Of a stretch of 64,000 nucleotides of DNA, positions 1 to 64,000 are shown in pieces (within the stretch, counting starts at the first letter, position 1; the number at the start of each line of letters is the position of its first letter). The translations under genes were made by a program, and so were the position numbers. This DNA is from Acidimicrobiia bacterium. GTDB taxonomy: Bacteria; Actinomycetota; Acidimicrobiia; Spongiisociales; ZC4RG35. Location: contig JANQOU010000002.1 in the NCBI GenBank assembly GCA_028285585.1, forward strand, positions 124,001-188,000, written 5' to 3'. The notes under the pieces were generated by a model. That model did not search any database and was not told the DNA's origin. It worked only from the letters and a program-made list of their open reading frames with translations.

Positions 1-1559
1 GCCTCAGCTATGGCTCGCCCGAACTCGCGCGCCGTCGGGTTGGGCGCCTCGGCCGCAACCGCCTCGGTCGATTGAAGAAGCGAGTAGCCCGCTCTCAGCG
101 AGGTAGACATCAGAGTCAACGTGTCCGGCAGCTGGTTCTCGAACTTCCGTCGCTCTCTCCCGCCGGCGAAGTTGATCAAGAAGACCATCAACAAGAGGAG
201 GAATCCGAAAGTGATAGCTCCCCAGAGGGGGCTGTTGAAGATGGCCGTGAAGATGCCACCAACGGCCGCCAGGCCAAACATGGCGAGGATCGCCTCACCC
301 GGTGTCATCGGGATGTTGGCCTGCTCCAAGGTCGAGTTGACACCGGACAGGAGACCCCGCTTCTTCACCTCTTCCTCAGCGGCTTCGGTGAACCTGTTGA
401 GCAGCGGGATGCGCTCGAGGAAGGAACCCTTCTCCTCGGCTTGGGGCTTCCCTTTCCGCCCATAGGCCTGGAGCCGCTTGGCAAAGCGGCCCGGGTCGTC
501 GGCATCGTCTCGCCCGAACAAGATCACGAGGAAGAGAAAGAGCGTCAACCCCAGCCCGACAGCTCCGACGAGAGCAAGTGTTGTCGTGTCGAGCGGTGCG
601 TTGTTCTCGATGATGACCGTTGTTATCGGCTGGAGCGTCGTGGTGGTGGTGGGACCGGTTGTGGTGGTCGTGGCGAAACCAGAAACAGCGAAGGTCGTGG
701 CAGTCGCCAGCCCTTGGTAGGAGACCGCGAACTCGACGTCTCCGGGCACGCTGATAGGAGAAGCAAACCTCGCCACCAGCGTGTTGCTGATCTCTCTGCT
801 GATCTCGCTGTACAACGCCGAAAGCTGAGCCGGGTCGGGTGTCGAAAGGAAAAGCCCCGTCCCAGCCGCTGCAACGGCACCGACGGGATCCGGATTGAAA
901 TCGGGCGACTCCAGAGCGACGCCGAAAACTCGCACATCATTGGCCGCGACGGCGGCTACGACATCATCTTGTGTGGCCACCGACACTGTGTCGTCGCCGT
1001 CGGTCAGCACGATCATGTTCGCCAGCAGATCGCGCGCCGTGGCGTCGCCATACATGTCGATGCCTTTCAACACCGCGTCATTGAAAGCCGTTTCCCCGCC
1101 GGCCTCGATCGAGTCGATCAGACCGTTTAAGACCTGAGCGTTTCCGGTGAACCCAGATATGACCTGCACCTCATCGGCGAATGTGACCAAAGCGATGCGA
1201 TCCTCAGGACGTGCCTGCGAGACGAAATCCTGAGCAGCGGTCTTGGCCGCCGCCAGAGGGTCACCGGCCATCGACCCAGAAGCATCAATGGCAAGAACCA
1301 CACCGACAGGAAGGGTCGATTCCGCAAGAGGTGTCACGTCGAGGTTGGAAACAGGCTCACCGTTGGCGGTCACTTCCAGGTCTTCGGGATTAGGCGCATT
1401 GGCCAGATTGCGAAACTCGATGACCATCGTTGTCTGGCCACCCTCGGGATAGCGCGAGCCATTGACATCCACGATGCCAATCTCGGCGCCAGTCGTCTGG
1501 GCCAGCGCCGGTGACGCCACCAGGAGAATGGCGACCAGAGCGAGGAGGGCTCGTCTCAA
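1..1559 (-). CDS. von Willebrand A domain fused to a TadB/GspF-type pilus assembly membrane protein (3' end cut by window edge)
   Basis: The frame is open from a TTG at 1559 to the window edge (about 519 residues). The start is preceded by GGAGA at good spacing, 5 bp after the cpaF stop. Order: a signal-peptide-like N-terminus (LLALVAILLVASPALA), a vWA domain with the MIDAS motif DASGSM, a Thr-rich linker, a transmembrane segment, a charged cytoplasmic stretch, two more hydrophobic segments, then the start of a GspF/T2SSF domain (FENQLPDTLTLMSTSLRAGYS). TadB-family proteins form the inner-membrane platform driven by the CpaF ATPase; the exported vWA domain is an unusual addition. The position after cpaB, cpaE and cpaF supports the pilus role. 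The C-terminus lies outside the window. Confidence 0.85.
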   Translation of the reverse strand, partial: MRRALLALVAILLVASPALAQTTGAEIGIVDVNGSRYPEGGQTTMVIEFRNLANAPNPEDLEVTANGEPVSNLDVTPLAESTLPVGVVLAIDASGSMAGDPLAAAKTAAQDFVSQARPEDRIALVTFADEVQVISGFTGNAQVLNGLIDSIEAGGETAFNDAVLKGIDMYGDATARDLLANMIVLTDGDDTVSVATQDDVVAAVAANDVRVFGVALESPDFNPDPVGAVAAAGTGLFLSTPDPAQLSALYSEISREISNTLVARFASPISVPGDVEFAVSYQGLATATTFAVSGFATTTTTGPTTTTTLQPITTVIIENNAPLDTTTLALVGAVGLGLTLFLFLVILFGRDDADDPGRFAKRLQAYGRKGKPQAEEKGSFLERIPLLNRFTEAAEEEVKKRGLLSGVNSTLEQANIPMTPGEAILAMFGLAAVGGIFTAIFNSPLWGAITFGFLLLLMVFLINFAGGRERRKFENQLPDTLTLMSTSLRAGYSLLQSTEAVAAEAPNPTAREFGRAIAE

Positions 1560-1564
1560 GTCGA

Positions 1565-2920
1565 CTATCTCCGAGCGAAAGGCTCTGGGTCGAAGAGGTC
1601 GGAAGGCAGTCTGATGCCCTGGTTCTCCAGTTCCTCGGAGAACGTCGGGCGGATGCCTGTTGCCTTGAGACGGCCTTTGTAGACGCCGTCGTCGTCAACG
1701 CCCATGCCGTAGTCGAAAAGGAACAGATCCTGAAGCGTGATGATCTCGCCCTCCATCCCCTCGACCTCTGTGACGTGGGTGATTCGGCGCGTGCCGTCCT
1801 TCAGCCTGGAGACGTGAACGATCAGATCGACCGCCGATGAGACCTGCTCGCGAATGGCCTTGACCGGCAGGTCGTAGCCGGCCATCAGCACCATCGTCTC
1901 GATACGAGACAGGGTGTCACGCGGGCTGTTCGAGTGAACCGTCGTCAAGGAGCCGTCATGACCCGTGTTCATGGCCTGGAGCATGTCCAGTGCCGCAGCG
2001 TCTCGAACCTCACCGACAACGATGCGGTCAGGACGCATGCGCAACGTGTTCTTGACCAGATCGCGAATGGTCACTTGGCCCTGGCCTTCGATGTTCGCCG
2101 GGCGGGACTCGAGTGTGAGCACGTGTTCCTGATGGAGTTGAAGCTCCGCAGCGTCCTCAACGGTGATGATGCGCTCGTCACCTGGGATGTAGGCGGAGAC
2201 CACGTTCAAAGTCGTGGTCTTACCAGAGCCGGTACCGCCCGAGATGAGGATGTTCAGCCGGCCCCGCACGCAGGCCCGGAGGAAATCTGCCACACGCTGT
2301 GTCAGTGTCCCGAAGGAGATCAGGTCGGCTTCCTGGAATGGATCGACTGCGAACTTGCGGATTGTCAGGTAGGGCCCACCAATCGAAAGCGGGGCGATGA
2401 TGGCATTGACCCTGGAGCCGTCGGGGAGCCGAGCGTCGACCATCGGCGTGGCCTCGTCGACTCGACGACCGATCTGGCCGACGATTTTGTCGATGATCCG
2501 ACGAAGGTGAACCTCGTCCACGAACCTCACGTCGGACTTCGTGATCCGGCCTGACTTCTCGAAGTAGATGTCGTAGGGGCCGTTGGCCATGACCTCAGTG
2601 ATCTCGGGATCGTTGAGCAGAGGGTCTATCGGCCCGTAGCCGAGGACGTCTGAAGCGATCTCGTTGAGCAGGCCTCTTCGATCGGCAGAGGTCAGCGGAA
2701 GACCTTGCTCCTGGTCGACCGCCCACTCCAACATCTCGAGGACACGGAGACGCAGCTCGGCGTCCGACATGCCCCGGTCATAGAGGGTGGGGCCCAATTC
2801 CTCGACGACTTTGAAATGTAATCTGCCGCGAAGCTCGCCAAGGGCGTCCGACCGGTTCACCGTGGTGTCGGTGGTCTCGGTCTGCCTGGCTGCGGCAACT
2901 CTCTCTGATAGCGACGGCAC
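1565..2920 (-). CDS. cpaF: CpaF/TadA-type secretion ATPase of the Flp/Tad pilus
   Basis: 451-residue type II/IV secretion NTPase. Walker A is [10 protein letters not shown] at about residues 227-236, and the later conserved stretch [19 protein letters not shown] is the Walker B region, followed by the histidine-containing TTVHSNS. The N-terminal region ([19 protein letters not shown]) is typical of TadA/CpaF. The hexameric ATPase powers assembly of Flp pili at the cytoplasmic face of the membrane. It lies 14 bp after cpaE and 5 bp before the TadB-like gene, so these are almost certainly one transcript. An ATG start gives the family's usual length. Confidence 0.93.
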
Positions 2921-2934
2921 TGCCTACCCCTTCC

Positions 2935-4122
2935 CTACTTCCGCCCGAAGATCCCCGACTTCGGGGAGCCTTCCGGGATCTTTCCTGCAATCAGCGCTGC
3001 CACCGACTCGAAGCCCTTCGCCACCTTCGATTTGGGGTCTGTCTCAACCACAGGGCGTCCCTCATTGACGGAAGCTGCGACCATGGCATCTGACGGCACC
3101 GCAGCGGAGATCTCCATCTTGAGAGCACCTTCGATCTCTTTGTTGTCCAGCTTGGCCTTGGAGTTGCTGCGGTTCATCACCAGCTTCACGTTGGCCGTGC
3201 TGAACTTGAGGAGACGCAAGGTCTCCAACGCAAGCTTGGCGTTCTTCACCGATGGCAGGTCCATGTCGACCAGCATCAGGATGTCGTCCGACTTCTCGAT
3301 CAAAGACAGGATGAGCTCGTCGAGCATCGACGCCGTGTCGACCACCACGTAGTCGTAGTTGTCGCGAAGGACATCGAGCATCTGCATCAACCCGGCAGTC
3401 GTGATGTCGTCGGCGAACGCCGGCTCCAAGGGAGCAGCAAGCACCTTCAGGCCGCTCGGGTGCTCGGTGAGCAGCGAGTCGAGAAGCTCTGCATCGAGCT
3501 GGTGCAGCTCGTGCGCCGCATTGACCATGGTGAATCGTGGCTCGAGCTGGAGAACCAGGCACACGTCGCCGAACTGGAGGTCGGCATCCACCAGGCACAC
3601 CTTGGTGTCGGGGATCCGGTTCAACAGGAGAGCGAGGTTGGTGGCAAGAACGGTCTTTCCGCTGCCACCTTTTGCCGAGGAGATCGTGATGATCCGACCC
3701 TTCTCAGACCTCTCTTGATAGTCCGTTGTGGGGGCAGCAATCGCCGTCTCTCGCTTGAGGATGTCATGGGCGAACTGCTCGATGGCCGACTCGATCTTGG
3801 CCTCTTCGAGCGGGGCCTCGATGACATCGGACACACCTGCTCGCATCCCTCGTCTCAAGAGATCGGCAGTCACCTCTTCGGCGACAAGCATCAGGACCAG
3901 AGCCGGATCCTGGTTGTGGAGCGTGCGAATCTGCTCCATCGCCGCATCGTCTCCATACGAAGGGCCGAGCAGGATCATCCGCACATCACCTGACTCGATG
4001 GTCTGGCTTGCCTCTTCAATTGTGCGGGCTACCGGGAGACGACCCTCGAACAGCTCCTTTGCTGTTGAGACAAAGTCGTCATCCTGATCAACAACCAGGA
4101 GGTTGTGCTCTGCCATCGACAT
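2935..4122 (-). CDS. cpaE: CpaE-like pilus assembly ATPase with a degenerate receiver domain
   Basis: 395 residues. The N-terminal 120 or so look like a response-regulator receiver (LLVVDQDDD), but the strand that normally ends in the phosphorylated Asp reads ILLGPS, so phosphorylation is unlikely. A MinD/ParA-type ATPase follows, with the deviant P-loop KGGSGKT at 151-157 and VDADLQFGD and VVVDTAS motifs. CpaE proteins localise the Tad/Flp secretion machinery. The start at 4122 has AGAGG 7 bases upstream; an ATG two codons later (4116) is also possible. It lies between cpaB and cpaF in the pilus operon. Confidence 0.9.
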   Translation of the reverse strand: MSMAEHNLLVVDQDDDFVSTAKELFEGRLPVARTIEEASQTIESGDVRMILLGPSYGDDAAMEQIRTLHNQDPALVLMLVAEEVTADLLRRGMRAGVSDVIEAPLEEAKIESAIEQFAHDILKRETAIAAPTTDYQERSEKGRIITISSAKGGSGKTVLATNLALLLNRIPDTKVCLVDADLQFGDVCLVLQLEPRFTMVNAAHELHQLDAELLDSLLTEHPSGLKVLAAPLEPAFADDITTAGLMQMLDVLRDNYDYVVVDTASMLDELILSLIEKSDDILMLVDMDLPSVKNAKLALETLRLLKFSTANVKLVMNRSNSKAKLDNKEIEGALKMEISAAVPSDAMVAASVNEGRPVVETDPKSKVAKGFESVAALIAGKIPEGSPKSGIFGRK

Positions 4123-4133
4123 TCATCGACCTC

Positions 4134-5135
4134 TTATGGGCTAGAAGGATCTTGCAGGCCGCCGAAGATCTCGTCGACCAGATCGCCACCGAACAGGTTG
4201 TCGATCGCAACACCGTCGGTCTCGATCTCGACGAAGTCGGACGGGACCAGCGTCAGCCAGATTGAACCATTCTCGAACGCATACACGATCCGCTCTGCCT
4301 GATCGGGCGTAACTTCGAGAGTAAAGATCGTCGAGTTGCCCAGGTCCTCTTCAGCGGCGCCATCTTCGGTGGTTGTCGCCTGGCCTTGGTCGACCTCGAC
4401 AGTGGGAGGTGCCTCTTCGTCAGGTCGCACGTCGCGACCTGCGGCCAAGACCGGTATGCCTTGGAGCACGAAGCGGGAGTAGGTCACGACAACGGTGTCG
4501 GAACCTTCTGTCGTCCCTGTATCACCCTCGATGCCACCTGTGCCACCGTCACCACCGGGAAGGGTGACGCCCTCGAAGTCGACAGGGATCTGCTCGAACT
4601 CGATGTCGAGCGTGATGATCATGTTGATCCGATCTCCGGCCTCAACAAAGCCGTTGACACCTTGAACATTGCTGGTGCTGATAGTGATGGCCTGCTTGCC
4701 AGACGGGATCTGATCCCGGAGCGGCACCACGTCGACGGTCACCTCGGTCCACTGAGCAGCTGTGAGGATCGAGCCTGCAGACACGGGGCCTGCCGCGACC
4801 TTGCCGGCGAGAACCTGACGCAACTTCTCCTCGGAGTCGAGGACATCCTCGGGAACGTCCTCGCGCTCGTCGGTGTCCTTCTTGATCGTGCAGTTGGTCA
4901 CGTCTGAAAGGGCGAGATCAGGATTCTGACAACGAGCGTCAGACTCGTAGCTGGACAGCAGGATGCTTCCCTCGGCGCCTTCGGCGATGCCGTTGTTGCC
5001 GGCCACAAAGACGGTGACGGTTGCGCGGTCCTCTTTCTCGGCGTTCTCGACGCTCTGAAGGAAGTTCCACACTGCCCACGCGGCGAGACCGGCCAGTATC
5101 AAGGCCACAAGAAGAACGATGGCTCTCCTACCCAT
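4134..5135 (-). CDS. cpaB: Flp pilus assembly protein CpaB (RcpC/SAF domain)
   Basis: 333 residues. An N-terminal membrane anchor (IVLLVALILAGLAAWAVW) precedes an extracytoplasmic region. The SAF-like part (KVAAGPVSAGSILTAAQW) leads into the RcpC domain (GKQAITISTSNVQGVNGFV, AGDRINMIITLD). Two cysteines in the N-terminal extracytoplasmic loop could form a disulfide. CpaB/RcpC proteins help stabilise or gate the Tad secretin or envelope channel; how this works in an actinobacterium is not known from sequence. It is the first gene of the visible pilus operon, with its 5' region at 5136-5345. Confidence 0.88.
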   Translation of the reverse strand: MGRRAIVLLVALILAGLAAWAVWNFLQSVENAEKEDRATVTVFVAGNNGIAEGAEGSILLSSYESDARCQNPDLALSDVTNCTIKKDTDEREDVPEDVLDSEEKLRQVLAGKVAAGPVSAGSILTAAQWTEVTVDVVPLRDQIPSGKQAITISTSNVQGVNGFVEAGDRINMIITLDIEFEQIPVDFEGVTLPGGDGGTGGIEGDTGTTEGSDTVVVTYSRFVLQGIPVLAAGRDVRPDEEAPPTVEVDQGQATTTEDGAAEEDLGNSTIFTLEVTPDQAERIVYAFENGSIWLTLVPSDFVEIETDGVAIDNLFGGDLVDEIFGGLQDPSSP

Positions 5136-5345
5136 TGAGTCCCCTTCGGTTGTCCCCTCGGTTTCTCACCGTCACTTCAACGGCGACTGCCAGAGGGCAT
5201 AGTACCGGCGGCCTAAAGCCCGCCAGGTGATTCAAGTCCAATATCACAAAGTGAATTTTCGGCTCTAGACGGGCACTCTTGAGGTTTTGTGCTCGAAATA
5301 TGTGACGAGGATCCCCACCCGTTTGGATGGGGCCTCAGCCGGAGC
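5136..5345. other. rpsA-cpaB intergenic region, probable cpaB promoter zone
   Basis: This 210-bp gap lies between the rpsA stop and cpaB, both on the minus strand. The middle (about 5228-5300) is clearly AT-richer than the flanks, as expected for a promoter, but I cannot choose one convincing -35/-10 pair. A short inverted repeat (GGCGG at 5207-5211, CCGCC at 5220-5224) lies in the likely cpaB leader. A second hairpin just after rpsA is listed separately. No ORF is supported. Confidence 0.4.
5313..5332 (-). terminator. candidate hairpin terminator after rpsA
   Basis: CCCCACCC (5313-5320), loop GTTT and GGATGGGG (5325-5332) form an 8-bp stem with one mismatch, 13 bases past the rpsA stop. The minus-strand sequence after the stem is not a clear T-tract, so intrinsic termination is only a possibility. 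Confidence 0.35.
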
Positions 5346-6785
5346 TCAGCGTCGGCCGATCCCGCGCTCTTTCAGCTCTTTCAGGATCGCCTCGAGGCTG
5401 GCATCCACAGGCATTGGCGGGTGCTCCTCAGCGTCGGCGCCGAACTCCCGCTCGAACTCACGGGGCTTACGCGGACCACCCTTCTTCTGGGCTTCAGGAC
5501 GCTCTTTGCGCTCCTTGTAGTCAGGCAGCGCCTGCTTGATCGACAAAGAGACACGCCGCCGCTCGTCGTCCTTCTCGGTGATCTTCACGTTCACCTTCTG
5601 GCCGATGGAGAGCTCCAGCTCCGGGGACTCCACACGGTGCATGGCGATCTCGGAGACGTGCACGAGGCCCTCGACACCGTCTGCAACGGACACAAAGGCA
5701 CCGAAAGGCACCGTTTTGGTGACACTTCCCTCGACCACGTCGCCCACATCGTGTGCGTCGGCGAAGACGTTCCAGGGGTCGTCGGTGGTTTGACGGATCG
5801 AAAGCGAGATCCGCTCCCGGTCGCGGTCCACTTCCAGGACCTTGACCGTGACCTCGTCTCCAACCTTGACCAGTTCGCCAGGGTGATTGACGTGCTGCCA
5901 GGACAGCTCCGAGACGTGAACCAGCCCATCCATCCCCCCGAGGTCGACGAAAGCACCGAAATTGACCACGGATGAGACCGTGCCGTCTCGCACCTCGCCC
6001 TCATGGAGATTGTCCAGGAACTCCGTCCGCTCCTCGGCCAAGGCCTCCTCGAGATGCGCTCTCCGGGAAAGAACGACGTTGTTCCGCGCCCTGTCCAGCT
6101 CGATGACCTTCGCCGTGATCGTGTCCCCGATGAATGGATCCAGATCACGGACTCTCCTTAAATCAACCAATGAGGCCGGGAGAAATCCGCGGAGGCCGAT
6201 GTCCACGATCAGCCCACCTTTGACTACTTCGATGACGGTGCCCTCGACAGTTCCGTCGGCGTCGGCGACCTCCTGAATCTGCCCCCAGGCGCGCTCGTAC
6301 ATCGCTCGCTTCTTGGAGAGGATCATTCGACCCTCGTCGTCCTCCATGTCCAAGACGACGGCTTCGACTCGATCGCCGATCTTCGCCTCGTCCTTCGGAT
6401 CGACGTTGTTGCGAATCGAAAGCTCGCGCACCGGTATCAGGCCCTCTGACTTGTATCCGATGTCGACCATCGCACCTTCGGCATCGACACTGACGATCGA
6501 GCCTTCGACGATGTCCCCTTCCTTGAATTGAAGGACGGTGGCGTCGATCGCGCGCTCGAAGTCGTCACCGATGTCGTCGGGCAGCTCACTCAGGTCTGGA
6601 GCCACCTTTGCGGTGCGGGACACGGCCTTCACTGGCTCGGTCTCAGGGGTCTGAGCCTCTTCCACGGCGGGCTCTGCGGCCGGTGTTGTCGTCTGCTCGT
6701 CGACTGTCGTCTCGGGAGCGGACGTCTCGGGCGCCTTTGCTTCTTCTGAAGCCTCTACAGGCGCGGCATCTTGGGTGTTGGACAT
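5346..6785 (-). CDS. rpsA: 30S ribosomal protein S1
   Basis: 479 residues from the ATG at 6785. The reading frame extends upstream to 6872, but that part shows no S1 character. An acidic, Ala/Pro/Thr-rich N-terminus of about 80 residues precedes four S1 RNA-binding repeats at roughly 91-160, 178-241, 264-332 and 349-418 (for example SEGLIPVREL, FGAFVDLGGMDGLVHVSEL, FGAFVSVADGVEGLVHVSEI). The C-terminal tail is basic. Four repeats are typical of actinobacterial S1, against six in Escherichia coli. S1 helps mRNA bind the 30S subunit. It lies downstream of polA, as in mycobacteria. Confidence 0.93.
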   Translation of the reverse strand: MSNTQDAAPVEASEEAKAPETSAPETTVDEQTTTPAAEPAVEEAQTPETEPVKAVSRTAKVAPDLSELPDDIGDDFERAIDATVLQFKEGDIVEGSIVSVDAEGAMVDIGYKSEGLIPVRELSIRNNVDPKDEAKIGDRVEAVVLDMEDDEGRMILSKKRAMYERAWGQIQEVADADGTVEGTVIEVVKGGLIVDIGLRGFLPASLVDLRRVRDLDPFIGDTITAKVIELDRARNNVVLSRRAHLEEALAEERTEFLDNLHEGEVRDGTVSSVVNFGAFVDLGGMDGLVHVSELSWQHVNHPGELVKVGDEVTVKVLEVDRDRERISLSIRQTTDDPWNVFADAHDVGDVVEGSVTKTVPFGAFVSVADGVEGLVHVSEIAMHRVESPELELSIGQKVNVKITEKDDERRRVSLSIKQALPDYKERKERPEAQKKGGPRKPREFEREFGADAEEHPPMPVDASLEAILKELKERGIGRR

Positions 6786-6842
6786 GTGTGGATGGGTACC
6801 TCTCAAAGGGACTCCGGCGGCGCGCGGCCACCGGGCCCCAAA

Positions 6843-6872
6843 AGTGTAAGCATCCACAAGGCGAAAGGCCAA
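6843..6872 (-). promoter_or_regulatory. candidate sigma-70-type promoter for rpsA
   Basis: On the minus strand, TTGGCC (6872-6867), an 18-bp spacer and TACACT (6848-6843) lie about 60 bases upstream of the rpsA ATG and just after the polA stop. Each hexamer matches consensus at four of six positions. The same -10 hexamer and spacing occur before tRNA-Leu. The leader between it and the start is very GC-rich. Confidence 0.5.
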
Positions 6873-6896
6873 GCGGTTATGCGCTGATGCCGTCCT

Positions 6897-9506
6897 TCAG
6901 CCTTTGACACCTGCCAGGTCGTCACCCCAAGCTGTGTCGACTTTCAGTGGCACATCCAAGCCTGTGACCCCTTCCATCGTCTCGATCACGGCCTTCTCGG
7001 CGACGACCGACTCCTCCACTGGCACCTCGAGAATCAACTCGTCGTGAATCTGGAGCAGCAACGTCGACGCCAGCTTCTGCTCTCGCAGTTCGGCGTCGAG
7101 ATCAATCATCGCCTTCTTGATGATGTCGGCGGCAGTGCCCTGCACTGGGGCGTTCAGCGCCATCCGCTCCCCCATCTGCCTGATCCTGAAGTTGTCCGAC
7201 TTCAGCTCGGGCAAGTACCGACGGCGTCCGAAGAGAGTTGTGGTGTACCCATCGTTACGAGCCTGGGTCACCACCGAAGACATGTACTCCTTGACTTGGT
7301 GGAACTGGGCGAAGTAGTCGTCGATGTGCTCCTTTGCCTCATCGCGGGATATGCCGAGGCGGTCGGCGAGACCGAAGGCCTCCATCCCATAGAGGAGGCC
7401 GAAGTTGATCATCTTCGAACGGCGGCGTTGCTCTGCCGTGACTTCTTCGGGCGGAACTCCCCACACCCGGGCTGCGGTGGCGGTGTGGATATCCAACCCC
7501 TCGCGGAAAGCCTCGATCAAAAACGGGTCTCCGCTCATGTGCGCCAGAACACGCAGCTCGATCTGGCTGTAGTCGGCTACCAGAAACTGGCTCCCCTTGC
7601 CGGCGATGAAGGCCCGCCGGATGGTCATCCCGGACTCAGACCGCACCGGGATGTTCTGAAGGTTCGGGCTGTCGGAAGAAAGACGCCCAGTGGTGGCGGC
7701 CATCTGGTTGAAGCGCGTCCGGATCCTCCCGTCGGGATCGATGAGCGGGAGGTACCCGTCGACGTAGGTGGAGCGGAGCTTCTCCAGCTCTCGATACTCG
7801 AGCAGCTTGCTGACCAGCGGATGGTCGAGCTTCTTGAGGACCGAGGCATCAGTCGAGGGCTTCCCGGTCGACGTCTTCTTGGTGATCGGGAGATCGAGCT
7901 TCTCGAAGAGAATCGCCCGGAGCTGATCCGTCGAATTCACGTTGAACGGCTCGCCGGCCAACTCGTGGATCTCTGCCTCGAGCTTGCCTATCCGCTCCCG
8001 GAGGTCGGCACCCATGTCCTCCAGATAGGGCCGGTCAACGCCGATGCCGGCATGCTCCATGCGAGCCAGCACCGGCACCAAAGGCAACTCGTATTCGTGG
8101 AACAGGCCCAATTCGTCTCGGGTATCCAATTCGGACTCGAGCGAATCGGCGAGCCGCCGCACCGCCTCGACACGTCTCCCCTCCAGCTCGACGTCGGGGC
8201 CGGCGTCGAAAGGAAGCATGCCCGAGGTGTCTTCGTCGTCGGGCGACACCAGCTCGAGCCCCAGCACCCGCTCGGCGATCTCCTCGAGCGTGTAGGTGCG
8301 CTGTGCCGGGTTGATGATGTATGCCGCCAGCGCCGTGTCCATCACCGGGTTGGTCAGGTCATGGCCAAGGCCGAGCAGCGCCCGGGACAGCTCTTTGAGG
8401 TCGTGCCCGGAAACAGCGATCGAGCCGTCACCAAGCCCTTCGAGGAGAGGTCCGGCATCCTCGAACGGCACGACGACAGCTTGAGCCTCCCCGACCGCGA
8501 CAGCCAAGCCATACGGCTCTCCCCCATCTCTCACCAGGCCCGCAACCAGCGTCTCGGTGTCGGCAAGATCTGAGATCCGATCTGAGGTGGTGACCAACTC
8601 GGTACTCACGTCGAGCACCTCTGTAGCTCCACCCGTCGAGGGCAAGGCCTCCTCAAGGTCGTTCCACATGGTGTGGAACTCGAGGCTGTCGAAGAGGTCT
8701 TTGACCGTTGCCTTGTCCCACTCTCTTGTTCCGAAATCCGAAGTCGAATGCCCGACATCCAGATCGGAGACGAGTTGCATCAGCTCCCTGTTCAGGAACA
8801 CCTGCTCTCGCGAGGCCGCGAGGTTCTCGCGCAACTTCGGGGTCATCTCGCCGATTGCTGAGTACACGCCGTCAATCGACCCGTGCTCGCCGATCAGCCG
8901 CGAAGCCGTCTTCTCCCCCACTCCAGGAACCCCCGGCAGGTTGTCCGAGTTGTCGCCGCGAAGTGCCGCGTACTCGACGTATTGAGAAGGGCCGATCCCA
9001 TAGCGCTCCTCCACCCAATCCTCGTCGGCAAGAACCGTGTCGCTGATGCCCCTCCTGGTGTACAGGACCTTGACCGGCCCGCCGATCAGCTGAAAGGCGT
9101 CGCGATCCCCGGTGACGATCAGAACTTCCCAATCGTCGCCAACCGCCTGATCGGTGAGCGAAGCGATGATGTCGTCCGCTTCATAGCCCTCGAGACGCAG
9201 TTGGGTGATTTGGAGGGCTTCGAGCACTTCGTCCATCAACGGAAGCTGCGATCGGAAATGGTCCGGGGCCTTGGAGCGGTTGGCCTTGTAGTCCTCGTAC
9301 ATCTCGGTGCGGAAGGTCTGCCGTGACACGTCCCAAGCGACCGCGATGCCCTCTGGATGGTGGTCTTTGAGAAGACGGATGAGCATCCGAGTGAAGCCGA
9401 ATACGGCGTTGGTCACCTGGCCGGACTTGGTCGCCAGGTCCTCCGGCAACGCATAGAAGGCCCGATAGGCGATCGAATTGCCATCGATCAGGGCGAGGGT
9501 TGGCAC
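6897..9506 (-). CDS. polA: DNA polymerase I
   Basis: 869 residues from a GTG start. The N-terminal 5'-3' exonuclease domain (about 1-290) opens with LALIDGNSIAYRAFYALP and contains VTGDRDAFQL and GVPGVGEKTA. A 3'-5' exonuclease-like region (about 300-480) lacks recognisable catalytic carboxylates: the LKYD-type motif reads LKEL. The polymerase domain has motif A (VADYSQIELR), the O-helix (RRRSKMINFGLLYG) and motif C (QIHDELILE). It fills gaps and removes primers in replication and repair. Loss of proofreading is common in actinobacterial PolA. It follows a coiled-coil gene by 18 bp and precedes rpsA. Confidence 0.95.
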   Translation of the reverse strand: MPTLALIDGNSIAYRAFYALPEDLATKSGQVTNAVFGFTRMLIRLLKDHHPEGIAVAWDVSRQTFRTEMYEDYKANRSKAPDHFRSQLPLMDEVLEALQITQLRLEGYEADDIIASLTDQAVGDDWEVLIVTGDRDAFQLIGGPVKVLYTRRGISDTVLADEDWVEERYGIGPSQYVEYAALRGDNSDNLPGVPGVGEKTASRLIGEHGSIDGVYSAIGEMTPKLRENLAASREQVFLNRELMQLVSDLDVGHSTSDFGTREWDKATVKDLFDSLEFHTMWNDLEEALPSTGGATEVLDVSTELVTTSDRISDLADTETLVAGLVRDGGEPYGLAVAVGEAQAVVVPFEDAGPLLEGLGDGSIAVSGHDLKELSRALLGLGHDLTNPVMDTALAAYIINPAQRTYTLEEIAERVLGLELVSPDDEDTSGMLPFDAGPDVELEGRRVEAVRRLADSLESELDTRDELGLFHEYELPLVPVLARMEHAGIGVDRPYLEDMGADLRERIGKLEAEIHELAGEPFNVNSTDQLRAILFEKLDLPITKKTSTGKPSTDASVLKKLDHPLVSKLLEYRELEKLRSTYVDGYLPLIDPDGRIRTRFNQMAATTGRLSSDSPNLQNIPVRSESGMTIRRAFIAGKGSQFLVADYSQIELRVLAHMSGDPFLIEAFREGLDIHTATAARVWGVPPEEVTAEQRRRSKMINFGLLYGMEAFGLADRLGISRDEAKEHIDDYFAQFHQVKEYMSSVVTQARNDGYTTTLFGRRRYLPELKSDNFRIRQMGERMALNAPVQGTAADIIKKAMIDLDAELREQKLASTLLLQIHDELILEVPVEESVVAEKAVIETMEGVTGLDVPLKVDTAWGDDLAGVKG

Positions 9507-9524
9507 CCTGGCGACGGTAGTAGC

Positions 9525-9800
9525 TCAGTCGTCGAGTTTGGCAAGGAGGCCGTCACGCTTCCCGGCGAGCCTCGCTCTCTTGGATTCGAGAGTGGCAATG
9601 GTCTTCTCGAACCGCCTCACGTCCCCTGCGGTGAGGCCCGCCTCCTCACGATCGATGTAGTTGCCGATGGCAGCGTCCTCCTGTGCGTCGGCGTTGATCG
9701 AGCGGTGATATTCGAGCTCGGCGGAAGTCTGCCCAATCTCGGATTCGAGTGAAGCGATCTTGTCGTTGAGGCGAAAGATCTTCCGGTGTGCTCTCTTCAC
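9525..9800 (-). CDS. small coiled-coil protein of unknown function
   Basis: 91 residues from a GTG start, very rich in Lys, Arg, Glu and Leu with heptad-like spacing (RLNDKIASLESEIGQ, RFEKTIATLESKRARLAGK), so probably one long helix or helical hairpin. There is no signal peptide, membrane segment or catalytic motif. It ends 18 bp before polA in the same direction, which suggests co-transcription. I recognise no family and assign no function. Codon character and position favour a real gene. Confidence 0.6.
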   Translation of the reverse strand: MKRAHRKIFRLNDKIASLESEIGQTSAELEYHRSINADAQEDAAIGNYIDREEAGLTAGDVRRFEKTIATLESKRARLAGKRDGLLAKLDD

Positions 9801-9849
9801 GGCCTCTCAGCGTATCTGCTCGGCCGGATCTCCCGGTCTTCGCGGCGAT

Positions 9850-9976
9850 CTCGTCTGCGCTGCATCTGGTCGTGCTCACCGCAACCCTGTGCAGCACAAA
9901 CGAGGCAAGGTCCGTCGCCACCTGGACCATGCTGCATGAGGTTGCGCTCTGAGCGACTTCATGCAGCGCAGACGAG
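9850..9976. repeat. 127-bp long imperfect inverted repeat upstream of tRNA-Leu
   Basis: Arms 9850-9897 and 9929-9976 are reverse complements at 36 of 48 positions, including a perfect 16-bp outer match (CTCGTCTGCGCTGCAT at 9850-9865, ATGCAGCGCAGACGAG at 9961-9976) and inner blocks around CGCAACC and TGCAGCA. The central loop is 31 bp. The element lies in the 222-bp gap between the coiled-coil gene and tRNA-Leu, and ends 6 bp before the tRNA's -35 hexamer. No credible ORF covers it. It could be a structured RNA, a cruciform or a decayed repeat. Confidence 0.75.
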
Positions 9977-9982
9977 AGTTCG

Positions 9983-10012
9983 TTGTCGGTCCGAAACGCT
10001 GAGTCGTACACT
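9983..10012 (+). promoter_or_regulatory. promoter of tRNA-Leu(CAA)
   Basis: TTGTCG (9983-9988), an 18-bp spacer and TACACT (10007-10012) lie just upstream of the tRNA. The -10 ends 10 bases before the first mature tRNA base, so transcription would begin only a few bases ahead of it. Confidence 0.6.
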
Positions 10013-10022
10013 TGCCGTCACC

Positions 10023-10108
10023 GCCGGAGTGACGGAATTGGCAGACGTGCGGCACTCAAAATGCCGTGTCCTAGTGGCGTGTGGGTTCGAGTCCCACCTC
10101 CGGCACCA
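10023..10108 (+). tRNA. tRNA-Leu, anticodon CAA
   Basis: The acceptor arm is GCCGGAG (10023-10029) paired with CTCCGGC (10098-10104), followed by discriminator A and an encoded CCA (10106-10108). The anticodon stem CGGCA/TGCCG encloses loop CTCAAAA, giving anticodon CAA (reads UUG). A long variable arm (GTCCTAGTGGC region) marks a class II tRNA, and the T arm is GTGGG-TTCGAGT-CCCAC. Confidence 0.95.
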
Positions 10109-10143
10109 CAACTCACTGATCCCATGGCTAGCTTCTCGCCGGC

Positions 10144-10386
10144 ATGGCCCGACTGACTCTCCTCCCCGATCGTGTCTTCGACTCGCACAACGGGTCCATG
10201 CTCGACGATGAGGGCATCGAGTTGACGGCCGCCGAACTCCTCGGCTGGGAGGATCGGGTTGGGTCGCTGCATGAAGGAGCCTTCGCCGATCTGGTCTTGG
10301 TGGCCGGAGACCCTCTCGACGACATCAGCACTCTTCGCTCACCCAACGGCGTGATGAAAGACGGAAGGTGGGTGAAAGCCCCCTAA
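10144..10386 (+). pseudogene. internally deleted amidohydrolase remnant
   Basis: An 80-residue frame joins two recognisable ends of an imidazolonepropionase-like amidohydrolase. The first 25 or so residues (LTLLPDRVFDSHNGSML) resemble the family's N-terminal strand. The rest (AAELLGWEDRVGSLHEGAFA, then ADLVLVAGDPLDDI and VMKDGRWV) matches the C-terminal metallo-dependent hydrolase end. The roughly 300-residue TIM barrel with all metal ligands is missing, so it cannot be catalytic. The junction is in frame. No strong ribosome-binding site is visible. It lies 35 bp after tRNA-Leu and overlaps the convergent histidine kinase stop by 4 bp. Confidence 0.7.
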
Positions 10387-11771
10387 CCCGGGAGTTGCAC
10401 CCGGAACATCGTCCCCTTGCCCACCTCTGACTCGGCTTCAACCGTCCCGCCCAGACGATCCACCAGGCCAGCCACTATCGAGAGACCCAGCCCGCTTCCC
10501 TCGTTCCGAAGTTGTCGCTGCGTTCCCACGTAGTGACGATCGAACACATGAGGCAAGTCCTCGGCGCTGATCCCCAAGCCACTGTCCGAGACCGTCAACG
10601 TCGCGCTTGTCCCATCGCGGGCGACATTCACCGACACAGTCCCGGCCTCCGGCGTGAACCTCAGAGCGTTCTCGAGGAGATTCTGGGTGATCTGGCCGAG
10701 TCGATCCGGGTCGGTCTCGGCGATGACGCTCCCCTCCGTGTCGATGACCAACCTCACCCCGACATCATCTGCTTTCTTCCTGAAGCTCTCGACGATCTCG
10801 CCGACGTGGGCACCAACGTTCACCTGCTCGGTGCGCAGGCTGAACTCCGGCTGTTCGAGTCGAGCCAGCATCGACAGATCCTCGATCAACCGGCTCAGCT
10901 GCCGGCTCTGAATACCGAGGACCGAGCCAACCCGACTGAGATCCGCTGGATCGACATCACCGGCTTCGAGCGCCTCGGCGTAGCCGCCGATGGTCGTCAG
11001 CGGCGTTCTCAGGTCGTGACCGACACCAAGGATGAACTCGCGCTCCCTCTCCCTCGTCGTCTCCAATTCCACAGCCATCTCGTTGAAGGCCCTGGCCACC
11101 TCGTCTAGCTCGGGGTCACCCAGATCCGGGACCCGGGCACCCATATCCCCCTCTGCGAGCTCTCTCGAAGCAACGGCCAGAGGCTCCAGGCGAGATGCCA
11201 CCTTGTTCGCCTGCACTCTTGCTGCGATGGCGGCTAGCAGGCCGACACCAGTCACCACCAGGATCAGGCCGACGCTCTGGTCGGCCAACCGCACCACCGG
11301 GGCCTCCCTGGACAACGCAACGAGGAGGGTGCCTCCCTGCGGGACCTGGGCGCGTGCCACCACAATGAGAGCTCCGTCCTTTGATCTGGCGAATTGCGTC
11401 TTGCCTTCTTCCAGAAGGTCTTCGTTGAGCCGAACCGAGTCGAAGAGCGATGAGTTGCTCCGCACAGCACCATTCGCGCTCACAATCCCGAAACCGATCT
11501 CGGAGCTCCCGGCTGTGCGGCGGATCCTGCCAAAAGTCGGGCTCAGCTCCCCTTCGAACACACGGATCAGCTCACGACCCGCCGCCGGGTTGGCCTCAGC
11601 TCTCTGAGCAGTCTCCTCGATGATCGCAACAGCCTCCCTGGCCGACTGGCTCATCTCGCGGTAAGTGGCTTCCACGGCGGCTCTCTGCGAGGCGATCACG
11701 GCGCCCGCCAGAACCAGCAGCCCGGTCACGGCTGCCACGCCGACAATGGCCCAGAACAGGCGTCGGCGCAC
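10383..11771 (-). CDS. membrane sensor histidine kinase
   Basis: 462 residues from the GTG at 11771, which overlaps the response-regulator TAG by one base. The frame continues upstream to 11801 but would then overlap the partner gene. Order: N-terminal membrane helix, a periplasmic sensor region of about 130 residues, a second helix (VGLILVVTGVGLLAAIAA), a HAMP domain, then the kinase core with H-box GVGHDLRTPL (His about 252), N-box QNLLENALRF and G-boxes DSGLGI and GSGLGLSIV. It would autophosphorylate and pass phosphate to the adjacent regulator. The signal is unknown. Confidence 0.92.
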   Translation of the reverse strand: MRRRLFWAIVGVAAVTGLLVLAGAVIASQRAAVEATYREMSQSAREAVAIIEETAQRAEANPAAGRELIRVFEGELSPTFGRIRRTAGSSEIGFGIVSANGAVRSNSSLFDSVRLNEDLLEEGKTQFARSKDGALIVVARAQVPQGGTLLVALSREAPVVRLADQSVGLILVVTGVGLLAAIAARVQANKVASRLEPLAVASRELAEGDMGARVPDLGDPELDEVARAFNEMAVELETTREREREFILGVGHDLRTPLTTIGGYAEALEAGDVDPADLSRVGSVLGIQSRQLSRLIEDLSMLARLEQPEFSLRTEQVNVGAHVGEIVESFRKKADDVGVRLVIDTEGSVIAETDPDRLGQITQNLLENALRFTPEAGTVSVNVARDGTSATLTVSDSGLGISAEDLPHVFDRHYVGTQRQLRNEGSGLGLSIVAGLVDRLGGTVEAESEVGKGTMFRVQLPG

Positions 11772-12448
11772 TAGCTGCCCAGCCGATAGCCGACACCCCA
11801 AACCGTCTCGATGGGGATGCCCTCGATCTTCTTGCGGAGCTGACGTATGTGGACGTCCACCGTCCTCGTCTCACCGAAGTACTCGTAGCCCCAAACGGCT
11901 TCGAGGATCTGTGAACGGCTCATGGCCAAACCGGCGTTCTCCGCCAAGAACCAGAGCAAGTCGAACTCTTTCGCCGTCGGCTCGATCGACTCCTCGCCAG
12001 CTGTCTTGACGAGACGTTTCCCTCCGTCGATCTCGAAGCCTTCGATCTCGAGCAGCCGCGGGCGCGCCGGAGGCTCCTCGGAGCGACGGAGCACCGCCTT
12101 CACTCGAGCCATCAGCTCCCGTGGCGAGAACGGCTTGGTCACGTAGTCGTCCGCCCCCATCTCGAGACCGAGCACCTTGTCGATCTCGCTGTCCCTGGCT
12201 GTGAGCATGATCACAGGGGTCTTGGAGAACTCCCTGATCCGGCGGCAGGTCTCGACGCCGTCGATTCCGGGGAGGTTGATGTCGAGAAGGATCGCCGAGG
12301 CAGGCCTGATGCGAAGACGCTCTACCGCTTCCTCACCGGTGATGGCGTGAAGGAATCTGTACCCGTCGCGTTCGAAGAAGCCACGCAGCATGTCGGCGAT
12401 GGCGTCATCGTCTTCAACCAGCAGCACGGATTTGACTGGTCCTGACAT
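11771..12448 (-). CDS. OmpR/PhoB-family response regulator
   Basis: 225 residues. The receiver domain has the acidic pocket VEDDD, phospho-acceptor Asp56 (ILLDINLPG), the conserved Thr (VIMLTARD) and Lys (VTKPFSP). The C-terminal winged helix contains PTAKEFDLLWFL and RTVDVHIRQLRKKIE. It is upstream of and translationally coupled to the sensor kinase. A CTTTACA-AA-TGTGAAG near-palindrome lies 15-30 bases before the ATG and may be an autoregulatory site. Targets cannot be deduced. Confidence 0.93.
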   Translation of the reverse strand: MSGPVKSVLLVEDDDAIADMLRGFFERDGYRFLHAITGEEAVERLRIRPASAILLDINLPGIDGVETCRRIREFSKTPVIMLTARDSEIDKVLGLEMGADDYVTKPFSPRELMARVKAVLRRSEEPPARPRLLEIEGFEIDGGKRLVKTAGEESIEPTAKEFDLLWFLAENAGLAMSRSQILEAVWGYEYFGETRTVDVHIRQLRKKIEGIPIETVWGVGYRLGS

Positions 12449-12462
12449 ACGGCACAGTTTGG

Positions 12463-12478
12463 CTTCACATTTGTAAAG
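12463..12478 (-). promoter_or_regulatory. near-palindromic candidate operator before the response regulator
   Basis: CTTCACA (12463-12469), TT, TGTAAAG (12472-12478): the 7-bp arms match at six positions around a 2-bp centre. It occupies most of the 40-bp gap between the ygfZ-like stop and the regulator start. Its size suits a dimeric winged-helix regulator. Confidence 0.4.
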
Positions 12479-12488
12479 AACCCGTGAA

Positions 12489-13298
12489 CTATCGGCGTGC
12501 TTTCTGTGGGATCTCCGAGACGATCGCCGTTGACTCCCCGATCGACACCATCGTTCCCGGCTCCACCGAGCGCTTCACGAGGCCCAGCCCGATCCCGTCG
12601 GAAACAGAGGTCAGGTCACCGACCTTCGCGCCTTCAATCTGGATCTCGGAGCCCGGGTCCGCGCTGCCGCTCAACTCGAGCCGGCGCAACATGCGAGGTG
12701 CCGTGGCCCCCCGGCTGTCCATGCGGGCCACCAGCTCCTGACCGAGGAAACAACCTTTGTCGAAGTCGACCGAGCCGGCCACGAGCGTGGTCTCGTGAGG
12801 GATCGTCCCCTCCGTCATCTCGCGACCCCAGGCAGGCTCACCGGCTTTGACACGCTCACGGTCGTAGTCCGACTGGGTTCCCACCGTCAGATCGGGTTGC
12901 TGTCCGATCACGAGGTGACGGGGTTGGTCGTCCCATGAGACATCGATCCCATCCCACTCCCCCATCACCAGCCAGCGATCTTCGCTCTCGACCTCGATGG
13001 TGACGTCAACTCTGATTCGATAGCGGGAGAGCTCGCTAGCCAAGTCGTCACCACGGCCCGGTTCGGTGACCAACCCGTAGGAATCCCCTTTTCTGGCAAC
13101 GAACAAGGAGTAGCCGAGTTTCCCGTCAGGCTTGAGGAGAAAAGACCTCACCGACTCACCGTTGCTCAGCGAAGAGAGCTCTTGGCTCACCAAGTCGTTG
13201 AGGAACCGGAGTGCGTCACTACCTCCAATCCAAACCACGTCCGGGGCCATAGGTGCCAGCCAGGAGGTAGAGGGAGTTGAAGTCATCTCGTCAGACAC
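12489..13298 (-). CDS. ygfZ: YgfZ/GcvT-family folate-binding protein
   Basis: 269 residues. The family signature KGCFLGQE is present (DFDKGCFLGQELVARMDSRG), together with the N-terminal aminomethyltransferase-like fold (GGSDALRFLNDLVSQ). YgfZ proteins bind tetrahydrofolate and support assembly or repair of certain iron-sulfur enzymes in the cytoplasm; the exact role here is inferred. A GTG start at 13298 overlaps the ccdA stop by 8 bp, and an ATG four codons in (13286) is the alternative. It ends 40 bp before the response-regulator gene. Confidence 0.85.
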   Translation of the reverse strand: MSDEMTSTPSTSWLAPMAPDVVWIGGSDALRFLNDLVSQELSSLSNGESVRSFLLKPDGKLGYSLFVARKGDSYGLVTEPGRGDDLASELSRYRIRVDVTIEVESEDRWLVMGEWDGIDVSWDDQPRHLVIGQQPDLTVGTQSDYDRERVKAGEPAWGREMTEGTIPHETTLVAGSVDFDKGCFLGQELVARMDSRGATAPRMLRRLELSGSADPGSEIQIEGAKVGDLTSVSDGIGLGLVKRSVEPGTMVSIGESTAIVSEIPQKARR

Positions 13299-14061
13299 TG
13301 GCCAAGTCGCGGAGGAAGGGCACTGCGTCGAAAACTCGGACGAACCAGGCCGACAGAGTGCCGAGGTTGCCGGTCACCATCACGATGCCAAACAAGGTCA
13401 AGAACACGCCAGAAGCGATGTTGATCGGCCGCAGATAGGGCTTGAGACGCCCGAAGAACTTGAACAGGCCAAGCCCGGCGAGCAAGAAAGGCACTCCGAG
13501 CCCAAGCGAATAGGACACGAGAAGCAGTATGCCCTGCCCAAGCGTCTCTTGTGTTGCAGCAGTAGCCAATATCACGGTCAGCACCGGACCGATGCACGGT
13601 GTCCACCCGAACCCGAAGGCAGCACCCATGACCGGAGGCGCCCACTTGCCCAGCCGGGACGGCTTCACGTGAACCCGCTTCTCTTGGCTGGCCACCGCAA
13701 GAAAGCCCCGGTTCGAGACTGCCATCGCCACCATGAGCACCCCAAAGGCGATTATCACGAGGCCTGACACGAACGTGAGTGTTGAGACGTTCTGTCTCAT
13801 CCAGGTGCCAAAGGCGGTGGCGCCGGCTCCCAGCGCTGCAAACACCACGGTGAAACCGGCGACGAACAAGAGGATGACACGCGTCATCCGCCCCGCAGAC
13901 ACCTCACCTTGCTCGAGCTGGGCAGCCGAATACCCCGACATCATCGACAGGTAACCCGGGAGAAGAGGAAGAACGCACGGCGAAATGAACGAGATGACGC
14001 CCGCGCCAAAGGCGATCACGAGCTGTATCAGATACGCCGCTTCTCCAACACTTTCGAACAT
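13291..14061 (-). CDS. ccdA: CcdA/DsbD-type thiol-disulfide membrane transporter
   Basis: 256 residues with about six membrane helices and the two hallmark motifs SPCVLP (near residue 28) and TPCIGP, whose cysteines carry reducing equivalents across the membrane. CcdA supplies reductant for cytochrome c maturation or extracytoplasmic thioredoxin-like proteins; none is encoded next to it here. It overlaps the ygfZ-like gene and is divergent from the MFS gene across 64 bp. Confidence 0.9.
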   Translation of the reverse strand: MFESVGEAAYLIQLVIAFGAGVISFISPCVLPLLPGYLSMMSGYSAAQLEQGEVSAGRMTRVILLFVAGFTVVFAALGAGATAFGTWMRQNVSTLTFVSGLVIIAFGVLMVAMAVSNRGFLAVASQEKRVHVKPSRLGKWAPPVMGAAFGFGWTPCIGPVLTVILATAATQETLGQGILLLVSYSLGLGVPFLLAGLGLFKFFGRLKPYLRPINIASGVFLTLFGIVMVTGNLGTLSAWFVRVFDAVPFLRDLASV

Positions 14062-14125
14062 CTACGACCTCGACAACCTGGGGTTACGCAGCGATGTTCC
14101 CATAGTTGCTGTTTACGCTCCCTAA

Positions 14126-15361
14126 ATGAGGTCGGCTGTTCGTCGGGTTCTCGACCCTCTTCTCCCAGTCGAGCATTTCACCAAGGCGGACCGTCGGGTC
14201 GTGTTCATCATCTGGGTGGCAGGTGTGATCCAGGGATTCGGCCAATCCCAAGCCAGCGCTTCGCTCCCCTTCACCAGGGACGGGCTGGGCCTGAGCGAGG
14301 GTGAGATGAGCCTCCTGCTTGGGATAGCCAGGCTGGCTGCTTTCGCCGCGCTGCCTTTGGGATGGCTGGGTGACCATCGAGGCAGGAGACGGCCGTTCCT
14401 CTGGGCGATGACCTTCATAATCGCGGGTGGATTGCTCTCCGGGCTGGTTGTCGAAGCCTGGCAATTCGGCTTGTTCCACTCACTGCTCAGGACCGGCACA
14501 GCAGCAGTCTCGGGCCTGGCGATAGTCCTTCTCGCCGAGAACTCGAGCCCTCGAGTGCGGGCCTACTCGATCTCCTTCTACGGGGCCGCCGTCTCCCTCG
14601 GCAGCGGAGTGGCCTTGATGCTGCTGCCCATCGCAGAGATCGACTGGAGGCTCCCGCATCTGCTGACAGGGCTGGGCCTGATACTGCTCCCGTTCCTGAT
14701 CAAGAACGTCCCGGAGAGCAAGATCTACGTCATCGAGCACGCTGGCGGTCACTGGCGCGAACTCGTGTCGGGGCCATGGGCAGGGCGATTCTGGAAGGTG
14801 GTCGCAGCAGGGTTCCTCGCCTCTGCCTATGGGGCCGTGGGCGCCGCCTTCTCCACGGAGCGACTGATCAACCAAGTCGGCCTCACCACCGGCACCACGG
14901 TGACGGTCCTGCTGGTCGGAGGCACGCTGGGCGGGATCGGCTTCTTCATCGGAGGGCACATGGCCGACGCGTGGGGCCGGCGAAACACCTCGGTGGTCGC
15001 CTTGCTGATGGCCCTGGTCGGCGGGCTCACTCTGTTCTCCGCCACTTCATTGGCCTTGATCCTGGTCGCTGCGATGGTGTCCGGCTTCGGCACCTTTGCC
15101 TTCGTCCCTTCCGGTGGCTCACACCGGGCAGAGCTGTTCCCCACCAACCTCAGGTCCAGCGCCAACACGGCGGCCTCGAACGGTGCGCTGGCAGGCTCGG
15201 CATCAGGGCTCATTGCTGGGATCTGGACAATCGACACCTTCGGACTGACCTCAACCATGTTGATCCTGGGCGTCGGCGTGCTGCTCGCCGCCGGTTTGAC
15301 GATGCTCCTGCCGGAGACCCGCGGTCAGGACTTGACGGCTATCGAAGCCGATCGGCGATAG
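14126..15361 (+). CDS. major facilitator superfamily transporter
   Basis: 411 residues with about twelve hydrophobic segments. The loop-2/3 signature motif reads GDHRGRRRPFL, the corresponding second-half loop is ADAWGRRN, and the C-terminus has PETRGQDL, reminiscent of sugar-porter-like MFS proteins. The substrate cannot be assigned. The ATG at 14126 is divergent from ccdA. Its 3' end overlaps the convergent MATE gene by 37 bp, so the two coding ends share sequence on opposite strands. Confidence 0.85.
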   Translation: MRSAVRRVLDPLLPVEHFTKADRRVVFIIWVAGVIQGFGQSQASASLPFTRDGLGLSEGEMSLLLGIARLAAFAALPLGWLGDHRGRRRPFLWAMTFIIAGGLLSGLVVEAWQFGLFHSLLRTGTAAVSGLAIVLLAENSSPRVRAYSISFYGAAVSLGSGVALMLLPIAEIDWRLPHLLTGLGLILLPFLIKNVPESKIYVIEHAGGHWRELVSGPWAGRFWKVVAAGFLASAYGAVGAAFSTERLINQVGLTTGTTVTVLLVGGTLGGIGFFIGGHMADAWGRRNTSVVALLMALVGGLTLFSATSLALILVAAMVSGFGTFAFVPSGGSHRAELFPTNLRSSANTAASNGALAGSASGLIAGIWTIDTFGLTSTMLILGVGVLLAAGLTMLLPETRGQDLTAIEADRR

Positions 15362-16632
15362 CCGAGCGCAAAGACGACCCCTCTGATCAGCATCATCGCA
15401 CCGATCGCCCACCAGATACCGGTGAGTGAGTCACCCAGCGGGGTGTAGAACATGAGGCCGATTGCGACCAACGCTCCAGCGCCAGTGGACACCACCATCG
15501 TCCCAAGTGACAACAGCCCGAGGAATATGCCGTCAGCGACGAACACCAACGCGCCGATCGGCTCCATCAATGCCGCCACCCCTCCGGCACTGACTGCGAG
15601 ATCTCCCACTTCTTCGCTCGTCGCCAGCAGAGGCAGGCCAAACCGCGCAACCAAGACAAACACGGCGAGGATCAGGCCGGCGATCAGGCCCCACATCGAG
15701 AGACGACGAGCCAAGCGGTTCAAAGCACCCAGGTCACCTTCGGAAGCTGACTCGGCGACCAGAGGCTGAGCCGCTATGGCGAACGAGTCTGCAAGCAAGG
15801 CGGACAAGAGAAATAGCTGAGCTACCAGCTGATGCGCGGCGATCTCGTCGGTTCCGAGCCTCGTGGCTGCACTCGCCGCAAATGTGAATCCGGCCAGCAA
15901 GAACCCGGTCCGCGCCGTGAGCATCACCCCGTTGCGACCCAACGCGAACAGCGAGGGAAGGGACTCGAGGAAGCGTTGCGGCCAGCTGACCATTCCATGG
16001 GCAACCATCAGCCGGAGGAACCAGACGGCGCCAACCAGCTGAGCTATCAGCGTCGCCAGAGCGGCACCTTGAAGCCCCCATCCAACACCGAAGATCAGCA
16101 GGGGGTCGAGAACCAGGTTGATGCCATTGACGACAGCAACCACCTTGAGCGGGGTCACGGTGTCTTTGTGGCCGCGGAACGCCCCATGGCCCACCGTTGC
16201 AATCAGCACGGCAGTCGTCGACAGCCCCCTGATGCGCAAGTAGTCGACAGCCGGCCCGGCTATCTCATCAGTGGCTCCCATCGCCCGAACGAGAGCAGGT
16301 GCGAAGACGACGAGCACGATGGTGACGAGCACCCCGAGAACGGCAGCAAGGACGAGGGCATCACCCACCCAGCGGCGAGCTTCGGACACATCACCTTTGC
16401 CCAGGGCGCGTGCCACCAACGGCGTCAGCACGCCGGCCAGGAAATTGAACAGGAAGAAGGCAAACGTGAGGATCGCGGTGTCGACCCCCAGAGCAGCGAG
16501 CTCGACGGTCCCCAGTCGGGCAACGAAGGCCGTGTCCGCGAGCGACAGAAGCGGGTCGATGGCGAGCGAGCCCAGAGCCGGGATCGCCAACCCGAGAATG
16601 GTCTTGTCGGTGCGGCTGAGGAGTGACCTCAA
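15325..16632 (-). CDS. MATE-family (DinF-like) efflux transporter
   Basis: 435 residues from a TTG at 16632 that overlaps the nth stop as TTGA; the open frame runs upstream to 16677 inside nth. About twelve membrane helices in two MatE halves are visible (AIPALGSLAIDPLLSLADTA; LTARTGFLLAGFTFAASAAT). DinF-type MATE proteins export organic cations or drugs in exchange for sodium or protons; the substrate is unknown. The TTGA overlap suggests translational coupling to nth. Confidence 0.87.
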   Translation of the reverse strand: MRSLLSRTDKTILGLAIPALGSLAIDPLLSLADTAFVARLGTVELAALGVDTAILTFAFFLFNFLAGVLTPLVARALGKGDVSEARRWVGDALVLAAVLGVLVTIVLVVFAPALVRAMGATDEIAGPAVDYLRIRGLSTTAVLIATVGHGAFRGHKDTVTPLKVVAVVNGINLVLDPLLIFGVGWGLQGAALATLIAQLVGAVWFLRLMVAHGMVSWPQRFLESLPSLFALGRNGVMLTARTGFLLAGFTFAASAATRLGTDEIAAHQLVAQLFLLSALLADSFAIAAQPLVAESASEGDLGALNRLARRLSMWGLIAGLILAVFVLVARFGLPLLATSEEVGDLAVSAGGVAALMEPIGALVFVADGIFLGLLSLGTMVVSTGAGALVAIGLMFYTPLGDSLTGIWWAIGAMMLIRGVVFALGYRRSASIAVKS

Positions 16633-17321
16633 GGGCTGGGCTTCCCGGCCTTCTCGAATCGGTCCGGCCACTCGCACAGCCGGAACATCTCACAATCGCC
16701 GCACTGGGGACGCTGAGCGTCGCAGGTGTCCCGGCCGAACTGGATCACCCGCATCGAGATACCGGACCAGGTCTCTCTTGGGTACAGGGCCATCAGATCG
16801 AACTCGATCTTCACGGGATCGCTCTCCGCCGTGAGCCCAAGCCGCGCTGACACTCGCTTGACATGGGTGTCGACCGCTATCGCCGGGATGTCCCACACCT
16901 CGGCCAGCACCACCGACGCCGTCTTTCTCCCAACTCCCTGGAGCTTGACGAGCTCGGAGATGTCTCGCGGGACCTGACCGTCAAACTTGTCCTCGAGGTC
17001 CTGAGCAAGCCGAATGATCGACTTGGTCTTCTGCCGATAGAAACCGGTCGAGTAGATGATCTTTTCAACGTCTTCGGGCCGGGCGTCAGCAAGCTCACCC
17101 GGCGTCGAATACCTCTCGAATAGCGAAGGGGCGACCTTGTTGACGTTTTCGTCGGTGGTCTGAGCAGAAAGCACCGTGACCACGAGCAGCTGCCATGCAT
17201 CTTCGTAGTCCAACGCGGTGCCGATGTCGGGGTACCGCTTGACCAGCCTGTTCAGGACGGCGCGAGCCTTCCCGCGTTCGGCGGCGGTCGGAGTTGTTCC
17301 ATCAGCACGAGAACCTGGCAC
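16629..17321 (-). CDS. nth: endonuclease III (DNA glycosylase/AP lyase)
   Basis: 230 residues from a GTG start. The helix-hairpin-helix LQGVGRKTA carries the catalytic Lys, and the active-site Asp is in VDTHVKR. The C-terminal iron-sulfur loop has the exact Cys-X6-Cys-X2-Cys-X5-Cys spacing (CDAQRPQCGDCEMFRLC). It excises oxidised pyrimidines in base-excision repair. It lies upstream of the MATE gene with a 4-bp overlap. Confidence 0.95.
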   Translation of the reverse strand: MPGSRADGTTPTAAERGKARAVLNRLVKRYPDIGTALDYEDAWQLLVVTVLSAQTTDENVNKVAPSLFERYSTPGELADARPEDVEKIIYSTGFYRQKTKSIIRLAQDLEDKFDGQVPRDISELVKLQGVGRKTASVVLAEVWDIPAIAVDTHVKRVSARLGLTAESDPVKIEFDLMALYPRETWSGISMRVIQFGRDTCDAQRPQCGDCEMFRLCEWPDRFEKAGKPSP

Positions 17322-17363
17322 CAGCTCATCGTATTGCCCGCGATGGCGACCGCGAACCTCTGC

Positions 17364-17675
17364 TCAGCGAGTGACCTGGTACGAGTCGTCTTGAAGTCGC
17401 CTCGCCAGCCGCATCAGGAGGCGAATTGTGAGGACCGTGGCGAAAAGGGCGATAGTGAGGACGATGGCGAACTCGGCTGCGGTCGAGTACGGCTTGTCAC
17501 AGGCTTCGAGACCACCGGCACACAGGCCGTATCCGGTGCCACCGCCGAGCAGGTCGATCATCACGAGGATCGGAACGGCCGCTATCCCGACCGCCGTCGC
17601 GCCGAGAAGAAACACAGAGAAGCGAATGAGGAACACGGCCACAACAACGAACAAGGTAACCGCGGAAGTTTCCAA
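17364..17675 (-). CDS. small membrane protein of unknown function
   Basis: About 104 residues if the TTG at 17675 is used. The open frame starts at 17762, but that part lies inside folA, and the exact start is uncertain. Three hydrophobic segments are visible (TLFVVVAVFLIRFSVFLLGA, then GIAAVPILVMIDLLGG, and FAIVLTIALFATVLTIRLL), with a loop carrying two cysteines (GLCAGGLEACDK) between the last two. No family is recognised. It lies between folA and nth in the same direction. Confidence 0.55.
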   Translation of the reverse strand: METSAVTLFVVVAVFLIRFSVFLLGATAVGIAAVPILVMIDLLGGGTGYGLCAGGLEACDKPYSTAAEFAIVLTIALFATVLTIRLLMRLARRLQDDSYQVTR

Positions 17676-17698
17676 TCCATCGGCTTGATGAGTCAGGG

Positions 17699-18166
17699 CT
17701 ACGCGCGTCGATATGTGACGAAGGCGTAGCCAGGTCTCTCGACGCGGGCTGCTTCTCGCCAAGCCGACCAGTCCACGTCCGGGAAGAAGGTGTCGCCCTC
17801 AGGATCTTGATCTACCTGTGTCAGCTCCAGGACGTCGGCTACCCCGAGTGCCTCCTCGTAGACGGTTGCACCACCGCAGATGTAGGCGTCGTGACCGCGG
17901 GACTCGACCATCTCCAGCGCTGCTTCCAGGGAGCCAGATACCGAGACTCCCTCACTCTGCCAGCCGGGATCTCGAGTGAGGACGATCGTCGAACGCCCTG
18001 GGAGCGGCCTCCCGATCGACTCGTACGTCGAGCGTCCCATCACCAGGGACTGGCCCATCGTCATGCTCTTGAACCGGGCCAGGTCCTCTGGGATCCGCCA
18101 AGGGAGGCGGTTCTCGACGCCGATCACGCCGTTGGAGCCGACGGCGGCGATGATCACCGTCTCCAT
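17699..18166 (-). CDS. folA: dihydrofolate reductase
   Basis: 155 residues, the usual bacterial length. Visible motifs: IIAAVGSNGVIGVENRLPWRI (substrate and Met20-loop region, split here), MGRSTYESIGRPLPGR and ICGGATVYEEAL (NADPH site). It regenerates tetrahydrofolate from the dihydrofolate produced by ThyA. It lies 4 bp after thyA, the pairing also seen in mycobacteria. Confidence 0.95.
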   Translation of the reverse strand: METVIIAAVGSNGVIGVENRLPWRIPEDLARFKSMTMGQSLVMGRSTYESIGRPLPGRSTIVLTRDPGWQSEGVSVSGSLEAALEMVESRGHDAYICGGATVYEEALGVADVLELTQVDQDPEGDTFFPDVDWSAWREAARVERPGYAFVTYRRA

Positions 18167-18170
18167 TGGC

Positions 18171-18965
18171 CTACACGGCTATGGGCGCACGGATCGCCGG
18201 GTGCGGGTCATACCCCGCCACCTGAACGTCTTCGATCATGAAGTCGTCGATAGACCTCCGCTCCTGGTTCAGATGCAGGGTGGGCAGGTCCCTCGGCTCT
18301 CGCTCCAACTGAAGCTTGGCCTGATCCACATGGTTGAGATACAGGTGGGCGTCTCCCAATGTGTGGATGAAATCGCCGACGCCCAGGTCACACACCTGAG
18401 CCACCATGTGTGTCAACAGTGCGTACGACGCGATGTTGAACGGAACCCCTAGGAAGATGTCGGCCGATCGTTGATAGAGCTGGCAACTCAGCCGCCCATC
18501 TGCGACATAGAACTGGAAAAGGGTGTGACAGGGCGGCAGTGCCATCTCCTCCACGTCCGACACGTTCCAAGCGCTGACGATGTGTCGCCGAGAGTCGGGT
18601 GCTTGACGAATCGAATCGATGACCCTTGCGATCTGATCCACATGCTCACCGGCCGGTGTGGGCCACGATCTCCACTGATAGCCATACACCGGCCCCAACT
18701 CGCCGTCCTCATCGGCCCATTCGTCCCAGATGGTGACACCGTTCTCCTGGAGCCACTGCACGTTGGTCGAGCCGCGAAGGAACCAGAACAGTTCGCCGAT
18801 AACCGAGCGAAGATGGACTTTCTTGGTGGTGACGACAGGGAAACCGGCATTCAGGTCGAACCGCATCTGATGCCCAAAGACCGACAGCGTTCCCGTGCCC
18901 GTTCGGTCCGCCTTCTCGACTCCTTCGGCCAGCACCCTTCTGAGAAGATCGTGATACTGGAGCAC
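18171..18965 (-). CDS. thyA: thymidylate synthase (ThyA type)
   Basis: 264 residues, the same length as the Escherichia coli enzyme, with the catalytic cysteine at 146 ([12 protein letters not shown]). Folate- and dUMP-binding segments [31 protein letters not shown] and GDAHLYLNH are all present. It methylates dUMP to dTMP using methylene-tetrahydrofolate, and folA immediately follows. It is divergent from the 72-residue gene at 19049, with an 83-bp promoter region between them. Confidence 0.96.
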
Positions 18966-19048
18966 GCCGGCATCGTATCCATGCGAGCACGCGGCTCAGC
19001 GACAATCGCAATCAGACCTTTCGCGCTCTGAGCTGTAACGTCGCTTTC

Positions 19049-19267
19049 ATGGCTGACTTCGATGTTGATGCAATGATCTCAAGGTTTGCCGACCGCGCTC
19101 AGGCCGTGCGCGACCGGCCTCTTCCACCGGTCGCCGGCCAGGAGAGACAGAAGTTCATCACGCAGGCCAACACCGACTACACCGACTTTGCGCTCGTAGC
19201 GAACGCTTCCTGGGAAGTTGAGGAGGGCAACCTGATTCTCCGAATCCCCCTCGGCTCGGGCCAGTAG
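19049..19267 (+). CDS. 72-residue protein of unknown function preceding ArsA-type ATPases
   Basis: A small acidic and polar protein (MADFDVDAMISRFADRA at the start; DYTDFALVANASWEVEEGNL near the end) with no signal peptide, membrane helix or cysteine. The ATG lies 12 bp before the end-to-start gap leading to the first ATPase gene, and all genes to 21962 run the same way, so it is probably the operon's first cistron. I recognise no domain. A role with the downstream ATPases is inferred from position only. Confidence 0.7.
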   Translation: MADFDVDAMISRFADRAQAVRDRPLPPVAGQERQKFITQANTDYTDFALVANASWEVEEGNLILRIPLGSGQ

Positions 19268-19279
19268 CCACTGCCAGGC

Positions 19280-20125
19280 GTGCTCGACAAACGCCTGATT
19301 GTCGTCTCCGGGAAGGGAGGCGTTGGAAAGTCCGCTGTCTCCGGTGGGCTGAGCCTGCTCGCTCAGCGGCGAGGGTTGCGAGTGCTGGCAATCGAGATCG
19401 GCGCGGCAAGAGGTCTCTCGAGCCACCTGTCGGCCGGGCATCTCGACTTCCAGCCCAAAGAGATCCGACCGGGTCTGCATGCGATGCGGTTGGTTCGCTC
19501 CGAAGCGCTCCTCGAGTACCTCTCATTGCAGCTTCGTGTTCCAGGCATAGGCCGATTCGGAGCGATCGCCCGAGCATTCGATGCTCTCGCCACCGCAGCA
19601 CCGGCAGTGCGGGAGATCATCACCATCGGCAAGGTGTTGTGGGAAGTCAGGGAAGAGCGATGGGACATCGTCGTCGCCGACTCCCCACCCACCGGCCAGA
19701 TCGGCTCGTATCTTCGAGCGCCTGTCTCCATTGAGGAGCTCGTCCCATCCGGCCGGATAAGGTCGCAATCGACTTGGATGCGAGAGACGCTGGCCGATCC
19801 CGACATGACTCAACTAGTCATCGTCAATGTGCCCGAGGAACTGCCAACTACCGAGACTCTCGAGACGACCAAGTGGCTGGAAGCAGAGCGGCTCGTCTCT
19901 GATCCTGTTGTCATATCCAACCGAGTGGTGAATCAGGTGACAGACAACTCCCTGCCACGCGGGACCGCCGGTGAGATGGTGGCCCTGCACCGGTCGATAT
20001 GGGAGGAACAGCAAACATGGCTGTCGAAGCTCGAGGACAAAGGACGCATCCCGTACCTCTTCGGAGTGTTCACCCCGGGTGAGGTCGCGGCACAGATGAG
20101 CGACCATCTGGAGCGGATCCTATGA
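19280..20125 (+). CDS. ArsA/GET3-type P-loop ATPase, first of a pair
   Basis: 281 residues from a GTG start. The deviant Walker A is GKGGVGKS near residue 11, and the switch motif DSPPTG follows. There is no arsenite-binding cysteine triad. The protein resembles the first subunit of the paired mycobacterial ATPases Rv3679/Rv3680 (BagA/BagB). Its stop overlaps the next start as ATGA, consistent with a two-subunit complex. Function is inferred: a SIMIBI-class ATPase that may handle client proteins or metabolites, not arsenic transport. Confidence 0.85.
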   Translation: MLDKRLIVVSGKGGVGKSAVSGGLSLLAQRRGLRVLAIEIGAARGLSSHLSAGHLDFQPKEIRPGLHAMRLVRSEALLEYLSLQLRVPGIGRFGAIARAFDALATAAPAVREIITIGKVLWEVREERWDIVVADSPPTGQIGSYLRAPVSIEELVPSGRIRSQSTWMRETLADPDMTQLVIVNVPEELPTTETLETTKWLEAERLVSDPVVISNRVVNQVTDNSLPRGTAGEMVALHRSIWEEQQTWLSKLEDKGRIPYLFGVFTPGEVAAQMSDHLERIL

Positions 20126-21174
20126 CGACCACACTTCTCGTCACCGGTGCCGGCGGAGTGGGCAAGACCACGATCGCAGCCGCGATGGCGGTCCACTCCG
20201 CGAGGCTGGGGTTGAGGACGCTCGTCGTCACCGTGGACCCTGCGAGAAGGCTGGCGACTGCCCTGGGGCTCGACACACTGGGAACCGAACCGCAGCCCCA
20301 CACGGAAGAGCCGCTGCTGTGGGCGGCAATGCTCGATGCCGGCGCCTCCTGGAAGGCGGTCGCCAAACGCCACGCCGACCCCGACGTGGCTGAGCGTCTT
20401 GCGAACAACGAGTTCTTCATAGCGGCGTCACAGCACTTCCCTGCCTCTCAGTCCTATGCAGCAGCAGACTCTGCGGTCACCTTCGTGCAAGCAAAGGCGT
20501 GGGACGTCGTGGTGGTCGACACACCTCCATCCGGGGGCGGCATCGACTTCTTCACTGCGCCGTCTGAAATGGCCGACCTGGTCGGCGGGAGGTTGCTGCG
20601 TTGGATCACAGGGGGCCCAATCCCAGGCCGCAGGCTCTTCTACGACCGCGCAGCTCGCCCGATGCTGCGCGTCGCAGGCTCGATCCTGGGGTCGGACCTT
20701 CTCGAGCGTGTCTCCGAATTCCTACTCGATCTGAGAACGACTTACGACGGGGTCTCGCGACGCGGCCGAGAGATGGAACGAGTGATGAGTCAGGCTGCGA
20801 CCGTTGTAGTCACCACCGCCGACCCGGCCCCGGTCCAAGAGGCCGTCCGCTTCTATCGCGAGCTCCCAGCGGTGGCATCCACCCCGGCAGCCGTCATCTT
20901 CAACCGGGCATTGCCAGACATATGGATCGAAGCATCCACCCCTGACGGCTCGTCGCCGGAGCTTCGGCAGCTGGTCGAGTGGTGGTCATTGGAAGCACAA
21001 CGCCAACATGACGTCAGACGGGAATTCTCATCACGTCACGGTGCGAACGTGGTGACCGTCCCGTGGTCGCCGACGCCTCTCACCGACCTCGACCGGCTCG
21101 CAGCCCTCGTCGGCCGTGATGCCGACTTGCCTTGGGAAAGCTTGGGAATCGGCCCGGATAGTGTCTCCACGTGA
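20122..21174 (+). CDS. ArsA/GET3-type P-loop ATPase, second of a pair
   Basis: 350 residues. Walker A is TGAGGVGKTT at the N-terminus, followed by VVTVDPARRLATALG and the switch DTPPSGGG. The residues after the P-loop match ArsA-family proteins better than ParA. It is longer than its partner, mainly in the helical middle, which could be the client- or partner-binding part. It overlaps the upstream ATPase by 4 bp and the HAD gene by 4 bp (GTGA). It is the likely counterpart of Rv3680. Confidence 0.87.
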   Translation: MTTTLLVTGAGGVGKTTIAAAMAVHSARLGLRTLVVTVDPARRLATALGLDTLGTEPQPHTEEPLLWAAMLDAGASWKAVAKRHADPDVAERLANNEFFIAASQHFPASQSYAAADSAVTFVQAKAWDVVVVDTPPSGGGIDFFTAPSEMADLVGGRLLRWITGGPIPGRRLFYDRAARPMLRVAGSILGSDLLERVSEFLLDLRTTYDGVSRRGREMERVMSQAATVVVTTADPAPVQEAVRFYRELPAVASTPAAVIFNRALPDIWIEASTPDGSSPELRQLVEWWSLEAQRQHDVRREFSSRHGANVVTVPWSPTPLTDLDRLAALVGRDADLPWESLGIGPDSVST

Positions 21175-21962
21175 GCAAATCCGCCGCATTCTTCGATCTG
21201 GACCGAACGCTCATCGCAGGCGCGTCTCTGTTTCCGGTTGGCATGGAGGCCTGGAGAAGAGGTTCGGCAAGCAACGGTGACGTGGCGAAGTGGGCCCTGG
21301 CCGCCGCAGCATTCATGACTGTCGGCGACAAAGGCGGAGAATCCAGCACCGACGTTCGCACCGACCTGCTTTCTCAGATCGCCGGCGCATCGGCTGATTC
21401 CGTGGATGCTCTCGGCTCGGCTGTGCTCCCCCGGCTGGAGGCCAGGGTACGTCCTGAAGCTGCTCGGCTGATTGCTATGCATCATGACGCCGGCCGGGAG
21501 ACCTGGATTGTGTCGGCCAGCCCTCACACCGTGGTGGAACCGCTGGCGGTATCACTCGGGATGACCGGAGCCATCGCCACACGAGGCGAGATCGTGGACG
21601 GGCATTACACCGGAGAGCTCGATGGGCCTTTTGTCTATGGCGAAGGCAAGTCAGCGGCCATCGCCCGGCTCGCAGACACCCGCGATTACGACCTGCACCT
21701 TTGCTACGCGTACTCGGACTCGATTTCGGACCTGCCGATGCTCGAGATGGTGGGGCACCCTGTGGCGGTGAACCCGGACTCGGAGCTTGCTCAGGTCGCG
21801 AACGATCGCGGCTGGCCACGCGTCATCTTCGCCCGCAAGGCGAAGAAGGTCATCACTTTCAGCGGGGTGGGCTCGGGGACCGCCGCCGGGATCGCCATTG
21901 CCTACTTTCTGGGCCGTCGCCACGGCCGCTCATCGACACTGACCCGGATGCGACGCAGATAG
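21171..21962 (+). CDS. HAD-superfamily (subfamily IB) phosphatase with a C-terminal hydrophobic segment
   Basis: 263 residues from a GTG start. HAD motif I is FFDLDRTL, motif II is the Ser in WIVSASPH, motif III is the Lys in GEGKSAAI, and motif IV is YSDSISDLPML. The arrangement is that of SerB-like phosphatases. The C-terminus has a hydrophobic Gly/Ala-rich stretch (GVGSGTAAGIAIAYFLG) and a basic tail, suggesting membrane attachment. The substrate is unknown. It is translationally coupled to the ATPase pair and ends 4 bp from the convergent dnaE stop. Confidence 0.85.
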   Translation: MSKSAAFFDLDRTLIAGASLFPVGMEAWRRGSASNGDVAKWALAAAAFMTVGDKGGESSTDVRTDLLSQIAGASADSVDALGSAVLPRLEARVRPEAARLIAMHHDAGRETWIVSASPHTVVEPLAVSLGMTGAIATRGEIVDGHYTGELDGPFVYGEGKSAAIARLADTRDYDLHLCYAYSDSISDLPMLEMVGHPVAVNPDSELAQVANDRGWPRVIFARKAKKVITFSGVGSGTAAGIAIAYFLGRRHGRSSTLTRMRRR

Positions 21963-21966
21963 GGCT

Positions 21967-24900
21967 TCAGAGGATCGCTCTCGGGCCCAACAACTCCTTC
22001 AGCTCGGCAAACAACGCAGACCGGGGCTCAACCCGATGCTCGTCGCTCAGCTTCAGCACTTTGGTGTCTCCGTTGTCGGTCATGTGCAGGTAGACAGGGG
22101 CGGAGCCGGGGTGATTGCGCAGTATGTCCTTCAGCCGGACCACGACTTCCGGGGTCAAACGGCCGGCCGCAGCCGTCAGCCGAACTGTCGAGTCGTCCCG
22201 AATCTCGAGCTCTTTGATCTCGCGGCAGACCACTTTCACATCGTCCCCTCTGTGATCGAGCGACCCGCTGATGACCAGGATGGCGTCCTCGGTGATGAAG
22301 GGGCCGAAGTCGTGCACGGTCTTCGGGAATGCGATGCACTCGACAGACCCCTGGAGGTCTTCGAGTTGGAAGAAGATCATCGGATCACCGTTCCTCGTCC
22401 AGCGCCTGGTGATCGCCCCCACGATCCCACCAACCGTTAGGCTCGATCGGTCGGACAGGTCGCCGAGCTCCGCGATGGTGATGCTGGTCGAGGCAGCCAA
22501 CGCGGCTCCGACGGCCAGAAGAGGGTGATCCGAGACATACAGGCCGAGCATCTCCTTCTCGAACGCCAGCCTCGTCTTCTGGGGCCAGGACATCTCCGGG
22601 ATCTCCACCTCTGACTCCTCGACGTCACTCTCGCCACCGGCGAACAGCGAGTACTGGCCCATCTCTTCGTTGCGCCGCCGCTCGAGAGTGGTGTCCAACA
22701 CCTGCTCGTGAACCAAGGTCAGGCCGCGACGAGTGTCACCTGTCGCGTCAAAAGCGCCCGCCTTGATCAACGACTCGACAGTCCTCTTGTTGAGTGCAGA
22801 GACATCGACCCGGTCGACGAAGTCCGTGAGCGATGTGAAGGGCTCTTCCGCCCGTGCCTCTACCACCTTCTCGACCACGCCCTCTCCGACGTTGCGGATG
22901 GCCGACAGGCCGAAACGGATCCGTCCCTCTGAGACTGTGAAGTCGGTCTCTGACTCGTTGACGTCGGGCACCAGCACCTCGAGACCCATCTGCCGGCACT
23001 CGTTGAGGTAGACCGCAGTCTTGTCTTTGTTCGACTTGGTCGCCGTCAGCATCGATGCCATGAACTCAGCCGGGTGATTGGCCTTCAAGAAGGCGGTCTG
23101 ATAGGCGACGAACCCGTAAGCGGCCGCATGAGCCTTGGGGAAACCGTATCCGGCAAAGTGCTCGATCAGCCCGAAGAGATCCCGGCCGGTCTTCTCGCTG
23201 TGACCCTGGGAGACACAACCCTCGACGAACTTCTCCTCCTCGGCGATCATCACCTCTTTGATCTTCTTGCCCATGGCGCGACGAAGGTTGTCGGCGTCGG
23301 CAATCGAGTAGCCGGCCATCTCCTGGGCGACGCTCATGACCTGCTCCTGATACACCATGATCTGATAGGTGTCGGCCAGTTTGTCGGTGAGCACCGGGTG
23401 GAGCTCTTCGACCTCGGCGCGGCCGTTCTTGCGATCTGCGTAGAGGTTGTGCATGTTGGCGCCCATCGGGCCCGGCCTGTAAAGGGCAACCAGCGCCACC
23501 ACGTCTTCGAACGTGTCCGGCTTGAGCGACCGGATCAGTGCGCGCATCGCAGACCCCTCCATCTGGAACACGCCGATGGTGTCACCTCTCTGGAGAAGCT
23601 CAAAGGTCTTTGGATCGTCCAGCGCCACGTTGTCGATGTCGAGCCGCTCTCCGGTGGTCCGCTCCACCAATTCAAGGCACCGTTCGATGATGGACAGGGT
23701 GCTCAAGCCGAGGAAGTCCATCTTGAGGAGACCGAGATCCTCCACTCCGTGCATCTCGAACTGGGTGACCATCTCGGCCTCTGCCCCCTTGCGCTGCACT
23801 GGGACTATTGAGGTCAGTCGTTCCGGGGCGATCACCACGGCGGCGGCATGGATCGAGTCCTGCCGTCTCAGACCCTCCAGCCCGCGTGCGGCGTCGACGA
23901 TCTCCCTGACTCCGGCGTCGCCGTCATAGAGCTCGCGAAGACCCTGAGCGTTGGCATACCAATCCCTCACCTCTGACGGGGCACCCTGCTCCGGGGCCGT
24001 CAGCACCTGATCCAGCGTTGCGTCCTTGCCGAGGATGGCCGGTGGCATTGCCTTGGCGATGCGGTCGCCCATCGCGTACGGATGGCCCAACACCCGGGCG
24101 GCGTCTCGAATCGCCTGCTTCCCCTTGATGGTGGAGAAGGTGATGATCTGGGCGACCCTGTCGTCTCCGTACTTCTCCGCGGCGTAACGGATCATCTCGC
24201 CGCGGTAACGGTCGTCGAAGTCCATGTCGATGTCGGGCATCGACTTCCGGCCCGGGTTGAGGAAGCGCTCGAAGATGAGCCCGTATTCGAGCGGGTTGAT
24301 GTCGGTGATCTTGAGGCAATAGGAGACGATGGATCCCGCTGCTGACCCTCGTCCCGGCCCGACCCGAATCCCGTTGTCCCTGGCGTGACGGATCAGGTCC
24401 CAGACAATGAGGAAGTACGCAGGAAAACCCATCTCCTCGATGATCTTCAGTTCGTGCTCGACGCGTTCCCAAACGTCGGCATCGGGCGCGGCGCCATAGC
24501 GTTGGCGCGCGCCCTGCTCCACGAGATGCCGCAGGTAGGTGACTTCCGTCTCACCCTCGGGAACCGGGAAATGCGGCAGCAGTATCTTCCCGAACTCGAT
24601 TTCGACGTTGGCCCGCTCGGCAATGACCAGCGTGTTGTCGCACGCGTCGGGGAACTCATCCGCCGGGAACAGCCGCCGCATCTCCTCTGCGCTCTTCAGG
24701 TAGTGCTCGGACCCGTCGAATCGAAGCCGGCCAGGCTCGTTGCGTAGGGAACCGGTCTGGATGCAGAGCAGGACGTCATGGGCATCGTGCTCTTCCCTTG
24801 TCGTGTAGTGCGCGTCGTTGGTCGCCAGCAGCGGTGCACCGGTCCTCACAGAGATGTCCAGCAGGTCGGCCATGATCCGGCGCTGCGCCTCGAGCCCGTG

Positions 24901-25464
24901 GTCCTGCACCTCGATGAAGAAAGAGTCACGCCCGAATATGTCCTGGAACATGCCGGCTGCGCGTAGCGCCGCATCGAAGTCGCGCTCCACCCCTTTGTTG
25001 CCTTCTTCGCTCATCGAGTCCGGGCCGAGAAGCTGTGGGACCAGACCGCCGAGACAACCCGAGGTTGCGATCAAACCTTCCGAGTGCTGGCTGAGCAGCT
25101 CAATGTCCATCCTCGGCTTGTAGTAGTAGCCATCGGTGTAGGCCTTGGAAGAGAGCTCGAGGAGGTTCTCATAGCCGACCTGGTTCTCAGCCAGGAGGTT
25201 CATGTGAAAACGCTTGTTGGCAGCCCCTGTGGGCCGGTCCAGCCGCGACCCTTCGACGAAGTACGCCTCCGTGCCGATGATCGGCTTGATCCCGTGCTTG
25301 GTCGCGGTCTTGACGAAATCCACGACGCCATAGAGATTCCCGTGATCGGTGATGGCGATCGCCGGCTGATTGTCTGCAGCCGCGGCAGCCACCACGTCTT
25401 TGATCTTTGCCGCACCGTCCAAGAGGGAGTATTCGGTGTGGAGATGGAGGTGGGCGAACGACAC
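21967..25464 (-). CDS. dnaE: DNA polymerase III alpha subunit
   Basis: 1165 residues from a GTG start. The N-terminal PHP domain begins FAHLHLHTEYSLLDGAAKI. The polymerase catalytic Asp motif is PDIDMDFDDR, with GRGSAAGS and YQEQVMSVAQEMAGY conserved stretches, then helix-hairpin-helix and OB-fold regions (TVGGIVGAITRRWTRNGDPM). It is the replicative polymerase of the DnaE1 type. It follows the rhomboid gene with an 88-bp gap that probably holds its promoter, though no clear hexamer pair is visible. Confidence 0.97.
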   Translation of the reverse strand: MSFAHLHLHTEYSLLDGAAKIKDVVAAAAADNQPAIAITDHGNLYGVVDFVKTATKHGIKPIIGTEAYFVEGSRLDRPTGAANKRFHMNLLAENQVGYENLLELSSKAYTDGYYYKPRMDIELLSQHSEGLIATSGCLGGLVPQLLGPDSMSEEGNKGVERDFDAALRAAGMFQDIFGRDSFFIEVQDHGLEAQRRIMADLLDISVRTGAPLLATNDAHYTTREEHDAHDVLLCIQTGSLRNEPGRLRFDGSEHYLKSAEEMRRLFPADEFPDACDNTLVIAERANVEIEFGKILLPHFPVPEGETEVTYLRHLVEQGARQRYGAAPDADVWERVEHELKIIEEMGFPAYFLIVWDLIRHARDNGIRVGPGRGSAAGSIVSYCLKITDINPLEYGLIFERFLNPGRKSMPDIDMDFDDRYRGEMIRYAAEKYGDDRVAQIITFSTIKGKQAIRDAARVLGHPYAMGDRIAKAMPPAILGKDATLDQVLTAPEQGAPSEVRDWYANAQGLRELYDGDAGVREIVDAARGLEGLRRQDSIHAAAVVIAPERLTSIVPVQRKGAEAEMVTQFEMHGVEDLGLLKMDFLGLSTLSIIERCLELVERTTGERLDIDNVALDDPKTFELLQRGDTIGVFQMEGSAMRALIRSLKPDTFEDVVALVALYRPGPMGANMHNLYADRKNGRAEVEELHPVLTDKLADTYQIMVYQEQVMSVAQEMAGYSIADADNLRRAMGKKIKEVMIAEEEKFVEGCVSQGHSEKTGRDLFGLIEHFAGYGFPKAHAAAYGFVAYQTAFLKANHPAEFMASMLTATKSNKDKTAVYLNECRQMGLEVLVPDVNESETDFTVSEGRIRFGLSAIRNVGEGVVEKVVEARAEEPFTSLTDFVDRVDVSALNKRTVESLIKAGAFDATGDTRRGLTLVHEQVLDTTLERRRNEEMGQYSLFAGGESDVEESEVEIPEMSWPQKTRLAFEKEMLGLYVSDHPLLAVGAALAASTSITIAELGDLSDRSSLTVGGIVGAITRRWTRNGDPMIFFQLEDLQGSVECIAFPKTVHDFGPFITEDAILVISGSLDHRGDDVKVVCREIKELEIRDDSTVRLTAAAGRLTPEVVVRLKDILRNHPGSAPVYLHMTDNGDTKVLKLSDEHRVEPRSALFAELKELLGPRAIL

Positions 25465-25552
25465 GTTGGCTCTGAAAACTTACATGGATGTGATTCGAGG
25501 CAAACCTAGCACTGCCACCGGCTCCAGGCCACGTCGCGAAAACCGGTTCGAC

Positions 25553-26374
25553 TCAGACGAGAACGGAGAGCATGGCGAGGACGGCCACCGCCGCTGCGAC
25601 CATGAATCTGGCCCTCTCGGCCTCGCGCCCGCCGAGCCGCGACCAGATCTCCCCGATGACATAACCGGCGATGAAGCCCCCAAGATGGGCTTGCCAGGCA
25701 ATGGCGGGAACGAACAGTGGCAGAGCCGCGTTGATCAGTAGCAGGAATCCAATCTGCCTCAGGAGCATCTGGCCCTGCACGGTTCGCCTTCGATGCACAG
25801 CCCAGTTGAGCCAGATGCCGAACAGCCCGAAGATGGCACCCGAGGCTCCGACCGCAATCGCGTTCGGCGAGCCCAAGAGATAGAAGAAGGCACCGCCGAC
25901 AGCCGCAGAAGCCAGGTAGAGGCCCACGAACGGCAACGTGCCGACGCCACGCTCAATCTGGGGGCCCAAGACCCAAAGGGCCCACATGTTGAAGAGGAGA
26001 TGCATCAACGAACCGTGGAGCAGGACAGGTGTCACCAGACGCCACCACTCCCCTGCGTCCACTGCCGGATTGATCTGTGCGAGGTTGCGCAGGAGCGTCC
26101 CCTCCATCCCAGCGAGGCCCAAGACGAAGAAGACCGCTGCGAGACCTATGAAAACCCTGGTCGCCGACATTCCGTCGCGACGTGGCGCCACTGTCGTCGG
26201 GATCGTCTTCTGTGTGCCCTCGGCTCTCATGCACTCAGGGCATCGCTGGCCGACGGACGCATCGACCGAGCAAGCAGTGCAGATGGGCCGCCCGCAGCGA
26301 CTGCACTCCAGCAGGGTGTGCCGGTCAGGGTGTCGGTAGCAAACAGGTGCCTCGGTGGTGTGATCCTGGGTCAC
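25553..26374 (-). CDS. rhomboid-family intramembrane serine protease with an N-terminal zinc-ribbon/B-box-like module
   Basis: 273 residues. The first 50 or so contain several Cys/His (CYRHPDRHTLLECSRCGRPI, CTACSVDASVGQRCPEC), resembling a B-box zinc module. Six membrane helices follow with rhomboid signatures: HGSLMHLLFNMWAL, catalytic Ser in GASGAIFG, and His in AHLGGF. The protease cleaves membrane proteins within the bilayer; the zinc module probably sits in the cytoplasm. The substrate is unknown. It lies between rluD and dnaE. Confidence 0.9.
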   Translation of the reverse strand: MTQDHTTEAPVCYRHPDRHTLLECSRCGRPICTACSVDASVGQRCPECMRAEGTQKTIPTTVAPRRDGMSATRVFIGLAAVFFVLGLAGMEGTLLRNLAQINPAVDAGEWWRLVTPVLLHGSLMHLLFNMWALWVLGPQIERGVGTLPFVGLYLASAAVGGAFFYLLGSPNAIAVGASGAIFGLFGIWLNWAVHRRRTVQGQMLLRQIGFLLLINAALPLFVPAIAWQAHLGGFIAGYVIGEIWSRLGGREAERARFMVAAAVAVLAMLSVLV

Positions 26375-26401
26375 GAGCTGAACGCTATCCCGGATAACGG
26401 G

Positions 26402-27322
26402 CTAATCCCCGTCACTCTCTCGCAAGCCGCGCAACACCTCCTGGAGATCGCGTCTCAGCGGTGCGTCGACTGTCATGTCGAAGCCGGTTCCAGGATGGGT
26501 GAACCTCAACGTGGCGGCGTGAAGAAAGACCCGGGGCGACGATGCCGTCGTCGGCCGTCTGCTGTAGAGCCGATCGCCGATCACCGGGCGGTCGATCGAC
26601 GAGAGATGAACTCGGATCTGGTGGGTTCGCCCCGTCTCGAGGGTCACCCGGAGCAACGAGCTGTTGCTGCCCGAGAAGACTTCCACCACCTCGAAGTGAG
26701 TGCGGGCATGTTTCCCGGTGGCCACCACTGCTCGACGTGTCGGGCGCGTCGGGTCCCTGCCGATGGGAGCCTCGATGGTCCCGGTGGGAGCGTCGAAGAA
26801 ACCGTCGACGAGTGTGATGTACTCCCGACCGATCGCACGACTTCGCAGCTGCTCGGTCAGGTTGCGATATGCAGAGTGATTCCTGGCCACCAGCAAGGCT
26901 CCCGACGTCTCCTTGTCGAGACGGTGCACCAATCCCCAGCGATCACGCTCACCTACCCCGGCAAGCTCCGGGTATCGGTGCAGCAGTCCGGCGGCAAGGG
27001 TTCCCTTTCGTCGCCCGGAACCCGGGTGCACGACCAGCCCGGGCGGTTTGTCAACCACAACAACATCGTCATCTTCATGGAGCACATCGAAATCGACCGG
27101 CTCTGCCGCCAGCATCTCCGGCTCGTCTGGATGCGGAGATACCAGGCTCGAGCCTGCCCTGACCCGGTCGCTCGGCCTCACCGCAAAGCCGTCCGCTGTC
27201 ACACCGGACTCGACCAGCTCTCGAGCCGCGGCCCGGCTCAAGTCGAGCAGGCTGGCGAGTGCCTTGTCGACTCGCTCTCCGTCGAGCTCCTCAGGGACTC
27301 GGAGTGTTACCTCGTCTGCCAT
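26402..27322 (-). CDS. rluD: RluD-like 23S rRNA/tRNA pseudouridine synthase
   Basis: 306 residues from the ATG at 27322; the frame's upstream extension to 27394 lies inside lspA and is unlikely to be translated. An N-terminal S4 domain (RVDKALASLLDLSRAAARE) precedes the RluA-type catalytic core with the active-site Asp in VHRLDKETSG and the conserved GRTHQIRVHL. It overlaps lspA by 16 bp. The lspA-rluD pairing is widespread. The exact uridine target cannot be read from sequence. Confidence 0.92.
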   Translation of the reverse strand: MADEVTLRVPEELDGERVDKALASLLDLSRAAARELVESGVTADGFAVRPSDRVRAGSSLVSPHPDEPEMLAAEPVDFDVLHEDDDVVVVDKPPGLVVHPGSGRRKGTLAAGLLHRYPELAGVGERDRWGLVHRLDKETSGALLVARNHSAYRNLTEQLRSRAIGREYITLVDGFFDAPTGTIEAPIGRDPTRPTRRAVVATGKHARTHFEVVEVFSGSNSSLLRVTLETGRTHQIRVHLSSIDRPVIGDRLYSRRPTTASSPRVFLHAATLRFTHPGTGFDMTVDAPLRRDLQEVLRGLRESDGD

Positions 27323-27762
27323 GCGTGGATGAGTAGCAGGCCGACCGCACATGTCACGGCGGCGTCCGCGACGTTGAAGGTCGGAATCCACCACAGCAAC
27401 ACCCAGTCGATCACCGGGCCGTCGAGGAACCCGTCACCCCTGAACGCTCTGTCGACCAAGTTGCCGATGGCACCCCCGATGACAAGGCCCAAGGCGACAA
27501 CCTCGGGCTTCGCCCGAGGAGCCCGCAACGCAAGGAAGACAATGACGGTCACGATGATCGCCGCGACACCGATGACCTGGCCGCCGTCGGGAAAGAGGGA
27601 GAAGGCCGCTCCTGGGTTCTCGGTGAAGGTGAACCCAAGGAACCCCGGGATCACATCAACGGAGCCATCAGCGAAGCGGATCGAGGCATATCTCTTGGTG
27701 ATCAGGTCAGCCGTGACAACGGCTGCTGACAGCCCAAGAGCGAGGGCGTACCGTCGTGTCAA
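27307..27762 (-). CDS. lspA: prolipoprotein signal peptidase
   Basis: 151 residues from a TTG at 27762 that overlaps the DksA-like stop as TTGA. Starting at 27843 instead would add a basic extension inside the upstream gene. Four membrane helices are predicted. The catalytic aspartates are in GAIGNLVDRAF and FNVADAAVT, and NPGAAFSL is conserved. It cleaves signal peptides from lipid-modified prolipoproteins at the membrane. Confidence 0.92.
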   Translation of the reverse strand: MTRRYALALGLSAAVVTADLITKRYASIRFADGSVDVIPGFLGFTFTENPGAAFSLFPDGGQVIGVAAIIVTVIVFLALRAPRAKPEVVALGLVIGGAIGNLVDRAFRGDGFLDGPVIDWVLLWWIPTFNVADAAVTCAVGLLLIHAWQTR

Positions 27763-28133
27763 CTCGACTTGGAAGCGCAGTCGACGCAGAGCGTCGAATA
27801 CGGGAGCACGTCGAGCCGCTCGATGGGGATCGACTTGCCGCATGACTCGCAGATCCCGTAGTCGCCGGATGCGACACGACCGAGAGCGTGATCCACTTTG
27901 CTGAGCAAGTCCGCCGTGTTCTGCTCGATGGAAAGCTCCTTGGCGTACTCCATCTTCATCGAGCTGGCCTCTGCGTTGCCGGGGTCCGGGCTGCGATCTG
28001 AAGAGCTTTCGGTGAGCCGGGCAACTTCGAGCTCGCGCTCGTACTCCTCGATGAGCTCCTCGAGACGCGTCTTCTCAGCCTCCAGCCGTTTCTGGAAGCG
28101 ATCCAAGGTCGATTTTGCAAGTTTTCTCGCCAC
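27759..28133 (-). CDS. DksA/TraR-family zinc-finger protein
   Basis: 124 residues from a GTG start with GAAAGG at good spacing. A long N-terminal helical hairpin (about 1-85) is followed by a four-cysteine zinc finger (CESCGKSI and CVDC). The DxxDxA tip of proteobacterial DksA is not evident. Such proteins can bind in the RNA polymerase secondary channel; in actinobacteria the function is mostly unknown. It heads the lspA-rluD unit and is divergent from ileS. Confidence 0.88.
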   Translation of the reverse strand: MARKLAKSTLDRFQKRLEAEKTRLEELIEEYERELEVARLTESSSDRSPDPGNAEASSMKMEYAKELSIEQNTADLLSKVDHALGRVASGDYGICESCGKSIPIERLDVLPYSTLCVDCASKSS

Positions 28134-28211
28134 GAATGCCTTTCAAAAGGCCGGGAACCCTACCAACGTCGGCCATCCAAGCCGAGTTTCCGAGTTAGTT
28201 GATCGGCTGTG

Positions 28212-28223
28212 GATCGGCCGATC
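28212..28223. promoter_or_regulatory. 12-bp perfect palindrome in the dksA-ileS intergenic region
   Basis: GATCGGCCGATC is a perfect 12-bp palindrome, preceded by a direct copy of its first half (GATCGGC at 28201-28207). It lies about 93 bases before the ileS ATG, in the 182-bp divergent gap. The gap shows no T-box consensus (no GGTACCGCG-like sequence) and no convincing promoter hexamers. Confidence 0.35.
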
Positions 28224-28315
28224 TGGACCGGATTCTTCGGCCAAGCAATGTCCAACGACACCTAGCCGCGGAGTCTCGCAGTATCGGCCTAGCCCTGAGT
28301 ACCCTGCCCGCGCTG

Positions 28316-31300
28316 ATGACAGAGCGAGCCAAGACGGCACACTTCTCCCAGCTCGACCCGACTCCTGACCACAACCAACTGGAGCGCGAGACGCTCGAGT
28401 GGTGGGACGACAACGAGATCTTCGACAAGTTGCGCTCCCAGATCGCAGGCAACGAGCCTTTCAGCTTCATCGACGGCCCCGTGACAGCCAACAAGACCCT
28501 CGGCGTGCACACGGCCTGGGGGCGCACCCTCAAGGACGTGTTTCAGCGCTACAAGGCGATGTCGGGGTTCGACCTCCGTTTCCAGAACGGATTCGACTGT
28601 CAGGGCTTGTGGATCGAGGTGGGGGTCGAGCAGGAGCTGGGGCTGAACTCCAAGAAGGACATCGAGGCCTACGGACTCGACAACTTCGCTCGCAAATGCC
28701 GCGAGAAGGTCGCATGGTCGGTCGGTGAGCTGACGCGAGGCTCTCGGCGTCTCGGCTACTGGATGGACTGGGGAAACGACTACCTCACCTTCTCCGACAC
28801 CAACATCGAGTACATCTGGCGGTTCCTCAAGACGCTCCATGAGCGTGGATGGCTCTACAAGGGACACCGCTCGACTGAATGGTGCCCGCGCTGCGGCACC
28901 TCGATCTCACAACACGAGATCACGATGTCCGGCGTCTACCAGGAGAAGTCCGACCCGTCGCTGTCCGTCAGATTCCCCCTTGTCGACCGGCCTGGTGAGG
29001 GTCTGGTGATCTGGACGACCACCCCATGGACACTGCCTGCCAACGTCGCAGCGGCCGTGCATCCGGAATTCGAATACGGCCGCCGTGAGAACGGCGACTG
29101 GGTCGCTGTCGAGTTGTTCCCCGACGACACCTTCGCGGAGACAAAGCAGGGCAAGGACATGGTCGGATGGCGATATGAGGGGCCATTCGACGATCTCGAG
29201 CCAGGATCAGGTGTGGAGCACTCGGTGATCCCGTGGGATGACGTGACCCTCGACCAAGGCACCGGAGTGGTACACATCGCCCCAGGTTGCGGTGCCGAGG
29301 ACTTCGACCTGGCCGGAGCACACTCGCTGCCCATCCTCACCCCTGTTGACGAGACAGGCCGGTTTTACCAGGACTACGGATGGCTGTCCGGCAAGACAAC
29401 CACCGAGGCTCGCGAAGCGATCATCGAGGACCTGGACCAGAAAGGCGTGCTCGTCGAGTCGGCGGAGTACGTCCACTCGTATCCGCACTGTTGGCGGTGC
29501 GACACGCCGTTGATCTTCCGGATCGCCGACGACTGGTACATCGGCGTCGAAGAGATCCGGCCTCAACTCATCGAAGCCAACAGGGGCGTGGAGTGGACGC
29601 CTGCCTACATGGGGAAGCTCATGGAGGACTGGCTCAACAACATGGGCGACTGGAACATCTCCCGACGGCGCTACTACGGGCTGCCGTTGCCCATCTACCC
29701 GTGCGAGTGCGGTGAGGTGACGATCATCGGCTCGAAGTCCGAGCTGACCGACCTCGCCACTTCGGGTCTCGACCAACTCGAGGAGTTGCGGCGGCCATGG
29801 GTGGACAACGTGACCATCCGATGTGACCACTGTGGGCGCGACGATCTGACCCGCATACCCGAGGTCGGTGACGTCTGGCTCGACGCCGGCATCGTGCCTT
29901 TCTCCTCACTCGGGTGGCAGAACGACACTTGGGTGAAAGGCGGCTACGCCACGGGTGCATCCCGCGACCTGAGTGGGGCCGACCTGCCAGACCACGAATA
30001 CTGGTCGAAGTGGTTCCCGGCCACCTGGGTCACCGAGATGCGCGAGCAGGTCAGGCTTTGGTTCTACTCACAGCTGTTCATGTCGGTGGCTCTGGTCGGT
30101 AAGGCCCCTTTCAAGTCGGTTCTCGGCTACGAGAAGATGCTTGCCGAGGACGGCCGCGAGATGCACGGGTCTTGGGGCAATCTGATAAGCGCCGAGGAGG
30201 CGTTCGAGTCGATGGGCGCCGATGTCATGCGGTGGCTCTATTCCGCTCATCCTCCAGACAGGAACCTCTTGTTTGGCTATGCCGGGGCCAGGGAAGTCAA
30301 GCGAAGACTTCTCACTCTGTGGCACTCCGCGTCGTTTCTCGTCACCTACGGGAACATCGAGTCATTCCAGCCCCGATATTCCGACCTCGAGGATGGACTG
30401 GCCGATGCCCCCATTCTCGAGATAGATCGCTGGCTTCTGGAACGTGCCGATCAGGCCGTCGAGAGTGCCACTCGCGCCCTGGAGCACTGGCGTGTCGACG
30501 AGCTGGTTCAGGACTTCGAGAGATACCTCGACGACCTCTCCAACTGGTACATCCGGCGCAACCGACGCCGCTTCTACGACTACGACGAGGCTGCCTTCCG
30601 CACCCTGTGGGTCGGTGTCGTGACAGCTGTGCGAATCATCAGCCCAGTGCTGCCCTTCCTCAGCGAACGGTTGTGGCAGACCCTGGTGGCCGGTCCTTGC
30701 CCGGACGCTCCCCGATCGGTCCATCTCGCCGGCTGGCCGGGAACAAGCTCAAACCGCGACGACGCCCTGCTCGACGAGATGGCCATGACCCGCCGGATCG
30801 TCGAAGCCGGTCGCAAGGCCCGTGGCGAGGCCAACATCAAGCTGCGGCAACCCCTGTCGAAAGCAGTGGTCCGCGGTGGTGACATCGCAGAAGGCCACGC
30901 CGACGACATCGCTTCCGAGCTCCGGGTTCGTGAAGTCGTGTTCGACGAGAGCTCTCAGGTCGAGGTGACGGTCAAACCCGATTTCAAGGCGGTGGGCCCC
31001 CGGCTCGGAGCAAAGGTCCAAGAGGTAGCCAAGGCCTTGGCCAACGGGGAGTTCGAGGAGCTGACCGACGGGAGCGTGGCAGTGAACGGAGAGACCCTCT
31101 CCTTGGATGAGGTCGTCAGGACGGAACGCGTCGTCCTGGATGGGTGGTACGCGGCCCACGACGGCGAGGTCAGCGTCGCCATCGACCCGACACTCGACGA
31201 CGACTTAGTTCTCGAAGGGCAGGCGCTGGAGCTGATAAGGCTCGTGAACGACCAGCGAAAGCGAGACGGATTCGAGCTGACGGACCGGATTGAGATGACT

Positions 31301-31429
31301 CTCCCCGCTCAGTACGCGAATGTCATCGAGGTCCACGGCAGTTGGATCGCCGACGAGGTTCTGGCGGTGGTGACGAGGCTCGAAGAATCTGCTGAAAGCC
31401 CTGAGCTGACCCTGGCTGGCCAACCCTAA
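28316..31429 (+). CDS. ileS: isoleucyl-tRNA synthetase with degenerate HIGH and KMSKS motifs
   Basis: 1037 residues from the ATG at 28316; the frame extends 39 codons upstream without family character. The catalytic domain opens FSFIDGPVTANK; the HIGH position reads LGVHT (about 62-66) and the KMSKS position reads EMHGSWGN (615-622). The CP1 editing domain is intact (TTTPWTLPANV, GTGVVHIAPGCGAEDFD). CxxC pairs (WCPRCG, CWRCDTP, CDHCG) suggest zinc sites. The anticodon-binding and C-terminal regions have the long IleS type II form. It charges tRNA-Ile with isoleucine. It runs opposite to the dcw genes and overlaps divIVA by 4 bp. No second ileS is visible here. Confidence 0.9.
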   Translation: MTERAKTAHFSQLDPTPDHNQLERETLEWWDDNEIFDKLRSQIAGNEPFSFIDGPVTANKTLGVHTAWGRTLKDVFQRYKAMSGFDLRFQNGFDCQGLWIEVGVEQELGLNSKKDIEAYGLDNFARKCREKVAWSVGELTRGSRRLGYWMDWGNDYLTFSDTNIEYIWRFLKTLHERGWLYKGHRSTEWCPRCGTSISQHEITMSGVYQEKSDPSLSVRFPLVDRPGEGLVIWTTTPWTLPANVAAAVHPEFEYGRRENGDWVAVELFPDDTFAETKQGKDMVGWRYEGPFDDLEPGSGVEHSVIPWDDVTLDQGTGVVHIAPGCGAEDFDLAGAHSLPILTPVDETGRFYQDYGWLSGKTTTEAREAIIEDLDQKGVLVESAEYVHSYPHCWRCDTPLIFRIADDWYIGVEEIRPQLIEANRGVEWTPAYMGKLMEDWLNNMGDWNISRRRYYGLPLPIYPCECGEVTIIGSKSELTDLATSGLDQLEELRRPWVDNVTIRCDHCGRDDLTRIPEVGDVWLDAGIVPFSSLGWQNDTWVKGGYATGASRDLSGADLPDHEYWSKWFPATWVTEMREQVRLWFYSQLFMSVALVGKAPFKSVLGYEKMLAEDGREMHGSWGNLISAEEAFESMGADVMRWLYSAHPPDRNLLFGYAGAREVKRRLLTLWHSASFLVTYGNIESFQPRYSDLEDGLADAPILEIDRWLLERADQAVESATRALEHWRVDELVQDFERYLDDLSNWYIRRNRRRFYDYDEAAFRTLWVGVVTAVRIISPVLPFLSERLWQTLVAGPCPDAPRSVHLAGWPGTSSNRDDALLDEMAMTRRIVEAGRKARGEANIKLRQPLSKAVVRGGDIAEGHADDIASELRVREVVFDESSQVEVTVKPDFKAVGPRLGAKVQEVAKALANGEFEELTDGSVAVNGETLSLDEVVRTERVVLDGWYAAHDGEVSVAIDPTLDDDLVLEGQALELIRLVNDQRKRDGFELTDRIEMTLPAQYANVIEVHGSWIADEVLAVVTRLEESAESPELTLAGQP

Positions 31430-32013
31430 AAATCGCCCCGGACCGGCTCGGGATCGGTGTCATCTTCGTCAGCAGCCGGAGCTGATCCTTCGTCCGCTGA
31501 AGAAGTCGGCTCGTAGCTGTCACCTTCGTGACCATCGGCTTCCTCAGAAGCCGATTCGGCATCGATGGTCTGGTCCATCTCGTCCAGCCGATCAGCCACT
31601 GCCGTGGCAAGCGCTGCCAGCTGCGTGCGGATGTTCGAGACATGGTCCTTGAGCTCTGCCATCTCCTGTACCGCCGCCGCCTTCTTGGCATCCCTCTCGG
31701 CAGTCCAGGTCTCGGCGTCGCCTTTGGCGTCATCCACGATCCGATCGGCCTCTTCCTTTGCTTCGGCCAGCAATCCGTCTGCGGCGTTCTGGGCGGCGAT
31801 CAAGGCACGGCCGATCGCAGACTCGTCGGCCGGCACCGGTGGAGATTCGGGCTGCTCCTCGGGCTTGCCGGCACGCGCCTCTGCCACCTGGTCGTGCAGC
31901 TCCCGGATGGTCGCGACAACCTCGTCCAAGAAGTCGTCGACCTCATCGAGGTCGTATCCCCTGAGCGCGGTGCCGAAAGTCTTTTCTTCTACGTCCGAAG
32001 GAGTAAGTGCCAT
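31426..32013 (-). CDS. divIVA: DivIVA/Wag31-family polar growth protein
   Basis: 195 residues. The N-terminal DivIVA motif (LTPSDVEEKTFGTALRGYDL then DEVDDFLDEVV) is the membrane-binding part. A long Ala/Glu-rich coiled coil follows, then an acidic disordered tail. It marks negatively curved membrane at poles and septa and organises peptidoglycan synthesis. It ends the dcw block, 55 bp after yggT, and its last codon overlaps the convergent ileS stop region. Confidence 0.93.
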   Translation of the reverse strand: MALTPSDVEEKTFGTALRGYDLDEVDDFLDEVVATIRELHDQVAEARAGKPEEQPESPPVPADESAIGRALIAAQNAADGLLAEAKEEADRIVDDAKGDAETWTAERDAKKAAAVQEMAELKDHVSNIRTQLAALATAVADRLDEMDQTIDAESASEEADGHEGDSYEPTSSADEGSAPAADEDDTDPEPVRGDF

Positions 32014-32068
32014 CGCCAGCCTTTCTACTCGCCGAGAGGATAAGAAAGCGGCACAGGGTCTACAAACA

Positions 32069-32320
32069 TCAGACGATCCCTCGCAAGATCTGGATGCCGA
32101 GGAGAAGAATCAACGGAGAGAGGTCGATGGCGCCACCACCGAATCTGATCGGGGGAAGGACCTTTCGGATGGGACGGAGCACCGGGTAGATCGCCCGGTC
32201 CAGCGCCGCTTGGATCCGGCCGAGGGGATGACCGGGTGACATCGGGATCCAGGACAAGATGACCCATGCGAACACAGCGAAGAACGCGATGGTCAGCAAC
32301 GAGTCGAGAAGAGCGAGCAC
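32069..32320 (-). CDS. YggT-family small membrane protein
   Basis: 83 residues from a GTG start. Two membrane helices (LLTIAFFAVFAWVILSWIP and DLSPLILLLGIQILRGIV) flank the characteristic loop GHPLGRIQAALDRAIYPVLR (split motif P-x2-PIRKVLPP follows). YggT proteins recur between sepF and divIVA in Gram-positive dcw clusters. They are linked to division or envelope integrity, but the mechanism is not established. It lies 3 bp after sepF. Confidence 0.9.
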   Translation of the reverse strand: MLALLDSLLTIAFFAVFAWVILSWIPMSPGHPLGRIQAALDRAIYPVLRPIRKVLPPIRFGGGAIDLSPLILLLGIQILRGIV

Positions 32321-32323
32321 GAG

Positions 32324-32848
32324 TCAGTCGATGTCGTCGAGCTCGTATGCACCGAGGCTGGCGAGACGCCTCTTCTCGTCACGGCTGAGCGTGACCCTCG
32401 GTGGCAGCACCACGACGAGCCCGTCCCCGACCTTGCGCATGGAGCCATCGAGCGCGTAGATGAGCCCGGAAGAGAAGTCGACGACACGCCGGACCAGATC
32501 CGAATCAGCGAGTCTCATGTCGAGCACCACAGGAATGCGATCACGCACCCGGTCAGCGAGCATCCGGGCATCACCAAACTCTTCGACGACGAGGATGTCT
32601 GACTGGACTTCCACGGGGCGAACCATCGGTGACGCCATGACAGGCTCCGAGTGCCCCTGTGGCCTGGTTGCTACCCGGGCGCTGCTGGGCGGCTCGACTC
32701 TCCGCCCCTGAGGGATCGGCTCGACTCCACCTCTCTGGATGGGCTGCTCGGCGGGCGCGGCTCCGACCGGGTCCATTGCCTCGGCATCCATCTGGTCCTC
32801 GTCGACGAGCCCCAGATACACAAGAGCTTTAGAAAAGAGGGACGACAT
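32324..32848 (-). CDS. sepF: SepF, membrane anchor of FtsZ
   Basis: 174 residues. The N-terminal amphipathic helix (SSLFSKALVYLGLV) binds membrane, a Pro/Gln-rich linker follows, and the C-terminal SepF fold (about 85-170) has GDARMLADRVRDRIPVVLDM and FSSGLIYALDGSMRKVG. In actinobacteria, which lack FtsA, SepF ties FtsZ to the membrane. It lies 12 bp after yggS and 3 bp before yggT. Confidence 0.94.
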   Translation of the reverse strand: MSSLFSKALVYLGLVDEDQMDAEAMDPVGAAPAEQPIQRGGVEPIPQGRRVEPPSSARVATRPQGHSEPVMASPMVRPVEVQSDILVVEEFGDARMLADRVRDRIPVVLDMRLADSDLVRRVVDFSSGLIYALDGSMRKVGDGLVVVLPPRVTLSRDEKRRLASLGAYELDDID

Positions 32849-32860
32849 ACGGTGCTCCGG

Positions 32861-33517
32861 TCATTCGCGAGGGCCAAAGATAGCCCGTCCCACTCTTATG
32901 ATCGAAGAACCCTCCTCGATCGCCACCTCAAAATCATCAGTCATGCCCATGGACAACACTCCCTCCCATCCGGGCGGACCGTCGACCAGGTCGGCGATCC
33001 GCCGCAGCTTCTCGAACCACGCCCGACCGTCCTCTGGAGACTCGGGGATAGGCGGGATCGCCATCAGGCCGCGAACAGAGAGGCCCAGGTCGACCATTTT
33101 GGAGAGCAGCTCCGGCACTGCGGAGGCAGCCACCCCCGACTTCTGCTGCTCATCTGCCACGTTGACTTGAAGCAAGACGGGCGGGGGCATGCCCGAGCCT
33201 TTCACCCATGCCTTGGCCAAAGACTCGCGGTCGACCGAGTGAAGGAGGCTGGTGGCCGAACGAATCATCCGCACCTTGTTGGTCTGAAGCGAGCCGACGA
33301 AGTGCCATCTGATGTCTGCGGGCAGAAGAGGTGCCTTGGCGGCCATCTCCTGAGCCCGGTTCTCGCCGAAGTCGCGATGGCCCAAGTCGTAAACGGCCTT
33401 GATGTCGTCCACCGACTTCGTCTTGGACACGGCCACAAGTGTGACCTCGTCGGGTGACCGGCCGGCCCCCGTCGCGGCCTCTCGAACTCTCCCGATTATC
33501 TCTGAGTACCTAGTCAC
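32861..33517 (-). CDS. yggS: YggS/PLPBP pyridoxal-phosphate homeostasis protein
   Basis: 218 residues. The PLP lysine lies in VAVSKTKS. HRDFGENRAQE, WHFVGSLQTNK and GVLSMGMTDDFEVAI are the hallmark motifs of the alanine-racemase-like barrel. It has no known catalytic activity and buffers PLP in the cytoplasm. It overlaps pgeF by 4 bp (ATGA) and precedes sepF, the common order in Gram-positive dcw clusters. Confidence 0.94.
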   Translation of the reverse strand: MTRYSEIIGRVREAATGAGRSPDEVTLVAVSKTKSVDDIKAVYDLGHRDFGENRAQEMAAKAPLLPADIRWHFVGSLQTNKVRMIRSATSLLHSVDRESLAKAWVKGSGMPPPVLLQVNVADEQQKSGVAASAVPELLSKMVDLGLSVRGLMAIPPIPESPEDGRAWFEKLRRIADLVDGPPGWEGVLSMGMTDDFEVAIEEGSSIIRVGRAIFGPRE

Positions 33518-34134
33518 AGCCAGCCAATCGCCGCCATTCGCTCAGTCGCTCTGGCTCCGCGGTGGCTGAACCACCCCGGCTCGTGCACGGTGCATCCGCC
33601 TTCGTACCACGTATCCAGGTCGATCAGCTCTTCAGACACCACGGCAGGCAGATCCACAGAGGTCGTTCCCCAAGTCGTCTTCGAGCGGTGCCCCTCGAAC
33701 CTGGCGGCGACATCCTCTCCGACCTCGAAGCAGCAGGGCCTTATGCCGGCCCCAACGTAAGCCTTGCCTGGGCTGGAGCCGTGTTGGGCCATGTCCTCCC
33801 TCAAGGCAGCTATCACGCCCGCAGCGGCTCCGCGCCATCCCGCGTGAGCCACTCCAACGGCATCATCGGCGGTCAAGACGACACCGAAGCAGTCGGCAGT
33901 GAACACAGCGACCGGCAATCCAGGCACACTCGTCCAGATTGCGTCTCCATCACCGGTATCGCCTGCCTGGGTGACCCTTCTGACCACCGCTCCGTGAACC
34001 TGGCGCAGGACCGCCCATTCCTCCGGGATGCCGAGTGATGCAGAGACACGGCGACGTGAGCCCATGTCATGACGGACATCACCGTCTGCACTCTCGGTGA
34101 AAGCAACTCCTCCCGAAGAGGGAGGGACCTTCAT
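33514..34134 (-). CDS. pgeF: PgeF/YfiH laccase-domain protein (peptidoglycan editing or purine-nucleoside active)
   Basis: 206 residues, a little shorter than most homologues (about 240), with the missing part at the N-terminus. The metal and active-site motifs [20 protein letters not shown] and [10 protein letters not shown] are intact. Family members hydrolyse mis-incorporated UDP-MurNAc-L-Ser precursors and/or act on purine nucleosides; its position in the dcw cluster favours the first. It overlaps ftsZ (ATGA) and yggS (ATGA). Confidence 0.9.
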
Positions 34135-35177
34135 CCCTGGACGAAGTTCGGGATGTCGAGGTCGTCGTCGCCGCGCTCGGGCATAGCGGTCTCGGCTGCG
34201 CTTCGGGCGGCCGGCCGGTTTGGCCGTCGCCGTCCCTCGAAGCCAGCGGCGATCACGGTCACCTTCATCTCTTCTGCGAGGTCATCGTCGATGATCGCCC
34301 CGAAGATGATGTCCGCTTCACCGTCGGCGTGATCCGAGACGACACGCGCCGCTTCGGTGGCTTCGTGAAGGGTCATCGAGCTTGGCCCGGACACAGAGAG
34401 CAGCACGCCCTTCGCTCCGTCCATCGAGTTCTCCAACATCGGGGAGGAGATCGCCCGGTCAGCTGCCTGCTTGGCCCGGTTCTCACCGGTGGCTCGACCG
34501 ATGCCCATGACTGCCGATCCGGCATCGGCCATGATCGTCCTCACGTCGGCGAAGTCCACGTTGATGAGGCCCGGCGTCGTGATCAGATCTGTGATGCCGG
34601 TCACTCCACTCATCAACACCTCGTCAGCGAGGCGGAAGGTCTCGGCCATCGGCGCGTCCGGGTCTCCGACATCCAGCAGCCGATCGTTGGGTATCACGAT
34701 GAGAGTGTCCACCGCGTCTTTGAGCGACTCGATTCCTTGCTCAGCATGGACTGCTCGCCTGCGACCCTCGAACCCGAAGGGTCTTGTGACCACGCCCACC
34801 GTGAGGGCGCCCACGGAGCGGGCGACCTCGGCCACGATCGGAGCGCCACCGGTGCCCGTGCCACCACCTTCGCCGGCCGTGATGAAAACCATGTCAGAGC
34901 CCTTCAGCGCCTCTTCTAGCTCTGCTCTGTGCTCCTCAGCAGCAGCCCGGCCGATTTCCGGGTTGGCTCCGGCTCCGAGGCCGCGTGTCACCTCACGCCC
35001 GATGTCGAGCTTGACATCGGCATCGCTCATCAAAAGGGCCTGGGCGTCGGTGTTCAAGGCGATGAACTCAACGCCGCGAACGCCTGCCTCCACCATGCGA
35101 TTGACTGCGTTGACGCCACCGCCACCGATGCCAATCACTTTGATCACAGCGAGATACCCGCCACTCGAGTTGCTCAC
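34131..35177 (-). CDS. ftsZ: cell division GTPase FtsZ
   Basis: 348 residues. The tubulin signature GGGTGTG is at 104-110; the nucleotide-binding start [16 protein letters not shown] and the T7-loop region [11 protein letters not shown] are intact. The disordered linker is very short, ending in the conserved C-terminal peptide DIPNFVQG, which binds SepF-type partners. It polymerises into the Z-ring at midcell. The gene has its own 98-bp upstream region with nested inverted repeats, then pgeF, yggS and sepF follow in tight overlap. Confidence 0.97.
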
Positions 35178-35206
35178 AAGAGACCTCCATCTCAGAAAAA
35201 TCGAAA

Positions 35207-35248
35207 CCTGAACCAGAGGTTTACCGTTAGGTTCAAGCTAAGTAAACC
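35207..35248 (-). promoter_or_regulatory. AT-rich ftsZ upstream region with nested inverted repeats
   Basis: Two interlocking dyads lie 30-70 bases before the ftsZ start: GGTTTAC (35218-35224) with GTAAACC (35242-35248), and TGAACC (35209-35214) with GGTTCA (35230-35235). The segment is distinctly AT-richer than its surroundings, as expected of a promoter or operator. The two dyads could bind a repressor or form alternative RNA hairpins. Confidence 0.45.
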
Positions 35249-35275
35249 CCCAATTCTTAAGGCTTTAGTTGACGT

Positions 35276-36067
35276 TTAGGGTTGCTCCTCAGCGCTGGTC
35301 TCATCGGAGTCGACGACGGTTTCTTCCGATTCGGATGGGCCCAACGCAGGGTTGGTGGGCGCTATCAGGACGATCACCTGTCCCTCTTCCAACTCTCGTT
35401 CCAGCATCGCAGCGAGAGTCCGGGCCTTCTCCGCCATCTCCACCGGTCTCCCCAATCGGACTTGGTGGCCGGCCACACTCGCCCACAACTCTTGACCGAC
35501 CAGGTACATCTCAGACTCTGGCCAAAGGTCTCGAGGAAGGCTCTCGAAGAACTCGACGGAGCCCAGGACGAGTGGCGACGTGATCGCGTCCACCTCGGCA
35601 ACGACACCGAGACGAGCCCATGCCAGTGAGTCATCTGGTTGTGATGGGCTGGGCAGCGGGTGACCATCTACCGCGCGCCTCACCCATCCGCCGCCGGTCT
35701 GCACCCACGCCGCCGGTGTCCGCTCGACCACACGGACGACGATCTCGTCAGGCCACTGTCGATGGACTCGAGCATCGCTGATCCAGGGATCGGCCAGCAA
35801 GCTCTGCTCGGCGGCACCCGGCTGAATCAGGATCATCGGCCTGCCAGCTGTAATCCCACTATCGACCAGAATCGCATTGGCATCGCTGACTCTTATCCCC
35901 GATGTCCGCACCTGACTCACGCTCAGCCAGGGAGAGAAGAAAAGCCAGGCCACCCCGGCCAACACCGCCACAACCGCCAAGAAACGGAGAAGCCGTCCGA
36001 TGTTGCGCTGAGCGCGGTCTTCTGCGACCACTTTGCGACGCTCTGCGAGTCTTGGGTCAATGCTCAT
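35276..36067 (-). CDS. ftsQ: division protein FtsQ
   Basis: 263 residues: a cytoplasmic N-terminus, one membrane helix (LLRFLAVVAVLAGVAWLFF), a POTRA domain (VSQVRTSGIRVSDANAILVD, with RQWPDEIVVRVVERTP) and a C-terminal beta domain, then an acidic tail. It is a bitopic divisome scaffold linking FtsL/FtsI/FtsW partners. It overlaps murB by 4 bp; the longer gap to ftsZ lies after it. Confidence 0.92.
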   Translation of the reverse strand: MSIDPRLAERRKVVAEDRAQRNIGRLLRFLAVVAVLAGVAWLFFSPWLSVSQVRTSGIRVSDANAILVDSGITAGRPMILIQPGAAEQSLLADPWISDARVHRQWPDEIVVRVVERTPAAWVQTGGGWVRRAVDGHPLPSPSQPDDSLAWARLGVVAEVDAITSPLVLGSVEFFESLPRDLWPESEMYLVGQELWASVAGHQVRLGRPVEMAEKARTLAAMLERELEEGQVIVLIAPTNPALGPSESEETVVDSDETSAEEQP

Positions 36068-36960
36068 TGGAACCCCACGAACTGGATCTCTGTCTCCAGC
36101 TTGGTCCCCGTCGCTTCAAACACTCGGGCTTTGACCACTTCGACCAGCTCCAGGATGTCCGACGATCGTGCGTCCGGGCCCGCCACGAAGAAGTTCGCAT
36201 GCTTCTCGGACACTCTCACATCCCCCACAGCCAGACCTTTCAAGCCCAACTCGTCGATCAGCTCGCCCGCTGCGACATGCGACGGGTTCTTGAAGACGCT
36301 CCCTGCGTTGAAGGTCCCACCCGGTTGGTTCTCCTTGCGCCAACGGGTGATGCGGCGCAGTTCGGCACGTGAGGCCTCGGCATCGCCCTCGATGACCCGA
36401 AAGTGGGCTCGAGTCACCACCTCAGAACTCCCGACATTCGAGTGGCGATAGGCCATCTCGAGCGCATCAGGGTCAGCCCGTCGAGTTCCTCCACTGCGAA
36501 GGTCGAACAAGTCGGCATGGTACAGCCAGTCCCTGGTCTCGGAGCCGAAGCAGCCGGCGTTCTGCCGCACTGCGCCGCCAACCGTGCCAGGAACACCGAC
36601 GAAGAACTCGAGGCCGGCGTAGCCGGCATCGACCGTGGCCCGGGCCAGCCGTGGCAACGGCACAGCCCCTCCGGCCAGCACACCACCCTCGCCAACCTGG
36701 AACTCGGCAAACGAGCCTTCGGGTTTCACCACCAGGCCCGCGAAGCCGGAATCCGAGACTACGAGATTGGAGCCTCGGCCCAAGATCAGCACCTCGACAT
36801 CGGCCTCCTCTTGAAAGGCGGCCGCCAGAACGCCGAGTTCCTCGTCCGTCCTCACTTTCGCCAGGTAGCGCGCCGGCCCCCCCGCCTTGTATGTGGTGTA
36901 GGGGCCGAGAGACACGTCACGACTGATTAGGCCGGATGCCACCAGAGCGTCGAGGCTCAT
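36064..36960 (-). CDS. murB: UDP-N-acetylenolpyruvoylglucosamine reductase
   Basis: 298 residues. FAD-binding motifs: TTYKAGGPARYLA near the N-terminus, ILGRGSNLVVSDSGF and GVPGTVGGAVRQNAGCFGSE (the last a little over the usual loop). The catalytic Ser lies in FNAGSVFKNP, and the glutamate-containing C-terminal strand is present. It reduces UDP-GlcNAc-enolpyruvate to UDP-MurNAc in the cytoplasm. It overlaps murC and ftsQ by 4 bp each. Confidence 0.95.
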   Translation of the reverse strand: MSLDALVASGLISRDVSLGPYTTYKAGGPARYLAKVRTDEELGVLAAAFQEEADVEVLILGRGSNLVVSDSGFAGLVVKPEGSFAEFQVGEGGVLAGGAVPLPRLARATVDAGYAGLEFFVGVPGTVGGAVRQNAGCFGSETRDWLYHADLFDLRSGGTRRADPDALEMAYRHSNVGSSEVVTRAHFRVIEGDAEASRAELRRITRWRKENQPGGTFNAGSVFKNPSHVAAGELIDELGLKGLAVGDVRVSEKHANFFVAGPDARSSDILELVEVVKARVFEATGTKLETEIQFVGFQ

Positions 36961-38315
36961 CTCGACTCGGCCAGGCCGGCGGCTAGCTCGCCATGCAGCA
37001 GGGTTATGTCGCCGGCGCCCATGGAGATCACCAGGTCTCCCTCTTGAAGCAGCGGCAGCAGAAACTCGGCGAGATCAGCGCGGTGTGGGACGTAAGAGAC
37101 GTGCGCGCCCTCCTTGGCTGCGGCGTCCACGATCAATTGCCCGGTTATGCCCGGCACCGGCTCCTCTCTGGCTCCGTACACATCCGTGACCACGACCCGG
37201 TCGGCTTCAGACAAAGCAGTGCCGAACTCATCTGAGAATCGCTCTGTGCGTGAGTAGAGATGAGGCTGGAACACCGCCCAGATCCGGCCCCTGTCCACCG
37301 AGCGGGCCGCCGATATGGTTGCGGCTACTTCTGTCGGATGATGTGCGTAATCGTCTACGAGAGTGACACCACGCACTGTCCCGCGATGGTCCCAGCGGCG
37401 GCCCACGCCTCGAAAAGACGCTATGCCGCCGGCAGCTTCACCGAGATCGACTCCGCGCTCGGCCAAGAGCGCCAAGGCACCGGCAGCGTTGAGGGCGAAG
37501 TGGCGGCCGGGTTGCCGAACCGTGACGACGGTGCCGTCCCTGGGGCCATCCAGACGAAATGAGGAGCCCTCTCCTGTGGCCTCATAGCCACTGAGCCTCC
37601 ACGTCGGCTCGCCTGAGAACCCATAGGTGAGCGTTCCGGCCCGGGTGGCGACCAGGCGCGAGCCCTCGTCGTCGGAACAGGCGAGAACCGGCCCGTCGAC
37701 ACCTTCAGCGACAGCGACAAAGCTGGCAACGAGGTCGTCCCACTCGCCGAAATGCTCGAGATGCTCAAGCTCGACATTGGTGATGACAAGGCCGTTCATT
37801 TGAATGCTCTCGAACGTGCGAAAAGCCTCATCAGCTTCTATGACTAGGAGCTCAGTCGTCCCCAAATGACCGTTTGTCCCGAAGTCGATCACATCTCCAC
37901 CGATGACAAATGAAGGGTCCTCACCAGTTGCCCGGAGCGCCGACAAGAGCATGGCGGTGGTAGTGGTCTTGCCGTGAGTGCCGGTGGCTCCGATCGTGTC
38001 GATCAGAGCAGTGAGCGCGGCGAGGAGTTGTGGCCGACGCCACGTGGGAATGCCCGCTTCGCGAGCAGCTTCCAACTCCTCGTCGTAGTCAGGAACCGCT
38101 GAGGAAGCGACTACCAGGTCGGCGGTGACTGCGACATCGGGATTGTGACCCGTGGAGACAGCGATGCCGAGGTCCGCCAACCCCTGCAACGTGGCACCGC
38201 CTCGGAGGTCCGATCCGGACAACTCGTGCCCCAGGGACATCAACACCTTGGCGAGGGAACTCATGCCTGCTCCCCCGGCACCCACGATGTGAATCCGGTC
38301 GTAAGGAAGCCTCAT
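36957..38315 (-). CDS. murC: UDP-N-acetylmuramate--L-alanine ligase
   Basis: 452 residues. It opens with the nucleotide-sugar loop IHIVGAGGAGMSSLAKVL; the ATP P-loop is GATGTHGKTTTTAML; VIEADEAFRTF and VDDYAHHPTEVAATI are further ligase motifs. It adds L-Ala to UDP-MurNAc. It overlaps murG and murB by 4 bp. All residues of the ATP site that I can check by eye are intact. Confidence 0.96.
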   Translation of the reverse strand: MRLPYDRIHIVGAGGAGMSSLAKVLMSLGHELSGSDLRGGATLQGLADLGIAVSTGHNPDVAVTADLVVASSAVPDYDEELEAAREAGIPTWRRPQLLAALTALIDTIGATGTHGKTTTTAMLLSALRATGEDPSFVIGGDVIDFGTNGHLGTTELLVIEADEAFRTFESIQMNGLVITNVELEHLEHFGEWDDLVASFVAVAEGVDGPVLACSDDEGSRLVATRAGTLTYGFSGEPTWRLSGYEATGEGSSFRLDGPRDGTVVTVRQPGRHFALNAAGALALLAERGVDLGEAAGGIASFRGVGRRWDHRGTVRGVTLVDDYAHHPTEVAATISAARSVDRGRIWAVFQPHLYSRTERFSDEFGTALSEADRVVVTDVYGAREEPVPGITGQLIVDAAAKEGAHVSYVPHRADLAEFLLPLLQEGDLVISMGAGDITLLHGELAAGLAESR

Positions 38316-39388
38316 GTCACAGACATCATCGCTTTGGCGATGCTGTGGGCAGCATCTGGGCGAGATATTGCAGCGGCACTTCTCTGCATTTCGGAAAGAC
38401 GACTCTCATCGTGTAGCAGTGAGCCGACCAACTCGGGGAGGCCGGGTAAGTCGCTCTCCTGCATGATGACACCTGCTCCACTGCGAGCCAGGTAACTGGC
38501 GTTCTCCGCCTGATGACGGGCCGAGCCGAACGAGCCCGGGACCAAGATCGATGGCGTGGCCGTGGCAGTCAGCTCGGCTACTGCCCCTCCCGCCCTCGCC
38601 AGCACCAGATCGGCGGCCGCGTAGAAAAGGTCCATCCTCTCCTCGAAACCCCTGCGGGTCCAGGTGACGGAATGATGCGGCTTCTTCGACTCCAGCGCCT
38701 CGATGTGTGCCGTGCCAGTGACGTGCACGATGGCCATCTCTCCGCCCAACCCATTCTCGGCGATGGCCTCTACGGCCTGATTGAGCACACCGGCTCCTAG
38801 CGAGCCGCCGAACACGCCCAGGACAGGCACTCCGTCTGGAAGATCGAAGTGATGCCTAGCTGCACGCCCGAGAGCATCGCGATCGAAAGCCCAGAAAGGG
38901 CTTCTCACCGGGTTACCAACCCACTCTCCACCAGGCAGGCCCCTGGTCTCGGGAAAAGAGGTGAAGGTGCGCCGGGCCCATCTCGCTGCGACTTTGTTGG
39001 CCAAACCGGCCTCGGCGTTCTGCTCGGCGTTGAAGAACGGGACCCCAGCCTTTCTCGCTGCCCAGCCAGCCGGGATCGTGACATAACCGCCCAGTCCCAG
39101 GACGCACCTGATGCCGGCCGCGTCTATCTCCCCCCGGATCCGATCCCTAGCTCTGATCACGATGCGAGGGATGCCTAGGTTCTTTGCCGCTAGCGACCGT
39201 TGCAGCCCGCGCAGCTCTACTTGGAGGAAGGGGAATCCTTCGGCCGGGTAGACCTCAGACTCGAGCCGGCTCCCGCCAACGAAACGGACCTCGGAGCGTG
39301 GCATTCCGAGGTCGACAAGAGCTTCGGCAACCGACAACCCGGGGAAGACGTGCCCGCCGGTGCCGGCCGCGGCGATCAGGTAGGTCAT
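38312..39388 (-). CDS. murG: UDP-GlcNAc:lipid I N-acetylglucosaminyltransferase
   Basis: 358 residues from the ATG at 39388, which overlaps the ftsW stop as ATGA; the open frame to 39556 is an extension inside ftsW. Motifs: AAAGTGGHVFPGLSVAEAL (lipid I/phosphate loop), VFGGSLGAGVLNQAV and the C-terminal donor site LARAGGAVAELTA. It is a peripheral GT28/GT-B enzyme making lipid II on the inner face of the membrane. Confidence 0.95.
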   Translation of the reverse strand: MTYLIAAAGTGGHVFPGLSVAEALVDLGMPRSEVRFVGGSRLESEVYPAEGFPFLQVELRGLQRSLAAKNLGIPRIVIRARDRIRGEIDAAGIRCVLGLGGYVTIPAGWAARKAGVPFFNAEQNAEAGLANKVAARWARRTFTSFPETRGLPGGEWVGNPVRSPFWAFDRDALGRAARHHFDLPDGVPVLGVFGGSLGAGVLNQAVEAIAENGLGGEMAIVHVTGTAHIEALESKKPHHSVTWTRRGFEERMDLFYAAADLVLARAGGAVAELTATATPSILVPGSFGSARHQAENASYLARSGAGVIMQESDLPGLPELVGSLLHDESRLSEMQRSAAAISRPDAAHSIAKAMMSVT

Positions 39389-40548
39389 TTCTTCTGCGGA
39401 GCCCCGCTTTGAGCGATGTTCACCAACACTCCGATCGATGCCATCGAGACGACGAGTGCGGTCGACCCGAACGACACGAACGGAAGGGCGATGCCCGTTA
39501 TCGGTACGACGCCGAGCACGCCGCCGATGTTGATCAGCGCCTGGAGTGAGAGCCAAACCGTGATTCCCGCGGCAACCATCCGACCGAAGCGATCAGGCGC
39601 CCTCGAGGCAACCATCCACCCTGTGAGGGCCAGGACGATGAAGAGGCCAATCACGGTGAGCCCGCCGATCAGCCCGGTTTCCTCACCGATGATGGCGAAG
39701 ATGAAGTCTGTGTGAGCATTGGGAAGGTAAAACCATCGAGCCCGGCTCGCACCGAGGCCTACGCCAAACACCCCGCCGTTCCCAAGCGCGTAGTAGCCCT
39801 GGATCACCTGATAGCCGTTGCCGGCCGAGTCCGAATAGGGGTCGAGGAAAGCTTCGATGCGCGCCGCCCGATATGCCTCATCGAAGGCAAGAAACGCCAC
39901 GGCACCGACCACGGCAACACCGAGGAGCAAGACCCAGCGGAAAGGAGTGTCGCTGGCGACGATCACGGCCATTGCCGCCGCACCGATGACAATCGTGGTG
40001 CCTAGGTCGGGCTGGCGGATCACGAGCACGCTGATCACGCCAACCGTGGCGAGGACAGGAACGATGAAGTGGCCGAACCTCTTGAGAAGCTTGTGCTTTC
40101 TCTCCAAGAGGAAAGCGAGAACGAAGATCACGGTCACCTTGGCGACCTCGGATGGCTGGAATCGAACGAAAGGGAGGGGCAGCCATCTTTGGGCGCCGCC
40201 GACGACCGGGCCGACAGCGAGCACGGCGACCAGGAGCGCAACTGTGGCCAGATAGGCAGGCACGGCCAGCTTCCTGTATATCCGGTACGGGACTCTGCTG
40301 GCCAAGAGCAGGGCGATGGTTCCGATTCCAACCCCCACCAGCTGCCGTTTGAAGAAGTAGAGCTGATCATCGGTCTGGTCGACCGCCACAGCCGACGAAG
40401 CCGATTGGGTGGCGCCCAGGCCGATGACCACCAGCACTACGACCAGGACGAGAAGCGTGGTGGCCGTGCGGTTGTTGGTTCTGATCAACTCAGCCTTGCT
40501 CCTGGCAGCTGCTCGCACCTTTGAGATGGATGTCACGTTTGCTGTCAC
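39385..40548 (-). CDS. ftsW: FtsW, septal SEDS peptidoglycan polymerase
   Basis: 387 residues from the GTG at 40548, overlapping the murD stop as GTGA; the 70-codon upstream extension lies inside murD and is Arg/Gly-rich out-of-frame sequence. About ten membrane helices. SEDS signatures: QPDLGTTIVIGAAA, ASRARWFYLPNAHTDFIFA and GEETGLIGGL. It polymerises glycan strands from lipid II together with its cognate FtsI. The N-terminus has a basic cytoplasmic stretch of about 25 residues. Confidence 0.94.
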   Translation of the reverse strand: MTANVTSISKVRAAARSKAELIRTNNRTATTLLVLVVVLVVIGLGATQSASSAVAVDQTDDQLYFFKRQLVGVGIGTIALLLASRVPYRIYRKLAVPAYLATVALLVAVLAVGPVVGGAQRWLPLPFVRFQPSEVAKVTVIFVLAFLLERKHKLLKRFGHFIVPVLATVGVISVLVIRQPDLGTTIVIGAAAMAVIVASDTPFRWVLLLGVAVVGAVAFLAFDEAYRAARIEAFLDPYSDSAGNGYQVIQGYYALGNGGVFGVGLGASRARWFYLPNAHTDFIFAIIGEETGLIGGLTVIGLFIVLALTGWMVASRAPDRFGRMVAAGITVWLSLQALINIGGVLGVVPITGIALPFVSFGSTALVVSMASIGVLVNIAQSGAPQKK

Positions 40549-41837
40549 TGAGAACCCCCCAAGCGTTCCTCGACCAACTCTTCGAAACGGTCTCCCCGCG
40601 CCTCGTAAGAGTCGAACTGATCGAAACTGGCGCATCCCGGCGCCAAAAGCACGACATCTCCTTGCTCGGCCAATTGCGCTGCAACCTCCACCGCCACATC
40701 GAGCGTCCCCGCATAACGGCCCGATTCCCCGGCAAGCTCGGCCAACTCCTCGCCACAATCGCCGATGCCGACGAGATACCGGACACCAGGAGCCGTAGCC
40801 AGGGGTGACACGTCCATGCCCTTGGCCAGGCCCCCTGCGATCAGGACAACGCTGCGATGGGCTCTGATCGATGCCATCGCCGCGTGAGGGTTTGTGGCCT
40901 TGGAGTCGTTGATCCAGAGGATGCCATCGGCGTCCGCAACCAGGCTCCGGCGATGCCGGCCGGGTTTGAACGACTGCGTTACCTGCGCAATCGCCTCATG
41001 ACTGGCTCCAAGCCTCAGAGACAAGGCTACGGACATCGCCAAATTGGAGAGATGCGCAGGATCGTCGGTGGTCAACGCACCGAGGTTCATCCTGAAGTCC
41101 TCCACAACGAGTTCACCGGCCTCAGGACCGCCGCCGCCTTCGGGTTTCGAGTTGCCTGAGACGGGGAAACCGTGCGATCCGGCCTGCACTGCCAGCGACG
41201 CTGCTCCCTCGTCATCTGCGTCATAGACCAAAAGGTCGTCTGGATCTTGATTCTCGAAGATCCGCGCTTTGGCCGCCCGGTACGCCGTGACTGATCCATG
41301 CCAGTCGAGGTGGTCCTCCGCCACGTTCGTGATAGCCGCTGCGGCCGGGTGGAAGTCCTCGATGAATCGCAGCTGGAAGCTCGAGACTTCAACCACCAAA
41401 GCGTCGTAACGCTCGTTGGCGAAGTCGGAGAGAGGCGCACCAATGTTCCCCGTTGCGGGTGCTTCCAAGCCGGACGTCTCGAGCATGGCCGATGTCGCTT
41501 CTGTGACGGTCGTCTTGCCGTTGGTGCCGGTGATAGCAGCCAGGGGAACGTCGATGAGCCTGCTGGCAAACTCGACCTCCGAGATGACAGGGAGACCGAA
41601 CTCCAGCGTCTCCACCACCGGGAGCGAGCGCTCGGAGAATCCAGGGCTGGCGATCACCAGGTCTATGCCGTCGAGGAGAGTCGAATCCCACGCTCCGTGT
41701 GACAGCGAGAACCCCTGATGCAGCGCCTCTGGCTGAGCCTTCTCGTCGTACAAGGTCACCGCGTGACCAAGGTCCCGAGCCAGCCGGGCGGCCGCGAGCC
41801 CGGAGACACCGGCACCGAGGATCAGAGACCTACTCAA
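40545..41837 (-). CDS. murD: UDP-N-acetylmuramoylalanine--D-glutamate ligase
   Basis: 430 residues from a TTG at 41837, which leaves an 8-bp overlap with mraY. An ATG at 41867 is the alternative but overlaps mraY by 38 bp. Motifs: LILGAGVSGLAAARLA, ATP loop ITGTNGKTTVTEA, TNVAEDHLDWHGS and NDSKATNPHAAMAS. It adds D-Glu to UDP-MurNAc-L-Ala. It overlaps ftsW by 4 bp. Confidence 0.93.
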   Translation of the reverse strand: MSRSLILGAGVSGLAAARLARDLGHAVTLYDEKAQPEALHQGFSLSHGAWDSTLLDGIDLVIASPGFSERSLPVVETLEFGLPVISEVEFASRLIDVPLAAITGTNGKTTVTEATSAMLETSGLEAPATGNIGAPLSDFANERYDALVVEVSSFQLRFIEDFHPAAAAITNVAEDHLDWHGSVTAYRAAKARIFENQDPDDLLVYDADDEGAASLAVQAGSHGFPVSGNSKPEGGGGPEAGELVVEDFRMNLGALTTDDPAHLSNLAMSVALSLRLGASHEAIAQVTQSFKPGRHRRSLVADADGILWINDSKATNPHAAMASIRAHRSVVLIAGGLAKGMDVSPLATAPGVRYLVGIGDCGEELAELAGESGRYAGTLDVAVEVAAQLAEQGDVVLLAPGCASFDQFDSYEARGDRFEELVEERLGGSQ

Positions 41838-42885
41838 AGATGTCCGCCACGTTGATGAAATCTCCATAGAAGAAGCCGAGGCCCAGAGCCACGCCGATTC
41901 CGGTCAGGATCCAGAACCTCACCACAACCGTTGTCTCCGGCCAGCCGCCCATGTCGAAATGGAAGTGAAGTGGCGCTATCCGGAAGATCCGCTTTCCGGT
42001 CAGCCTGAAGCTGGCCACCTGAAGGATCACTGAGACCGTCTCGGCAACGTAGATGGCCCCAAGAACCATCAAGAGAAGCTGTGTGTTGGTGAGCAGGGCG
42101 AGCGCCGCGAGCAGGCCACCGATCCCCTGGCTGCCGACATCGCCCATGAAGATCTTCGCCGGCGGGGCGTTCCACCAGAGAAACCCGAGAATCGCGCCGA
42201 ATGTGGCTGCTGAGATGATTGCCAGCTCGAGCGGGTCAACCGACTCGTAGACCGTCGGGTTCCTGAATTGCCAGAAGGCGATCACCGTGTAGGAAGCGAC
42301 GACGAGCGAAGACGTGCCTGCTGCGAGGCCGTCCATCCCGTCGGCGAGATTCACACCGTTGGCCGCTCCGGTGAGCATGATCAGGACCCAGGCGACGAAG
42401 AACACACCGAGGTCGATGCCAAGCGGCCTGACGAACGAGATCTCGGTGACGATCCCGGCATGGGTGGCTCCGTAGGCAAAGGCGCCGGCGATGGCGAGCT
42501 GCCCGCCGAACTTCGCCGTCTTGGAGAGGCCCAGACTCCTCTTCCTGGAGTACTTGATCCAGTCGTCGGCGAGGCCGACCGCTGCCATCCCGACCAAAGC
42601 GAGAACGGCCAGCAAGCCGCCGCTGTTGAACTCTCTCAACTCGAAGTCGAAACCGGCGGTTGGCGTCCAGACTCTCACATGCGCCAGGGCCCAGCCGACG
42701 ACGGCGGCCGTGACAAAGACGACACCGCCCATGGTCGGTGTCCCTTGCTTGTGGCCATGTTGCCCCTGGATGTCCTCCTGGATGAACTGGCCGATTTCCC
42801 TGCGGCGCAGAAAGCGAATGGCCAGCGGTGTGCCGAATATCGACACGAGCAGGCCCACCGCTGCCGCTATCAGAAGGGGAATCAC
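41830..42885 (-). CDS. mraY: phospho-N-acetylmuramoyl-pentapeptide transferase
   Basis: 351 residues from a GTG start, ten membrane helices. Conserved polar loops: GTPTMGGVVFV, the DDxxK-like LADDWIKYSRKRSLGLS, NGVNLADGMDGLAAG, FMGDVGSQGIGG and the histidine-rich PLHFHFDMGGW. It transfers phospho-MurNAc-pentapeptide to undecaprenyl phosphate, making lipid I. The upstream neighbour is murE (4-bp overlap), not murF as is usual. Confidence 0.96.
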   Translation of the reverse strand: MIPLLIAAAVGLLVSIFGTPLAIRFLRRREIGQFIQEDIQGQHGHKQGTPTMGGVVFVTAAVVGWALAHVRVWTPTAGFDFELREFNSGGLLAVLALVGMAAVGLADDWIKYSRKRSLGLSKTAKFGGQLAIAGAFAYGATHAGIVTEISFVRPLGIDLGVFFVAWVLIMLTGAANGVNLADGMDGLAAGTSSLVVASYTVIAFWQFRNPTVYESVDPLELAIISAATFGAILGFLWWNAPPAKIFMGDVGSQGIGGLLAALALLTNTQLLLMVLGAIYVAETVSVILQVASFRLTGKRIFRIAPLHFHFDMGGWPETTVVVRFWILTGIGVALGLGFFYGDFINVADIFE

Positions 42886-44366
42886 CGGTCCATGCTCCCT
42901 GACGGCGGCTGAGATTCCGCGGTTTGTCCCAGAATCTCCCGCACAACCGCGCGGTCGTCGAAGGGAACCTTCTCACCATCGATGTCCTGTGACGGCTCGT
43001 GCCCCCTGCCCAGGACCAGCACCATGTCACCATGGCCGGCTTCTCCTATGGCATGCTCGATCGCTTCTCGGCGGTCGACAATCGCGGCCGCATGGGTGGG
43101 ATCGGCGCCTGCAACAACTTCGGCGACAATCGAGGCAGGATCCTCCGACCGCGGGTTGTCGGAGGTGATGACCGTCACATCCGCCTTCAAGGTGGCGGCA
43201 CCCATCAGAGGACGCTTGTCGCGATCCCGGTCACCACCGGCTCCGACGACGACGATCACCCTGCCCTGTGTGATTGACCTGGACGCCTCGATCGCCTTGG
43301 CGATGCCTTCGGGGGTGTGTGCGTAGTCGACGACGACCGAGAAGCCGCTGGTGGTCTCGATCAGTTCGAAACGACCGGGAACCCGGTTGACGCTCTCAAT
43401 GCCTGCGATGACCTCGTCAAAGCCGAGGCCTGCAGCCAGAGCACAAGTGGAGGCCATGACGAGGTTCTCGAGGTTGAAGCGACTGATGACTGGTCCGTGG
43501 GTCGAAGCCTCACCCCAAGGCGAGAGCATCGTGAACGACGTCCCATGCGGGGTGGGAGTAACCGATGTCACTTGCACATCACCCTGATCGCCGACCGTCA
43601 CCAAATCACCCGAATAGGAGCGGGCGATGCCGACACCGGCCGGATCATCGATGTTGATGACTGCCGAACCGACTTCGTACTCCTCGAACAGACGACGCTT
43701 CGCCGCGAGGTACGAGCTCATGTCACCGTGGAAGTCGAGATGATCTTGGGACAGGTTGGTGAAGGCGGCCACGGCGAAGCTCGTGGCCCGTACGCGCCCC
43801 AGCTCGAGAGCATGTGACGAGACCTCGGTCGAGACGAGGTCGACGCCCTCGTCTCTCATCTCAGCCAGCAACCGCTGAAAATCCGGGGCCTCGGGAGTTG
43901 TGTGAATCGACTCCTTCTTGACCCCGGCCACTCTGGTCTCGATGGTTCCGATGAGGCCTGTCGTGACCCCGGCTGATGAGGCGAGTGAGTCGAGATAGTG
44001 CGTGACCGTCGTCTTGCCGTTGGTCCCCGTGACACCAATCACGCGAAGGTCGGCCGATGGGGCACCTTGCACGTGTGAAGAGAGCGGGCCGATCGCCTTG
44101 CGAGTTTCATCTACCACGATCTGAGTTGCCGTGGTCTCAACGGGGCGGGTCACACAGACGGTGTCGCTGCCTCTGTCAACCGCGTCGGAGATGAAGTCGT
44201 GCCCGTCGGCAAGGGCACCGGCCATCGCGACGAACAATGTGCCCTCCCCTGCCTGCCGCGAGTCGTGGGTCACGTCGCGAACCGGGGCAGGGAGTGATGA
44301 ACCGGGGATGACCTGGCCGGAAGCGACCGCCGCGAGCTCGGCCACGGAGTTATCCCCCACTGCCAT
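42882..44366 (-). CDS. murE: UDP-MurNAc-tripeptide ligase (meso-diaminopimelate adding)
   Basis: 494 residues. ATP loop VIGVTGTNGKTTVTHYL; substrate motifs HTTPEAPDFQRLL and STEVSSHALELGRV; and DNPRSEDP, the DNPR motif diagnostic for meso-A2pm rather than L-Lys. It adds the third peptide residue. The ATG at 44366 overlaps ftsI by 17 bp (a GTG two codons later is possible). Length and motifs rule out a MurE-MurF fusion. Confidence 0.95.
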   Translation of the reverse strand: MAVGDNSVAELAAVASGQVIPGSSLPAPVRDVTHDSRQAGEGTLFVAMAGALADGHDFISDAVDRGSDTVCVTRPVETTATQIVVDETRKAIGPLSSHVQGAPSADLRVIGVTGTNGKTTVTHYLDSLASSAGVTTGLIGTIETRVAGVKKESIHTTPEAPDFQRLLAEMRDEGVDLVSTEVSSHALELGRVRATSFAVAAFTNLSQDHLDFHGDMSSYLAAKRRLFEEYEVGSAVINIDDPAGVGIARSYSGDLVTVGDQGDVQVTSVTPTPHGTSFTMLSPWGEASTHGPVISRFNLENLVMASTCALAAGLGFDEVIAGIESVNRVPGRFELIETTSGFSVVVDYAHTPEGIAKAIEASRSITQGRVIVVVGAGGDRDRDKRPLMGAATLKADVTVITSDNPRSEDPASIVAEVVAGADPTHAAAIVDRREAIEHAIGEAGHGDMVLVLGRGHEPSQDIDGEKVPFDDRAVVREILGQTAESQPPSGSMDR

Positions 44367-46122
44367 CTGGTGAGATCCCGAGCCGGTGGAGTGCCTGCTC
44401 CATCACTTCGGAGAAGACGGGTGCTGCGGCAGCCCCGCCGGTGCGAAACTCGAACTGCGGGGTGTCCACGACCACTGCCACGACAAGCTTTGGGTCGGAT
44501 ATCGGAGCCAGCCCTACGAAAGAAGCGCGGGTGTCGTCGATGTACCGGCCGTCTTCACCGAGTTTGTTTGCTGTGCCAGTCTTTCCTCCCACCCGGTACC
44601 CCTCGACGGCGGCTGACTCTCCGGTGCCTCTCTCGACGACTCCTGCGAGCAACTCCCTCATCAGCAGGGCCGTGCCGGCGGACACCACCTGCCGTGTCTC
44701 GATCCCGGCAACCTCGGTCTGGCCGTCGACATCCACCTGAGTCGACACGAGGTGAGGAGTGACCCACGTCCCGTCGTTGCCAATAGCCGCATAGGCAGCG
44801 GCCATCTGTAGCGGAGATACCGCCACCGAGTACCCGATGGCCGCTGAGGCCCAGCACGTCTCACAACCGGCCTCGAAGTTGAGCAAGCCAGCGGACTCGG
44901 CGGTGTAGTCGACACCGGTCTTCGAGCCCAGCCCGAACCGTTCGATGTAGTCGACGAGAGTGTCCTGCCCAAGGCTCTCGGCGACCCTGATGGTGCCCAC
45001 GTTGGAGGAGCGAGTGAATATCTCGGCAACAGTCATGTCTCTCGCCTCGTGCGGCTTGAAGTCCCTGTAACAGCCGAAGAGATCGTCATCTGTGGAACGA
45101 CAGGCCTCGGGCCTCAGTTCCAGGACGTCACTCACCCATGGGATCGTCGTACCGATCTCAACTACACCCTCCTCCAGCGCAGCCGCGACTGTGATCAGTT
45201 TTTGGGTCGATCCAGGCTCATAGCTGCCGCGGACCGCAAAATTCGAGAACTGTCGACAGACGGCCCCATCCGGACCTCCCTCGCATTGAGGGTCGAGCGT
45301 TTGCCGTTGCACCGGGTCGAACACAGGTGCTCCGGTGAGTGCAAGAATCTCCCCGGTCTCAACGGCCATGACGACAACCCAGCAGTTGGCCGCACCCGTC
45401 CTCTCCACGGCGTCGACACAAGCCTCCTGTGCTTGGTACTGAAGTGGCAGGTCAATCGTCGTGTTGAGATCGACACCGGGCACGGCAGGCGTGATGTCGC
45501 TGTGCCCTTGAAGAATCGGCGTCCCATCGAGGGCGCGCTCGAACTCGGCTCTACCTGGCACGCCGGTCAGTGCAGGGTCGTAGACAAGCTCCAGCCCTTC
45601 CTGACCAACCCCATCGATGTTGACGAAGCCGGTCACGTGTGCAGCCACCTGGCCTGCGGGGTAGATCCGAGCCGGCTCGGGATGTGAATAGACCCCTCGG
45701 ATCTCCATGTCGAGAATCCGCTCGGCCTCGACCCCGTCGAGCTGGCGCTTGATGTAGACGAAGTTGGTGTCGGAGGTGAGCCGCCTGTAGAGAGCGTCGG
45801 AGTCGACTCCGAGCAGTCCTCCGACCTGCTGCGCCAGCCAAAGAGGCTCCTCGACCTGGTCGGGCACGGCGAAGAGGCTCTGCGACTCCACGGTCATGGC
45901 CAGAAGCTCTCCGTTGCGATCAAAGATCTTTCCTCTCTGAGGTGCGAGAGGACGCGAGACGAGACGCTGGCTCAGGCCCTCTTCGGCAAGTGCCGGAGCA
46001 TGGAACACCTGGATCTGAACCAACCGATACGCCATGACTCCCCAGGCCACGACGATGGCGAGGCCGATCAGGGCTATTCGGACTTTCGTTGGGTGCGTTC
46101 GCGGAGGGTTAGCAGTTGCCAT
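44350..46122 (-). CDS. ftsI: FtsI/PBP3-type septal transpeptidase
   Basis: 590 residues. One N-terminal membrane helix (IALIGLAIVVAWGVMAYRLV), a pedestal domain beginning RGKIFDRNGELLA, then the transpeptidase with SxxK (STQK, 305-308), SSN (TRSSNVGT) and KTG (VGGKTGTAN). A possible disulfide-rich loop around residues 280-340 carries several cysteines. It cross-links septal peptidoglycan with FtsW. The 78-bp gap after ftsL can fold (see 46129-46175); GGGGGAG provides the ribosome-binding site. Confidence 0.95.
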   Translation of the reverse strand: MATANPPRTHPTKVRIALIGLAIVVAWGVMAYRLVQIQVFHAPALAEEGLSQRLVSRPLAPQRGKIFDRNGELLAMTVESQSLFAVPDQVEEPLWLAQQVGGLLGVDSDALYRRLTSDTNFVYIKRQLDGVEAERILDMEIRGVYSHPEPARIYPAGQVAAHVTGFVNIDGVGQEGLELVYDPALTGVPGRAEFERALDGTPILQGHSDITPAVPGVDLNTTIDLPLQYQAQEACVDAVERTGAANCWVVVMAVETGEILALTGAPVFDPVQRQTLDPQCEGGPDGAVCRQFSNFAVRGSYEPGSTQKLITVAAALEEGVVEIGTTIPWVSDVLELRPEACRSTDDDLFGCYRDFKPHEARDMTVAEIFTRSSNVGTIRVAESLGQDTLVDYIERFGLGSKTGVDYTAESAGLLNFEAGCETCWASAAIGYSVAVSPLQMAAAYAAIGNDGTWVTPHLVSTQVDVDGQTEVAGIETRQVVSAGTALLMRELLAGVVERGTGESAAVEGYRVGGKTGTANKLGEDGRYIDDTRASFVGLAPISDPKLVVAVVVDTPQFEFRTGGAAAAPVFSEVMEQALHRLGISPDGSGG

Positions 46123-46128
46123 GGCCCC

Positions 46129-46175
46129 GACTCCCCCGGCTCGAAACCCGGAGGGGCGGTGCCCCGCTCAGAGTC
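46129..46175 (-). promoter_or_regulatory. candidate three-way-junction leader before ftsI
   Basis: In the ftsL-ftsI gap the minus-strand RNA can form a closing stem GACTC/GAGTC (plus 46171-46175 with 46129-46133) around two hairpins: GGGGC-ACC-GCCCC (46153-46165) and CCGG-N8-CCGG (46136-46151). The closing stem's 3' side abuts the purine-rich ribosome-binding site, 6 bases before the ATG. The gap is the longest inside the otherwise overlapping mur/fts genes. Confidence 0.4.
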
Positions 46176-46200
46176 CCGGTGCCAGCACAACGCCCGGTCG

Positions 46201-46587
46201 TCATTGATTTGCCTCATCTCGAGCGAGGTCGGCCACGACAGGACCACTTCCGTCGAGATCGACCAGTATCTGATTGATCTGGGAGGGAATGACAAGACCC
46301 AGTTCCTCCGCAAGAGGCGCGATCCGGGCCGGGTTCTCCAGACGAGCGATCTCCATCGTCAGCTGCCGGTTGATAGCCGTTTGCTCGGTGATTGCGCGAT
46401 CCAGCTCGGCAAGCTCGAAGGCAGCCCGATCGAGCGATGTGCGGGCAAATCCCAGCCCGAGAAAGGCCACGACGGCTATGAGCGCCATGATCATCCAAGG
46501 AGCCACCGTCGGCTTGCGCAGGCGCCGACCCCGAAGAACTCGAAGCCCCTCGGTTCGATCCGGTTGAGGTGCCGGACGCACGGTCAT
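46201..46587 (-). CDS. ftsL: FtsL-like bitopic division protein
   Basis: 128 residues from the ATG at 46587, overlapping the rsmH stop as ATGA; the frame's upstream extension lies inside rsmH. A basic cytoplasmic tail, one membrane helix (WMIMALIAVVAFLGLGFA) and a short coiled coil (FELAELDRAITEQTAINRQL) give the FtsL/DivIC plan. Sequence identity in this family is poor, so assignment relies on topology and position between rsmH and ftsI. Confidence 0.85.
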   Translation of the reverse strand: MTVRPAPQPDRTEGLRVLRGRRLRKPTVAPWMIMALIAVVAFLGLGFARTSLDRAAFELAELDRAITEQTAINRQLTMEIARLENPARIAPLAEELGLVIPSQINQILVDLDGSGPVVADLARDEANQ

Positions 46588-47516
46588 GCGGCCACCTTCT
46601 CTGCGGCGCGGAGGATGGCGGAGCGAGAACGGGGGTTTGCCTCGATCTCGGTAGCGCTGGAGCGAACTGGCTTCCGAGTGAGCACCCTCAACTCGGCTGT
46701 GACGCCACAGCCGCATACCGGAAGCTCTGGAGGGCATATGCAACCGGTGGCGCCCTCGGCAAACCGTTGCTTGACGATTCGATCCTCCAGAGAGTGGTAG
46801 GAGATCGCGATCACCCGGCCGCCAGGAGCGACCATGTCGATCGCGTCGTCGATGCCGTCCGCAACAGATGTCAGCTCGTCGTTCACGGCTATCCGAATCG
46901 CTTGAAATGTGCGTCGGGCGGGATGACCCGCCCGACGCCGGGCCGCAGGCGTTGCCTCTGCGATGACGGTGGATAGCTGGGCAGTGGTCTTGATGGGGCG
47001 AGAGGCGACGATGGCCCTTGCGATGCGCCGAGCCATCGGCTCTTCGCCGAACTTGGCGATGATCCCGGCCAGGTCCTTCTCAGGCCAGCCGTTGACGATC
47101 TCGCCTGCATCAGATGAGGCGTCCGGGCCCATGCGCATGTCCAGTGGGCCGTCGTTGCGGAACGAGAAGCCACGGGCTCCGTCGTCGAGTTGACGCGAAG
47201 AAACCCCGAAGTCGAACAGGATGGCGCTTGGACGATTCTGCTCAGAGCCATCCAGCAGCGTCTTCAGGTCACCGAAGTTGCCTTGAATGACCGAAACGGG
47301 AAGCGATCCGACGTTGGCTTGCGCCTCCGGGTCCCGGTCGATTGCAACAACGGTCACGTCTTCTCCAAACTCATTCAGCAGGCGCCGGGTATGGCCACCC
47401 CCGCCAAACGTCGCGTCAACCACGACGCCCGGTATCACCGGAGCAACCAACTCGACGACTTCCTCGACCAGGACCGGCCTGTGGTACTCACTCGTCTCTG
47501 TCCCGTCCTGGTCCAT
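46584..47516 (-). CDS. rsmH: 16S rRNA (cytosine-1402-N4)-methyltransferase RsmH
   Basis: 310 residues from the ATG at 47516. A TTG nine codons upstream (47543) is open but lacks a better ribosome-binding site. SAM-binding motif VVDATFGGGGHTRRLL; further motifs ILFDFGVSSRQLDDGARGFS and ISYHSLEDRIVKQRF. It methylates C1402 of 16S rRNA. Its ribosome-binding G-run and start codon form one arm of a perfect 17-bp inverted repeat in the mraZ-rsmH gap. Confidence 0.95.
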   Translation of the reverse strand: MDQDGTETSEYHRPVLVEEVVELVAPVIPGVVVDATFGGGGHTRRLLNEFGEDVTVVAIDRDPEAQANVGSLPVSVIQGNFGDLKTLLDGSEQNRPSAILFDFGVSSRQLDDGARGFSFRNDGPLDMRMGPDASSDAGEIVNGWPEKDLAGIIAKFGEEPMARRIARAIVASRPIKTTAQLSTVIAEATPAARRRAGHPARRTFQAIRIAVNDELTSVADGIDDAIDMVAPGGRVIAISYHSLEDRIVKQRFAEGATGCICPPELPVCGCGVTAELRVLTRKPVRSSATEIEANPRSRSAILRAAEKVAA

Positions 47517-47613
47517 TGCCAGCCCCCCGGGCGCTGGTACCAACTAGAAGCGGGCGGAGTCAGGGGCCTTCCAATTGGTTCCGGGGGGCTGGCAATGAGC
47601 CAGCCGATGGCTG
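47514..47613 (-). promoter_or_regulatory. mraZ-rsmH leader with mutually exclusive RNA hairpins that can hide the rsmH start
   Basis: CATTGCCAGCCCCCCGG (47514-47530) and CCGGGGGGCTGGCAATG (47581-47597) are perfect 17-bp inverted repeats with a 50-base loop. In the minus-strand mRNA the second arm contains the rsmH Shine-Dalgarno G-run and AUG, so the stem would block initiation. The first arm can instead pair with GGCUGGC just upstream (7 bp, 5-base loop; plus 47599-47605 with 47587-47593). That GGCUG can in turn pair with CAGCC further upstream (47609-47613). All lies between the mraZ stop (47616) and the rsmH start. Confidence 0.7.
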
Positions 47614-47615
47614 CT

Positions 47616-48032
47616 TTAGGCGCCGTCCTCCTCTCGATAGGTGTCATCCCCCTGGGCTCGGTCCTGGAGGTAGGTGTCCTTCGGCCACAGCTCGATGTGG
47701 TCGAAGACCCCGACAACGGCGATCTCGGTACCTGAGCTCAGGCCGGCGAACTCGCGAAGGTCGGGCTTGACCAGGACACGGCCCGACTTGTCCAGCGATT
47801 GGAGGTCTGCGCCGCCGAACACGGTCCTGGAGAACTGACGGCCGCCTCGGTCCTGCGGTCGTTCCATGACGTCGGCTGCGCGCCTTTGGAAGTCCTCGAC
47901 GGCAGAGATGGTGAGCTGGCCATCCTGTCCTTTGGCGACAACGCACCCGTCTTCGAGACGACGGCGAAAACCGGAGGGCATCACAACCCTTCCCTTGTCA
48001 TCCAAACTGTGGAAGTACTCACCGAGGAACAC
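47616..48032 (-). CDS. mraZ: MraZ, DNA-binding regulator of the dcw cluster
   Basis: 138 residues from a GTG start. Two SpoVT-AbrB-like halves are visible: FLGEYFHSLDDKGRVVMPSG and FGGADLQSLDKSGRVLVKP (DxKGR and DxSGR motifs). MraZ forms ring-like oligomers that bind tandem direct repeats upstream of its own gene and usually repress the operon. Three such repeats overlap the promoter at 48088-48119. It is the first gene of the division cluster. Confidence 0.94.
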   Translation of the reverse strand: MFLGEYFHSLDDKGRVVMPSGFRRRLEDGCVVAKGQDGQLTISAVEDFQRRAADVMERPQDRGGRQFSRTVFGGADLQSLDKSGRVLVKPDLREFAGLSSGTEIAVVGVFDHIELWPKDTYLQDRAQGDDTYREEDGA

Positions 48033-48087
48033 TTCTGCCCACTTCCGTCCGTCCTCATTCGTCTGACCCTCAGCTAGAGATCAGGAC

Positions 48088-48119
48088 GCCACTATGACCC
48101 ACTTTGCCCCACTTGTCAA
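48088..48119 (-). promoter_or_regulatory. mraZ/dcw promoter overlapped by three MraZ boxes
   Basis: Minus strand: TTGACA (48119-48114), a 17-bp spacer and CATAGT (48096-48091). Inside and around it, GTGGG occurs at 48112-48108 and 48102-48098 and GTGGC at 48092-48088, exactly 10 bp apart on one face of the helix. The shared context AAAGTGGG is like known MraZ boxes. Occupancy would cover the spacer and -10. Confidence 0.75.
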
Positions 48120-48249
48120 CTTATTGCCCCCACCCAACGCCACCGGCAAACCACAGCTCCACACGTCTGCGAAGCGACACCGGAACACCGGATACCGGGC
48201 GAATGCCGATCGGGCCCGTTCCGGGTTGGGGACGCGCGACAATCCCCCC

Positions 48250-48816
48250 GTGAAGTGTGCTGAGATCCTCTGGTACAGCGCTGAAGACCGCAGCTCCGAA
48301 CATTGCACTCTGTCGAAAACCGATGAAGGCTGGCTCATCGGCGGATGGACGGTGCTCCCTATCGCCGGCGTGCCATCTCACATCCGCTATCAGGTGCAAA
48401 CCGATCATCACTGGAGCACCCAGCGCGCTTCGATCGAGGTCGAAAGCGCTGTGCCGAGCTCCATCGAGGTGACCGTCAGCGGTCGGCGATGGTCGATCGC
48501 CGGGGAGAGACGACCTGATCTGGACGGGTGCACCGACATCGACCTGGGTTGGACTCCGGCAACAAACCTGCTTCCGATCCGACGGCTCAATCTCGAGATC
48601 GGTGACACCGCGACAGTCGATGCGGCATGGTTGAGGTTTCCCGAACTCGAGTTCGAGCACAGCGAACAGCGCTATGTACGTACCGGTGGGCGCAGATGGC
48701 GCTACGAGTCAGGTTCGTATGGCTGCGAACTGGTTACTAATGACGTTGGATTCGTCGTCGACTACGACGACGGGCTCTGGACCGCAGTCGCTGACGTGAC
48801 GGCATCAGACCTCTGA
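48250..48816 (+). CDS. putative glycolipid-binding domain protein
   Basis: 188 residues from the GTG at 48250; the frame opens at 48094, but that segment covers the mraZ promoter and has no family character. The conserved C-terminal segment AWLRFPELEFEHSEQRYVRT with RRWRYESGSYGCELVTNDVG matches the glycolipid-binding (DUF1089-like) family. There is no signal peptide or membrane helix. Function is unknown beyond the domain name. It is divergent from mraZ and convergent with the HNH gene (8-bp gap). Confidence 0.8.
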   Translation: MKCAEILWYSAEDRSSEHCTLSKTDEGWLIGGWTVLPIAGVPSHIRYQVQTDHHWSTQRASIEVESAVPSSIEVTVSGRRWSIAGERRPDLDGCTDIDLGWTPATNLLPIRRLNLEIGDTATVDAAWLRFPELEFEHSEQRYVRTGGRRWRYESGSYGCELVTNDVGFVVDYDDGLWTAVADVTASDL

Positions 48817-48824
48817 TTCCACTG

Positions 48825-49328
48825 TCAGGCGGACTCTTGGAGGAGGAAGGGCTGCCAGTCAGGGTCGACCTGGAAACCGGTCGACGCATAGATCCAGGCG
48901 AAACGACGAGGCGGGCCGGGGTCGGTGCGAAGAGCGAACCCACTCTCATCCGGGGTCCGGTTTCCTTTCTTCACGTTGCATGAGCGACAGCAGGCCACAA
49001 CGTTCTCCCACGTGTGGTCACCACCGCGTGATCTGGGCGTGATGTGATCCAAAGACTCGGCGGGACCACCGCAGTACTGGCATCGATGGCCGTCGCGACC
49101 GAAGACGGCGCGTCTCGTAACCGGGACCGCGCGTCGGTATGGCACTTTCACGAAGCGATTGAGGCGAACCACAGACGGGAGCTGGACGGAGAACGACTCG
49201 GCATGCCAGGTCTCGTCACGCTCGACGACGACGCTCGCCTTCTCACTGAGGACGAGGATCAGTGCCCGGCGCTCGTTGACGACGGACAAAGGTTCGTAGC
49301 TGGCGTTGAGAACAAGGGCTCTTGCCAT
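48825..49328 (-). CDS. HNH endonuclease-domain protein
   Basis: 167 residues from the ATG at 49328; the frame opens 14 codons earlier. The N-terminus (MARALVLNASYEPLSVVNER) is typical of a widespread actinobacterial family. The HNH core has zinc-binding pairs CQYCG and CCRSC, with LDHITPRSRGGDHTWENVV supplying the His-Asn-His residues. Physiological role unknown; it is a stand-alone chromosomal gene, with no toxin or intein context. Confidence 0.88.
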   Translation of the reverse strand: MARALVLNASYEPLSVVNERRALILVLSEKASVVVERDETWHAESFSVQLPSVVRLNRFVKVPYRRAVPVTRRAVFGRDGHRCQYCGGPAESLDHITPRSRGGDHTWENVVACCRSCNVKKGNRTPDESGFALRTDPGPPRRFAWIYASTGFQVDPDWQPFLLQESA

Positions 49329-49386
49329 TGCCTTTCCTCGACCTACCTGACTGAGGCCAAGGGTAATCACAGACTCAGGATGCGAA

Positions 49387-49971
49387 CTACGGGCTGACGG
49401 CTACCGCCGAGTCGCTCGACGCGAAGATCTGGTCCAAGGCGATGCCCATCGCTCCGGCGAGGGCCTTTTCCCAGCCGGCGGCGACTTTGGCAGAGCCAGA
49501 AGCCTCCATCACACCATTGCTGACGGTTGCGGTGAGCAGATGATCGTCGCCAACGCCAACGGACACCACCTCTATCGGGACTCGGCCCACCACTTGGCAC
49601 CACGCGTCAGCCAAGCCTTGCGCTATGGCCGCAGGAGTGGCCTGCACGACCCTGAAGGACCGTACCTTGCTGGTGGCTGCCTCCACCCGGGCACCACCGG
49701 AGACGGGGGTGATCTGCACGTCCACATCACGCTTGGCATCCGTCAGTGGGAGAGTTGCCGCCGGTATCGACGTGTCGATTTGAGGAGGCCCCTCCGACCT
49801 GACCCCGTAAGCGACTAACAGCTCCCGTAACTTCTCCAACACCACGGCCTCATCAGCATCGGGCTCGAGACGAAGGTTGATGCCGCCGCTGGCGTCGGTC
49901 AGGTCGACCGTGGCATGAGCCACCCCGGGTATCTCCTGAAGCCTCGAAACAAGGCCGGTCGTGCCCATCAC
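49387..49971 (-). CDS. conserved-looking protein of unknown function
   Basis: 194 residues, probably cytoplasmic and two-domain. An N-terminal alpha/beta segment (IPGVAHATVDLTDASGGINL with EKLRELLVAYGV) recalls small ferredoxin-like ligand-binding folds. A C-terminal segment (VEVVSVGVGDDHLLTATVSN type strands, then a helix GWEKALAGAMGIALDQIF) recalls dsRBD-like strand-helix units. These are impressions, not matches. It overlaps the 82-residue gene upstream by 4 bp and is followed by a 58-bp gap to the HNH gene. Confidence 0.7.
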   Translation of the reverse strand: MMGTTGLVSRLQEIPGVAHATVDLTDASGGINLRLEPDADEAVVLEKLRELLVAYGVRSEGPPQIDTSIPAATLPLTDAKRDVDVQITPVSGGARVEAATSKVRSFRVVQATPAAIAQGLADAWCQVVGRVPIEVVSVGVGDDHLLTATVSNGVMEASGSAKVAAGWEKALAGAMGIALDQIFASSDSAVAVSP

Positions 49972-50216
49972 CTAACGCCCTTGCGGATTCGTCGCATCTG
50001 TCGCCGCCACTCGAGGTAGTGAACCAGGTCAGCCGTTGGACCAGCGGCATTCGACGATCCGTAGGCGGTCTGTGCCCGCCACTCGACATAGGCTTTGGAG
50101 GGAAACAGGCTGCCGCTTCCCCTCATCTCGACAGCCGAGCGAATCGCCTCGAGAAGCAAAGAGGGTCGTGCCATCAGCGCCCCGACTTGCCTGACGATCC
50201 CTAGTCGGAAACTCAA
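49968..50216 (-). CDS. small basic protein of unknown function
   Basis: 82 residues, strongly basic at both ends, with aromatic-rich centre (LFPSKAYVEWRAQTAYG, LVHYLEWRRQMRRIRKG). No signal peptide or membrane helix. It overlaps the 194-residue gene (ATGA), so the two are probably made together. It is divergent from moxR across 95 bp. I recognise no family. Confidence 0.65.
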   Translation of the reverse strand: MSFRLGIVRQVGALMARPSLLLEAIRSAVEMRGSGSLFPSKAYVEWRAQTAYGSSNAAGPTADLVHYLEWRRQMRRIRKGVR

Positions 50217-50311
50217 AGACTTGCTCCCAGTCGCATCCCCTGGACGAGCCTAGCTCACGCAGTTTCGACCCGCCGTTAGAGTCCTTTTTCTCAGACTCGG
50301 AGGCAAAAACC

Positions 50312-51292
50312 TTGTCCGACACCACAGTCAGCGGCATCGACGGATTCGGAGCCCGCTTCGACCGGATAGCCGAAAACGTCGAAACCGTGATCCAAGGCAA
50401 ACGTGAGGTGATCGAGCTCATACTCCTGGCCTTGGTATCCGAAGGTCACGTGCTCGTAGAGGACGTCCCCGGTGTCGGCAAGACACAACTCGCAAAGTCA
50501 CTGGCACGGTCGATCGAAGGAGCCTTCAACCGAATCCAGTTCACACCGGATCTCCTCCCTTCGGACGTTACGGGCATATCGGTATGGGATCGCGACCGCA
50601 GGGAGTTCGAGTTCAAGCCCGGGCCGATCTTCGCCAACATCGTCGTCGGTGACGAGATCAACCGGGCCAGCCCCAAGACCCAGTCTGCGCTTCTGGAGGC
50701 GATGGAGGAACGCCAGGTCACCTCCGATGGCGTGACTCGAAGCCTCGACCTTCCGTTCATGGTCGTGGCCACACAGAATCCCCTGGAGCACGAAGGCACC
50801 TATCCCCTCCCCGAGGCACAGCTCGACCGTTTCATGATGCGTGTGACCGTCGGATACCCGAGCCGCGAGAAAGAGCTCGAGATCCTCGACACTCACGGGG
50901 TCCGCTCCACCTTCCTCGACCTTGGTGCCGTGGCATCTGTTGAGGATGTGCACCAAATGGTCGCTGTAGCCCGCCAGGTAGCAGTCTCACAGTCTGTGAA
51001 GGACTACATCATCGACCTGATCGAGGGAACACGGCTCCATCCGGACATACAACTCGGAGCCTCACCGCGTTCCTCACTGTTCCTGCAACGCCTGGCGCGC
51101 TCTCGTGCGGCGTCGCAAGGCAGGGACTACGTCATGCCCGACGACATCAAAGCCCTCGCTCACCCGGTCCTGGAGCACCGGCTCGCCCTCCGACCTGAGG
51201 CCCAGATGCGTGGCGAGACCGTGAGCGACCTGATCTCCGACATCCTCGCCCGGCTGCGAGTGCCCGGCACGACCTCGAGGGTCGCTACCTGA
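50312..51292 (+). CDS. MoxR-family AAA+ ATPase
   Basis: 326 residues from a TTG start with GGAGG 8 bases upstream. Walker A is EDVPGVGKTQLAKS, Walker B is VVGDEINRASPKTQSALLEA, and sensor motifs ATQNPLEHEGTYPLPEAQLD and GASPRSSLFLQ are intact. MoxR ATPases act as chaperones in maturation of protein complexes, usually with DUF58/vWA partners, which follow directly (1-bp overlap) with a transglutaminase. Confidence 0.94.
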   Translation: MSDTTVSGIDGFGARFDRIAENVETVIQGKREVIELILLALVSEGHVLVEDVPGVGKTQLAKSLARSIEGAFNRIQFTPDLLPSDVTGISVWDRDRREFEFKPGPIFANIVVGDEINRASPKTQSALLEAMEERQVTSDGVTRSLDLPFMVVATQNPLEHEGTYPLPEAQLDRFMMRVTVGYPSREKELEILDTHGVRSTFLDLGAVASVEDVHQMVAVARQVAVSQSVKDYIIDLIEGTRLHPDIQLGASPRSSLFLQRLARSRAASQGRDYVMPDDIKALAHPVLEHRLALRPEAQMRGETVSDLISDILARLRVPGTTSRVAT

Positions 51293-52470
51293 TGCCAACA
51301 CTTCGAGGCTGGGCTCTGCTGGGAGCCGGCCTCGCACTGGCTCTGCTCTGGTACCTGTTCGGAGATCCGGAGCTGCTACTCACAGGGGTCTTCACTCTCG
51401 CAGCGTCTCTCCTCGCATTGGCTTACATACGATTTCATCGACCGAGCCTCGCAATCGGGCGCCGCTTGGGCTCAGCCGTCGTCCACAACGGCGACACCAC
51501 CACCATCACTCTCGTGTTGGAAAACCGGGGCGACCGCACCATCCGTCGGCTCACGGTCGAAGACGAGGTCTCGCAGCTGGGCCTTGCCGGCTTTGAATTG
51601 GCCTCTTTGGGCCCCGGTGAAGTGGCGACCGCGACATATCGCGTGACATGCAGGCCCCGCGGGGTCTACAAGGTCGGCCCCGCTCTCGCGTCGTCGGCTG
51701 ATCCTCTCGGCCTCGCCGAGATGCAGTCGCCCGGGAAAGTGACCGATCGGATCGTGGTTTATCCAACGGTCGAAGGTCTCAGTGGCTTCCCAATCGTTCG
51801 AGGGCGCGATCAAGCTCTGCACGCCTCCCGACCTGAGCACAGCCAACGTGGCGGTGAAGACTTCTACACGTTGCGGGAATACCAGCGTGGCGACGACCTG
51901 AGACGTGTTCATTGGCCTTACTCGGCCAAAACCGAGGATCTGATGATCCGCCAATTGGAGACACCCTGGCAGTCGAGAGCCTTGGTTCTCTTGGATGTGA
52001 GACCTTCGGTTTACGAATCGGCAGATGCGTTCGAGACGGCCGTGTCCGGCGCTGCGAGCGTCGTGACGCACTTGATCCGGTCTGGATTCGATGCAGACAT
52101 GTGGGCAGGCGACTCCGAGACCATCGACGCCACCCGATACTCGGCGGCCATGGAACGGCTGGCACTGGTGGAGCCAAACCGCGACATCGACATCTCCGCG
52201 GTTGCCTCCCGGCTCAAGTCGGCAGGGGGCGGTGGTGCCCTGGTCCTGGTGACGGGTGTGGCCGATCGGTCCCTCCTGGGAGTTCAGCAATTGCTCTCCA
52301 CCGAGTACCGGACCACCGTCCTGCTCGGTGCTTCCAGCACCACACCGCAGACGCTCGTGGGCTTCCATCGAATGGGAGCCGCCACCGTCACCGTCGAGCC
52401 AGGGCAGAAGTGGGCCAACGCATGGCTCAGCGCTATGAGGTCATCATGGGACGCCGTTTCGGTCAGCTAG
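51292..52470 (+). CDS. DUF58-domain membrane protein
   Basis: 392 residues. Two adjacent N-terminal membrane helices (LLGAGLALALLWYLFG; LLTGVFTLAASLLALAYI) are followed by beta-rich sequence and the DUF58 signature DFYTLREYQRGDDLRRVHW and YSAKTEDLMIRQLE, which includes part of a vWA-like fold. It works with MoxR ATPases in an unknown maturation process. The stop overlaps the transglutaminase start region by 25 bp. Confidence 0.9.
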   Translation: MPTLRGWALLGAGLALALLWYLFGDPELLLTGVFTLAASLLALAYIRFHRPSLAIGRRLGSAVVHNGDTTTITLVLENRGDRTIRRLTVEDEVSQLGLAGFELASLGPGEVATATYRVTCRPRGVYKVGPALASSADPLGLAEMQSPGKVTDRIVVYPTVEGLSGFPIVRGRDQALHASRPEHSQRGGEDFYTLREYQRGDDLRRVHWPYSAKTEDLMIRQLETPWQSRALVLLDVRPSVYESADAFETAVSGAASVVTHLIRSGFDADMWAGDSETIDATRYSAAMERLALVEPNRDIDISAVASRLKSAGGGGALVLVTGVADRSLLGVQQLLSTEYRTTVLLGASSTTPQTLVGFHRMGAATVTVEPGQKWANAWLSAMRSSWDAVSVS

Positions 52471-54755
52471 CGGGCCTCGTCGCATTCGGGCTGGTTCTCG
52501 GCCGGCTGGGAAGGCTGCTGGAGAGCGGCCCCGGCTTGCCTCGCTGGAACCTGATACTGGTGGCCTCCGCCTTTCTCGGAGCGATTGTCTGGTGGTTGCT
52601 GCGACAAACGACGATGAGGACCTGGCTGGCGACGACCACCTTCGTGGTGCTCGGGTTCGTTTTGTTCCTTCGAATCGCGGTGCCCACCGAGCTCATCGCC
52701 CTGGTGGTCCCCGGCCCCGAGACACTCGAGCCGCTGGGTGCTGTCATGGACCGAGCGCTCGCCTTGATCCGGCACGGAGTGCCGCCGGTCGACCCGACTC
52801 CGGGGATCATCGCGATCCTCGCCGTGGTCGCATGGGCCGTTGGCGCTCTCTACACCTGGGGATACACCACCGGGCCCGCCATGGCGATGGTGCTGCCGTC
52901 GATAGTCCTATATCTCCAGTTTGCGATCCTGGACCGCCTCCAAGCCGGCCTCGGATGGATGCTTGCCTCCGGGGGGATGCTCGCCATCGCCGCAATCGCG
53001 ATGGCTTTGGAACGACGACAAGAGTCGGGCCGGGCCCGTGATCTCGACGGACGGCCAAAACCGGCGCGGAGCACGGCGGCCAGCGCAGTCATGGCCTCAT
53101 TGGTGGCAGTCGTTGCCGTGATGACGGCGAACAACGCCGTGGGAACGGTGTCCGAATACGGGAACTTGCCTTGGCGAGGGGGCGGTGGAGACTTCGGGGT
53201 AGGCGGGAGCGGTGTCCGGCTCGACCCATTCGTCGATCTCCGCGCCGCTCTGATCGAACGTCAGAACGTGGAGATTCTCCAGGTGTACGTCGGCGAGCAG
53301 ACCCCCAACCTGGCACGCACGTACCTCAGGCTTCAGACTCTGGACAGCTTCAACGGCATCCGTTGGAGCACCACGGACCGAAGCGTCTTCAGGTACCAGA
53401 ACGGCCAGGCGATGGGGACCAGGTCTGCCTACTACCAAGGGACAACCACAGAGTGGGTGCACAAGGTGCTCAACACGGGGCTTCAAAGCGGTGTCGTGCC
53501 TGTCGGTGGCGTGCCCCTTGCCATGGAGCGCACCACCGAAGACAGTGCCATCCGGCCGGAGGACTTCCACTTCGGTGCCGACTCTTCCGTTTTCATCAGC
53601 CCCGACTTCAGCGACGGCCAGATCTATCAGGTGCGAGCGTTGCACGCGAACAGCAACGCCGACCTGGGGGCCCTGGCCACAGGCGCTGACGGAGAGCTGA
53701 GCGGAATTTTCGCCAACGCAGCTGAGCAGGGTCGCTTCGATCACCAGCCCTCCCCCGCCCCGAGCGACCTGACTCTCACCTCGGACGAACTCGACGCTTT
53801 CACACAGCTGCCCGCGGACATGCCCGCATCCATAGGCACGAGGGCTCGCTCGGTCACGGCAGGAGCGACCACGGACTTCGAGCGAGCCTGGATGTTGCAG
53901 CACTGGCTGAGGGACAGTGGCAGCTTCACCTACGACCTCGACGTCGCCGACGATCAGGACATCGAGTCCCTGGACGACTGGCTGAACGACCCTGCCCACG
54001 GCTCCTACCGACGCGGCTACTGCCAGCAATTCGCACTCTCCATGGCTGCGATGGCTCGCACAATGGACATCCCGAGCCGAGTGGTGATCGGATTCACCCC
54101 GGGAGACGTGAACGTGGCGTCCAACGGAGCGCGCTATGTGTCGATTCGCGACATCAATTACCACGCTTGGGTCGAAGTCTTCATCGATGGGTTCGGATGG
54201 GTTCAGTTCGATCCCACTCCTCGCGGTGAGACACAGCCCACGAGCATCACGGCCGGGTTCACACCGCAGGTGGAGACGGCTCAACCGGCGGTCGAGGCCC
54301 CGACATCCCCGGAGAGCCCGGGGTTCCTCGAGCCGGAACTACTCGACGAGCCGACCCCGATTACCCCCAGTGCAATCAACTGGTGGTTGCTGGCACCTGT
54401 AGTCGCGGGACTGCTGGTTCTCGCGGTTCCGCTGCTCAAAAGGGCAAGATTGCGACGTCGAGCCGCCCTCATCCGGGACGGTGACATAACAGCCCTCTGG
54501 GACGAGATCGTCGACCGGCTCGAGGACATTGGAGAGCCCGTGCCGGCAACCAAGACCCCTCTCGAGTTCGCTCGCGACAAAGACGACGCTTTGGTCCCGG
54601 TGGCTGTTGCCTACTCTGCCTCCGTCTACGGAGGGCGTGAGACAGCTGCTCGAGACAGCGACCTCTACGGAGTCGAGACCTGGTACGAGAGCCGATACGA
54701 GCGGTCGCGGCGTCTGTTGGCCGCGGTCAACCCAAGATCCCTCTGGCGGCGCTAG
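52446..54755 (+). CDS. TgpA-like transmembrane transglutaminase
   Basis: 769 residues from the ATG at 52446 (GAGGT 5 bases upstream); the frame is open from 51912 inside the DUF58 gene. Five to six N-terminal membrane helices, a DUF3488-like extracytoplasmic region, the transglutaminase core with Cys in RRGYCQQFALSMA, His in NYHAWVEVFIDG and Asp in QFDPTPRGE, a further membrane helix (WWLLAPVVAGLLVLAVPLL) and a cytoplasmic DUF4129-like tail. Third member of the classic moxR-DUF58-TgpA set; the substrate is unknown. Confidence 0.92.
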   Translation: MGRRFGQLAGLVAFGLVLGRLGRLLESGPGLPRWNLILVASAFLGAIVWWLLRQTTMRTWLATTTFVVLGFVLFLRIAVPTELIALVVPGPETLEPLGAVMDRALALIRHGVPPVDPTPGIIAILAVVAWAVGALYTWGYTTGPAMAMVLPSIVLYLQFAILDRLQAGLGWMLASGGMLAIAAIAMALERRQESGRARDLDGRPKPARSTAASAVMASLVAVVAVMTANNAVGTVSEYGNLPWRGGGGDFGVGGSGVRLDPFVDLRAALIERQNVEILQVYVGEQTPNLARTYLRLQTLDSFNGIRWSTTDRSVFRYQNGQAMGTRSAYYQGTTTEWVHKVLNTGLQSGVVPVGGVPLAMERTTEDSAIRPEDFHFGADSSVFISPDFSDGQIYQVRALHANSNADLGALATGADGELSGIFANAAEQGRFDHQPSPAPSDLTLTSDELDAFTQLPADMPASIGTRARSVTAGATTDFERAWMLQHWLRDSGSFTYDLDVADDQDIESLDDWLNDPAHGSYRRGYCQQFALSMAAMARTMDIPSRVVIGFTPGDVNVASNGARYVSIRDINYHAWVEVFIDGFGWVQFDPTPRGETQPTSITAGFTPQVETAQPAVEAPTSPESPGFLEPELLDEPTPITPSAINWWLLAPVVAGLLVLAVPLLKRARLRRRAALIRDGDITALWDEIVDRLEDIGEPVPATKTPLEFARDKDDALVPVAVAYSASVYGGRETAARDSDLYGVETWYESRYERSRRLLAAVNPRSLWRR

Positions 54756-55249
54756 CCCTCGGCGACTTGCCGCTCTTCGACGACGTCTTCCTCGACACGC
54801 TTGAGCATTGTGAGGAAACGGTCGCGATCCAGTTCGAAGTGAGTGACATCCTCTTCGACCTCACGGGTGATCTCGTCTATCGCCACGAAGAAGGCCAGCT
54901 GGCCCTGGCGCAGCGCATCCATGAGCTCTCCTTCATCGCTGGAGACCTTGAATATCGACTGCCCGTCGGTGACCAGTTTGACGTCGGCAAGATGCTCATC
55001 CATGCCACCTTCACGACGTAGGTAGTCCCAGGCTCGTCTGACCCGCTGGAGTGACATGCCGTTGTCGAGAAGGCTGCGAACGACTCTGAGCGCAACCAGG
55101 TCTCGGAAGCTGTAGAGACGGCGCACACCGGGACGGCCTCCGGAGTTTTGGACAGAGGGACTGACAAGCCCGACCCGATCCCAGTAACGCAACTGGTGGT
55201 GGGTGCAATGGCTTAGCCGGCAGGCTTGCTCGGCCGTGAATGCGTCCAC
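54752..55249 (-). CDS. MerR-family transcriptional regulator
   Basis: 165 residues from a GTG start with AAAGGA 5 bases upstream. The winged helix-turn-helix lies in FTAEQACRLSHCTHHQLRYW with RRLYSFRDLVALRVVRSLLD, followed by a dimerisation helix. The C-terminal part (VTDGQSIFKVSSDEGELMDA) lacks metal-binding cysteines, so it is not a metal sensor. Its 3' end overlaps the convergent transglutaminase by 4 bp. Confidence 0.88.
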   Translation of the reverse strand: MDAFTAEQACRLSHCTHHQLRYWDRVGLVSPSVQNSGGRPGVRRLYSFRDLVALRVVRSLLDNGMSLQRVRRAWDYLRREGGMDEHLADVKLVTDGQSIFKVSSDEGELMDALRQGQLAFFVAIDEITREVEEDVTHFELDRDRFLTMLKRVEEDVVEERQVAEG

Positions 55250-55272
55250 GTTGTCCTTTCTAAACCTTCAAC

Positions 55273-55361
55273 TCGGGCCCGCGGCAAGGGCCCGATCCAC
55301 TCCTCCGTCCCGGCCGTAGCGTTGAAACCACACCGGCAGGGGCCGGAACAATAGCGGTTTC
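55273..55361 (-). promoter_or_regulatory. structured DUF3040-merR intergenic region
   Basis: In the 145-bp gap, TCGGGCCC (55273-55280) and GGGCCCGA (55288-55295) form a perfect 8-bp hairpin with a 7-base loop, in the merR leader. A nested dyad lies upstream: GAAACC/GGTTTC (55324-55329, 55356-55361) around CCGGC/GCCGG (55333-55337, 55342-55346). They could end DUF3040 transcription or bind the MerR protein; no T-tract follows either hairpin. Confidence 0.4.
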
Positions 55362-55394
55362 GCGAGACCGAGGAGCAGCGAGGTTTAGGAGGTT

Positions 55395-55697
55395 CTACTC
55401 GGCTGGTTCTTCATCGGTGTCCGCTTGGTCCGAGAGAGCCCCCCGAACCCGCAAACCACTCACCAAAGAGGTGGCGGACGCCACGAGAATGCCGAACCCG
55501 AGCACTGCCACCCAGGTCGTGGAGACGTAGGCGATCACGATCACGAGGCCAAGGACAACGCCCAAGAGCGAGAGTCGGACACCTACGCGGGGCGGGCGCT
55601 CGATCCGCTTGACAGCCCGGGCCAGCTCCGGGTCTTCCTCGTAGAACTGTCGCTCTATCTCTTCGAGGATCTTCTGCTCGTTGTCATCTAGTGGCAT
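55395..55697 (-). CDS. DUF3040 membrane protein
   Basis: 100 residues. The DUF3040 N-terminus (LDDNEQKILEEIERQFYEED) is amphipathic and acidic, two membrane helices follow (LSLLGVVLGLVIVIAYV; WVAVLGFGILVASATSLV), and the tail is acidic. The family is actinobacterial and often encoded near dcw genes or dinB. Function unknown. It lies 67 bp after dinB in the same direction. Confidence 0.9.
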   Translation of the reverse strand: MPLDDNEQKILEEIERQFYEEDPELARAVKRIERPPRVGVRLSLLGVVLGLVIVIAYVSTTWVAVLGFGILVASATSLVSGLRVRGALSDQADTDEEPAE

Positions 55698-55764
55698 CGA
55701 ATCACCTGTCGCCCCGGAATCTCTCGGGCCCTTGCAAACAATACACCGGCTAGCGATTCAGTCA

Positions 55765-56943
55765 TCAAGGTTCTCGGGTCGCGTCCTCATCCGAGATCAG
55801 GCGCGCCGGTGCCACAGCCGAGTCCCCAAACCTGTCCCTGATGTCGCCGACGACATCATCCACCGCCTCCCACCCGGTCTCTTCACCCAACCCCAGTTGC
55901 GCCGGCGCCGACTCCGGACTCAGGCCGGAAGCCGCCAAGCCGATTAGCCGCACCGGCCGATCGGTGTCGAGTTCACCCAGAAGGGATCGGGCTATGGCGT
56001 AGATCTCGCGTTGCGCAGCGATAGGGGCGTCGACAGTCTTGGCTCTGGTGGGGGTCTCAAAGTCCTCGTACCGGAGTTTCACGGTGACTGTCCTGGCTCT
56101 CAACCCGGAGCGCCTGAGCCGGCCTGCCAATCGTTGCGAATGGGCAAGCACGGCGGTCTCCATCGTCTCACGACCTGTCAGATCCTGCTGATAGGTCTCT
56201 TCCACGGAAATCGACTTTGCCGCCTGATCCGGCTCGACCTCTCTGGGATCTTCGCCCCTAGCCAACTGCTGGAGGTGCGACGCGAGGGATCCTCCAAGAG
56301 CAGTCGCCAGCGTCGCCTCGGGAATCTCGGCGATCTCGCCGACTGTCGTCACACCGAGCCGGGCTAGCCCTGCGAGCGTGGCAGGCCCGACACCCCACAG
56401 CGCTTGGGCGGGCAGCGGCGTGAGGAACTCTTGCTGTTGTGAGCGAGGAACATGCCGGAGACCGTCGGGCTTGGCCGCTTCTGATGCGAGCTTCGCGACG
56501 AATTTGGTCGCGGCGATCCCGACCGACGCCGGGAGGTCCAACTGCTCCCGGATGGTCGATCTGATGCTCGTCCCGATCTCGAGTGGGTCGCCATAGTGGA
56601 GACGCAAGCTGGACACATCGAGAAAAGCCTCATCCAGGCTCACTCCCTCCACCATCGGCGTAAAGCCCCGAAAGATGCCGAACACCTCGGCTGAGATCTC
56701 CGAATACAGGGAGTGACGAGGAGGCACCACGACGAGGTGCGGGCAACGTCGGCGTGCGGTCCCGGTTGGCTGTGCGGATCTCACTCCGTACTCGCGTGCT
56801 TCGTAGGAGGCACTCGCGATGACGCCGCGGCGCCCGGTCCCTCCCACCGCTACGGGAAGGCCGCGCAAGCCGGGGTCGCTCAACCGCTCTACCTCGACGA
56901 AGAACGAGTCCATGTCGACGTGGAGAATCGGCTCGGACCACAT
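55765..56943 (-). CDS. dinB: DNA polymerase IV (Y-family)
   Basis: 392 residues. Catalytic motifs HVDMDSFFVEVE and GVSLDEAFLDV carry the acidic triad. The helix-hairpin-helix ALWGVGPATLAGLARLG and the little-finger segment TVTVKLRYEDFETPTRAKT are intact. It performs error-prone translesion synthesis. The C-terminus lacks an obvious beta-clamp motif of the QxxLF type, though LGLGEETGW could be a weak substitute. It is divergent from the phosphatase gene (51 bp). Confidence 0.94.
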   Translation of the reverse strand: MWSEPILHVDMDSFFVEVERLSDPGLRGLPVAVGGTGRRGVIASASYEAREYGVRSAQPTGTARRRCPHLVVVPPRHSLYSEISAEVFGIFRGFTPMVEGVSLDEAFLDVSSLRLHYGDPLEIGTSIRSTIREQLDLPASVGIAATKFVAKLASEAAKPDGLRHVPRSQQQEFLTPLPAQALWGVGPATLAGLARLGVTTVGEIAEIPEATLATALGGSLASHLQQLARGEDPREVEPDQAAKSISVEETYQQDLTGRETMETAVLAHSQRLAGRLRRSGLRARTVTVKLRYEDFETPTRAKTVDAPIAAQREIYAIARSLLGELDTDRPVRLIGLAASGLSPESAPAQLGLGEETGWEAVDDVVGDIRDRFGDSAVAPARLISDEDATREP

Positions 56944-56994
56944 ACCGCTGCGAAGTTACCCAGTGTTTGGGACGACAAGGGCCAAACTGGCGTC

Positions 56995-57666
56995 ATGGCT
57001 GCCCTGGTACATCTGGTCCGTCACGCGGAAGTGGACAATCCTGACCAACTGGTTGTCGGGTCGATGACCGGGTTTGGCCTTTCGCCCCACGGCCTCGAAC
57101 AGGCTCGTCGCGTCGGCCGCTACCTCGGTCCCCGACCTGTGGTGGCAATCTGGTCGTCTCCGCTCGAACGAGCTCTCCGAACAGCCGAGGAGATTGCCGC
57201 GCGTTCTTCAGTGCCGGTCAGAGTCGATGCCGGCCTCTCCGATTGGCTGCTCATCGAGCGTTGGAAGGGCCATCGGTGGCCCGATGTGTCAGACGCCTTC
57301 CCCGGCGAGCTGGAGACCTACCTCGACAAGCCAGGAGATGTCACGTTTGGTGACGAAACGCTGGATGCCTTGTCAGAGAGAGTTGCAGATGTGGCTCGAA
57401 GGCTGGACGCGGAGCATCCGCACGGCGATGTCGTGATCGTCTCCCATCAGGACGCCATTCAGGCGGGCAGGCTCCGGCTGCTTGGAGCGCCCATGACCGA
57501 CTTGCATCGCGACCAACTCGGGCACGGTGCCGTGGTCTCGATGCGCCCCGGCGACACGTGGAAGGTGGAGACGGTTTGGGAGCCAGGCGAGTCGCCGCGA
57601 TTCGGCGAGAGGTCGGATCTCCGATTGGTCCCCGACGACGACCCGACTCAACCAACTTCGGCTTGA
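56995..57666 (+). CDS. histidine phosphatase (phosphoglycerate mutase-like) family protein
   Basis: 223 residues from the ATG at 56995; the frame opens within dinB at 56713, without homology. The catalytic N-terminal motif is LVRHAEV (RHG/RHA type), with LSPHGLEQARRVGRYL, WSSPLERALRTAEEIA and VIVSHQDAIQA (second His). Members range from phosphoglycerate mutases to broad phosphatases; the substrate cannot be assigned. It is followed 25 bp later by a membrane-protein gene. Confidence 0.9.
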   Translation: MAALVHLVRHAEVDNPDQLVVGSMTGFGLSPHGLEQARRVGRYLGPRPVVAIWSSPLERALRTAEEIAARSSVPVRVDAGLSDWLLIERWKGHRWPDVSDAFPGELETYLDKPGDVTFGDETLDALSERVADVARRLDAEHPHGDVVIVSHQDAIQAGRLRLLGAPMTDLHRDQLGHGAVVSMRPGDTWKVETVWEPGESPRFGERSDLRLVPDDDPTQPTSA

Positions 57667-57691
57667 CCAGACCGGCTGGCAGACTTCGCAC

Positions 57692-58435
57692 GTGAAGTCG
57701 CCGCTCATAGTTTCTTCGACGCTGATAGCCGCCGTCGTCTGGCTGCTGGGACTCATCGCGGATCCGGCGCCCTTGGATGGCGTCTCCATCTTGCTCGTCG
57801 GCAGCGGTCTCGTGTCGATGGCAGCGGTTGCGACTGTCGGCATCGTCTTGTCTGGTGGCAGGTGGGCTCGCCGGTTCGCACTCATGACGCTGGCCTCGTG
57901 CCTGGCCGTGGCGGCGATCAGGCCGATCGATGCCTGGTGGGTCGCCGGTCTGGCCGCAACGGCTCTGGCCTCCGCCTCGCTGTACTTGCCGAGTGTCACA
58001 GATCGAGTGCGCAAGCTCCCATCTGCGGCAGGTCCCCCGCCTCGAGCGGTGATGGTGCCGCTGATGCTGATCTCGACCCCGTTTGTGATTGGCATCACGA
58101 ACAGCGATGGAGAGGCATGGGCGGCTGCTCTCGTCTCCATAAGTGCTCTGATAGCCGCCTTTTTGTATTCGAGAGCGGTCACCGGCAGCGTCGTGACTGT
58201 TCGACTTGCTTGGCCGGCTCTGGCGTTGGCGTTGTCGCCGTTCATCGGCCTCCCGGGGTCGCTGGCCTCTGCAGTTGCCGGAGTGGCAGTGGCCGTCGTC
58301 GCATGGCACCCGTCGGTGAGCCTCGCCGTCCATCCTTCAGTCGAAGCAGGGACCGGCTACTCGATTCCCCCAGAGTTGACACCGACTGAGATCCTCGACG
58401 CGGCACAATTGGACGACCGGGGCAAGCGGAAGTGA
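57692..58435 (+). CDS. polytopic membrane protein of unknown function
   Basis: 247 residues from the GTG at 57692 (open frame from 57527 inside the phosphatase gene). About seven or eight hydrophobic segments, short polar loops, and a cytoplasmic tail ending LDDRGKRK. No transporter or enzyme motif is recognised. The stop overlaps the next gene as GTGA. Confidence 0.7.
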   Translation: MKSPLIVSSTLIAAVVWLLGLIADPAPLDGVSILLVGSGLVSMAAVATVGIVLSGGRWARRFALMTLASCLAVAAIRPIDAWWVAGLAATALASASLYLPSVTDRVRKLPSAAGPPPRAVMVPLMLISTPFVIGITNSDGEAWAAALVSISALIAAFLYSRAVTGSVVTVRLAWPALALALSPFIGLPGSLASAVAGVAVAVVAWHPSVSLAVHPSVEAGTGYSIPPELTPTEILDAAQLDDRGKRK

Positions 58436-58692
58436 GGCGTCGCCGCCCCAACCCATGGATTGCCATACCTGCCTTGGCTTTGGGGGTGTTGGCCGGGGTG
58501 CTGGGATGGGTGGTCACCGACGTCAGCTGCCGCCAAGACGGAGCCGGGTGCAGCGGTTGGGCGGCACTCGTCTCCATCGTGTCCTTCTTGGGGGTGATGG
58601 TCGGGGTGACGCTGGTGCTCGTCCTGGTCTACCGGAGCCTCGCCGAGTGGAACGAGAGGGAAGGCCGGTCAGGCCCTGCTGAACACGAGTGA
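58432..58692 (+). CDS. small two-helix membrane protein of unknown function
   Basis: 86 residues from a GTG start coupled to the preceding gene. Two hydrophobic helices (IAIPALALGVLAGVLGWVV; VSIVSFLGVMVGVTLVLVLV) flank a loop with two cysteines (DVSCRQDGAGCSGW), positioned to form an extracytoplasmic disulfide. The 3' end overlaps the convergent fabF by 24 bp. Confidence 0.7.
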   Translation: MRRRRPNPWIAIPALALGVLAGVLGWVVTDVSCRQDGAGCSGWAALVSIVSFLGVMVGVTLVLVLVYRSLAEWNEREGRSGPAEHE

Positions 58693-59919
58693 CACGTTGT
58701 GCCCGCCAAACCCGAACGAGTTGGACATGACATGGTCGAACCTCGCCTCCCTGGCCTCGTTGGGCACATAGTCGAGATCGCAATCGGGGTCCGGAGTGTC
58801 GAGGTTGATGGTGGGCGGCAGCACCTGCTCGTCCAGGGCCTTCAGAGAGAACACGGCTTCAGCAGCTCCCGCGGCGCCCAGCAGGTGGCCGGTCATCGAC
58901 TTGGTGGATGAGACGGCAACATCTCGAGCGCTGTCACCGAGAGCAATGTGGATGGCAGCCGTCTCCGTCGAGTCGTTTGCCTCGGTGGAGGTCCCGTGGG
59001 CGTTGACATACCCGATGCTCCCGCCGTCAAGGCCTGCGTCATGGAGAGCGGCTTTCATCGCCCGGGCCGCCCCCATGCCGCCTGGTCTGGGCAGTGTTAT
59101 GTGGTAGGCATCGGCGGACATCCCATATCCTTTGATCTCACCGAACACCTCTGCCCCGCGTTCCTGAGCATGCTCGTATGACTCCAGGACAAGGGAAGCT
59201 CCACCCTCTCCCATGACAAACCCGTCTCGATCGAGGTCGAAGGGTCGTGAGGCGGCTTCGGGAGCATCGTTGCGGGTCGACATGGCTCGGGCTTGGCTGA
59301 ACGACGCGATGCCAAAACTCGTGATCGAGGCTTCGGCTCCGCCGGCAACCATCACATCGGCGGCACCCCTGCGGATGATCTCGGCGGCGTCACCGATAGC
59401 GTTCGCAGATGCAGAGCAGGCGGTTACGACACAAGAGACAGGTCCGGTGAGGTTCTGCTCGATCGACACCAGGCCGGCGCCCATGTTGGGGATGATCTTG
59501 GGGACCCCCGTTGGCGAAACCCGCCCCGGGCCGCGCTCGGAGAGTGTCTCTATCTCCTCGATGAAAGAGCCCATCCCCCCAAAGCCTGCTCCCACCATCA
59601 CCCCTGCTCGAGAAGCGGCTTCTTCGTCGTCCCTGAAGTCCAGGCCGGCCTGAGCAAGGGCCTGTCGCGCCGACACCACGAAGAACTCGAGAAATCGATC
59701 GAGACGCCTCGCCTCCTTCTTGTCGAAGTGCTCAGACGTGTCCCAGCCGTCAACTTCCGCGGCGATCCTCGTCTTGTATTCGGACGCGTCGAAGAGGGTT
59801 ATGCCAGAGACACCTGACAACCCTTTCTTCAGTGAAGCCCAGGTTGAATCGACGTCCTGCCCAAGAGGGGTGATAGCCCCCATCCCGGTGACGACGACTC
59901 GTCGTCGCTCGGACGACAT
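58669..59919 (-). CDS. fabF: 3-oxoacyl-ACP synthase II
   Basis: 416 residues. Catalytic Cys in VVTACSASANAIGD, His in NAHGTSTEAND and His in KSMTGHLLGAAGA; GMGAITPLGQD at the N-terminus and SNSFGFGGHN at the C-terminus. It elongates acyl-ACP by condensing with malonyl-ACP. Last gene of the fab cluster, 3 bp after acpP. Confidence 0.96.
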   Translation of the reverse strand: MSSERRRVVVTGMGAITPLGQDVDSTWASLKKGLSGVSGITLFDASEYKTRIAAEVDGWDTSEHFDKKEARRLDRFLEFFVVSARQALAQAGLDFRDDEEAASRAGVMVGAGFGGMGSFIEEIETLSERGPGRVSPTGVPKIIPNMGAGLVSIEQNLTGPVSCVVTACSASANAIGDAAEIIRRGAADVMVAGGAEASITSFGIASFSQARAMSTRNDAPEAASRPFDLDRDGFVMGEGGASLVLESYEHAQERGAEVFGEIKGYGMSADAYHITLPRPGGMGAARAMKAALHDAGLDGGSIGYVNAHGTSTEANDSTETAAIHIALGDSARDVAVSSTKSMTGHLLGAAGAAEAVFSLKALDEQVLPPTINLDTPDPDCDLDYVPNEAREARFDHVMSNSFGFGGHNVSLVFSRA

Positions 59920-59922
59920 CGG

Positions 59923-60168
59923 TCAGCCTCCGAGCTTGCCCTGGACCAGATCGATTGCCTGACCAACCGTGACGATGGACTCGGCCTCTTCGTCTGGGAT
60001 CTTCACGTCGAACTCGTCCTCGAGTGCCATGAGAAGCTCAACGACGCCGAGGCTGTCAACATCGAGGTCCTCCTCGAAGTGCGCCTCGTCTTTGATCTTG
60101 TCCTGCTCGAGGCCGAGCTCGGAGACCAAGACGCCTGTGAGGCGCTCTGCGATTTCGTTTCTGTCCAT
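59923..60168 (-). CDS. acpP: acyl carrier protein
   Basis: 81 residues, acidic, with the phosphopantetheine Ser in DVDSLGVVELLMALE. Four-helix ACP length and spacing are normal. It carries growing fatty acyl chains for the neighbouring Fab enzymes. It lies between fabG (30 bp) and fabF (3 bp), the standard position. Confidence 0.96.
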   Translation of the reverse strand: MDRNEIAERLTGVLVSELGLEQDKIKDEAHFEEDLDVDSLGVVELLMALEDEFDVKIPDEEAESIVTVGQAIDLVQGKLGG

Positions 60169-60198
60169 TGTTTCTCCTGTTTGTTTGGTCGGTGGAAT

Positions 60199-60948
60199 CT
60201 ACAAGGCGATGCCACCATCGACGGCTATCACCTGGCCGGTGATGTATGAGGCCTGCTCCGAGGCAAGGAAGGCAACCAGTGCGGCCACTTCATCCGGTGT
60301 CCCGAACCTTCCCAAAGTGATCGAGTCCGAGGCAGCGTCCTTCACGTCTTCACCGAGCGCGTCGGTCATGTCAGTCGTGATGAAACCCGGTGCCACCACG
60401 TTGGCTGTGATTCCTCGCGACCCCACCTCCTTGGCGATGGACTTGGTGAAGCCGATCATCCCCGCTTTGGAGGCCGCGTAGTTCGCCTGACCGGCGTTGC
60501 CGGTGATCCCGGCGACGGATGCAATCGACACCACTCTCCCCCACCGCTCCCGAAGCATGGGCCGGAGCGCGGCGCGAGTGCACAGGTACGTCGAGCGCAG
60601 GTTGGTCGCCACGACATCATCGAACTCCTGTGGGCTCATGCGAAGGAGCAGATTGTCACTGGTGACACCCGCGTTGTTGACCAGGACGGTCACCGGCCCC
60701 AACTTCTCAGTCACGACTGAGAACAAATCATCGACCTGCGACTCGTCGGCAACGTCTGCCTTGACTGCCAACGCCCTGCCACCGGCGCTCTCGATGTCGC
60801 TGACGACGGAGTTGGCCGCCTCTTCGTTGCTTGCGTAGTTCACCGCGACGGCATTGCCTGCCGCAGCAAGTTGCAACGCCATCGCTCGCCCCAAGCCTCT
60901 GCTGGCGCCTGTGACGAGTGCAACTCTGCCTTCGATCACCTCACTCAC
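60199..60948 (-). CDS. fabG: 3-oxoacyl-ACP reductase
   Basis: 249 residues, short-chain dehydrogenase. NADP-binding VTGASRGLGRAMALQLA, NNAGVTSDNLL, catalytic Ser in SIASVAGITGNAGQ and Tyr/Lys in ANYAASKAGMIG. It reduces 3-oxoacyl-ACP. The start overlaps the fabH stop by 4 bp. Its presence between fabH and acpP resembles the proteobacterial and Firmicute order more than mycobacteria. Confidence 0.95.
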   Translation of the reverse strand: MSEVIEGRVALVTGASRGLGRAMALQLAAAGNAVAVNYASNEEAANSVVSDIESAGGRALAVKADVADESQVDDLFSVVTEKLGPVTVLVNNAGVTSDNLLLRMSPQEFDDVVATNLRSTYLCTRAALRPMLRERWGRVVSIASVAGITGNAGQANYAASKAGMIGFTKSIAKEVGSRGITANVVAPGFITTDMTDALGEDVKDAASDSITLGRFGTPDEVAALVAFLASEQASYITGQVIAVDGGIAL

Positions 60949-62030
60949 GCCATCTTCTCCGGCAAGCCGAAGAAGTCGAAGTTCGGCTGAAGCAAGTCCA
61001 TCGTCGTGAGATCCGTTGGCGGAAGCTGAGCGTCACTCTCGGCGATGGGCTCGATCCGCTTGCCCCAGCGGTAAACAGCCGACCCCCAAGTGAGCCCGCC
61101 ACCGAAGGCAGCGAACACGATCAGAGAACCCGGCTGGATGCGACCTTGCTCGAGCGCCTCGGTCAATGCGACAGGGATGGTCGCTGCCGAAGTGTTGCCG
61201 TAAGAGTGGATGTTGACGAAGACCTTGCCTTCGTCCAGGCCAAGCCGCCGCGCGGTGGCGTCGATGATCCTCACATTGGCCTGGTGGGGGATGAGCAGAT
61301 CCACCTCTTCGAGGGCGATGCCGGCTTTCTCCAAGGAGATCGTTGACGACTCGCCCATCTTGGTGACGGCGCGTTTGAAGACCTCCTGGCCTTCCATCGA
61401 GATGCCGCACATCTGTGGGTCAGGGTGCGTCCGGTCACCGTGTGAGCCGTCAACTGGAACCTCGAGAATGTGGCCGACTGATCCGTCGATGCCCAGGTCC
61501 GAGGCGAGGAGACCGGCATCGTCCTCCGTGGCTTCGAGGACCACGGCTCCTGCTCCATCACCGAAGAGAACACACGTGTTCCGGTCGGTGAAATCCATGA
61601 TGTAGTGGAGTTTCTCGGTGCCGACGATCAAGACCGTCTCGTACCCGCCGCTGCTGATCATGCTCGTGCCGGTGACGAGCCCGTAGACAAATCCAGAGCA
61701 GGCTGCGTTGATGTCCATCGCAGCCGCGTTCCATGCCTCCAGGTGCTTCTGGACCAGCGAGGCCGTGGCAGGGATGATCGAATCTCCTGAACAGGTGGCG
61801 ACAAGGATCAGATCCACGTCTTCAGCCGTTTTGCCCGCCGCGGCAAGGGCCCGCTTGGCAGCCACCGCACCAAGCTCAGAAGCCTCCACGTGGCTGATAC
61901 GACGCTCTTTGATGCCCGTCCTCGACGTGATCCACTCGTCAGAGGTGTCGACAAGCTGCTCGAGATCGTGGTTCGACAGCACGTTGGGGGGCATGCACTT
62001 GCCCCATCCTGTGATTTCAGCGTTCCTCAT
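60945..62030 (-). CDS. fabH: 3-oxoacyl-ACP synthase III
   Basis: 361 residues. Catalytic Cys in DINAACSGFVYGL, His in LIPHQANVRII and Asn in SYGNTSAATIP. SDEWITSRTGIKERRI is the typical N-terminal motif. It starts fatty-acid synthesis from acyl-CoA and malonyl-ACP. It is slightly longer than usual (about 320-335) because of a 30-residue C-terminal extension. It overlaps fabD by 14 bp and fabG by 4 bp. Confidence 0.95.
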   Translation of the reverse strand: MRNAEITGWGKCMPPNVLSNHDLEQLVDTSDEWITSRTGIKERRISHVEASELGAVAAKRALAAAGKTAEDVDLILVATCSGDSIIPATASLVQKHLEAWNAAAMDINAACSGFVYGLVTGTSMISSGGYETVLIVGTEKLHYIMDFTDRNTCVLFGDGAGAVVLEATEDDAGLLASDLGIDGSVGHILEVPVDGSHGDRTHPDPQMCGISMEGQEVFKRAVTKMGESSTISLEKAGIALEEVDLLIPHQANVRIIDATARRLGLDEGKVFVNIHSYGNTSAATIPVALTEALEQGRIQPGSLIVFAAFGGGLTWGSAVYRWGKRIEPIAESDAQLPPTDLTTMDLLQPNFDFFGLPEKMA

Positions 62031-62979
62031 CAGCTTCTCCTGAACGATCCATGGTAACGATGAGGTCCGCCGCGGCAGCGATGTCGTCGATGTTCGAGAT
62101 CGCGATGGTCTCCGACCCCTTCACTGTCCGCTTTGCCATGCCTGCGGTCACATCACCCGGTCCGACGTGCATGAAGATCTCGACGCCGGTCCCGGCCATC
62201 TGCTCCAGTGACTCCGAGAAGCGCACCGGGGAGACCACCTGCGCCGACAGCGTCTCTTCGATCGAGCCCGATCTGTGTGGTGCCGCCGTGGTGTTCGACC
62301 ACACGGGAAAAACCGGTTCCTCCATCGCTATGCCACTCAATGCTGCAGCGACTCGGTCTGCCGCCGGCTCCATGAACTCAGTGTGAAAGGCACCGGCGAC
62401 TTTGAGCTCGACGACTCTGCGCACACCCAGGATTCGAGCTTCTGCCATCAGCCAATCGATGTCCCCGGAAGCGCCGGCGACCACCACCTGCCCCGGTGCG
62501 TTGACATTGGCCACATAAAGCCTTCCGCCGTCGGATCTTCTCGACTCGGTGATCTCCTCGACCTTCTCCAGGTCGGCCCCGAGCACCGCGGCCATTCCTG
62601 AGGCCTCCGCATCGGCCGCCGCCGCCATAGCCCGCCCCCTCTCGGCGACAACGGACAGCGCAGTGTGGAAGTCGAGCACTCCGGCTGCAGTCAGCGCTGT
62701 GTACTCGCCCAGCGAGTGCCCGGCCGCGCCGGATGGGAGCTGCGGGATGGCCCTGCGCACCTCATCCCACAGGGCATAGCCGAGGGCAAAAAGCGCCGGC
62801 TGAGCATGCTGCGTCAGAGTCAACTCGTCTTCGGGGCCATCGAGACACATCGATCGCAGGGACCACCCAAGAGCTTCGTCGGCAGCATCGCCAAGCAGGT
62901 CAGGGCGTGCCTCGAACAAGTCGGACCCCATTCCGACGAATTGGCTTCCCTGCCCGGGAAAAAGGACTGCAAAGCTCAC
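62017..62979 (-). CDS. fabD: malonyl-CoA:ACP transacylase
   Basis: 320 residues from a GTG at 62979; the frame opens at 63135 within the upstream aldolase gene. FAVLFPGQGSQFVGMG at the N-terminus, nucleophile Ser in GHSLGEYTAL and His in GAFHTEFM. It loads malonyl groups onto ACP. First gene of the fab cluster, 31 bp after the aldolase-like gene. Confidence 0.95.
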   Translation of the reverse strand: MSFAVLFPGQGSQFVGMGSDLFEARPDLLGDAADEALGWSLRSMCLDGPEDELTLTQHAQPALFALGYALWDEVRRAIPQLPSGAAGHSLGEYTALTAAGVLDFHTALSVVAERGRAMAAAADAEASGMAAVLGADLEKVEEITESRRSDGGRLYVANVNAPGQVVVAGASGDIDWLMAEARILGVRRVVELKVAGAFHTEFMEPAADRVAAALSGIAMEEPVFPVWSNTTAAPHRSGSIEETLSAQVVSPVRFSESLEQMAGTGVEIFMHVGPGDVTAGMAKRTVKGSETIAISNIDDIAAAADLIVTMDRSGEADEER

Positions 62980-63010
62980 GAGATATCCGACTTTGAAACC
63001 GGGAGCCTGG

Positions 63011-64000
63011 TTACGAGAGGGCGGCGAGGAGCCGGTCGACGTCGGCCGGGCCCACATCTCGATGGGTGACGACTCGCCACCTGCCGGCTGAAGGAGGGCT
63101 TGCCTTGATCCCCGCGCTGTCCAGCCGGGTGTCAACTTCTTGCCAGGTCATGCCCAGGGCGTCGAAGCTCATTTTGACGATGTTGGTCTCGACGAGATCG
63201 ACATCGATCGAGCCAGGGAACTTCTCGGCGAAGCCGGTGGCGAGCTTTGCCGCCAGCTTGTGATCGTCGACCAGGCGGTCGCGTCCGGCCAACGCCACTC
63301 GAGCCGCGGCAGCAATGACACCTGCCTGACGCATCCCGCCTCCCAGGCGTTTGCGCAGGTACCTGATCTCGTCGATCGTGTCCTTCGGGCCGCAGGTGAT
63401 CGATCCGACCGGCGCCCCCAAACCCTTCGAGAAGCAAAACTGGATCGTGTCTGCGTGAGCCGCCCACCGGTCGGCCGGTATGTCTGTCGCCGCCACAGCA
63501 TTGAAGATCCGAGCACCATCGATGTGGACCGCCAACCCGTGCGAGCGGGCAGCCGCCGACGTGGCCTCCATCGTCTCGTAGGGCACGACGCGCCCGCCAC
63601 TCCAGTTGTGGGTGTTCTCCCATGTCATGAGGCCGATGCGGGGGAACATCCCGACCAGATCCATAGCCGACTCGACATCCTCGACTTCGATGGCACCTCC
63701 GGGACGGCTGACCGTCCGGAACCCGACACCGCTCAACGCTTGAGGAGCACCAGCCTCGATCGACCTGATATGGCTCTCAGCATTGGCTAGGACTTCCTCT
63801 CCGGGGTTTGTGTGGAACATGACGGCCAGCTGGTTCCCCATAGTCCCGGTGGGCACGTAGATCGCCGCTTCCTTGCCCACAACGGCGGCAGCTTCCTCTT
63901 CAAGGGCATTGACTGTGGGGTCGTCGCGATAGACGTCGTCACCGAGAGGCGCTGCGGCCATGGCCTCGAGCATCTCGGGGGTCGGGCGCGTGACTGTGTC
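63011..64000 (-). CDS. low-specificity threonine aldolase-like PLP enzyme (5' end beyond window)
   Basis: At least 329 residues, open through the right edge; translation of the last bases reads DTVTRPTPEMLEAMA, the usual N-terminal region, so only about 5-15 residues are missing. The PLP Lys lies in FCFSKGLGAPVGS; HIDGARIFNAV and GDDVYRDDPTVNALE are family motifs. It cleaves threonine or allo-threonine to glycine and acetaldehyde, or acts on related beta-hydroxy amino acids. It lies upstream of fabD. Confidence 0.92.
   Translation of the reverse strand, partial: DTVTRPTPEMLEAMAAAPLGDDVYRDDPTVNALEEEAAAVVGKEAAIYVPTGTMGNQLAVMFHTNPGEEVLANAESHIRSIEAGAPQALSGVGFRTVSRPGGAIEVEDVESAMDLVGMFPRIGLMTWENTHNWSGGRVVPYETMEATSAAARSHGLAVHIDGARIFNAVAATDIPADRWAAHADTIQFCFSKGLGAPVGSITCGPKDTIDEIRYLRKRLGGGMRQAGVIAAAARVALAGRDRLVDDHKLAAKLATGFAEKFPGSIDVDLVETNIVKMSFDALGMTWQEVDTRLDSAGIKASPPSAGRWRVVTHRDVGPADVDRLLAALS

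Follow-up and report, generated by a model that had tools for sequence, protein, structure and literature searches.

The mraZ-rsmH junction is known to carry a structured RNA in other Actinobacteria. This element, the mraW RNA (RF01746; Weinberg 2010, PMC2864571), is expressed in C. glutamicum (PMC3890552) and in C. diphtheriae (PMC5784534), and in the latter species the rsmH transcript begins downstream of the motif. We surveyed the same junction in an acidimicrobial window, by which we mean the whole 64,000-nt stretch of DNA that was analysed. The RF01746 covariance model (gathering threshold, 50 bits) gave no match at the window locus at E ≤ 1. None of 60 relatives exceeded the cut-off, nor did any of 20 further loci of the class. 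The same model recovered its positives in other Actinobacteria, and our own leader model found no RF01746 loci. Among the other Rfam 15 families, none matched the leader convincingly. A literature search found no published description of an rsmH leader in Acidimicrobiia. The earlier note on this DNA had called RNA-level control at this place undescribed. That agrees with the lack of an Rfam 15 match and of a paper, and it has to be qualified by the mraW RNA known at the same junction (PMC2864571). The family described here appears to be new; it shows very strong covariation and is found in about 70% of the sampled Acidimicrobiia.

A second group of relevant systems concerns enzymes that modify the ribosome. 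The 16S rRNA methyltransferase gene ksgA is autogenously controlled. For sgm, a CCGCCC motif reportedly mediates autoregulation, a result attributed to Kojic in 1996. Both sgm and kgmB encode 16S G1405 methyltransferases and are negatively autoregulated at translation (PMC2791848).

The leader and its locus

Coordinates are positions in the window, and the element, mraZ and rsmH all lie on the minus strand. The gene rsmH (mraW; 46584-47516, ATG at 47516-47514) encodes the 16S rRNA m4C1402 methyltransferase, as identified by the NCBIfam equivalog TIGR00006 (304 bits against a cut-off of 154) and by PF01795 (E 5e-99). It is preceded, after a gap of 99 nt, by mraZ (48032-47616), the transcriptional repressor of the dcw cluster, which matched TIGR00242 at E 8e-24, a score under the curated cut-off. 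A promoter-like site read from the sequence, TTGACA-17-CATAGT, lies 5′ of mraZ at about 48089-48119, and we presume that the leader-bearing transcript starts there. Three GTGG repeats with an exact 10-bp period run across its spacer and -10 element, and they resemble the MraZ boxes of mraZ self-repression. Further upstream of the mraZ region there is a small HNH endonuclease-like gene (48825-49370, minus strand) with weak similarity to the IscB/Cas9 HNH domain.

The earlier note had reported a perfect 17-bp inverted repeat in the gap, and it is exact at 47514-47530 and 47581-47597. We found that it lies within a longer repeat of 23 nt and 91% identity (47508-47530 and 47581-47603). The mRNA folds these arms into a stem, P1, with CUGGCUCAUUGCCAGCCCCCCGG as its 5′ arm (47581-47603) and CCGGGGGGCUGGCAAUGGACCAG as its 3′ arm (47508-47530). 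As had also been claimed, the downstream arm holds the G-rich initiation region of rsmH and its AUG, and it extends over codons 2-4. Enclosed by P1 is an apical stem, P2, whose lower part pairs ACCAA (47575-47579) with 47539-47543; four of its five pairs changed on both sides in the order-level alignment described below. The upper part pairs GGAAGGC (47566-47572, one base bulged) with GCUUCU (47546-47551). The apical loop CCCUGACUCCGCCC (47552-47565) is conserved across relatives. The 3′ side of P2 is joined to P1 by the linker ACCAGCGC (47531-47538), and at this place other orders have a further hairpin, P3, with an AGAMA loop.

The fold of the region beat shuffled sequences only moderately (z = -2.7; 2 of 200 shuffles were as good). 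A sequence scan for promoter-like sites found none between the two P1 arms, which agrees, as far as such a scan goes, with the absence of a transcript start there. There was also no terminator-like site (a G+C hairpin followed by a U-run) at the element, and an intrinsic terminator or attenuator was therefore rejected. The P1 arm occurs once in the genome apart from its own partner, with no other near copy, so the element is not a dispersed repeat or MITE.

Conservation and distribution in the Acidimicrobiia

The 60 relatives were searched with the RsmH protein and with the mraZ-rsmH gap. The gap was much better conserved than the flanking genes. In a genome of another genus (G017), all 98 matched nucleotides were identical, while the RsmH proteins were 67% identical. 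A 100-nt sliding comparison with the same genome gave about 90% identity across the element, against 50-81% in its surroundings.

The pairing was then evaluated in two alignments. In A1, which comprises 58 genomes of the window's order, 94.4% of the cells were paired, compared with 31-53% in slid versions. Seventeen of 33 pairs had changed on both sides, with 84 such cells against 20 in shuffles. The second alignment comprises 86 sequences of a longer form and was fitted to the model, so its paired percentage (90.6%, against 38-51% when slid) is biased upward. In this long form, 43 of the 46 pairs had changed on both sides (703 such cells, 200 in shuffles); a separate count over 46 pairs gave 23 with two-sided changes. 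On the mRNA strand there were 381 G-U pairs and 141 A-C pairs, an excess that one would predict if this strand is the folded RNA. In the low-GC family f56, the P1 arms read AUAGCCAGCUCUCUAG and CUAGAGAGCUGGGUAU; the stem sequence was rewritten and the pairing retained. Compensatory change across the helices, the mark of a structured cis-regulatory RNA, is thus present, as the earlier note had expected of the relatives' gaps. Judged from these alignments, the comparative test is decisive and the strongly covarying hairpin is real, not a product of chance.

Two covariance models from separate sequence sets were used to follow the element, and each found members of the other's set. With a cut-off of E ≤ 0.1, the first, built from A1, matched 210 of 296 genomes of the class, including the one-megabase low-GC genomes of f56. 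The second was built from nine long-form sequences and matched, at E ≤ 0.001, 280 of 395 class genomes in 149 of 184 genera, the window included (E 7e-9). Among 296 phylum-wide genomes, matches were confined to members of the class. By name, the relatives were mostly Acidimicrobiia, together with loosely classified actinobacterial metagenome assemblies, and it was from these names that the window's own place in the class was deduced. When 84,980 species genomes were searched for exact copies of the loop core, 84 stretches came up, 80 of which were read. Sixty-six of these were followed by rsmH and two ended at contig ends after mraZ; the remaining 12 are close to the chance expectation (about 7.5). 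It seems that the element is essentially limited to one locus per genome, upstream of rsmH.

Most other orders have the longer form, with the third arm P3 and its AGAMA loop (L198, L152-L157, L193 and others, alignment A4). In the window's order, P3 is gone and the rest of the structure is retained. The element was not detected in the class members L171-L175, L177, L187 and L196. When the sequences of L171-L174 were read by eye, the mraZ stop and the rsmH start seemed to share bases (GTGA/ATGA), which would suit a direct coupling of the two genes in place of the leader.

Start codon, apical loop and the probable control of rsmH

In the window, the rsmH ATG is inside the downstream P1 arm, and 52 of the 58 genomes of the order likewise have an in-frame ATG or GTG in this arm. 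In L024, L026, L090, L091 and L094, all of the same order, the RNA is kept with no in-frame start inside P1 (ATA, or an out-of-frame ATG). Among the long-form sequences with a readable RsmH N-terminus, a motif-based tally, 34 lack an in-frame start within the 3′ arm and begin downstream of it, and 23 have one there; the other 29 sequences were not readable. Many P3-type relatives start rsmH 0-75 nt downstream of P1. Judged by these starts, burying the AUG therefore cannot be what the element does throughout the class, nor can it be its whole role. The earlier note had proposed that RNA-level control of rsmH works by sequestering its start. The structure that buries the start in this order, with its compensatory changes, upholds part of that proposal; burial is not class-wide.

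The distance from the mraZ stop to P1 also varies: genomes of the window's order span -4 to 46 nt, and those elsewhere 3 to 157 nt. There is thus no fixed coupling geometry, and a fixed translational coupling of mraZ and rsmH was rejected. In a computed fold that mimicked a terminating ribosome, the AUG stayed closed after removal of 12 or 15 nt past the mraZ stop and opened when at least 20 nt were removed.

The most conserved part of the element is its near-invariant apical loop, CUCCGCCCGC. In the 86 long-form sequences, its C's are kept in 85-86 of 86 (the last C in 80 of 82), its U in 85 of 86, and its first and second G in 82 of 86 and 81 of 85, respectively. The leading CCC of the loop is absent in L157 and replaced in L183 and L184. 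The CCGCCCG of the loop (47551-47557) is the same sequence as 16S rRNA 1399-1405, which surrounds the RsmH methylation target C1402; the counterpart of C1402 is at 47554. In each of seven 16S rRNAs of the class, CCGCCC occurred only once, at 1399-1404. Against the target site in these rRNAs ACUCCGCCCG scored 9 of 10, compared with at best 7 of 10 elsewhere in the 16S. The estimated chance of such a match ranges from 0.4%, with uniform random sequence as the null, up to about 6% when shuffles preserve the composition, and taken alone (p about 0.004-0.06) it is no more than suggestive.

Two further relations to 16S rRNA were rejected. Base pairing of the loop with 16S reached a complementarity of at most 7-8 of 10. 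The linker sequence GUGCCAGC is similar to 16S 515-522, but it is variable, and chance alone should yield a match of such length somewhere in 16S. A second CCGCCCG in the mRNA occurs at a perfect 12-bp hairpin with a 4-nt loop inside rsmH (46911-46938), in the codons of an HPAR motif and at a similar place in several relatives. It probably reflects coding constraint.

On this comparative evidence, cis-acting RNA control of rsmH is quite probable. Most likely, the element is a leader that controls translation and has a trans-acting factor bound to its loop, a reading that we hold with some reserve, with RsmH as the leading candidate. RsmH is the best candidate because the loop carries the seven nucleotides around C1402, because the element is found at almost no place other than upstream of rsmH, and because, of the operon's products, RsmH is the enzyme known to act on RNA. 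The translational autoregulation of sgm and kgmB (PMC2791848) offers a precedent. Several observations count against it. A near-invariant U precedes CCGCCCG where 16S has A1398; the f56 loop reads CCGCCCA and the f56 16S rRNA CCGCCCG; and four relatives have CCACCC. In addition, the human mitochondrial homologue METTL15 binds RNA in vitro without sequence specificity (PMC10828496), and the loop of the mraW RNA in other Actinobacteria has no CCGCCC. We name RsmH as the ligand only tentatively, at less than even odds. That it represses its own translation and the dcw operon by binding, and perhaps methylating, this copy of its rRNA target is a still more doubtful proposal.

Located in the dcw mRNA between mraZ and rsmH, the leader would control rsmH expression in cis. 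When P1 is closed, a state that in the window's order hides the initiation region, the AUG and codons 2-4, rsmH and the coupled downstream genes would be poorly translated. A trans-acting factor on the apical loop would set how long P1 stays closed. Under autogenous repression, RsmH would become free once no unmethylated 30S subunits are left, and by binding the loop it would keep the leader shut. A positive loop could operate instead: a 2026 preprint reports that C1402 methylation aids the translation of stem-loop mRNAs (PMC13317604), and by this route rsmH translation could depend on methylated ribosomes. It has long been asked why rsmH, a gene for ribosome modification, stands among the division and cell-wall genes in most bacteria. 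A leader displaying RsmH's rRNA target at rsmH itself makes a direct link between ribosome maturation and division-gene expression testable. If the autogenous scheme is true, completed 30S maturation would feed back on cell-wall synthesis and division.

Other readings of the element have to be weighed against a translational-control leader bound by a trans-acting factor. It might be a metabolite-sensing riboswitch, in which CUCCGCCCGC and the AGAMA loop form the pocket for a ligand such as a cell-wall precursor or SAM and thereby control the dcw operon. The three-way junction of most orders would suit this, with its strongly covarying helices and its two loops of high conservation. However, metabolite riboswitches usually occur at several genes and this element has essentially one locus per genome, and the window's order has lost P3 yet kept the rest; we consider a riboswitch improbable. 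A similarly small chance is given to an RNA processing or stability element, in which the stem would set the downstream message apart from mraZ, for instance as a target for a nuclease or a hairpin that protects the 5′ end, with the loop recruiting the enzyme. The stem keeps its place between the two genes while its spacing from the mraZ stop and from the rsmH start is variable, and the C. diphtheriae mraW motif precedes the rsmH transcript start (PMC5784534). But this explanation accounts neither for the start inside P1 in 52 of the 58 genomes nor for the sequence-specific loop.

The earlier note had suggested a thermosensor or spontaneous bistable switch made of ordered, mutually exclusive hairpins. 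The alternative pairing on which it drew can be formed: GGCUGGC (47605-47599), preceded by CAGCC, can pair with GCCAGCC (47593-47587), and in many members local CUGG-N7-CCAG hairpins can be drawn on both sides, with 87% of the cells pairing. However, only one of eight alternative pairs covaried, compared with an average of 2.3 in shuffles, and the alternative fold was about 21 kcal/mol worse than the main stem. The computed probability that the AUG is unpaired stayed below 0.02 up to 45 °C, and at 55 °C it came to about 0.02-0.03, so heat would leave it closed. A conserved loop sequence would not be needed either. The hairpin order and the temperature response thus found no support, and we regard such a switch as very unlikely. 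Least credible is a double-stranded DNA site, for MraZ for example, with the palindrome as a protein-binding site: the loop complement does have a pair of G-runs, spaced by about 10 bp, that loosely resemble MraZ boxes, and MraZ-box-like repeats do stand upstream of mraZ in the operon, but pairing is kept while the stem sequence changes, G-U outnumbers A-C on the mRNA strand, and the G-runs are irregularly spaced with one missing in L157, and MraZ binding at the loop DNA was rejected on the irregular spacing and stem covariation.

Comparison with known systems

The closest counterpart is the mraW RNA. Both are candidate cis-regulatory hairpins of actinobacteria in the mraZ-rsmH gap with a conserved C-rich apical loop. 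However, the mraW loop, ACUUCCCC, lacks CCGCCC, whereas the Acidimicrobiia leader has ACUYCGCCC. The stems differ in sequence as well; moreover, the Acidimicrobiia RNA has a P3 arm in most orders, and within the window's order it overlaps the start of rsmH. A distant common origin of the two is possible, because the loop of one relative, L194, reads ACUUCGCCC.

With sgm, kgmB and ksgA, the system shares an enzyme that targets the 16S decoding region. It differs in that sgm and kgmB encode G1405 resistance enzymes (and ksgA encodes KsgA) with no known conserved structured leader family, whereas autoregulation by RsmH is only proposed. The autogenous leaders of ribosomal protein genes, which mimic rRNA, offer a further possible likeness, a single cis element per genome by the gene of an RNA-binding protein, with a loop that may imitate the rRNA site. 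In contrast to those proteins, RsmH is a modification enzyme, and its binding to its own leader is so far a proposal.
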